A stretch of DNA of 31,079 nucleotides, from positions 1 to 31,079 of the IMG/VR virus record IMGVR_UViG_3300014502_000023, one strand, 5' to 3'. Below are positions 1-31,079 of this stretch, piece after piece (the stretch's first letter is position 1; every line of letters begins with the position of its first letter). This DNA is from a virus. The notes beneath the pieces are model-generated. The model saw only the letters and a list, made by a program, of their open reading frames with translations, did no database searches and had not been told where the DNA came from. The position numbers and the translations under genes were made by a program.

Positions 1-239
1 AAGGTGATCGCCGGAAAGGCGATACTGGCCGTGGCCGGGCCGAACGGGTCGGTGCTCGACAGTTCGGTGATCTGCACCGGGGCGCCCCGGAACATGGACA
101 CGTTGACGACCTGCTGGCCGGTGGGGGTGGGCGCGGTGACGTAGACCTGCCAGGACCCCGAGATCCCGGCGTCGATCAGCTGGGCCCGGGGGCGGCGCAA
201 CCGCCGGGACAGCCCGTCCAGCAGGGACACCGTGCTCAC
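1..239 (-). CDS. Minor tail protein, N-terminal part (cut by window edge)
   Basis: The reading frame is open from a GTG at 239 to the left edge of the window, giving about 79 residues that begin MSTVSLLDGL and contain FGPATASIAFP. The GTG shares four bases (GTGA) with the stop of the 320-aa gene before it, the same coupling used through this operon. The opening, a short basic stretch followed by a beta-rich segment ending in a phrase of the type FGPATAxIxFP, resembles the start of siphophage tail-tip and baseplate proteins. The order after the tape measure and three small tail genes fits this. The C-terminus and any catalytic or receptor-binding domain lie outside the window, so the specific role is unknown. 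Confidence 0.7.
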   Translation of the reverse strand, partial: MSTVSLLDGLSRRLRRPRAQLIDAGISGSWQVYVTAPTPTGQQVVNVSMFRGAPVQITELSSTDPFGPATASIAFPAIT

Positions 240-1198
240 GTGGTGGTCACCCCGTAGATCCGGTCCAGGTTGGCGGCGCGGGTCAGCAGCTCGTGGTCGT
301 CCGCGGCGGCGCTCCAGTAGTCGATCTCCAGGATCTCCATGCTGGCGGTGGTGTCCTGCCCCGAGGGGCAGCGGCCCACGTACAGGGCGGCGTCCAGCGG
401 GTGGGCGCTCAGCAGCCGGGCGCCGACCAACCGGGCGGTGCGGTCCAGGGCGATCATCCGCACGGTGCCCGCGCCGAGGTCGGCGGCAAGCCCCACGATC
501 ACCGGCCGGGGCGCCCCGGCGTGCCCGCCGTCCAGGCGGATCGCGCCCAACCGGGTGGAGGCGTGCAGGGCCAGCACCCCGTCCCCGGTGTAGCGCAGGC
601 CCAAGTAGGGGGTGGTGGCGGCGTCCAGGACGGTGTCCGGGCCGGAGTCCCCGGACTCGATCACCCCGTACCAGTCGCCGGTCGGGGGCCGCAGCACCGC
701 GACCACAATCATGCACAGCTGGGTGGCCGACCAGCCGGGGGAGTCGACCTGCAGCCATTCGCCGTCATCGATGCTGACCATCGGCGAATCCACGTAGCCA
801 CCGGCCCGCCAGTAACTGGCACCGAGCAGCAGCTGGGGGGATCCGGCGTCGGGGGGCAGCAGTTGGGCCCCGCCGCCGACGTCGGTCCAGCCGGCGCTGG
901 TGTAGGAGTCGGTGGTCGGCAGCCAACGGGCGTCCGCCCCGGTGTCCACCTCCAGCGGGGCCGGGAAGGTCGGCAAGGTGGCGTGCCCGTTCAGGCCGAC
1001 GTCCAGGACCACCACCGCCCCGCCGTCGGACTCGGCCATCGGGTAGCCGGCCACCACGTGGTAGGGCTCCACGTCATAGCCCAGCAGGTGCAGCGGGATG
1101 ATCGCCGGGGTCCAGGTCAGCCCGGGGGACAGGCACAGGTCGGCGGTGGCGGTGGAGACCGATTTCGCCGGGGACAGGGCCAGGTTGAGGTCGGCCAT
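236..1198 (-). CDS. Minor tail protein, possible lectin-like (LamG/ConA-type) fold
   Basis: A 320-aa protein with an ATG start at 1198, coupled by an ATGA overlap to the gene before it. It has no signal peptide or membrane segment and looks beta-rich throughout. The C-terminal part, ending EIDYWSAAADDHELLTRAANL and then a DRIYGV tail, resembles the closing helix of concanavalin A/LamG-like jelly-roll domains found in phage tail proteins, where a carbohydrate-binding strand set is followed by a short helix ending in LxxxYGV. The central region (about residues 100-290) would be that domain. I see no catalytic motif. A carbohydrate-contacting tail-tip protein is an inference from fold-like features and position. 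The tail assignment itself is safer than the lectin one. Confidence 0.6.
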   Translation of the reverse strand: MADLNLALSPAKSVSTATADLCLSPGLTWTPAIIPLHLLGYDVEPYHVVAGYPMAESDGGAVVVLDVGLNGHATLPTFPAPLEVDTGADARWLPTTDSYTSAGWTDVGGGAQLLPPDAGSPQLLLGASYWRAGGYVDSPMVSIDDGEWLQVDSPGWSATQLCMIVVAVLRPPTGDWYGVIESGDSGPDTVLDAATTPYLGLRYTGDGVLALHASTRLGAIRLDGGHAGAPRPVIVGLAADLGAGTVRMIALDRTARLVGARLLSAHPLDAALYVGRCPSGQDTTASMEILEIDYWSAAADDHELLTRAANLDRIYGVTTT

Positions 1199-1629
1199 CA
1201 GGTGATCGACCCGGACAGCTCGATCCGCAGCGCGGCGGCCGAGACGGTCACGGTGTCCCCGGGGTTGGGGGCGTAGCCGCCGATCAGTTCCCCGATGGCG
1301 ATCAGCGCGCCCTGGCCGGGTTCGGTGACCAGCGCCCAGCCGCGCAACTGGCCCCAGCCCAGGGTGGGGACCGGGAAGACGACGTCGACCGCGTTGGTGA
1401 TCGCCGCATACCCCGAGGCGGTCCAGGACAGCGAGGTCATCGGCAGCGCCATCCGGGCGTAGGCCAGGTCGGCGGGCTCGACCAGGTGCGCGCCGTCATC
1501 CCCGATCATGGCCGGGGCGGTGGTCAGGGCCAGCCAGGCATCGTCCAGCGGTGGGATCACGTCCGGGGCGAAGGTGGACCCCAGCAGCAGCCAGTGCCCG
1601 TAGGGGGTCAGCGTTCCCCGGCCTGCCAT
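1198..1629 (-). CDS. Small tail fibre-like minor tail protein
   Basis: A 143-aa protein. An upstream in-frame start near 1752 exists but lies inside the preceding gene. I chose the ATG at 1629 because it makes the usual ATGA overlap with that gene's stop. The sequence matches the pattern of a family of small tail-fibre proteins in actinophages: a short N-terminus, LALTTAPAMI near residue 35, a YARMALPMTSLSW strand, then NAVDVVFPVPTLGWGQLRGW and a final ALIAIGEL segment. In that family the pattern is 'A-V-x-F-P-x-A-x-x-x-W-G-x-V-x-x-x-A-L-x-D ... L-x-x-G-x-L'. These proteins lie near the tail tip, but their exact function is not established. The C-terminus (TVTVSAAALRIELSG) is typical of the strand that ends this fold. 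Confidence 0.65.
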   Translation of the reverse strand: MAGRGTLTPYGHWLLLGSTFAPDVIPPLDDAWLALTTAPAMIGDDGAHLVEPADLAYARMALPMTSLSWTASGYAAITNAVDVVFPVPTLGWGQLRGWALVTEPGQGALIAIGELIGGYAPNPGDTVTVSAAALRIELSGSIT

Positions 1630-2105
1630 CAGATCACCTCGGCGGCGGTGAACGCGGGCTGGCGGGGGATCTGGGCGGTGATCTGGGCCATGCGGGCGTG
1701 CAGCAGCTCGCGGGGGATGGAGACGGTGTAGTCGGCGGCCGAGCAGACCCACAGCTGCTCGTAGTCCTCCACCCGCAGCGCGAAGGTGAACCCGGTCTGG
1801 TCCAGGGCGTCGGTCAGCTCGGCCAGCGCGGCCCGGACCAGGCCGGTGGAGGCGGCCTTGATCCGCACCGTGACGGTCTCTATCACCTCGTCGCGGCGGG
1901 CGTTGACGGTGAACTTGCCCTCCAGGAACGGGGAGGCCACCGTCTTGCGTTCCTGCACCACCGAGACGGTCTCCCCGGTGGGTGGGGCCAGCTGGTAGGG
2001 GTCGGCGTTCAGCAGCAGCCAGCCCAGCGGGGTGGAGATCCGGGCGTCGATGACCAGCTTGGCCTCAGGGCCGACGATCTTCGGGTAGGGGTAGAAGACG
2101 GTCAT
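1629..2105 (-). CDS. Minor tail protein in the distal-tail (Dit) position
   Basis: A 158-aa protein that follows the tape measure with a 3-nt gap (stop at 2109, ATG at 2105) and overlaps the next gene by ATGA. It has no membrane segment, cysteine motif or catalytic motif. It is a mixed strand/helix protein with a long amphipathic helix around residues 90-105 (VRAALAELTDAL) and a C-terminal helix containing ELLHARMAQITAQIP. In long-tailed phages the gene straight after the tape measure normally encodes a distal tail or tail-tip adaptor, so I assign that position. Sequence similarity alone would not let me name the family. Confidence 0.5.
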   Translation of the reverse strand: MTVFYPYPKIVGPEAKLVIDARISTPLGWLLLNADPYQLAPPTGETVSVVQERKTVASPFLEGKFTVNARRDEVIETVTVRIKAASTGLVRAALAELTDALDQTGFTFALRVEDYEQLWVCSAADYTVSIPRELLHARMAQITAQIPRQPAFTAAEVI

Positions 2106-2108
2106 CGC

Positions 2109-5100
2109 CTACCTCCGTCCGGTGATCAGGGCCTGCTGGCGCGAGCGGGCCCGCAGCTTGCGGGCCATCTCGTTCGGGTCGGTGGAGACCACGTTCACCT
2201 GCCCGCTGAACTGGTTCCTCTGATCGTAGCTATGGGTGATGGCGGCGGTACTGCCCGTGATCGGTGTGGCGTAGGCCACCGACTTGATCTTCGCGGCGTT
2301 CTCCGAGGTCATGTACCGCACCATGGCCGCGGCCAGCACCCCCACCCCGCGGGAGTTCAGCGGGATCGCCGCCTCCGGCCCGGCCTCCCCGACCCCGATC
2401 ACCCTCGGACCGGCCGGGAAGACGCCGCCCTCGGCGTACCAGTGCGGGCTCTTGGCGTTCCAGAAGTTCAGCGCGTTCACCGGGTTGCCGTACCGGTCCT
2501 TGATGTAGTGCAGGCCGGCGGAGATCTGCCCGGCGGGGTCGGAGGTCTTGGTCCCGTACCCGGCCCAGGTCGAGTTCAGGAACTGGGCGATCCCGTAGGC
2601 GGTGCTGGAGGGGTTCTGGGCGAAGTTGTTCCACCCGGACTCGTTCGTCCACAACCGCTCCAGCGCGGTCCACTGCGAACCGGTCCAGCCCGCCGAGGCG
2701 GCCATGTTCGCGCCGATCTTGCGGTTGCCGGACAGCCCCGAGGTGTTCGGGGTGCTGGTGGGGCTGCCGGTGCCCGACCCCGATCCTCCGCCACCACCGG
2801 TGAACCCGGGCAGGCCCGCGACGTGCACGTGGTTGTAGTGCTGGGCCACCACCGCGGATCCGTAGAAGGAGCCGGGGACCTTGCGGCCGTCCTTGATGTA
2901 GAAGTTCGGGGAGTGGATGAGCTCCCTCAGGGTGCCGCCGTAGTTGTCCTGGAAGTAGGCGGCCAACTTGTTCATGTTCGCGGTGGAGGAGGAGAAGTCG
3001 ACCGCCTCGCCCTTGGCGTGGTAGCTGCCCGCGGCGTGCACCCCGCCCATCACCTGGGCATCCGACGGCGGGCTGAACGGGATCCCGGAACCGGCGGCGG
3101 CGGCCTCGATCTCGGGATAGCTGATCCCCGAACCGCCGGTGCCCTTGGCGAGCGGCGGGTTGAATTGGGAGTACCCACCGGCGCTGCCGTCGTTGGCAGC
3201 GCCCAACGGGGCGATCTTGAACCCGAAGATGGCGGCGGACCCGTTGAAGTAGCTGCCGAACTCCGATCGCATCTGCGCCAGCAACGTCTTCAGGGACGCC
3301 GACATGGTGGATTTGGCCCCGGCCGGGAGCTTGGCGACCGAGTCCAGGAACTTCTTCTGCACGTCCACGAAACCGTTCCCAGCCTCGTCCCCGAACAGGG
3401 ACAGGTCCTTCATCGCCCGGGTGCGCGCCGTGCCCAGGTCGGTGGCCATGTCGGTCAGGGAGGTGGTCAGTCCCTTGTTGGCCCGGGTCATGGACAGCTT
3501 GAACGCCTCGTCCTGGCGGGCCATGGTGGTGTTGAAGGAGATCTCGGTGCGGGACTTGGCGGTGGCCACGTCCTTGTCCAGGTCCTGCAAGGAGATGGTG
3601 AACGTCGCCTTGGACCGCTTCATGGTGGTGGCGAAGTCCTCGTCCTGGCGGGCGACGGACTTGGCGTAGTCCTGCTCGGTCTGGCGGAAGGTCGGACTGT
3701 CCTTGGACTGGGTGATCGCCGAGGCCGACTTGATCCGGGCCGCGATCTCGTCGTTGATCGTCTTGATCAGCTTCGGGTCGGTCGCGGCGTCGGAGGTCAA
3801 CCGGGCCAGTTGCTGGGCGTTGGCGGACTCCGACAGGCCCAGGGTGTCGATCGCGTCCTGGGACAGGCCGCCCTTGTGCAGGGTGTCCAGGTTGGCGCGC
3901 TGGGTGTCCAGTACCGCCCGCTGCTGGGCCATGTTGGACACCAGCCCGGCCCCGTCCCAGACCCGGGTGGCCTGGATCCGGTTGAAGGGGTCATAGGTGG
4001 TCCGGGCCGCCTCCACCGCGGAGCGCTGCAACGCCAGGGTGTGGTCGGCGGCCTGGCGCAGCTGCTGCTTGTTGAAGTCCTCGGTGGCGAACAGTTCCTG
4101 GCGGTTGAAGTCGCGCTGGGCGCGCATCCGGGTCTTGGCCGCATCCGCCTCGGTCCAGGCCAACTGCCGCTGGTAGTCGACGTTGGCGTACAGGACCTGC
4201 TTGTTGTAGTCGACGGTCGCGTAGGTCTGTTGCAGATTGAAATCGCGCTGGGCCCGGAACTTGGACTTGGCCGCGTCCTCGTCCTGACGGGCCAGGGCCA
4301 GATCGTTGGCCCGCGAGGCCATGATGAACTGCTTGGCCATCTCGAACCGGGACTGCACCGCGGTGACCGCATCGGTCTTGGCCGCGTCGACCACCGCCTT
4401 GGCGGCAGGATCGATGGGCACCGGGCCGGTGGCGGCGGCCACCCCGGCGGCCATCGCCGCCTCGCTGCCCGCGCCGCTGCTGCGGGCCGCGGTCGGCAGC
4501 ACCGAGGCCAGCTGCAGTTGACCTTGGGCGGCTTCGACCCCACCGCGGCGCACGTCCCCGCTGGGGATCGCCTCCAGCAGCCCGGCCAGGTCCAGGCGGG
4601 CCATCTCCGGGGTGGCGTTGGTCTTGATCAGCGTGCCGGCCAGGGCGGTACCGGCGTTGGCCATGGCTCGAGGTTGGTCAGGCAGGGGGGTCATCCCCGA
4701 GTACCCGATCAGGGCGCCGAACGCCAGACCGAGGGCGGAGACTCCCTTGGTCTGGGCAGTGGTCAACTTGTCGGTGGTGACCCCGTACTTGCGGGCCGCG
4801 TCGTTCAGCTCGAACAGGGCCGCGGTGGCCTTGCCTCCCCCTTCGGTGATGACCTGGAAGCTGCGGGCACCGGCCTCGGCGGTGGTCTGCCCGACGTTCT
4901 TGGCGCCCATACCGGCGTAGTTGGGGCTGTCGAAGTTGAACCCGGTGCCCGCCAGATCGGTGTACTGGGTCGGGAAGTTGATCGAAGCAGCATTCGGGCG
5001 CTTCTTCACCCCGGCCATGAAGTCGTCGAACGTGGGCGCTTCCGGCTTTCCGGTGAACCGGGACACCAGCGGATTGTTCTTCCAGTCGAACTGGTACTTG

Positions 5101-7916
5101 GCGAAGCTGGTCCCTCCGCCCATCCCGATGGTCCCGGGATCGTCGTACCCCAGGAGCTTGGCGATCTGGCCCTCGATCAGCGCGGCATCCTTGCTGCCCG
5201 GCGCCAGAGTTCCTTTCTTGGTGGCCGCGGCAGCGTCGTTATACATCTGCCGGGCTTCCACCAAGGTGGCGGCGTTGCCCGCCGCGTCGCCGCTGGCCGC
5301 CCTGACCGAGGCGACCTTGTCCGCGGCGGACTGGCCCATCACCCCTGCGGTGTTCGCGGCGGCATCGCTGGTGGTCAAGGATCCGAACCGCTGTTGTTTC
5401 TGCAGAGTGGTGATGGAAGAGATGGCGGGACCGTAGCCGAGGGAGGCGGTACCGGTGCCACCGGCGCCGTACACCTTGTCCACGATGGCGGCGACGTCGG
5501 CGCCCATCTTGGGCGAGGTCTGGTGGACGACGTCCTGCAAGGTCTGGACCCGGTCCGATGGAAGGGGGCTGTTCCCGAGCAGCATGACGATCTGGGTGGC
5601 GATGTCCTTGGCGGTGGCCTTGGTGACGTCGCCGGAGATGGTCATGCCCGGCTTGTAGTCAGAACGTTGGGCCTGCTTGATCTGGGCGTCGGTCAAGGTG
5701 GCGGCTTGGGCCTGGGTGGTGACCTGCTTGGCCAGGGACTGGGTGGACTGCTGGACGACCGCGGCGAACCCGACCAGACCCTTGCTGGCCCCACCGATCT
5801 TGGCGGCGAAGTCGTTGTAGGCCGAGTAGATGGAGGAGTCCATGGTGGCGTTGTTCTGGTTGATGGCCTGCTTGGTGCCCTGGTCGCCCTTGTAGAAGGC
5901 GTACCCGGCACCGGCGACAGCGGCCAGCCCCAGCATGGGGGCGCTGATACCCAACAGCCCGCCGAGCCCGGTGCCGACGGCCTTGGCCCCGCTACCGGCG
6001 TAGGAGGCGGCCGAGGTCACCACCCCCACCATCGAGCGTCCGAACGTGCGCACCGATCCCTCGGCGCCGGTGATGGTGGTGGCGAACTTGCGGACCGCGT
6101 CGGTCACCCCGCGGAACCCGGTGGCGGCCTCGGTGGTCGCCGCCCGGGGGAAGGCCTGGTAGCCGATCGTCGGCGGCCCCGTCACCGACCCGGTGAACAC
6201 CCGGGTGCCGGTGGCAGGCTGGTAGCCGATCGTGGGCGGTCCGGTCGCCGAGCCGGTGAACACCCGGTACCCGGGGCCGGGCACCGGTACCGCGGCCGGG
6301 GTGAGCGGGCCCGCTCGGGCGGCGGCGATCTCCTCGCGTAGGGTCCGCCCCGCCGAGGTGGTGACCGCCGCGCCGCCGCGGGTGGTGCGGAAGTCGTTGG
6401 AGACGGTGCTCAGTCCGACGGCGCCCCAGTTGAGCAGGCCCCGCCCGGTGGCGCGGACCCCGGTGACCCCGGTGTCGACGATCCCGCGGGCGCTGATCCC
6501 CGGCGGCGGGGCGCCGAAGCTGGTGGCCCGCCAGGCCCCCAGGCGCCCCCCGGCGGTACCCATCGCCTCGGCCCCGGTGACCTCGGCGGCCCCGGCCCGG
6601 TAGTTGGCGGCGAAGCCGGAGTTGCGCATCGCGGCCAGGCCCCGGGTGGCCAGGGCGGCGGTGGACAACCCGCTGATGGCCTTGACGGCCAGCACCCCGC
6701 CGACGGTGGCGACGGCGCCGACGGTGGCCAGGCCCTGACCGAAGCTGGACCCGGTGAACTTCTTCAGGATCTCGGCCAAGGAATTGGCCGCTCCCAACGC
6801 CTTGGACATGAAGGCCAGGAACGGGGCGCCGGAGTCGGCCACGGTCTGCTGCATGGTCTCGTTGAACCGGGTCAGCTGGTCGTTGACCCCGCCGAAGGCG
6901 GCGGCGGCGCCCTTGGCGGTGGACCCGTCCCCATAGGCGGCGGTGGCGGTGTCGATGACCTTGCCGAGGTCGCCCTGGCGGGACAGGGAGGTGACCGCGT
7001 TGACGGTGCGGACCCCGTCCAGGCCGAGCTGGTCCAGGGTGCGGATCGCCCCGGCGCCCTGCTTGCGGATGGCGTCGGTGAACCTCAGCAGGACGGCGGT
7101 GGGGTCGGACTTGAACATCGCCCCGAGCGAATCGGTGGTCATGTTCAACAACGAGGCGTACTGGCGGATCTCCGGGGAACCGGTGCGGATCGACTTGTCC
7201 ATGTCGATCAGGACCTTGTTCACCGCGGTGCCGGCGGACAGGCCGTCGTCGCCCAGGCGGGCGAACGCGGTGGACAGGCCCATCACCTGGGTCTGGCTCA
7301 TCCCGACCGTGGTGGCGATCGGGGCGATGGCCTTGGCGAACCCGATGGTGGCACTCGCGGAGGCCCCGAAGTTCTTGGTGACGGTGACCAGGGAGTCGTC
7401 CAGCTTGCCGATCTGGGAGGTGCCGTTGCCCATGGTGCGGGACAGCTGCAGCATCTGGGCGCCCATGTCGGGGTTGAACTCGCCGGTGGCGCCCTGCAGG
7501 TTGATGAACTCCTTGGCCAGCGCGCCGACGGTGGCAGTGGTGGTCACCCCGGACTTCTGCAGCGCGGTGACCTGGGCCACGGCCCCGGCCATCCCGACCG
7601 GCAGGTCGCGGGCCAGTTTCATGGTGGTCTTGGACAGGTCCCCGAAGTTCTGGCCGGTGACCGCGGCCGTGGAGGCGATCCCGGACAACTGCTGCTCGTA
7701 GGCGGCGGCCACTGAGGTACCGACCCGGTTGGCCCCGGCCATCCCTGTGGTCTTGGAGATCAGGCCGACCATGGCGCCCTGCACCTTGACGGCCGCCCCG
7801 AGCACCCCGGAGACGCTGTCGGCGTACTGCTGGGAGAGGTTGATGGCCTGGGTCATCGAGGTGGCGTAGCCGGAGATGTCGGCGTTCAGCTCGACGGTGC
7901 CGTCACGATCGAACAT
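2109..7916 (-). CDS. Tape measure protein with M15-like peptidase and lytic transglycosylase domains
   Basis: A 1935-aa protein that sets tail length and is expected to pass into or through the cell envelope at infection. The ATG at 7916 (MFDRDGTVELNADISGY) is preferred over one 13 codons upstream because it limits the overlap with the chaperone frame to 14 nt. Residues about 40-330 look like the TP901-type tape measure core. Hydrophobic segments lie near residues 395-425 and 650-675. A charged coiled-coil region with repeated RAQRDFN units spans about 1190-1500. Near 1625-1700 there is SYHAKGEAVDF and later HYNHVHV, the H-x6-D plus H-x-H arrangement of M15/LAS peptidases. Near 1730-1830, LWTNESGWNNFAQNP and AYGIAQF match soluble lytic transglycosylases, with the Glu of NESG as the likely catalyst. 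Confidence 0.95.
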   Translation of the reverse strand: MFDRDGTVELNADISGYATSMTQAINLSQQYADSVSGVLGAAVKVQGAMVGLISKTTGMAGANRVGTSVAAAYEQQLSGIASTAAVTGQNFGDLSKTTMKLARDLPVGMAGAVAQVTALQKSGVTTTATVGALAKEFINLQGATGEFNPDMGAQMLQLSRTMGNGTSQIGKLDDSLVTVTKNFGASASATIGFAKAIAPIATTVGMSQTQVMGLSTAFARLGDDGLSAGTAVNKVLIDMDKSIRTGSPEIRQYASLLNMTTDSLGAMFKSDPTAVLLRFTDAIRKQGAGAIRTLDQLGLDGVRTVNAVTSLSRQGDLGKVIDTATAAYGDGSTAKGAAAAFGGVNDQLTRFNETMQQTVADSGAPFLAFMSKALGAANSLAEILKKFTGSSFGQGLATVGAVATVGGVLAVKAISGLSTAALATRGLAAMRNSGFAANYRAGAAEVTGAEAMGTAGGRLGAWRATSFGAPPPGISARGIVDTGVTGVRATGRGLLNWGAVGLSTVSNDFRTTRGGAAVTTSAGRTLREEIAAARAGPLTPAAVPVPGPGYRVFTGSATGPPTIGYQPATGTRVFTGSVTGPPTIGYQAFPRAATTEAATGFRGVTDAVRKFATTITGAEGSVRTFGRSMVGVVTSAASYAGSGAKAVGTGLGGLLGISAPMLGLAAVAGAGYAFYKGDQGTKQAINQNNATMDSSIYSAYNDFAAKIGGASKGLVGFAAVVQQSTQSLAKQVTTQAQAATLTDAQIKQAQRSDYKPGMTISGDVTKATAKDIATQIVMLLGNSPLPSDRVQTLQDVVHQTSPKMGADVAAIVDKVYGAGGTGTASLGYGPAISSITTLQKQQRFGSLTTSDAAANTAGVMGQSAADKVASVRAASGDAAGNAATLVEARQMYNDAAAATKKGTLAPGSKDAALIEGQIAKLLGYDDPGTIGMGGGTSFAKYQFDWKNNPLVSRFTGKPEAPTFDDFMAGVKKRPNAASINFPTQYTDLAGTGFNFDSPNYAGMGAKNVGQTTAEAGARSFQVITEGGGKATAALFELNDAARKYGVTTDKLTTAQTKGVSALGLAFGALIGYSGMTPLPDQPRAMANAGTALAGTLIKTNATPEMARLDLAGLLEAIPSGDVRRGGVEAAQGQLQLASVLPTAARSSGAGSEAAMAAGVAAATGPVPIDPAAKAVVDAAKTDAVTAVQSRFEMAKQFIMASRANDLALARQDEDAAKSKFRAQRDFNLQQTYATVDYNKQVLYANVDYQRQLAWTEADAAKTRMRAQRDFNRQELFATEDFNKQQLRQAADHTLALQRSAVEAARTTYDPFNRIQATRVWDGAGLVSNMAQQRAVLDTQRANLDTLHKGGLSQDAIDTLGLSESANAQQLARLTSDAATDPKLIKTINDEIAARIKSASAITQSKDSPTFRQTEQDYAKSVARQDEDFATTMKRSKATFTISLQDLDKDVATAKSRTEISFNTTMARQDEAFKLSMTRANKGLTTSLTDMATDLGTARTRAMKDLSLFGDEAGNGFVDVQKKFLDSVAKLPAGAKSTMSASLKTLLAQMRSEFGSYFNGSAAIFGFKIAPLGAANDGSAGGYSQFNPPLAKGTGGSGISYPEIEAAAAGSGIPFSPPSDAQVMGGVHAAGSYHAKGEAVDFSSSTANMNKLAAYFQDNYGGTLRELIHSPNFYIKDGRKVPGSFYGSAVVAQHYNHVHVAGLPGFTGGGGGSGSGTGSPTSTPNTSGLSGNRKIGANMAASAGWTGSQWTALERLWTNESGWNNFAQNPSSTAYGIAQFLNSTWAGYGTKTSDPAGQISAGLHYIKDRYGNPVNALNFWNAKSPHWYAEGGVFPAGPRVIGVGEAGPEAAIPLNSRGVGVLAAAMVRYMTSENAAKIKSVAYATPITGSTAAITHSYDQRNQFSGQVNVVSTDPNEMARKLRARSRQQALITGRR
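3410..4350 (-). repeat. Coiled-coil repeats in the tape measure (RAQRDFN units)
   Basis: This part encodes a long charged helical region of about 310 residues with degenerate repeats. Phrases of the type AKSKFRAQRDFNLQQ and AKTRMRAQRDFNRQ are each followed by ATxDxNKQ. A second set, built on RQDEDF / RQDEAF, alternates with FTISLQDL and LTTSLTDM. It is the likely rod-forming or ruler part of the protein. Confidence 0.7.
6156..6267 (-). repeat. 63-nt period duplication inside the tape measure gene
   Basis: Two 49-nt near-copies start 63 nt apart (6156-6204 and 6219-6267). Each encodes RVFTGSxTGPPTIGYQ within a proline/glycine-rich linker between the hydrophobic segments of the tape measure. 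The copies differ at a few bases only, so the duplication is recent or kept alike by recombination. Confidence 0.85.
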
Positions 7917-8256
7917 CAGCGGCCCACTGCGCGGCGGCCGAACGCCGTTCGGCAACGGCCCGGGGCACCAGGGTCATGGTGGTCCCGGCGGGCAGGTTCT
8001 CCTCGGCGGCGGAGTCCTTCAGGTGGCAGCCGGTGCACATGGTGGCCATCGGGGTGTAGGCGTACTGGTCGGCCTCCCACTCCCAGGCCGCGGTCCCGCA
8101 CATCTGGCAGCGCTCGCCGGCTTCGAGCAGGTGGGCGACCAGCTTGGCCCGGTCCTGGGGATCCCAGCCCAGCAGCGCCGAGTGCGGCAGGCCGTGGTCG
8201 GCGCACCATCCCACCTCCAGGTTGAATGCAGGGTCGTACCTCAGCCGGTGGCGCTG
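7903..8256 (-). CDS. Tail assembly chaperone, frameshifted C-terminal part (lambda GT-like)
   Basis: This frame supplies the C-terminal 117 residues of a predicted 252-aa fusion with the 139-aa chaperone upstream. After the slip it reads QRHRLRYDPAFNLEVGWCAD, then PHSALLGWDPQDRAK, then a CxxC...CxxC pair (CQMCG and CTGCH) suggesting a zinc knuckle. The phrase YDPxFNLEVxWCxDHGxPHSxxLGW is what I expect for the second chaperone of actinophages. Taken as a separate gene it would begin at a GTG at 8214, but the only purine-rich sequence (GGAG) touches that GTG with no spacing. Conserved-looking residues also continue upstream in frame, so independent initiation is unlikely. The product should bind the tape measure and major tail protein during tail assembly. 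Its last 14 nt overlap the tape measure start. Confidence 0.85.
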   Translation of the reverse strand, partial: QRHRLRYDPAFNLEVGWCADHGLPHSALLGWDPQDRAKLVAHLLEAGERCQMCGTAAWEWEADQYAYTPMATMCTGCHLKDSAAEENLPAGTTMTLVPRAVAERRSAAAQWAADVRS

Positions 8257-8660
8257 AAAGGGACGTCGAGCCGGGCGTTGTTCACCGCGATCACGCCGGT
8301 GAACAGGTGGGTCAGCTCGCCCCGGCTCCAGTCCGGTGAGGTCCAGATCGCCGTGGCCTGGGCCACCGACAGCTTGGGGTCGACCGCACAGGCCGAGACC
8401 AGGGCGGGCCCGAAGGTGTCGATGTCGAAGGTGCCGTCGTCCTTCTTCTGCGCCGCCGTCGGCGGGTGGGCGGCCAGCATGGCGTCGTAGTCGGCCTGCC
8501 CGATCGCCTTGACCTTGATCACGACCTGGGTGCCGTCGGCCAGCACCACCGGGATGTCCCCGGTACGGGCCTTCTTGCCCAGCAGCTGATCGGCGGTGGC
8601 GACCCCGGAGGCGACCGGGGCGGATGGCGCGGATGGAACCGAATCTGGGGTGGTGCTCAC
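8241..8660 (-). CDS. Tail assembly chaperone (lambda G-like)
   Basis: A 139-aa protein. The GTG at 8660 is chosen because an AGGAGG lies nine bases upstream (8675-8670). The longer frame reaching 9074 is only the shadow of the major tail protein gene. After a Ser/Pro/Ala-rich N-terminus (residues 1-20), residues 25-139 form a compact domain with TGDIPVVLADGTQVVIKVK, followed by helices and WTSPDWSRGELTHLF. It sits between the major tail protein and the tape measure, the fixed place for this chaperone in siphophages. Most ribosomes should stop here; a fraction shift at codon 135 to make the longer form. The chaperone is normally absent from mature virions. Confidence 0.9.
   Translation of the reverse strand: MSTTPDSVPSAPSAPVASGVATADQLLGKKARTGDIPVVLADGTQVVIKVKAIGQADYDAMLAAHPPTAAQKKDDGTFDIDTFGPALVSACAVDPKLSVAQATAIWTSPDWSRGELTHLFTGVIAVNNARLDVPFSATG
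8256..8262 (-). promoter_or_regulatory. Programmed -1 ribosomal frameshift site, CCCTTTC
   Basis: On the coding strand the chaperone frame reads GTC CCT TTC, giving the heptamer C CCT TTC. This fits the X XXY YYZ rule exactly, so both tRNAs can re-pair as CCC TTT after a one-base backward slip. The zero frame ends at TGA 8241-8243, five codons further on. The -1 frame stays open to 7903. The sequence just downstream (GCGCCACC near 8254-8247 and GGTGCGC near 8213-8205) could form a bulged stem, which would need folding to test. Confidence 0.85.
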
Positions 8661-8675
8661 AAGGGTCTGCCTCCT

Positions 8676-8695
8676 GGCGCCGGTGCGGGGGCGCC
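8676..8695 (-). promoter_or_regulatory. GC-rich hairpin touching the chaperone ribosome binding site
   Basis: GGCGCC at 8695-8690 and GGCGCC at 8681-8676 can pair as a 6-bp stem with an 8-nt loop. The stem ends directly against the AGGAGG at 8675-8670. There is no T-tract, so it is not a standard intrinsic terminator. It could tune chaperone translation or mark an mRNA end after the major tail protein gene. Confidence 0.4.
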
Positions 8696-8727
8696 GTTGA
8701 GATGTCGGGGTGGGTGCCACGGACGGC

Positions 8728-9204
8728 TCAGGTGGCGACGGCTTCCTCGGCAGGAAGTTCGGGGACGCTGCAGGTGATCGAGAACGTCTGGGCGGTGTTG
8801 GAGGACATCGGACCGGCGGCGCGGGTGGTGATCCGGACCGGCCAGACCTCCAGCTTCTGGGTGGCTGCGGGGGCGAACTTGATCCCGGTGCCGCCGAAGC
8901 GGGAGATGAAGAAGTACCCGGCGGTGCCGCGCGCCAACAGGGTCCAGGCGTCGTCGGCGATGTCGTCGCGGTAGAAGTCGCCGGTGAAGGTGGCCTGGGA
9001 GGTGCCGGGCACGGAAGTCTCGAACAGGGAGTCGAGCGCGGGCGTGGGCACCGCGTTGCCCTGGGCGGTGGCATTCAGGCTGATGATGAACTTGGTGATG
9101 TTGGTGGCGGCGGCGATCTCCACGACGGTGGGCGCGGCCAGTGAGGCGGGCCGGGTGGCGGAGAACGCGATCCAGCTGTTCTGGTTGGGAATGATACGGC
9201 CCAT
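8728..9204 (-). CDS. Major tail protein (tail tube subunit)
   Basis: A 158-aa protein with an ATG at 9204 preceded by GGAG about ten bases upstream. It begins MGRIIPNQNSWIAFS, continues with a central strand-rich region, and includes TFTGDFYRDDIADDAWTLL, GTAGYFFISRFGG and then EVWPVRITTRAAG. A short tube protein built from strands with a DDxADDAW...GTxGYxVxxR pattern is typical of actinophage major tail proteins. The position, between the tail terminator and the chaperones, supports this. It should polymerise around the tape measure to form the tail tube. A 77-nt untranslated stretch precedes it, unlike the overlapping genes around it. This leaves room for its own promoter or mRNA processing site, though I recognise none. 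Confidence 0.9.
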   Translation of the reverse strand: MGRIIPNQNSWIAFSATRPASLAAPTVVEIAAATNITKFIISLNATAQGNAVPTPALDSLFETSVPGTSQATFTGDFYRDDIADDAWTLLARGTAGYFFISRFGGTGIKFAPAATQKLEVWPVRITTRAAGPMSSNTAQTFSITCSVPELPAEEAVAT

Positions 9205-9281
9205 TTTGTCACTTCTCCAGATCGTCGTGCCGGTTTGACTGCCGTCCCTGTGATGTTACGTGTGCGTGCGCATACTGCCCG

Positions 9282-9752
9282 TCACCGCCGCGTACAGGCC
9301 AGCACGACCACGTCAGTGATCCCCCACAGCGGCGGGGTGACCGCGTCGTCCCGGTTGGGCCCGCCCAGGGAGCGGTAGTCCACCCCGAACACCTGGTGGA
9401 AACTGACCGCCCCGAAGACGGCTTTGAGCAGGACCGCCTCACTGGCCGCGCGGGCCCCGGCCATCACCCAGTCCGCCTGCCGCCGGGTGGCCCCGTAGGC
9501 GGCGATCTTGTAGGGCACATCCCAGTCGTAATCATCCGGGCCCATCGCGGACGGGCTGGGGGCGCGGACCCGGGCCTCCAGCTGCACGACCGTGGCATAG
9601 GGGGTGAACTCGCTGGAGTCCGGTTGCCCGGCGAGGTAGCCGCCGGCCTTGGGGGCGATCCCGTCCCCGACCAGGATCGGGGTGGTCGCCAGCGCGAGGG
9701 CGGCGGACAGGTTGGTGACGACAAGTTCGGTCAGTGCGGCGAGTTCGATCAA
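9282..9752 (-). CDS. Tail terminator protein
   Basis: A 156-aa protein. I place the start at a TTG at 9752 that overlaps the preceding stop as TTGA. The longer frame to 9869 runs inside the neighbouring gene. The protein begins with a helix (ELAALTELVVTNLSAALAL), then PILVGDGIAP and AGGYLAGQPD, then a strand pair and DWDVPYKIAAYGATRRQAD, with WVMAGARAASEAVL as the next helix. This helix/strand order, with 'W-x-V-x-x-x-x-Y-G-x-T-R-x-Q-A-D-W', is common to tail terminators, which form a ring capping the tube and joining it to the neck. It is directly upstream of the major tail protein, as expected. The TTG start is the least certain part. Confidence 0.8.
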   Translation of the reverse strand: MIELAALTELVVTNLSAALALATTPILVGDGIAPKAGGYLAGQPDSSEFTPYATVVQLEARVRAPSPSAMGPDDYDWDVPYKIAAYGATRRQADWVMAGARAASEAVLLKAVFGAVSFHQVFGVDYRSLGGPNRDDAVTPPLWGITDVVVLACTRR

Positions 9753-10024
9753 TGTCCCAAGCCTTCCCGGTGGGCGTCGATCAGTGCCTGGACGGCGGCC
9801 CTGCGCGCAACTTCCACACGCGCGGCCTCCGCTGCTCGACGCTCCCCGCTCCCGGCTGCGTGTAGCCACGCCGTCACGCCCTGTCGATAGACACTAGTGC
9901 GTGCCGCGGCCTGCGCGCTCCCCGACGAAGGCTTGGAATCATCGATCCGGGCCGCCACCCGGCGGACATCGTTCAGCGCCGCACCCAACCTGGCGGTCAG
10001 GATCTTGCCGGGATTGCCGCTCAT
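9749..10024 (-). CDS. Small neck protein, function unknown
   Basis: A 91-aa protein, ATG at 10024 overlapping the previous stop as ATGA and overlapping the next gene as TTGA. It is rich in Ala and Arg and mostly helical, with no cysteines or hydrophobic segment. A helix near the start (ILTARLGAALNDVRRVAARI) and another at the end (ARVEVARRAAVQALIDAHRE) flank a short Ser-rich loop. It lies between the head-tail stopper candidate and the tail terminator, where siphophages often carry a small HK97 gp10-like neck protein. I do not recognise the family and base the neck role on position only. Confidence 0.6.
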   Translation of the reverse strand: MSGNPGKILTARLGAALNDVRRVAARIDDSKPSSGSAQAAARTSVYRQGVTAWLHAAGSGERRAAEAARVEVARRAAVQALIDAHREGLGH

Positions 10025-10464
10025 AAGGTCACGTTCGGGGCGGGTTGGGCACCGATCACGGACAGCCGGGTGACCGCGGGGATCAGGCCGCCGATGCCGA
10101 CGTCGATCACGTCGTAGGTGCGCCCGATGGCGGCCGGGTCGCCGTGCGCGGTGATGGTGACCCGGTCGTGCACCCGCACCAGCAGCGGGGTACCGACCGC
10201 GGCGATCGGGATCGAGATGGTGGCCGAGGAGTACAACTGGACCTCGTCCCCGATCGCGTAGGACACCGGCCCGGCCAGCCCGGCGACATGGGCCTTGCCG
10301 ACATAGATCAGCGCGGCCACCACCGGGGCGTGCTTGCCGGTGACCGGGTTGAAGGCCGCCGGACCCATCCGTTCGATCCGCACCGCCGAGACCATCGACT
10401 CGGCCACCTGGGCGGCGATCACCTTGGTGGCGCGGGCGAAGAAGGTGGCCGTGTTCCGGGCCAT
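10021..10464 (-). CDS. Head-tail connector / stopper-like protein
   Basis: A 147-aa protein with ATG at 10464, overlapping the preceding stop as ATGA. The frame extends to 10575 only inside the neighbour. The N-terminal helix (residues 1-25) is followed by RIERMGPAAFNPVTGKHAP and LIYVGKAHV, then a beta-barrel-like stretch with DEVQLYSSATISIPI, LLVRVHDRVTIT and GRTYDVIDVGIG. The 'F-x-P-x-T-G-x-x-x-P ... Y-x-G-K-A-x-V' phrase followed by a strand set describing position and offset is typical of DUF6093-type connector proteins and of stoppers that close the portal after packaging. The family label is tentative. The connector role is supported by its place between adaptor and tail terminator. Confidence 0.7.
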   Translation of the reverse strand: MARNTATFFARATKVIAAQVAESMVSAVRIERMGPAAFNPVTGKHAPVVAALIYVGKAHVAGLAGPVSYAIGDEVQLYSSATISIPIAAVGTPLLVRVHDRVTITAHGDPAAIGRTYDVIDVGIGGLIPAVTRLSVIGAQPAPNVTL

Positions 10465-10952
10465 CAGGGCACCCGGCCCAGGTCGTCCTGGTCGGCGCCG
10501 CCGAACCAGCCGCGCCAGGAGCCGAAGTCCTGGCGGCCGGCGAGGTAGTTGTCGTGCATCCCCAGCCCGAAGCACAGCGGGTCGATGAAGGGGTCCTGAC
10601 TCAGGTCGAACTGGCCGGTGAAGTCCATCGTGCCGGTGCCCAGGGCCACCCGGTCGGCCACGTACTGGGCCCGCAACCGGGCCGCCAGGTCGGTGTAGCG
10701 CTGGAAGGAGGCCGCGAAGGACAGCGACACCCCGTCGGCGGACACGTCCGGTTCCCCGGCGTAGCGGGAGGCCAGGGCGCCCGCAGCGGCGGCGGCCACG
10801 AAGACGGTGGAGGTGGCGGTCAGGTAGCGGGCGAGCAGGAAGTCCAGCTGCTCATCGGTCAGCTGCGGGTCGGAGGCGTCGGTGTCCTGGACCCAGAACC
10901 GCACCGCGTCCCGGTCGGAGGTCGCCGGGTCGCCGCTCCAGGTCCAGGACAC
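10464..10952 (-). CDS. Head-tail adaptor (gp6-like connector)
   Basis: A 162-aa protein starting at GTG 10952, four bases after the previous stop. The opening MSWTWSGDPATSDRDAVRFW and the phrase DTDASDPQLTDEQLDFLLAR are hallmarks of actinophage adaptors, which have 'R-D-x-V-R-x-L-x-G-D-T-x-x-x-D-x-x-L-x-D-E-E-I' at the N-terminus. Helices follow (AAAAAGALASRYAG and QRYTDLAARLRAQY), then a loop-rich C-terminus with PCFGLGMHDN-like residues near position 130. The protein should dock under the portal ring and accept the stopper. No unusual residues are seen. Confidence 0.85.
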   Translation of the reverse strand: MSWTWSGDPATSDRDAVRFWVQDTDASDPQLTDEQLDFLLARYLTATSTVFVAAAAAGALASRYAGEPDVSADGVSLSFAASFQRYTDLAARLRAQYVADRVALGTGTMDFTGQFDLSQDPFIDPLCFGLGMHDNYLAGRQDFGSWRGWFGGADQDDLGRVP

Positions 10953-10956
10953 CTGT

Positions 10957-11268
10957 TCAGCCGGTCCGCGCCGGGGTGGGCGTCCGGGCGCCGTCCGCGT
11001 TGGGGGTCACGGTCAGCACCCGGACATGGGCCACCCTACCGGCGCGCACCCAGGATTCGATCCGGGTCCAGGAACCGGCTTCCTCGATCACTTCACCGAC
11101 GCCGTAGTCGCGTCCGTTGCAGCGCAGCGGGCGCAGCGCGGTGTACTTGTCGACCTCGGTCAGCACGGTGTGCCCGGCCGGGACCTGCGCCGGGGCGGGC
11201 CTGGTGGGCGGCGGGCGGCGGCGTCCGGGCGGGCCCTCCAGGAGCTTGGCCGCCTCACGTATCGACAT
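10957..11268 (-). CDS. Small head-tail region protein, unknown
   Basis: A 103-aa protein. ATG at 11268 is chosen because AGGAGG lies six bases upstream (11280-11275). It overlaps the end of the previous gene by 14 nt. A helix (MSIREAAKLLEG) leads into a Pro/Arg-rich linker (residues 13-38), then a small strand-rich domain with LRPLRCNGRDYGVGEVIEEA and TRIESWVRAGRVAHV. The pattern 'G-x-x-Y-x-x-G-E-x-I ... W-x-R-x-x-S-W-V-x-x-G-R-V' resembles small proteins found next to major capsid genes in Mu-like head modules. No biochemical role can be read from the sequence. Confidence 0.65.
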   Translation of the reverse strand: MSIREAAKLLEGPPGRRRPPPTRPAPAQVPAGHTVLTEVDKYTALRPLRCNGRDYGVGEVIEEAGSWTRIESWVRAGRVAHVRVLTVTPNADGARTPTPARTG

Positions 11269-11485
11269 CGCTACCCTCCTCGGTGTCTGTGCCGGTGCCG
11301 GTGGGAACACTTCCACGGGTGGTCTCGTGCAAGGGCGCCACCCAGCCCGCGGCCAGCGCGACGTCCAGGTTGGGCAGTGCCCCGGCCGTGGCGGCATCCA
11401 GCTGGGTGCCGACCAGGACCGGGGTACCGGCCGCGGTGAAGGTGCGCCGGACGAGCAGCACACCCGCGTCGTCGTCGGCGCTCAT
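11255..11485 (-). CDS. Small protein after the major capsid gene, unknown
   Basis: A 76-aa acidic protein with ATG at 11485, overlapping the major capsid stop as ATGA. Residues 9-50 look folded (LLVRRTFTAAGTPVLVGTQL, then a DAATAGALP helix and DVALAAGWV). Residues 58-76 are Thr/Gly/Glu/Asp-rich and probably disordered. It has no cysteine and no hydrophobic helix. Its place between capsid and connector genes suggests a virion or assembly role, but I do not recognise the family. Confidence 0.6.
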   Translation of the reverse strand: MSADDDAGVLLVRRTFTAAGTPVLVGTQLDAATAGALPNLDVALAAGWVAPLHETTRGSVPTGTGTDTEEGSDVDT

Positions 11486-12471
11486 CAGACCGCTTGGGAC
11501 AGGTACATGCCCATGTCCGGGCAGACGACCTTCTGGTCGTAGGTCATCTCGCCCTCGATGGTGTCGGAGCGGATGGCCTGCTCGCGCCAGCGGGAGACCT
11601 GGATGCCGTTGCGGTTGCCCCGCAGGTACCCGGTCCACACGAAGGTGTACCCGGCCGAGGGGGTCTGGATGGAGGGGGTGGACGGCGCGTACAGCAGCAG
11701 GGCGTCGTTGGGGTTGATGATGAACCCGAACGAAGAAGCCGCGTCCTCGGTCCGGGCGTCGGGGATGTCCGGACCGGTGGCCACGGTCGCGTAGGCGGTG
11801 TAGTACTGGTCGATCTCCAGCAGGGTGGCGAGCAGGTCCTCGGTGACCACGCCGCGCTGGGTGTACTTGATGCGGTCGATGATGTCGGGGTGCTGCTTGA
11901 GGGTCGAGGTGAACGTGGATCCGGCGACCAGGATGTTGGGCTTGAAGCCGGAGTTCTTGCGGAAGTCGATCGCCCGCAGGGAGAAGTCGCCGATCGGGTC
12001 GGAGCCCCCGTCGGAGTACTTGACGAAGTCGGTACCGCCGACCAGGTCGTTGCCCCACACGCCGGGCTTGAAGTACCTCGTGGCCCAGTCCAGGTCCCGC
12101 TTGAGCAGCAGCTGGTTGGTGACGAAGTGGGTGGCGTCACGGTCGAGGTTGAAGTTGGAGTCGGCGTTGGACCGGGTCTGGTCGTCCACGTCCTTGTGCA
12201 CGGCGTACACGTCGGCGAAGTAGTTGCCGGTGTCGAACTTCCAGCCCACCCCGACCGACTTGGTGCCGGGGGCGCGCTTCTGCGCCTGGGTCTTGCGCCA
12301 GTCGGCCTTGGAGTAGCGCCAGAAGATGTCCGACTGCTTGGCGACCCGCACCTGCGGGAACACCTTGGAGGCGATGAACTCGTTCGCGGACTGCATGTAG
12401 GCGACGCTGACGTTCGTCAGCGGCTGGTTGACGTGGAGGTCGCTCTGGCCGGGACTCGGAATCGGACCCAC
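11485..12471 (-). CDS. Major capsid protein (HK97 fold, Mu-like type)
   Basis: A 328-aa protein that forms the head shell. The N-terminus contains HVNQPLTNVSVAYMQS and FIASKVFPQVRVAKQSDIFW. The phrases YSKADW, QKRAPGTKS, VHKDVDDQTRSNAD and LDRDATHFVTNQLLLKRDLDW are strongly recognisable from major capsid proteins of Mu-like head modules in actinophages. Later comes NSGFKPNILVAGSTFTSTLK, and the end (MTYDQKVVCPDMGMYLSQAV) is the usual closing strand. There is no obvious long N-terminal delta domain, so scaffolding is probably supplied by the separate 387-aa protein. The start is a GTG at 12471 with GAAAGG only about three bases upstream, tighter than ideal. No better start is in frame. Confidence 0.95.
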   Translation of the reverse strand: MGPIPSPGQSDLHVNQPLTNVSVAYMQSANEFIASKVFPQVRVAKQSDIFWRYSKADWRKTQAQKRAPGTKSVGVGWKFDTGNYFADVYAVHKDVDDQTRSNADSNFNLDRDATHFVTNQLLLKRDLDWATRYFKPGVWGNDLVGGTDFVKYSDGGSDPIGDFSLRAIDFRKNSGFKPNILVAGSTFTSTLKQHPDIIDRIKYTQRGVVTEDLLATLLEIDQYYTAYATVATGPDIPDARTEDAASSFGFIINPNDALLLYAPSTPSIQTPSAGYTFVWTGYLRGNRNGIQVSRWREQAIRSDTIEGEMTYDQKVVCPDMGMYLSQAV

Positions 12472-12502
12472 CCACCTTTCGTGTCAGACGTGCGGGAGTG
12501 GG

Positions 12503-12907
12503 TCAGTCGACCTTGACGGGGAGAAGCTGTCCTACTGCGGTGATCGGGCCCCAGGCGACACCGAAGCCGCCGCTGGCCACGGTCACGGCCCGGCCCTGGG
12601 CGTCGGCCCCGACCCGGTCACCGGCGGCGATGGTGCCCCCGGAGATCATGTTGGAGATGCCGCCGAAGCCGATGGTGGCCGCCGAGCCGACCTGCTGCGG
12701 CTTGTTCTGCAGTACCCCGGCGACGGCCTCGTTGGCAGCTCCGGTGGCCAGCCCCACGGTGCGGGTGCCGGTGATCTTGACGGCGCGGTACATCATCCCG
12801 GTGTTCGGGGCGGCCGAGCCGGGCAGGCCGGGAGGGCCGGTGAAGATGCCGATGGAGGCGTCGGCGACCGCGGACAGGGTGCGTAGGTTCTCGTCGTAAC
12901 TGGTCAC
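12503..12907 (-). CDS. Head decoration-like protein
   Basis: A 134-aa protein with GTG at 12907, overlapping the scaffold stop as GTGA. The body is a strand-rich, Gly/Ala-rich sequence with YRAVKITGTRTVGLATGA, AGVLQNKPQQVGSAATIGF and TIAAGDRVGADAQGRAV. The 'A-x-G-V-L-x-N-x-P ... G-D-x-V-x-x-D-x-x-G-R' pattern is what DUF2190-type and related capsid decoration or head-fibre base proteins show. It lies directly before the major capsid gene, the usual site. It should stabilise the expanded shell. An alternative is a head-fibre protein. Confidence 0.75.
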   Translation of the reverse strand: MTSYDENLRTLSAVADASIGIFTGPPGLPGSAAPNTGMMYRAVKITGTRTVGLATGAANEAVAGVLQNKPQQVGSAATIGFGGISNMISGGTIAAGDRVGADAQGRAVTVASGGFGVAWGPITAVGQLLPVKVD

Positions 12908-14067
12908 CGCGTGTTCTCCTTCAGGTATTCGTCGTAGGCGTAGGGGTTGGCGTCCAGGGCCGCCGCGAACGCCTGCTCCTCGGTCAGCTGGCCGCCGGTC
13001 TTGGCCACCACCTGGGAGGCGATCTGGTCGACCTCGTCCATCACCGAGCCGTTCGAGGTGTCGCCCAGGGAGCCGATCTCCTCGTACAGGTAGGAGCCGA
13101 CGGCCTTGAACACCTCGTCCAGGTCCGCCAGCTCGGCGTCGGTCAGCGGAGTGCCGGTGTAGAGGGACTTGAGGATCGGCCCGAAGTCGTCGGCCGCGAT
13201 CGGCAGGTTGTATTCGAGGGCCTTGGAGAAGAACTCGTTGCTCAGACGCAGCTCGCGCTCGTCGTCCAGCGCCTTGGCGATCTCGGCGTTGGATCCCTCC
13301 AGCGCACTGACCTGGTCCAGGGCCTTGGCGATGACCTCGTCGCGGTCGGTGTCGGTCAGCGCCTTGGACAGGTCCTCCAGCAACCGGTCGCCCGAGGACT
13401 TGGCGAATGCGGGCTGGTTGCTGCGGCGACCGAGGGTATAACCGCCACCGGCCAGACCGGCCCCGCCGGCCGCCAGACCGCCGTACAGGCCCGGCTGTGC
13501 CGCAACCCGACCAACACCACGGCCGAGCTGTTCGCGGGCCCTGGCCACCCCGACCGAGCCGGGCATGGACGCGGGGATCCCGCGGGCATAGGCCCCGGCC
13601 TGACGGGCCCGCGACCCGGCCCCGTGAGCCTCACGCTTCATCTGGCCCGCGGCCTCGTCCAGCGCCCAGCCGGACTTCTTGCCCGCCACGTTCGCAACCT
13701 TGGGCGCGATCTTCCTGCGCGCGGCAGCGTTGGCGGCTCCGCGCTCGATGAACGCGGCCCGCGCCCCGAGCGCCTTGCCGACACTCGCGTACCCGGATGC
13801 GTCGGCGTGCTCGTCGATCTCATCCTCGACGAAGACGAACTCGGCGCCGGACTCATCACGCACCACGTCGCCCTGTTCGAGGTCTTCGACGTCGACCGGG
13901 TCTCCGTCGTCGTCGTAGAACGTCTGCTCCGGCATCGAATCCTCCTGAATCTGCGGACCCTCTCCGGCCTTGGAGAAGGAGAACTTCGCGTAGCCGTTCG
14001 CATCGACGTCCACGGTGGAGACCTCGTCGATCTCCAGGTGACTCAGCCGGTTCGCACGTTTGCTCAT
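12904..14067 (-). CDS. Scaffold-like capsid assembly protein with a Gly-rich segment
   Basis: A 387-aa protein starting at ATG 14067, with GGGAG five bases upstream. The N-terminus, SHLEIDEVSTVDVDANGYAK, has the 'I-x-E-V-S-x-V-D-x-x-A-N' signature seen in proteins next to XkdF-type protease genes. An acidic stretch (residues about 50-85) precedes a basic, Ala-rich helix region. Residues about 185-210 form a glycine-zipper-like hydrophobic segment (GGLAAGGAGLAGGGYTLGRR). The last 170 residues are acidic and helical, ending in TEEQAFAAALDANPYAYDEY, like the C-terminus of scaffold proteins that bind capsid subunits. I infer a scaffold role. The hydrophobic segment is odd for a scaffold and recalls the neighbouring 578-aa protein. 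Confidence 0.7.
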   Translation of the reverse strand: MSKRANRLSHLEIDEVSTVDVDANGYAKFSFSKAGEGPQIQEDSMPEQTFYDDDGDPVDVEDLEQGDVVRDESGAEFVFVEDEIDEHADASGYASVGKALGARAAFIERGAANAAARRKIAPKVANVAGKKSGWALDEAAGQMKREAHGAGSRARQAGAYARGIPASMPGSVGVARAREQLGRGVGRVAAQPGLYGGLAAGGAGLAGGGYTLGRRSNQPAFAKSSGDRLLEDLSKALTDTDRDEVIAKALDQVSALEGSNAEIAKALDDERELRLSNEFFSKALEYNLPIAADDFGPILKSLYTGTPLTDAELADLDEVFKAVGSYLYEEIGSLGDTSNGSVMDEVDQIASQVVAKTGGQLTEEQAFAAALDANPYAYDEYLKENTR

Positions 14068-14114
14068 TGTGACTCCCATCTTCCGGCAGAACACGCCCAG
14101 AACAACGCATCGAC

Positions 14115-14134
14115 CACCGGTGTCATCGCCGGTG
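14115..14134 (-). other. Small hairpin in the 96-nt gap before the scaffold gene
   Basis: The gap 14068-14163 separates the 578-aa gene from the scaffold gene. It holds a 6-bp inverted repeat (CACCGG / CCGGTG, 8-nt loop) and, close to the gene, the GGGAG ribosome binding site. No T-tract follows. The gap may carry a promoter for the highly expressed scaffold, decoration and capsid genes, but I see no convincing -35/-10 pair. Confidence 0.3.
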
Positions 14135-14163
14135 TGTCACAACGCCGTGCATGGTGTCCGGGC

Positions 14164-15900
14164 TCAGTTCCAGGGTTGGTTGCGGGCGTCGATGCCGCGC
14201 CGGTAGGCGGCCAGACCACCCGCGCCCGACAGTGCCGAGGCCGCCACCAGGACGGCCCCGCGCCGGGCGTTACCGGGCTTGAACGCGATCCCGCGGGCCT
14301 TGCGCCCGCCCTCGTCACTGACGTGCCGGGTGATGGTGCGCGCGGCCCGGTCCCCGGTGACCAGCGCCGTCCCGGCCCCGATCCCGGCGTAGGTGCCCAA
14401 GCGACGCTGCCGGTCGGCCTCCGGATCGAAGCGCCGATAGGCCTTGTCCAGCACGCTCACCCTGCTCGACCCCGGAGCGTGGGAGATCGCGAAGCCGACC
14501 CCGCGGTCCTTGTTGAGTTCGCGGACATCGATCGCCCGCTGGTGACCGGCCGCGGCCCGGCGGGCCCCGGCGAAGGTGGCCACCCCGGCCCCGGCCAGAG
14601 CTGTCGCCCCGCCGATGTAGGTGGCGTTCGGGGCCCGCCGGACCAGGTGCCCCGTGTTCGCCAGTGTGGGCCGGATCCGGGTGAGCCGGTGCTGGTGGGC
14701 GAACCGGCGCACCGCCGCGAACTCGGAGTTCACCCCGTGCGGATCATCCGCGTAGACCCCGGCGGCGGACCCGGCAGCCAGGCCGGTCGCGCCGGCCGAA
14801 AGCGCCATCGCCCGGTGGTTGCCCCGTTGGGAACGCTCGTGCCCGCGGGCCGCCACCGTGATCGGGTCACCGACGTAGCGCGCCGCCTTGCCCACGCCCT
14901 GGCGCTTGTGGCGCAGATAAAGGCCGGCCGGAATGCCCACTGCCGCACCGAGCCCTGCGCCGGCAGCCATCAGGCGCCCGGTGGAGATTCGGGGGGCGGA
15001 CATCGGGGTGAGCTGTAAGGGTTTGGGTGTGATCCGGAGGGGTTTCGCCCTGATGGCCTCGAAATCGCGCAGCAACTGCTGGTGGCTCTCGCGCCTCACC
15101 TTGTTGGACCCCTCGGTCAGCATCTGCGAAAACTGTGCCTGAGCAGCAGCGTTGTGCTCTGGGGACCGCATACTCCAGTGCGTGGGGTATCGGACGTTGG
15201 CTTTGATCGCGTCCCAGTCGGGCGGGGGATTGTCGAACACATGCTTGCCCTTGGCGACCGGCTGGCGCTTGCGCTTGCGGTAGTACAGCCCGCCTGCGCC
15301 ACCGAGCGCCGCGCTGACCCCGACGTTGGCGGTCATGCCCAGTGCCATCGCCTGGCCGCGGGTGATGCCGGAAAACCCGCGCGAGCGGCTCTCCACGCCA
15401 ACATGTGTCCTAGCAGGAGGCCGAAGATCGTGCGGAAGCGGCAACCATTCGCTGTCGTCGACGTGCCTCAACGGAGGAGGACGGCGGCTAAGAGGCGGAA
15501 ACGGCCGGGCCTTGGACACGCCGGTGTCGAGCAGAAGGCTGACGCCGTGGCCGTCGCCGCGCTTGGCCACCGGGGCGGGTTGTTGGGCGATCTGGTTGTT
15601 GATGGATCTGCGGGCCATCACATCTCCTACGACTTCGGCGCCGTGGAAACCGGTCCAGCCGATCGCTGCGGCGGCGGCCAACGGTCCGGCTTTGGGCAAC
15701 TTCGCTGCGGCGTTCTTGACGGTGGCCGGGATCAGCTTTCCGGCGGCGGTCTTGATCGGTGCGGTGACCGCGGCCGAGCCGGGGATCTTCTCGGCGGCCT
15801 GGCCGATGGCGTGCACGCCGCCGATCATGGCGGCGGTGTTCATGGTCCTGGCGGCCCTCAGCTCACCGGGGGACTGCTGCTTGACCTGCCCGCTGCTCAT
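14164..15900 (-). CDS. Head-region protein with multiple Gly/Ala-rich hydrophobic segments
   Basis: A 578-aa protein. The ATG at 15900 makes an ATGA overlap with the preceding gene; the longer frame to 16392 lies inside other genes. About seven Gly/Ala-rich hydrophobic stretches are spread along it (near residues 72-92, 184-206, 310-328, 365-383, 428-447, 502-516 and 548-566). Many are followed by basic clusters, for example GAGGLYYRKRKRQ and PAGLYLRHKRQ. Long Arg/Pro-rich connectors lie between them. There is no signal peptide and no recognised enzyme motif. Its place between protease and scaffold genes suggests a capsid component. The hydrophobic segments could insert into the host membrane at infection, a property known for internal ejection proteins of other phages, but here this is inference. 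No named family is recognised. Confidence 0.75.
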   Translation of the reverse strand: MSSGQVKQQSPGELRAARTMNTAAMIGGVHAIGQAAEKIPGSAAVTAPIKTAAGKLIPATVKNAAAKLPKAGPLAAAAAIGWTGFHGAEVVGDVMARRSINNQIAQQPAPVAKRGDGHGVSLLLDTGVSKARPFPPLSRRPPPLRHVDDSEWLPLPHDLRPPARTHVGVESRSRGFSGITRGQAMALGMTANVGVSAALGGAGGLYYRKRKRQPVAKGKHVFDNPPPDWDAIKANVRYPTHWSMRSPEHNAAAQAQFSQMLTEGSNKVRRESHQQLLRDFEAIRAKPLRITPKPLQLTPMSAPRISTGRLMAAGAGLGAAVGIPAGLYLRHKRQGVGKAARYVGDPITVAARGHERSQRGNHRAMALSAGATGLAAGSAAGVYADDPHGVNSEFAAVRRFAHQHRLTRIRPTLANTGHLVRRAPNATYIGGATALAGAGVATFAGARRAAAGHQRAIDVRELNKDRGVGFAISHAPGSSRVSVLDKAYRRFDPEADRQRRLGTYAGIGAGTALVTGDRAARTITRHVSDEGGRKARGIAFKPGNARRGAVLVAASALSGAGGLAAYRRGIDARNQPWN

Positions 15901-16220
15901 CAGGCGCTGCCCCGTCCCAGTGGGGAGTACAGGGCGGCACGACCCTCGGCGTAGCGCTGTTCGAGGCGGGCGCGGCGGCGTTTCTGCCGCCGGGACAGGT
16001 GCTCCCCGGCCAGGGCTGCCTCGGACTCGACCATCAGGGCCCCGGCCGCGTACATCGCCAGCGGGTTGATCGGGGCCGGGCGGGGGTGGGCGTACCCGAC
16101 GCCGTCGCCGCTGTAGGGGAAGACCAGGGCGGGGGCGGGATCGGCCTTGCCGACCTCGACGCTGCCCTGGTTGGGCCAGGCGGTGACCCGCGCCAGCCGG
16201 GGGACCAGACGGGCGCTCAC
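15900..16220 (-). CDS. Small basic protein after the protease gene, unknown
   Basis: A 106-aa protein with GTG at 16220, overlapping the protease stop as GTGA and the next gene as ATGA. The first half has SVEVGKADPAPALVFPY and a Pro-rich stretch (AHPRPAPINPLAMYAAGAL). The second half is a highly basic helix, LSRRQKRRRARLEQRYAEGR. The basic helix could bind DNA or an acidic partner inside the procapsid. No family is recognised. Its coupling on both sides shows it belongs to the head operon. Confidence 0.65.
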   Translation of the reverse strand: MSARLVPRLARVTAWPNQGSVEVGKADPAPALVFPYSGDGVGYAHPRPAPINPLAMYAAGALMVESEAALAGEHLSRRQKRRRARLEQRYAEGRAALYSPLGRGSA

Positions 16221-17005
16221 GCGGTCCCGGCCATCGCGTCTTCGTAGGGCACCGACTCACGCCGTCCGCGGCCGTGGATGGAGAACCCGGTCCGCCGGCC
16301 ATCCTTGATCGCCTTCCAGGCGTTCTCGTCGTGCACCTGGTAGCCCACCCACCAGCCGACCGGAGTGTCAGCCGGAAGGCCCATCTTGGCAATCTTCTCG
16401 GGGGTGACGACGAAGGACTCGATCATGTCGGAGGTGGCCAGCGGGATCCCGGTGTCGGTGTCGCTGCGGTCGCGCTCGTGCATGTCCCCGCCGATCCGGG
16501 ACTTGCGCACGTAGGTGTACGCGGCGGTCTCCAGGTCGTCGGGGGCGATGATGTCGCCCTGCTTGTCCAGCACCGGTACCCCGGCGATCTCGACCACCGA
16601 GGCCCAGCCGAAGACCTGCCGCTTGTCGGTGTCGGTCTTGGAGAACTCCCCGTACCACCACACGTCCACGCCGTCGTCGCCGGTCTTGGTGACCGGGGTG
16701 GGCGCCTGCTTGGGGACGGGCAACGGTGGCGGGGTCGGCGCTGTGGAAACCTTGATCGGGACGCCGCCCGCGGCGGGCACCAGGGCGCCCCTCTTGCGCG
16801 GCACCAACCGACCTGCTGGTGCGGGTGCGCCGGGGGTGGACATGTCGGCCCCGACCGGGGCGGCCTTGGAGATCCCGTCGAGGCCGTACAGGTAGTGCCA
16901 GGCCGCGTCGGCGTCCACGACGTCGCCGAACAAGGTGGTGCACAGGTCACGGAAGCCGGGATCGACCCCGTGCAGCGCCTTGACCATGGTCACGGAGTCC
17001 GCCAC
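16217..17005 (-). CDS. Prohead maturation protease, XkdF type
   Basis: A 262-aa protein with GTG at 17005 and GAGGT about five bases upstream. Residues 1-110 are a helical then Pro-rich leader. The peptidase domain (about 118-250) has EFSKTDTDKRQVFGWASV, VLDKQGDIIAPDDLETAAY, GGDMHERDRS, MIESFVVTPEKIAKMG, VGWWVGYQVHDENAWKAI and TGFSIHGRGRRE. This string of motifs is the XkdF-like (Peptidase_S78_2) family of phage serine proteases. His176 and Ser197 are candidates for catalysis, judged from their conserved surroundings. The enzyme should process scaffold and other internal proteins during head maturation. The long Pro-rich leader may be a procapsid-targeting part removed by self-cleavage (inference). 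Confidence 0.9.
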   Translation of the reverse strand: MADSVTMVKALHGVDPGFRDLCTTLFGDVVDADAAWHYLYGLDGISKAAPVGADMSTPGAPAPAGRLVPRKRGALVPAAGGVPIKVSTAPTPPPLPVPKQAPTPVTKTGDDGVDVWWYGEFSKTDTDKRQVFGWASVVEIAGVPVLDKQGDIIAPDDLETAAYTYVRKSRIGGDMHERDRSDTDTGIPLATSDMIESFVVTPEKIAKMGLPADTPVGWWVGYQVHDENAWKAIKDGRRTGFSIHGRGRRESVPYEDAMAGTA

Positions 17006-17020
17006 GAGTACCTCATTTCG

Positions 17021-19255
17021 CTATGTAGTCTCATCATCGCTTACCGTGACCTCGAAGGCGCGGAACAGCGGGCTGTCGCCTACCTGTGCCAGATCGGCCA
17101 GCTCCTGGCCCTCGTGCAGCGGGAACAGCTCGGACAGGTCGGCGGCGTCCACCCGGCGCAGCGCGAAGGGCGTTCCCTCGATCATGGCGGCGGTGGCGGC
17201 GGCGGTCCCGAACACCAGGGTCTGGGGCTGGGCCGACCGCACCCCGACGGTCTGCGCCAGATACCCGGAGCCGTCCTTGCTGCGCACAGTGGTGGCGGTC
17301 CACTCGTACTCGTCATCGCGCCGTCGGGCGAAGGCATAGTCGTCGGCCTCGTTCTGCGCGACCTCCTCGGTCGGGTAGACCCGACCGGTGCTGGTGTCCA
17401 CCTTGCGCTCGTCCTTGGCCTCACGAGCGACCGTGCGCATGATCGAGCCCAACGCACGGTCGGGGGTGGTCAAGGTGTCGACGGCCATCAGGTCCCGGGC
17501 TTCACTCGGTCGCACCGGCGTGACGTCGAGCTGGTCACCGGTCTCGCTGATCTCGTCGGGATGCAGGTCGACAAAGGCGCTGAACTCGTTGTCGGTCAGC
17601 ACGAACGCATGGGTGATGGTGTGGTTCTGGTAGCTGGCACCGGCCTCCTCCTGCGCGGTGCCCGAGGCCAGCACCCGCCCGAGGGCGCGTTGGGCCACCG
17701 TCCTGGCGGCCCGCTGGCGCTCACCGGGAGCACGTCGCAACGTGGCCAGTTGGTCCTGCTGCTGGCGCGCCGTGGTGGTCGCCGGGGCGGCCAGGGCGAC
17801 CAGGCGCCCTTGGGTGACCTGGCGACGCTGGCGGTTCTGGCGGCGCTGGCGCGACCGGGTGCGGCGCGTGATCGGGGAAACGTCGGCGTCGGTGAACTGG
17901 CCGTCGGCGGCGCGGGGGTGCTCGCCGGGGTCGAAGTTTTTGATCACCGGGAACGGCGGCACGCCCATCAGCTGATCGATGTTCGTGACGTACACCGAGT
18001 AGACCTCTACCGGGCGCCCGTAGTGCTCGGGGTAGTCCGGGTGGCCGCCGGGGTTGGACAGGGTCAGCCGCTTGGGGTCCTTGGCGATGGCCATCACCGC
18101 GTCGGGGTGGATCACGGCGCCCCCGTGGTCGTCGGGGCCGCCACCGACCGCTGGGGTGCCGAACCGGAATTCGAGCATCCTCGGCGCCGGACCCATGCTG
18201 GGACCGCCGTAATCCTGGGTGATCGCGTCCAGGCTGTACGCGGCGACAGTGTCCTTGACCAGGTGTTCGAGTCCGGCCTTGGTGAAACGAGCGGCCTTCA
18301 GCAGGGCGTCGATGTCCACGTCCGCCGGCAGAGGCACGTAGATGTCCTGGTTGAGCATGTGCGGCGTCTGGCTGGAGGTCACCCGCGCCGGTTCGGCTTC
18401 GACCGCCAACTGGTTGCGTTCGGCCCGGGACCTGGACGCCCGCGCCCGATCGGGCTCGGTTCGTGCGACGCGGGCACGTTCGGCCCCGGAGCGGCGGGCC
18501 AGGAAGCCGAGCTGGTCGATCTGCTCGGCGGCAGAAGATGCTGCCGGGGCCCCGGCGACCCTGGCCCCGATCCCGCGGACGACGGCGACCTGACGGCGTT
18601 GACGGTCCTGGCGGGCCGACCTGCGGCGGCGCCCGCCGGTGGGATCGGCGGAGAAGCGGCCCTCTTCGTCGCGGGGGTGCTCGTCGGGGTCGAACTCGGT
18701 GGCGCCGGGCCCGGCGGACTTGGCGACCGGCTCGGCGCGGTGCCGGGCGGCGAACTGGGCGGCGTAGCCCATCAGCACCCGGTCGGCGGCGTCCGCGGTC
18801 ACCAACGCCGGGGTGGTCTCGGTCCGCGGCGTGCCCGCGTAGACGCCCAGGTGGGACAGCGGGACGGCGTGCACGGCCCCGGCCCGTGCCAGTGCCAACG
18901 GCCACGGGGTGCCGGAGCTGGTCCAGACCGCCGCCAGCCGGGCGGTGGCCGCGCACGCCTGCTCGTGCAGCCCGGTGGCCAGCCCCATCGCGTCCTCGCC
19001 GTGTGGCAGGGCCGCGGCCATCGCCTTGGCGACCGGTTGCAGGTCGATCCGTCCCAACGCCGCCGCCAGGACGGCGCCGTCGACCAGGGTGGTGGCGGCA
19101 AGTGGCACCAGCTGGGCCTGGGCCAGGGCGTGGTAGCCCAACAGGGCCGCCCCGATCGCCTGTTCGGGGTCACCCGGATGGGCGGCGACCGCCTCCAGGA
19201 CCGCCGTCCCGGCGTCCGGGTCGGTCCACCACCGGGGCGCAATCACCGGGCTCAC
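17021..19255 (-). CDS. Large head-region protein with an internal duplication, unknown
   Basis: A 744-aa protein, GTG at 19255 overlapping the AAA+ gene stop as GTGA. Residues 1-180 are Ala-rich and helical. Two related modules, residues about 188-272 and 441-526, each begin FDPxEHPR, continue with a GxF turn, then a very basic Arg/Gln stretch (RQDRQRRQ and RQNRQRRQ), then a helix with a DQL...R..GER...ART pattern. The phrase EHPRDEEGRF is of a kind seen in several phage structural and head-morphogenesis proteins. After each module comes a distinct mixed domain (about 290-437 and 535-744); the first contains YVPLPADVDIDALLKAARF, the second HAFVLTDNEFSAFVDLHP. No catalytic motif is evident. 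A DNA-binding or capsid-internal role is possible because of the basic stretches. Confidence 0.75.
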   Translation of the reverse strand: MSPVIAPRWWTDPDAGTAVLEAVAAHPGDPEQAIGAALLGYHALAQAQLVPLAATTLVDGAVLAAALGRIDLQPVAKAMAAALPHGEDAMGLATGLHEQACAATARLAAVWTSSGTPWPLALARAGAVHAVPLSHLGVYAGTPRTETTPALVTADAADRVLMGYAAQFAARHRAEPVAKSAGPGATEFDPDEHPRDEEGRFSADPTGGRRRRSARQDRQRRQVAVVRGIGARVAGAPAASSAAEQIDQLGFLARRSGAERARVARTEPDRARASRSRAERNQLAVEAEPARVTSSQTPHMLNQDIYVPLPADVDIDALLKAARFTKAGLEHLVKDTVAAYSLDAITQDYGGPSMGPAPRMLEFRFGTPAVGGGPDDHGGAVIHPDAVMAIAKDPKRLTLSNPGGHPDYPEHYGRPVEVYSVYVTNIDQLMGVPPFPVIKNFDPGEHPRAADGQFTDADVSPITRRTRSRQRRQNRQRRQVTQGRLVALAAPATTTARQQQDQLATLRRAPGERQRAARTVAQRALGRVLASGTAQEEAGASYQNHTITHAFVLTDNEFSAFVDLHPDEISETGDQLDVTPVRPSEARDLMAVDTLTTPDRALGSIMRTVAREAKDERKVDTSTGRVYPTEEVAQNEADDYAFARRRDDEYEWTATTVRSKDGSGYLAQTVGVRSAQPQTLVFGTAAATAAMIEGTPFALRRVDAADLSELFPLHEGQELADLAQVGDSPLFRAFEVTVSDDETT
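17678..17935 (-). repeat. Duplicated FDPxEHPR / Arg-Gln-rich module, copy 2
   Basis: Encodes residues about 441-526 of the same protein: FDPGEHPRAADGQF, then RRTRSRQRRQNRQRRQ and the DQLATLRRAPGERQRAART helix. The copies differ at many residues, so the duplication is old. Confidence 0.75.
18440..18694 (-). repeat. Duplicated FDPxEHPR / Arg-Gln-rich module, copy 1
   Basis: Encodes residues about 188-272 of the 744-aa protein: FDPDEHPRDEEGRF, then a basic stretch and a helix. It aligns with the second copy at 17678-17935 over roughly 85 residues, with the order of motifs kept. Confidence 0.75.
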
Positions 19256-20136
19256 GTGCCACCGCGTGGGCCCGGCACGGGCTTCCTGGTGCGTCCGGTC
19301 GGGACCAGGGCTCCCTTGGGCGGCAACGAGGACTCCATCAGCTCACCGGCCCGGGTGAAGTCGGCCGCGGTCAGCGTGGTCAGGGAAGCGGTGGGGTCGG
19401 AGGCGATCCGGGTGGCCCGCGCCCTGCTGGCGTGCTGCAGCAGCTGGCGCACGTCCCGGGCGTTGCCGGTGCCCCGGGCAGCCACGGTGGACAGGGCAGT
19501 GCTGAACGCCTTGGAGGCGGCCGGGTCGGCGAAGGTGTTGCCCTCGGCGGCCAATTGCTTGCGGGCGATGGTGGCCAGTTCGGCCCGGGAGTAGTCCGGG
19601 AAGTGGATGGTGCGTGAGAACCGGGACCGCAGGCCGGGGTTGGAGGCGAAGAACGCATCCATGCTCTGGTGGTTACCGGCGTCCGCGGTGCCGTCCTCGG
19701 AGCCGTACCCGGCCAGGATGACCACGGTGTCGTCGCGGTGGGCCTCGGCCTGGGCCAGTAGGACCGCCTGGGCCTCCTTGCCGTAGTCGTCGTGCGGGCC
19801 GCCGTTGAGCGAATACGCCTCGTCGATCAGCAGCACCCCGCCGCGGGCGGAGTCGAACACGGCCGCGGTCTTGGCCGCGGTCTGGCCCTGGTAGCCGCCG
19901 ACCAGGTCCTTGCGGGACACCGGCACCACGGTGTCCTTGGGCAATATCCCGGCCGCGTGGTAGGCCGAGGCGATCAGGTGCGCGACAGTGGTCTTGCCGG
20001 TGCCGGGGTTGCCGGTGAACACCAGGTGGGAGGCGATCGGCTCCTGCGGCAGCCCCGCCATCTGCCGGCGGCGGGCCACGATCGCCGAGTCGATCAAGGC
20101 GTCGAGCTCGTCCTTGACCGGGTCCAGGCCGGTCAT
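19252..20136 (-). CDS. AAA+ ATPase, CbbX/SpoVK/EccA type
   Basis: A 294-aa ATPase with all main AAA+ elements: Walker A GNPGTGKTT (residues 42-50), the CbbX-type loop VGGYQGQTAAKT (79-90), Walker B VLLIDEAYSL (101-110), a sensor-1 strand VVILAGYGSE, the NPGLRSRFSRTIHFPDYS box with arginine-finger candidates near 170-172, and a sensor-2-like GNARDVRQLL helix near 215. This order is the signature of CbbX (Rubisco activase), SpoVK and the EccA protein of type VII secretion, which use ATP to remodel partner proteins. No Rubisco or ESX genes are here. Its place among head genes suggests it remodels capsid or internal proteins (inference). ATG 20136 is the first standard start, but the frame stays open upstream without one. 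It is the only gene of this block not overlapping its predecessor. Confidence 0.92.
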   Translation of the reverse strand: MTGLDPVKDELDALIDSAIVARRRQMAGLPQEPIASHLVFTGNPGTGKTTVAHLIASAYHAAGILPKDTVVPVSRKDLVGGYQGQTAAKTAAVFDSARGGVLLIDEAYSLNGGPHDDYGKEAQAVLLAQAEAHRDDTVVILAGYGSEDGTADAGNHQSMDAFFASNPGLRSRFSRTIHFPDYSRAELATIARKQLAAEGNTFADPAASKAFSTALSTVAARGTGNARDVRQLLQHASRARATRIASDPTASLTTLTAADFTRAGELMESSLPPKGALVPTGRTRKPVPGPRGGT

Positions 20137-20186
20137 GGCGTTGATCCGGGCCTGGACGGCGGCCAGCTTGGTGGCATCGATCGGGC

Positions 20187-23100
20187 CTAGAGAGGCGCCA
20201 GCCCCTTGGCCACCCTCGCGGCCACCAGTTGGGACAAGGGGTGGTCGGGGCGCAGCACCCGCAACTGCGGGCGGGCCGGGGTGGCCGACTTGCCGAACGG
20301 CTGGTCGGGGATCTGGCCGGGATCCGCCAGTCCCCGTAGTGCTTTTGGGAGGGTCGCCTCCCCGTCCAGGTAGCCGACGCCGCGGGCGACGGTGACCAGG
20401 GTCCAGGCCCGTTGCAGGTCCAGGGCCCGTTCGGTGGGTTCCTCCCTCAGCCCGAGCACGTCCAGGTCGCCGGGTTCCACCCCCATCGCGGCGGCGGCGG
20501 CGCCTCGGCTGGTCTTGGACCGCATCAAGATGTTGTCGATGTTCGCGGGGGTGATGGACCCGGACCGGGAGCGTTCCTCGGTGCGCGCCAGCGCGGCGGC
20601 CTGGTTGAGCGCTGCCAGGGTGGTGACCTGTTCGCTGACGTGTTCGGCGACGTCGACCAGCCCGGCCCGGCCGCCGACCTCCAGGCCGATGGAGTGCGCG
20701 GCGGCCACCGCCCGTTTACCGTCGAAGGTGTCCGTCCAGGCGGCCAGCGCCCCGGCGTGGTCCAGGTTGACGATCTCGGGCAGCCCCTGGGCGCGCGGCC
20801 CGGTGTGGAAGGCGGCCTGCTCGCCGGTCTTGGGGGCGGTGAACGGGGCGGCCATGTAGGTCAGGTCGGCGATCTCGCGGCCCTTGAGGCGCATCGCGGC
20901 GACCGCGTCGGCCATGGTGGTGGCCCCGAAGATGGTGTTGCCGTTCTTGACCCCGCCCTCGCCGAAGAAGTCCTCCCCGCCATTGGCCCCGAACACCTTG
21001 TCCAGGGCGGCCTCCATCTTGCCGGGGGCGGTCAGGACCGCGGCCACCCCTTCGGGGTCGGCGGCCAGGGCCTCTTGCCATTGCTGCTGGTCGGCCTCGG
21101 CCAGGTAGGCGGCCTTGTTCGACCCGGCGGTCTCCCAGGTGGTGCCGCGGGCCCCGGTCAGGTCGGCGGTGCCGGTCAGGCGGCCCACCTCGTTGGCGAA
21201 GGTGGTGGCCAGCTTGTCCCGGGTGGCCTCGAACACCGGGGCGTCCCCGGCCAGGCGGGCCCCGAGCCGGCTGGAGGCGTCCGGGGCGTTGTCAGACGCC
21301 ACGGCGGCAGCAGTCCCAGGATTGACCGGTCCGGGCCCAGCCGGAGTCGGGCGGTCGCCACCGGTGGGAGTGGCCGGCGGGGCGCCGGTGGTCGCCAGGG
21401 TCGCGGTAGCGACCCGGTCCTCCCAGTAGGCGCCGCGCGGCTTGGACCTGTTCGGTCCGCCCCGGTCGTTGCCCCCGGCGGTGATGCCGCGGGGCTTGAC
21501 GTACCCGGCGTCGGTGGCGCCAGTGCGCTGGCGGACCCCGGCGCGCACGTCCTGTCCGCGGCTGGCCAGGAAGCCCGGTCCGGTCTTGGACGTCAACGGC
21601 TCGTAGGTGGCCGAACGGATGAAGTACGGGTACTGCCCGGCCAGGGTCTGGATCGCCAGGTCGTAGCCCTCGGCGTTCAAGGTCAACGGGGTGGCGGCGT
21701 CGTCGTGGTGGGCGGTGACCAGTTCCTCGTAGATGTCGTTGACCCGCAACGCCTTGGCCTGGCTGCTGAGCTGGTTGTAGCCCATCGAGGCTGCGGCGCT
21801 GGCCTGGGCCTTCTCCCCCAGGGCGGCCATCGTGTCCTCGTCGATGGTGCGCGACTCACGTACCGCGGTGGCGGTGTACTCGGCCTCCAGCCGATCCACC
21901 TCCTCCGGCTTCTCCCCGATCCGTTCGGCCCGCGCCCGGATGCTGGCCCGCTGGGCCGGAGGCAGCGGCTTGGTGTAGAGCCCGGAGCCGTCCACGGCGT
22001 CCAGGATCCGCACGTACGCCTCGTACATGCCGTGCGCCTTGTCGCTGTTCGCCCGCCCGCCCCGGAAACTCGGGTCGAACTCCAGGGAGTACACCCCGGA
22101 GGAGGAGACCACGGTGACCATCCGGGCCCCGGCGCGGACCGCGGTGTAGACGTCCTCGGCGGTCAGGCCGCCCTGCTGGCGGGTGCGCACGTACTGCCCG
22201 CCGCGCAGCCCGTTCAGCCCGGCCAGGTCGAAGGGCAGGTAGTGGTCGTCCCCGGTGCCCACCGACTGGGAGGTCAGGTCCCCGTCGGCGTCGATGATGA
22301 CGCCCTGGCTGGGCAGGGTGCGCCCCGAGGCCCGGGAGACCGCGGCGGTGAACGGGTTGTCCGGCAGGGTGGACAGCAGGTGGTGGGCGGCGACGTCGGC
22401 CCGGGTGCCGAGCACGGTGGCGTCCCCGGAGATGGGTTGGCCCGAGCGCAGCTGGCGGGCGACCTGGTAGCGGAAGGCCCCGGCGACCGGGTCCATCCGG
22501 TTGTCCCGGTTCCCGGCCGGGGCGAGCGTCCCCGAGCCGGACCCGTTGGCGGCCAGGGTCTGCGCCAGTTCGGGCAGCGCGTCCGGGTGCGCGGCGGCGG
22601 TGCGGGTGATCACGCCCATCTCCCGGCTGCGCAGGGCGGCGGCCAGGTCGGCGTCCGGTTCCTTCTCGGTGCCCCGGTAGCGGTACCCGGCGCGTTGCAC
22701 GTGCGGGCCGAGGACCTTCTCGGCCTGCGGTCCGACGTCGCCGACGAACTGGGCCATGTGGCTCATCTTCGAGCTGGGGTCCAGGGCGCCCAGCACCTTG
22801 CCGCCGGAGGAGATCTGGCGGAACAGCCGGGTCAGCCGGGAGTCGGTCGGGGCGGCGTCGGTGAAACTCTGGGCCAGACCCGACCACTTCTCGCTCGGGA
22901 CGTTGGCCAGCCGGGCCATGCTCATCCCGCCGGTGGCCCCGACCGCGTTGAAGTGGGCCACCCGGGAGTCGATCTCGGTGGAGGCGCCGGGCTTGGCGTC
23001 GATCTCCACGCTGATCAGGGAGTCTTCGAGTTTCCAGGCGGCCGAGTGCGGGATCCCGTTCTTCAGCTCCGACAGCGGGAAGACGATCTCGGAGATCTTG

Positions 23101-23765
23101 CCCGACCCGGATTCCACCGTCAGTACGGCGTCGATCTTCGTCTTCTCGTCGCTGGTGAACGTGGACGCGAACGCGGACAGGTGCTCACCGGCCTGCTCCC
23201 ACTGGGACTGGTGGTGTTCGAGCTGGCTCTGACGGGCGCCGTCGATCTTCTGGCCCTCGGAGTACTCCAGCCGACCCTTGGTGGAGACCATATAATTGGC
23301 CACCCGAGGGGACAACTTGCCCGCGTCCCGGGCCCCGTACTGCAACGGGTCCACCCGAAGCCCCCGGTCCACCCCGGCCCGGAACCGGCCCCGGAAGTCC
23401 CGGTTGACCGAACGGGTGGTGCGGTGGCCGCCGATGTCCCACTGCTCGTTGACCGCCTTGGCCACGCACGACAGCCGGGAGTCCCCGAGGTAGGACTCCA
23501 GGTCGGACAGCCAGCGGGCGGTCGCCGGATACCTCGGGTCGATGTCACGGCCGGTGGCCCGGTCGACGACATACCCTCGCCCCAGCTCGCGCTTGGCGAT
23601 CGCCACCTGCCCGGCCGCCCAGGCGCCCAGGGTGGGCTGCAGGATGGGGGCCAGCTGCGCGGCGCGCTCGTCCAGGACGGTGGCGACCACCTCGTCGATC
23701 AGGGCGGCCCCGTAGACGGGGTCGTCGGCCATCGTGGTGGCCAGGACCTGCAGAACGGTGGGCAC
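20187..23765 (-). CDS. Very large head-region protein (1192 aa), unknown; occupies the MuF position
   Basis: The GTG at 23765 is preceded by AAGGAG six bases upstream (23776-23771), which decides the start over one at 23843. The N-terminus is helical (VLQVLATTMADDPVYGAALI). Residues about 60-180 contain YPATARWLSDLESYLGDS, NRDFRGRFRAGVDRGLR and LSPRVANYMVSTKGRLEYSE. A central domain (about 490-600) holds VIIDADGDLTSQSVGTGDDH, RAGARMVTVVSSSGVYSLEF and DPSFRGGRANSDKAHGMYEA. A Pro/Thr/Gly-rich linker near 785-830 separates a mostly helical C-terminal third. I see no membrane segment and no confident enzyme motif. In Mu-like head modules the gene after the portal and its partners is usually a MuF minor head protein; this protein may fill that place, but I do not see the MuF signature. 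It could be an internal or ejected protein. Confidence 0.8.
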   Translation of the reverse strand: MPTVLQVLATTMADDPVYGAALIDEVVATVLDERAAQLAPILQPTLGAWAAGQVAIAKRELGRGYVVDRATGRDIDPRYPATARWLSDLESYLGDSRLSCVAKAVNEQWDIGGHRTTRSVNRDFRGRFRAGVDRGLRVDPLQYGARDAGKLSPRVANYMVSTKGRLEYSEGQKIDGARQSQLEHHQSQWEQAGEHLSAFASTFTSDEKTKIDAVLTVESGSGKISEIVFPLSELKNGIPHSAAWKLEDSLISVEIDAKPGASTEIDSRVAHFNAVGATGGMSMARLANVPSEKWSGLAQSFTDAAPTDSRLTRLFRQISSGGKVLGALDPSSKMSHMAQFVGDVGPQAEKVLGPHVQRAGYRYRGTEKEPDADLAAALRSREMGVITRTAAAHPDALPELAQTLAANGSGSGTLAPAGNRDNRMDPVAGAFRYQVARQLRSGQPISGDATVLGTRADVAAHHLLSTLPDNPFTAAVSRASGRTLPSQGVIIDADGDLTSQSVGTGDDHYLPFDLAGLNGLRGGQYVRTRQQGGLTAEDVYTAVRAGARMVTVVSSSGVYSLEFDPSFRGGRANSDKAHGMYEAYVRILDAVDGSGLYTKPLPPAQRASIRARAERIGEKPEEVDRLEAEYTATAVRESRTIDEDTMAALGEKAQASAAASMGYNQLSSQAKALRVNDIYEELVTAHHDDAATPLTLNAEGYDLAIQTLAGQYPYFIRSATYEPLTSKTGPGFLASRGQDVRAGVRQRTGATDAGYVKPRGITAGGNDRGGPNRSKPRGAYWEDRVATATLATTGAPPATPTGGDRPTPAGPGPVNPGTAAAVASDNAPDASSRLGARLAGDAPVFEATRDKLATTFANEVGRLTGTADLTGARGTTWETAGSNKAAYLAEADQQQWQEALAADPEGVAAVLTAPGKMEAALDKVFGANGGEDFFGEGGVKNGNTIFGATTMADAVAAMRLKGREIADLTYMAAPFTAPKTGEQAAFHTGPRAQGLPEIVNLDHAGALAAWTDTFDGKRAVAAAHSIGLEVGGRAGLVDVAEHVSEQVTTLAALNQAAALARTEERSRSGSITPANIDNILMRSKTSRGAAAAAMGVEPGDLDVLGLREEPTERALDLQRAWTLVTVARGVGYLDGEATLPKALRGLADPGQIPDQPFGKSATPARPQLRVLRPDHPLSQLVAARVAKGLAPL

Positions 23766-23778
23766 GGGGAGCTCCTTG

Positions 23779-25962
23779 TCAGCCGATCGAACCGCGGACC
23801 GAGACCATCCGCCCGCCCGGGACACGTCGAACAGTGGACACACGCGGGGTCAGCGCCCGGGTCAGGCCCTTGGGCAGCGCCGGGGCGGTCGGCAACCGGG
23901 GCGGCGCAGCGGCCAGCGCCTTGTCGAAGATCGGCGGCCTCCGGCTCAATTCCCTGTGCTGCTCGACGTACATATGCCGGAACCCAGCGGGCTCCTTGGG
24001 CCTCTGAGCTTGGCGGCGCAGATACGTGTCAAGGTCCACGGGAGTAAGACGAATCTGGGTATTGATCTGTGCCTTGCGCTTGAAGCGCGCAATGCGGGGT
24101 GCACCGGGTACAGCGATGCCCGCCGGCCCCGCCACGAACGGGGTCTTGCGCGAGGACTGCGAGGTGCCCTTCGCGGCGTGGATCTTGTTCTGGGTCGCGG
24201 CGTAGGAACGGGTGGCGTCCAGGTGGGTCAAGGCACCGGCGTCGACAGACCTGCCCAGTTTCTTCCACTCGTCCGGTCGGGCACGCCGGTTGGCCCAGAC
24301 GTGGGCGTGCGCGGCATAGCCACTGACGAAGTCACGGGGGCCCGCATTCGTTATCTTGGCCCGATTGCGGTAGTCAACCCCGGCGGCGGCATCGGCACGT
24401 GCCTCTTCGGCGCCGAGCTTGCGGGGGTTAGTATTGATCTGACCGTGGAGGCGCCACCCCGATCGAGCCGGTGCCGCGTGGGCGCGCTCGTGGGTGAGAA
24501 CGCCCCTCTTGATGTCCTTGCCTTGGCTGCCGTCGGCAATGGTGCTGTCGAGCAGGATGCGCGACGCCCCACCCTTGGCGCTGCCGCGCCGAACCGTCAA
24601 CCCCGCCGCGCCCTGTCGCTGCAAACCCCGGGCCGGGCCGTACCTGGGCGCGTCCGGTACCGGCACACCGTGTGGGTGGGCGGTCTCGGCGTTCGCCAGT
24701 GCCATGTCGTCGCGGGCGGCCGCGTGTTCCGGGGTGACCCCACGCAAGGCGGTGTACCGGTTCTCCCCGGGCGTCGCCGACCACCGCAGGCGGATCTTGG
24801 GAATGGCGGTGGCCTTCTTCCAGCCGACATCGGGAATGTAGGACTTGAACACCTCCGGGGCCAGGTGGCCGGGGGTGCGGCCTTCGCCGTAGACCCCGGT
24901 GCCGGCGCGCTCGTAGGCCTTGGCCTTGATCCGGCCCATCTGCTGGCCCCGGCGCCGGGCGGTCTTGACGTTGCTGGCGGCGGCGGCCCCGGAGGTGGCG
25001 ACCATGGTGGCGCCCAGAGAGGCCCAGCCGCGCCGCCCGCGCTTGAGGGCCTCGGCGGCGTAGTCGGCCCCGGCGGCGGTGGCGGTGGTGTTCAGTACCG
25101 CCGACCCGATCGCCGAACGCCGATCACCCCGCAGCCGGTCATAGCCCAGTTCGGCCTTGGGGGAGATCCGGTCCCGGTAGTGGGACAGGAAACGGTCGTC
25201 GCCCGCCTTGGCGACCCTGCTCGGGGTGGTGTCCAGGGCCTTGACCTCACGGCGCTGCACCCCGGCGCCGTTGAACGCGCCCGCGCTGCCGGTGGCGATC
25301 GAGGCGATCCCGACGGCGTCCGATGCCCGGGTCAACTTCGGTTCGACCGCGATCAGCCGGCCGGCGGCCCGGGTGGAGCGCACCTTGGGGGACAGGTGGG
25401 CCAGTCCGCGGGCGATCTGGGGGATGCGCAGTCCACCGGCGCCCAGTCCCAGCACGCCACCGGCGATGGCGATGTGGGAGGCCCGGCGTTTGCGCGAGAT
25501 CAGCTGCTCGCGGTCGGGGGCCGACATCGGCGCCGAGGGCGCCAACTTGGCGACGGCGCGGTTGCGGGTGCGCGGACCCGGGCCGGTGGCGGGCTGGCGC
25601 GCCGGGTCGGTGCGGGGCTGGTTCCACAGGTCGGCGCCAGTGGCGTGCCGGATGGCGGGGTCCACCAGGTCCGCGCGGGGGTTCAGCCGGTTCACCGGTT
25701 CGGAGTTGCGCCCGAGCAGGCCGTGGATGCCGACCCCGACCAGCGGCAGCCCGGTGGCCTGCAGCCCGCGCCGGCCGGCGAATCCGGCCGCGGTCCGCCC
25801 GATCCCGGCGGGGAGCCTGCGGTGCTTGGCGGCGTGCTTGGTCGCCGACCAGATGGTGGGGGTCCTGGTGTGGCGCAGGTAGACCCCCAGCCCGCCGGAG
25901 GCGGCCAGCATCGCGGCGCCCGCGCCCAGCTGTTCGGCGGAGTTGCGGCGGTCATTGCTCAT
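23779..25962 (-). CDS. Gly/Ala-rich head-region protein with HExxH metallopeptidase-like motif
   Basis: A 727-aa protein with ATG at 25962, coupled to the portal stop as ATGA; the frame extending to 26217 is a shadow. The N-terminus has a glycine-zipper-like segment ending GGLGVYLRHTR (residues 12-33). Further hydrophobic stretches lie near 56-83, 163-180, 215-235, 284-303 and 312-330. Residues 484-530 contain KRGVLTHERAHAAP and then LGAEEARADAAAG: HERAH is HExxH (His491, Glu492, His495), and Glu520/Asp524 fit the ExxxD of gluzincin metallopeptidases about 25 residues later. The sequence before it (SRILLDSTIADGS) resembles the strand that precedes the active helix in zincins. I infer a zinc-dependent peptidase domain within a virion protein. 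The substrate is unknown. The C-terminal 200 residues are basic. Confidence 0.78.
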   Translation of the reverse strand: MSNDRRNSAEQLGAGAAMLAASGGLGVYLRHTRTPTIWSATKHAAKHRRLPAGIGRTAAGFAGRRGLQATGLPLVGVGIHGLLGRNSEPVNRLNPRADLVDPAIRHATGADLWNQPRTDPARQPATGPGPRTRNRAVAKLAPSAPMSAPDREQLISRKRRASHIAIAGGVLGLGAGGLRIPQIARGLAHLSPKVRSTRAAGRLIAVEPKLTRASDAVGIASIATGSAGAFNGAGVQRREVKALDTTPSRVAKAGDDRFLSHYRDRISPKAELGYDRLRGDRRSAIGSAVLNTTATAAGADYAAEALKRGRRGWASLGATMVATSGAAAASNVKTARRRGQQMGRIKAKAYERAGTGVYGEGRTPGHLAPEVFKSYIPDVGWKKATAIPKIRLRWSATPGENRYTALRGVTPEHAAARDDMALANAETAHPHGVPVPDAPRYGPARGLQRQGAAGLTVRRGSAKGGASRILLDSTIADGSQGKDIKRGVLTHERAHAAPARSGWRLHGQINTNPRKLGAEEARADAAAGVDYRNRAKITNAGPRDFVSGYAAHAHVWANRRARPDEWKKLGRSVDAGALTHLDATRSYAATQNKIHAAKGTSQSSRKTPFVAGPAGIAVPGAPRIARFKRKAQINTQIRLTPVDLDTYLRRQAQRPKEPAGFRHMYVEQHRELSRRPPIFDKALAAAPPRLPTAPALPKGLTRALTPRVSTVRRVPGGRMVSVRGSIG

Positions 25963-27554
25963 GAGCCTGCCTTCTTCGCAGCCGGTTTCGCCGTGGCCGC
26001 GCCGGGCTTGGCCCCACCCGTCGCCCCGGCGCCACCCGGAGATTGGGCGGCGGCCAGCCCGGTGGTGGTGGTGACGTAGTCCATGTTGGCCTGGGCGAAC
26101 GCGGTGGCCTGGGTGCGCAGCTGCAATTGGCGGCGTTGTTCCATCGCGTCGTCGTCGAGCTGGGGCAGCCGGGCGGCCTGGCGGACGAAGTTCTCCAGCT
26201 CGGCGTCGGGGAACCACATCACCCCGGCGGCCTGCATGGCGCCCATGAACTGGCCCAGCACGGCGATGTCGGGGGCGTCCACGTCGGCCGGGACGAACGT
26301 CGGCAGCGCTTCGAGGTTCCAGCCGTTGAGGGCGAACAGTTTCGGCACGGCGTGCCGGTTGATCACGTCTGCCATCGCGACGGCGATCGAGTTCAGCGCG
26401 GACCGGAAGATGCCGGTCTTGTCGGTGTGCAGGCTGTAGGAGCCGACCTGCTCGTGCCCGACCAGGATGAAGTCAGCCAGGACGGTGATCAGCATGTTCC
26501 GTTCGTGCCGCTGGATGATCTCGGAGGTGGAGAACGCCCGGCCGCCCCCCGATCCCAGCAGCTCGAACTCGTACAGCGGCTGCTTGGTGTCCTGGTCGTA
26601 CTCGTTGGGGAAGACGATGCCTTCCTGCTCGTCGCGGCGCACCGAGCGGACCAGCTTCTGGAAGTTCTTCACCAGCTCGGCGTTCGGGGTGCCGGGTTTT
26701 GCGGTCAGCAGCTGGGAGGGGACCTTGACGATCGGCAGCCCGGCCAGGTCGCGCTCGACCCCGACGGCCTCGATCTCCTCGATCCGCTTCTTGAAGTACC
26801 AGGGCCGGTAGGCGTTGCGCAACAAGCTCGTGCCCTCGGGGTTGCCCTTCTTGGGGGCGTTGCGGAACAGCAGCGAACGGTTAATCGGGATGGTGGCCTG
26901 CTGGTAGAGCGGTGGGGCCAGCTGGACCAGGGCCTTGGTGTCCCCGGTGGTGTCGAATACCCAGCGCAGGTAGGTCTCTTGGGCCCGGATCGGGAGCTTG
27001 CGCCAGCCGATCAGCCCGTCGGTGTGCTTGGACCGGGTCGCCGAGCTGGACTCGTTCGGCCCGACCCGCCTCTTGTAGACCACCTCGTGCCAGCTCCACC
27101 CGTACACCAGGTGGGACAGGGCCTCGGAGATGAAGGAGGCCCAGGAGTGGTTCATGTCGTCCTTGACGGACTCCAGGAACTTGGCCGCCTCGGTGTCGCC
27201 CGGGGTCTTCCCGGCGGGCTTGACGTGCCAGTCCATGCCCATCAGCAACCGGTTGATGGTGAACAGCAACGCCCCGATGATCGGCTCGTTGTCGCTCATC
27301 TCCTTGAACACCGCCACCGCCTTGCGCCCGCGCAGGCCGGGCAGGAACTCCTCGTCCACGTAGCCGGCGGCGTGCTTGAGGCCGGTGACACCGAGCTCGG
27401 CCATCGGGGAGGCCTTTGCGGATTCCTGGAGTGCGGACAGGTCCTCCCCGCTGGCCTCCAGGTCGGTGTAGGGGGCCTGACGGGTCGAGGCCTCCGCACG
27501 GCCGACGCCGTCGCCGCGGATGCTCGGATCCCCCGGCGGGCGGGTCGGGCTCAT
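25959..27554 (-). CDS. Portal protein (Mu gp29-like, DUF935)
   Basis: A 531-aa protein, ATG at 27554 overlapping the previous stop as ATGA. After a short disordered leader, residues about 85-150 contain FKEMSDNEPIIGALLFTINR, LLMGMDWHVKPAG and WASFISEALSHLVYGWSWHE, the characteristic opening of DUF935-type portals. Next come the wing and stem regions, with PINRSLLFRNAPKKGNPEG, LLRNAYRPWYFKKRIEEI and ERDLAGLPIVKVPSQ, then GRAFSTSEIIQRHERNML and the crown-like C-terminal helices. The last 35 residues are a low-complexity Ala/Gly/Lys tail. The dodecameric portal is the DNA entry and exit pore of the head and the nucleation point for capsid assembly. Terminase genes, normally just upstream, are not between the adhesins and this gene and may lie further right. 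Confidence 0.93.
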   Translation of the reverse strand: MSPTRPPGDPSIRGDGVGRAEASTRQAPYTDLEASGEDLSALQESAKASPMAELGVTGLKHAAGYVDEEFLPGLRGRKAVAVFKEMSDNEPIIGALLFTINRLLMGMDWHVKPAGKTPGDTEAAKFLESVKDDMNHSWASFISEALSHLVYGWSWHEVVYKRRVGPNESSSATRSKHTDGLIGWRKLPIRAQETYLRWVFDTTGDTKALVQLAPPLYQQATIPINRSLLFRNAPKKGNPEGTSLLRNAYRPWYFKKRIEEIEAVGVERDLAGLPIVKVPSQLLTAKPGTPNAELVKNFQKLVRSVRRDEQEGIVFPNEYDQDTKQPLYEFELLGSGGGRAFSTSEIIQRHERNMLITVLADFILVGHEQVGSYSLHTDKTGIFRSALNSIAVAMADVINRHAVPKLFALNGWNLEALPTFVPADVDAPDIAVLGQFMGAMQAAGVMWFPDAELENFVRQAARLPQLDDDAMEQRRQLQLRTQATAFAQANMDYVTTTTGLAAAQSPGGAGATGGAKPGAATAKPAAKKAGS

Positions 27555-28075
27555 GAGGCGCGCTTGTTCCGGGCGTGGGCCAGGATCGCCCCGGCCGCCC
27601 CGAGCCCGGCGCCGACCCCGAGCAGGCGCCCACCACCGCGGCGCATCGCGGCAGCGGTCGGCCCGATGTCGGAAGCGGCGCGGGAGGCCGCCGAATGCGC
27701 GATGGTCGCGTGGTCGAGGCGTTCGGTGGCCGAGACGACCTGGCGGTTGGCCATCGAGACCCGGTTGTCATTGGTCCAGCGGGTGCCCAGCGGCTTGGCG
27801 GCCCGGGTAGCCGTTCGGTCGGCAACGGTGGCGTTGGCCCGGTCGACGCCGCGCTGGGCCATCCCCACCTTGTCCCAGGCGGCGGCGGCCTTGGCCGGCG
27901 CCGTGCGGGGAAGGCGGGCCGCACCCACGATCTGCTGGCCGCCGCGGGCACCGGCCAGGGCGCCCGCACCCAACGTCGCGTTGGCCAGGTTGACCCGGGA
28001 GGGGGCGGGCGGGGCGTAGGGGTCGTCATAGGCCTTGCCCACGGACGCGGTGCCGCCGTACCTGGCCTGGGTCAC
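27551..28075 (-). CDS. Small Gly/Ala-rich protein with C-terminal hydrophobic segment
   Basis: A 174-aa protein. The GTG at 28075 has GGAGG seven bases upstream. The protein is Ala/Arg-rich and helical, with a Tyr/Pro-rich opening (YGGTASVGKAYDDPYAPPAP), amphipathic helices (MAQRGVDRANATVADRTATR), and a C-terminal glycine-zipper-like segment, RLLGVGAGLGAAGAILAHAR followed by NKRAS. That ending matches the pattern in the 727-aa and 578-aa proteins. The gene lies after the endolysin and before the portal. A holin role was considered because of its place next to the endolysin, but it has only one clear hydrophobic segment and resembles the head proteins more. Function is unknown. Confidence 0.65.
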   Translation of the reverse strand: MTQARYGGTASVGKAYDDPYAPPAPSRVNLANATLGAGALAGARGGQQIVGAARLPRTAPAKAAAAWDKVGMAQRGVDRANATVADRTATRAAKPLGTRWTNDNRVSMANRQVVSATERLDHATIAHSAASRAASDIGPTAAAMRRGGGRLLGVGAGLGAAGAILAHARNKRAS

Positions 28076-28161
28076 TGTGGGGCCTCCATCCGAATACGGT
28101 CACCCACAGGCTACGGCCAAGCACGCTCCGTGGCCGGTCGCGGCGCGGCCCTGCGGCCAGG
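28076..28161 (-). other. 86-nt gap between endolysin and 174-aa gene
   Basis: This gap holds the GGAGG ribosome binding site of the downstream gene. An imperfect GC-rich inverted repeat (TGGCCG ... CGGCCA, 17-nt loop) lies close to the endolysin stop. TTGGCC followed about 18 nt later by TATTCG is a weak promoter-like pair. None of these is convincing, but the gap is a natural boundary between the adhesin/lysis genes and the head operon. Confidence 0.3.
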
Positions 28162-28929
28162 TCAGTGCGGCGGGGTGACCGGACCCGCCAGCGCCTTGAG
28201 CTGGCCTGCCAGGGCGGTCACGATCACCGTCAGGGCGTCCAACTTGGCGCCCAGGGCGGCGATGTCGTCGGTCAGGCCGCCACCCCGGGCCGCGGCCACC
28301 AACCGGTCCTGGGCCAGCTCCGGGGGCTTGCCGGGGCCCACCGGCCACCCGGCGGACCAGACAGCGGCGGCGTATTCAGCGGGGCTGGGCATGGGGTCCT
28401 CCGGGGGAGTGAGCAAGGGGGCGAGGTCGAAGGCGCCGGTGGTGACCAGGTGGTAGGCGGGGTCGCCGGGACAGTCGGTGGAGTACAGGTTGCGGTGCCC
28501 GATGACCTTGGTGGCGTTCGGCCAGCGGGCCAGCCACACGTGCTGGCGCCACCAGGCCACCCCGGCGATCGCATCGGGCGTGGGGGTGTCCCCGACCCCG
28601 ATCAAGATGGTGACCGCCCCCCAGGCCGCGTTCACCAACTGGTTGCCGTTGGCCGCGGAGCGATGAGAGGCCCCGCGCAGGTCGAAGACCCGCCCGGCCT
28701 GGTCGACGGCCGCGTTGTAGGCGATATCGTTCCAGTCCCGCGGCGGGCTGACGTGCATCCGCCGCTCGGCCTCCAACCGGGACGCCGACTGCGCCAGACT
28801 CGCCAGCGTCCCGTACGCGGACGTCGAGCCGGTGTAGTGCACCGCGATCCCGGCCGGGGAATCGATCGGGGTCAGATTGGTGGGCAGGGGGGAAGAGGTC
28901 CACGCGCTGCGTGGGAGAAGGGTGGTCAT
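28162..28929 (-). CDS. Endolysin, N-acetylmuramoyl-L-alanine amidase (Amidase_2/PGRP fold)
   Basis: A 255-aa enzyme expected to cut the amide bond between N-acetylmuramic acid and the peptide stem at lysis. ATG 28929 overlaps the adhesin stop as ATGA. Zinc-ligand candidates are His31 (GIAVHYTG), His145 and Cys153 (GHRNLYSTDCPGD; the eight-residue His-Cys spacing is as in T7 lysozyme). Tyr71 in DWNDIAYNAAVD is the likely catalytic tyrosine. There is no signal peptide, so a holin is needed for export. After a Pro-rich linker near residues 175-180, the C-terminal part (YAAAVWSAGWPVG and a helix LGAKLDALTVIVTALAGQLK) may be a wall-binding or oligomerisation part. The catalytic domain is certain; the C-terminal role is not. 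Confidence 0.95.
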   Translation of the reverse strand: MTTLLPRSAWTSSPLPTNLTPIDSPAGIAVHYTGSTSAYGTLASLAQSASRLEAERRMHVSPPRDWNDIAYNAAVDQAGRVFDLRGASHRSAANGNQLVNAAWGAVTILIGVGDTPTPDAIAGVAWWRQHVWLARWPNATKVIGHRNLYSTDCPGDPAYHLVTTGAFDLAPLLTPPEDPMPSPAEYAAAVWSAGWPVGPGKPPELAQDRLVAAARGGGLTDDIAALGAKLDALTVIVTALAGQLKALAGPVTPPH

Positions 28930-30500
28930 GACCAGTACGCCACCGTCACGAGGCCAGCTGCACCCGCGGCGCCCGCGGTGGACCCCGCGCCGCCACCGCC
29001 GCCACCGGCGCCAGGAACCTGCCCGGGAGTGGCCGGTTGGGAGGTGGCACCGGCCTGAACGGTGGGCGGGTAGTAGGCGCCACCAGTGCCACCGTTACCG
29101 GAGGCTCGGGCGTTCCCAGCGGTCCCGCCGGTCGGGCCAGACCCAACCACGGAGGTCAAAGGGGCAGGTGCAGCACCTAGCAACGGGCCGGGGCTGGCAG
29201 TCACCGACTGCCAGTACAGCGACGCGGGCAATGCGCGGGCGGTCCAGTTGATCCCGTCGGCGCTGGACGCCGCAACCAGACCACTCCCGCCCTGTGCCAC
29301 AGCGACGAACTGCCCGCCGCCGTAGGTCACCGCATACCACTGGGGCGCATAGGGCAGCAAGCGTGCGGTCCAGTTGATCCCGTCCGGGCTGGACGCCGCT
29401 GTACTTGAAGATTGGGCGACAGCGACGAACATCCCGCCGCCGTAGGTCACTGATTGCCAGTACGCATTAGCAGGGAGGGTGCGGGATGTCCAGGTGATCC
29501 CGTCCGGGCTCGACGCGGCCACGTTCGATTGATAGGCGACAGCGACGAACATTCCGCCGCCGTAGGTCACCGCATACCACTGGGGCGCATAGGGCAGCAA
29601 GCGTGCGGTCCAGTTGATCCCGTCGGCGCTGGACGCCGCAACCAGACCACTCCCGCCCTGTGCCACAGCGACGAACTGCCCGCCGCCGTAGGTCACTGAC
29701 TGCCAAGTCTGATTAGTGGCAAGCATTGTGCGTGCGGTCCAGGTGATCCCGTCCGGGCTCGACGCACCGTTCCCAACGTCCTGGGCGACAGCGAAGAACA
29801 TCCCGCCGCCGTAGGTCACCGACTGCCAAACGCTAACCACGGGTAGGGTGCGCGTGGTCCAGGTGATTCCGTCTGGGCTGGATGCCGCTACAGCGGTAGA
29901 GCGGCCGACGGCTACGAACATCCCATTCCCGTAGGCCGCTGATTGCCAGTTCGTGATGGAAGGCATAGTTCGGGCGGTCCACGTGATTCCGTCTGGGCTG
30001 GATGCTGAGCCGTTTGTGCCATTCGCGTGGGCGACGAACATGCACATAGCGCTAGTCGGCACGCCGCCGCCGCCGCCTCCAACGGAACTTGCGGGCATCA
30101 ATGCGGTCGCCGCGTTCGGACCGCCGACGATCGCGCCCCCGCTGCCACCGGTGGCCGTCACTGCCCCGAAGATGGAACTACCTCCGCTACCGCCGACCGC
30201 CCCCGCAGCTCCCCCGGCGCCCGCTGCCCCCACAGTCAACGTCGTCGCCCCAGTGACCGCAACCCCCGGGAAGGTCAGGACTTGCCCGCCGTTACCCCCG
30301 TTGCCCGAATAGATCCCGCTCATACCGCCCCCACCGCCGCCTGCGCCTATGACAGTCACATCACAAATCAGCGGATTGGCCGCGGACACAGCCGCTCCAT
30401 TGACCAGGGCGGGCGGGGTGAAGGTCCCCGAAGTGGTGAACGGCACCACGGTGCGGACCTGCCCCGGGGTCGGTCTGGGGGGAAGCGTTCCGATGATCAT
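28926..30500 (-). CDS. Glycine-rich adhesin with a seven-unit Asp-box propeller
   Basis: A 524-aa protein, ATG at 30500 with AAGGAG five bases upstream. Residues 20-150 start like a phage glycine-rich tail-adhesin domain (VVPFTTSGTFTPP, then DVTVIGAGGGGGG). Residues about 151-434 are seven repeats of 40-42 residues, each with an Asp box, S-(S/A)-x-D-G-I-(T/N)-W-T, at positions near 167, 207, 247, 290, 330, 370 and 412, followed by WQSVTYGGGMFVAVA-type strands. Seven Asp-box units suggest a seven-bladed beta-propeller. The final part is again glycine-rich and ends GLVTVAYWS, as such domains normally do. It is probably a receptor-binding tail fibre or spike (inference). It couples directly to the endolysin. 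Confidence 0.85.
   Translation of the reverse strand: MIIGTLPPRPTPGQVRTVVPFTTSGTFTPPALVNGAAVSAANPLICDVTVIGAGGGGGGMSGIYSGNGGNGGQVLTFPGVAVTGATTLTVGAAGAGGAAGAVGGSGGSSIFGAVTATGGSGGAIVGGPNAATALMPASSVGGGGGGVPTSAMCMFVAHANGTNGSASSPDGITWTARTMPSITNWQSAAYGNGMFVAVGRSTAVAASSPDGITWTTRTLPVVSVWQSVTYGGGMFFAVAQDVGNGASSPDGITWTARTMLATNQTWQSVTYGGGQFVAVAQGGSGLVAASSADGINWTARLLPYAPQWYAVTYGGGMFVAVAYQSNVAASSPDGITWTSRTLPANAYWQSVTYGGGMFVAVAQSSSTAASSPDGINWTARLLPYAPQWYAVTYGGGQFVAVAQGGSGLVAASSADGINWTARALPASLYWQSVTASPGPLLGAAPAPLTSVVGSGPTGGTAGNARASGNGGTGGAYYPPTVQAGATSQPATPGQVPGAGGGGGGAGSTAGAAGAAGLVTVAYWS
29199..30050 (-). repeat. Seven tandem 120-126-nt Asp-box repeats
   Basis: The repeats encode the propeller blades. Exact DNA matches run across units: 29239-29330 equals 29605-29696 (92 nt, 366 nt apart), and 29314-29384 equals 29554-29624 (71 nt, 240 nt apart). 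This shows unit-by-unit recombination. Confidence 0.9.
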
Positions 30501-30534
30501 CGTTGCTCCTTGTCGGCCGGCGAAGAGGTAGCGG

Positions 30535-31079
<545 letters not shown>

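Follow-up and report, generated by a model that had tools for sequence, protein, structure and literature searches.

How an AAA+ ATPase of the CbbX/SpoVK/EccA type comes to be encoded among the head genes of a phage, and what it could do there, is the question raised by this locus. The window, i.e. the whole stretch of DNA that was analysed, is an entire virus record of 31,079 bases and probably a fragment. A preliminary description had assigned the ATPase to this group, had placed its gene between portal and protease, and had proposed that it may remodel or load its large neighbours, or act in the infected cell after ejection. Our results agree with the family and the place and point to another product: the AAA+ domain most likely represents the C-terminal end of p1218-AAA, a -1 frameshift product of the upstream gene, rather than a free chaperone.

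The AAA+ domain and its gene neighbourhood

The AAA+ open reading frame (19252-20136, minus strand) matches Pfam AAA (1.4e-15) and AAA_lid_6 (1.6e-9), both beyond the curated cut-offs, and its top solved-structure matches are CbbX (3syk and 3zuh; 5.6e-45 and 8.7e-45) and EccA1 (9lur; 1.5e-38). Among 19 aligned phage AAA+ sequences no variation is seen at the Walker A residues K48 and T49, at the Walker B residues D105 and E106, or at R172 and N225. The AAA core, Walker A and B motifs and AAA_lid_6 lid thus place the domain in the CbbX/SpoVK/EccA group, as first described. It is nevertheless neither CbbX proper nor EccA proper, as the phage sequences group in a separate clade (98/98) that excludes the CbbX rows (two) and EccA rows used. 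The core with AAA_lid_6 is shared with CbbX, the red-type Rubisco activase, whereas no Rubisco neighbour is found among the window proteins scanned and the phage domain is apparently joined to a head-region protein. EccA, the ESX/type VII secretion ATPase, is of the same AAA+ family, whereas the N-terminal partner of the phage domain would be p1218, and neither ESX genes nor a TPR family match were found among the window proteins scanned.

The position between portal and protease is also borne out, both genes being identified by family matches (Table 1), and the order portal - p1218~AAA - p744 - XkdF protease - capsid is fixed in the loci long enough to show it. The AAA+ open reading frame is itself real; what does not hold is its 5' boundary, the frame being open upstream as far as the slip site inside p1218.

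Table 1. Features of the head module in the window.
Feature	Position	Strand	Basis
Portal protein, Mu portal type, 531 aa	25959..27554	-	Pfam Portal_Mu 5e-31; PHROG 113 portal 4e-85
p1218, zero-frame product and first fusion partner, 1218 aa	20187..23843	-	ORF; conserved core
SD-like GGGGAGG, 7 nt upstream of slip heptamer	20357..20363	-	sequence
Slip heptamer CCCAAAA (C_CCA_AAA in p1218 frame)	20343..20349	-	sequence; conservation
Hairpin, 6 nt 3' of heptamer, -21.3 kcal/mol	20306..20336	-	folding vs control positions
Putative -1 frame extension of p1218, ~365 codons, linker + AAA+ domain	19252..20349	-	open frame, slip site to stop
LVPTG in linker, -1 frame	20224..20238	-	translation; copy outside counted motif pattern
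AAA+ ATPase domain, CbbX/SpoVK/EccA type, 294 aa from ATG	19252..20136	-	Pfam, structure matches, invariant residues
GALVPT motif, C-terminal tail of AAA+	19297..19314	-	motif count
p744, in MuF place	17021..19255	-	start overlaps AAA+ stop; ~200 N-terminal aa conserved in AAA-bearing phages
XkdF-type prohead protease	16217..17005	-	Pfam Peptidase_S78_2 1.5e-14; GRLVP + GALVP before protease domain
Conserved head-module protein, 396 aa	12904..14094	-	same place in relatives; PHROG matches weak only
Major capsid protein, 328 aa	11485..12471	-	39-41% identity to annotated major capsid proteins; 36-66% in viral contigs

The start codon of p1218 is uncertain, the protein being of 1218 aa, or of 1192 aa from the next GTG. 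Its core is conserved in 14- and 53-row alignments and contains the motifs DD.YLPF and GG.Y.R.R..GG.T.ED. No sequence match to p1218 was found in Pfam, PHROG or PDB, no relative in the bacterial genomes scanned with its alignment, and no match to either p1218 or p744 in 50,697 phage records. The predicted structure of the core (21444-22826, minus strand; mean pLDDT 82) matches an uncharacterised protein of an uncultured phage (4e-37). Against solved structures, only deaminase/JAB-like matches were obtained, which are too weak (Z about 4-5) for such a function to be read from them.

The p744 protein, well conserved only in its first ~200 aa, occupies the place of MuF-like minor head proteins in the gene order. 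Unlike them, neither p744 nor its relatives scanned have a Pfam match to the Phage_Mu_F domain, which is present in the MuF-type loci, and the profile similarity to the N-terminal helical parts of MuF is weak (hhalign probability 30%, E 5.5e-4, 58 columns). The fold of its N-terminal part matches an uncharacterised protein of an uncultured phage (1e-12), with no convincing solved fold. Two HPRxxxGxF motifs (FDPDEHPRDEEGRF and FDPGEHPRAADGQF), each followed by a basic stretch, are found in p744, and MuF proteins of relatives, e.g. that of locus L117, have comparable ones. Between portal and p1218, a 727-aa protein (23779-25962, minus strand), for which no family match was found, contains an HEXXH motif (GVLTHERAHA) and Gly-rich hydrophobic stretches.

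A candidate slip site near the end of p1218

The first 12 AAA-bearing loci studied all have AAA+ in the -1 frame of p1218, and in each this frame continues open 5' of the apparent AAA+ start. At 99-213 nt 5' of the p1218 stop, every AAA-bearing frameshift locus has the classical -1 slip heptamer CCCAAAA, placed in the p1218 frame, and the -1 frame is open from this heptamer through the AAA+ domain. Just before the apparent AAA+ Met, this frame encodes a conserved helix (K-V--I---L). Over the 76,767 codons of 12 loci, CCCAAAA occurs 12 times in the zero frame, and 11 of these occurrences are at the slip site. It is present once in the window, where one copy is expected by chance (mean 1.19 per window), so that the weight of the argument rests on position and conservation. 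As to the latter, 22 of 23 distinct sites have CCCAAAA and one has GGGAAAA, and the zero-frame tail of p1218 3' of the heptamer is conserved as well.

The flanking signals are more variable. An SD-like element is found in most loci, with about 1% of same-gene positions as strong at the median site in relatives and 3% pairing equally well with the anti-SD in the window; it is absent in L114 and L215. Hairpins lie 3-9 nt 3' of the heptamer, their place being kept while their sequences differ between lineages. Equal strength is reached by 5% of control positions at the median site and by none of 19 in the window; L112 and L198 have weak hairpins. The 71-nt fold of the window has a z of -2.68, and z is near 0 in several relatives by the same measure. 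The locus thus has the conserved X_XXY_YYZ zero-frame heptamer and the open -1 frame of a programmed -1 frameshift gene, together with an SD-like element upstream and structure downstream, the last two not at every site. Tail-chaperone genes of 11 loci served as a frameshift control; none had a canonical heptamer together with a long -1 frame, and this control is uninformative for the slip-site call. Taken together, these signals point to a p1218-AAA fusion that is very probably made by -1 frameshifting near the end of p1218.

The relatives in which these signals are found were obtained by searching with the capsid protein and with an alignment of p1218; none came from scans of viral contigs in which AAA+, p1218 and p744 were used as single sequences. 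Portals of the AAA-bearing relatives are 58-69% identical to that of the window. The hosts of the named phages nearest by portal and capsid include Arthrobacter, and an actinobacterial host would be a guess. Among 61 distinct p1218 loci with a visible gene end, the slip site and an open -1 extension are present in all 25 of p744 type, and the slip site in none of 35 of MuF type. The extension is AAA+ in 21 of the 25 and another sequence in the rest. In the tree of the p1218 core (61 rows), a single group (100/99) unites the 25 slip-bearing rows of p744 type, and inside it are grouped the 21 AAA rows (100/99), all with p744, and the four rows lacking AAA+ (L123, L175, L198 and L215; 99/94). In these four and in L114, the extension consists of other sequence, 61-299 aa long, and no Pfam family scored above cut-off for L114 and L123. 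Slip-bearing loci without AAA+ show that the frameshift does not everywhere require the ATPase. As the slip sites on this tree derive from one event, the loci are non-independent trials, and combined p-values were not treated as if they were independent.

Wherever AAA+ was found, it was accompanied by the p1218 and p744 families, the one exception being a locus where it is fused to p1218. It belongs with the head module and is not spread at random, which answers the co-occurrence check proposed in the preliminary description. Loci found by portal have no AAA+, most being from more distant phages or fragments, and would by themselves have suggested scatter. The single fusion is that of L221, a MuF-type locus where the p1218 core and AAA+ are in one open frame. 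Its AAA+ falls in the phage clade; its p1218 lies within the MuF-type part of the tree, on a long branch whose exact place is unsure. That AAA+ is joined to p1218 in two ways, by the candidate frameshift and in frame in L221, is the strongest argument that the joined protein is the working form.

L110 was rejected as a p744 locus lacking AAA+, its AAA+ being split across the record ends. Its positions 290-2322, between AAA+ and p744, encode a collagen-like fibre and a protein with HESAH (HEXXH).

A possible role of p1218-AAA in head assembly

Judging from how such slip sites work, most ribosomes would complete plain p1218, and a minority would slip by -1 and add to it a linker and an active CbbX/EccA-type ATPase. 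Ring-forming ATPase subunits would in this way be tethered to a protein encoded beside the portal, and the ring could thread or remodel a large neighbour, p744 being favoured, during head building. The extension could moreover be docked to the prohead protease, or later be cut by it, through GALVP-type motifs. Rather than a stray gene, the motor is probably integral to head assembly in this group of uncultured phages. As a whole, the explanation toward which we lean, without great confidence, is that low-level -1 frameshifting gives some p1218-AAA and that its ATPase ring acts in head assembly by remodelling or loading a large neighbour. The assembly or loading role, judged by itself, comes close to an even call. 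The AAA+ family, the intact catalytic motifs, the slip-site signals, the gene order and the in-frame fusion of L221 are read directly from the sequence; we infer actual frameshifting, presence in the particle, the substrate and processing by the protease. The remodelling of large neighbours proposed earlier fits as a role, although not as the work of a free chaperone.

p744 is favoured as substrate because slip site and p744 type go together on the tree. This association being one evolutionary event, it is weak evidence of contact, and a contact between p744 and the ATPase is suggested by gene neighbourhood. GALVP-type motifs are found 14 times in extensions, at both ends and outside the AAA+ core, six times in the protease, which is the next open reading frame, and a single time in the 55,141 aa of remaining proteins, the LVP pattern having been written after examples were seen and being absent from some extensions. 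Docking to, or cleavage by, the prohead protease via these common motifs is conceivable, if doubtful. More tentatively than the explanation as a whole, the fusion might enter the procapsid, load or mature p744 and be handled by the protease via GALVP, the extension being an exchangeable module; the sister group of the AAA rows has other sequence in place of AAA+ in the extension.

Among phage assembly genes, those for tail chaperones and a few for capsid proteins are known to use frameshifting, and certain virus and phage-like particles are known to have AAA+ motors. In lambda gpG/gpGT and in the phage A2 head protein, a -1 frameshift near the end of an assembly gene gives a minor, C-terminally extended product (PMC5009743). 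The frameshift proposed for p1218 would be similarly placed, whereas its extension is an AAA+ ATPase on a portal-adjacent protein and not a tail-chaperone part or capsid component. Pvc15 of the Photorhabdus virulence cassettes, the AAA ATPase of a phage-like particle, loads payloads by N-terminal signals (PMC11495950). It resembles p1218-AAA by analogy; it differs in being a free protein with two AAA domains that serves a contractile tail tube, not a head. ATV p618, a MoxR-type AAA+ chaperone and a virion component (PMC4124505), belongs to an archaeal virus and is proposed to act in extracellular tail growth, unlike the CbbX/EccA-type phage AAA+. In the literature searched, no frameshift was found that joins an ATPase to a head-region protein encoded beside the portal. 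p1218-AAA offers a concrete place for asking whether phages load or mature head proteins with AAA+ motors, and annotation pipelines will cut it into two proteins.

The fusion could alternatively act in the newly infected cell, where p1218-AAA, ejected with the DNA, would remodel a host target or help to pull in ejected proteins. p1218, p744 and the 727-aa protein are indeed large and encoded between portal and protease, the usual place of packaged-protein genes, and ATV p618 offers a precedent in a virion. However, the sequence suggests no host target, and the motif common to extension and prohead protease points to assembly, which makes this action after ejection rather unlikely.

The start of the AAA+ domain and other readings of the locus

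It could also be proposed that AAA+ is a separate protein, started by re-initiation or coupling from the ATG just past p1218, with an incidental slip site. In the window and in 11 more of the 19 AAA loci, a start codon encodes the first domain residue, the p1218 stop is only 17-68 nt 5' of the apparent start, and an ORF finder lists AAA+ as a separate open reading frame. Yet seven of the 19 loci have no start codon at this residue, and SD pairing at the apparent AAA+ ATG is weak. Furthermore, no ATG, GTG or TTG lies between slip site and domain in 11 of the 19 (some being close pairs), as in the window upstream of the ATG at 20136, and L098 and L139 have neither kind of start. Initiation at the ATG would also omit the conserved helix at the N-terminus, present in frame in L221, and would leave CCCAAAA in 22 of 23 sites unexplained. 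The ATG at 20136 is thus probably not the start of a separate protein, and we regard independent initiation as improbable.

An accessory gene, metabolic or anti-host, that lies in the head module by chance would have a parallel in the Arthrobacter phages Edmundo and Ottawa, where RNA ligase, nuclease and RecA-like genes are annotated between portal and capsid. With an identical place of AAA+ in all AAA-bearing lineages, a frame locked to p1218 and the in-frame fusion of L221, this reading is still less credible than independent initiation. Finally, one long p1218-AAA gene split by sequencing or assembly indels, for which the in-frame version of L221 might speak, is next to inconceivable given the identical shift at an identical heptamer in many separate metagenome contigs and the conserved zero-frame tail after it.

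A few records deserve mention. Two contigs, L105/L113 (135,953 bp) and L106/L112 (105,652 bp), each contain two head modules of different relatives and seem to be two phages joined in one record. The record KC960489 ('Mycobacterium phage Adler'; L002), which is circular, unverified and named a phage, encodes an FtsK/SpoIIIE-type gene and an EccA-like AAA+ (15596-19813 and 29902-31803), and could be a plasmid bearing a type VII system and not a phage. In the Streptomyces plasmid NZ_CP016083 (L226), a protein annotated as parallel beta-helix repeat protein contains two AAA+ domains of the same family.
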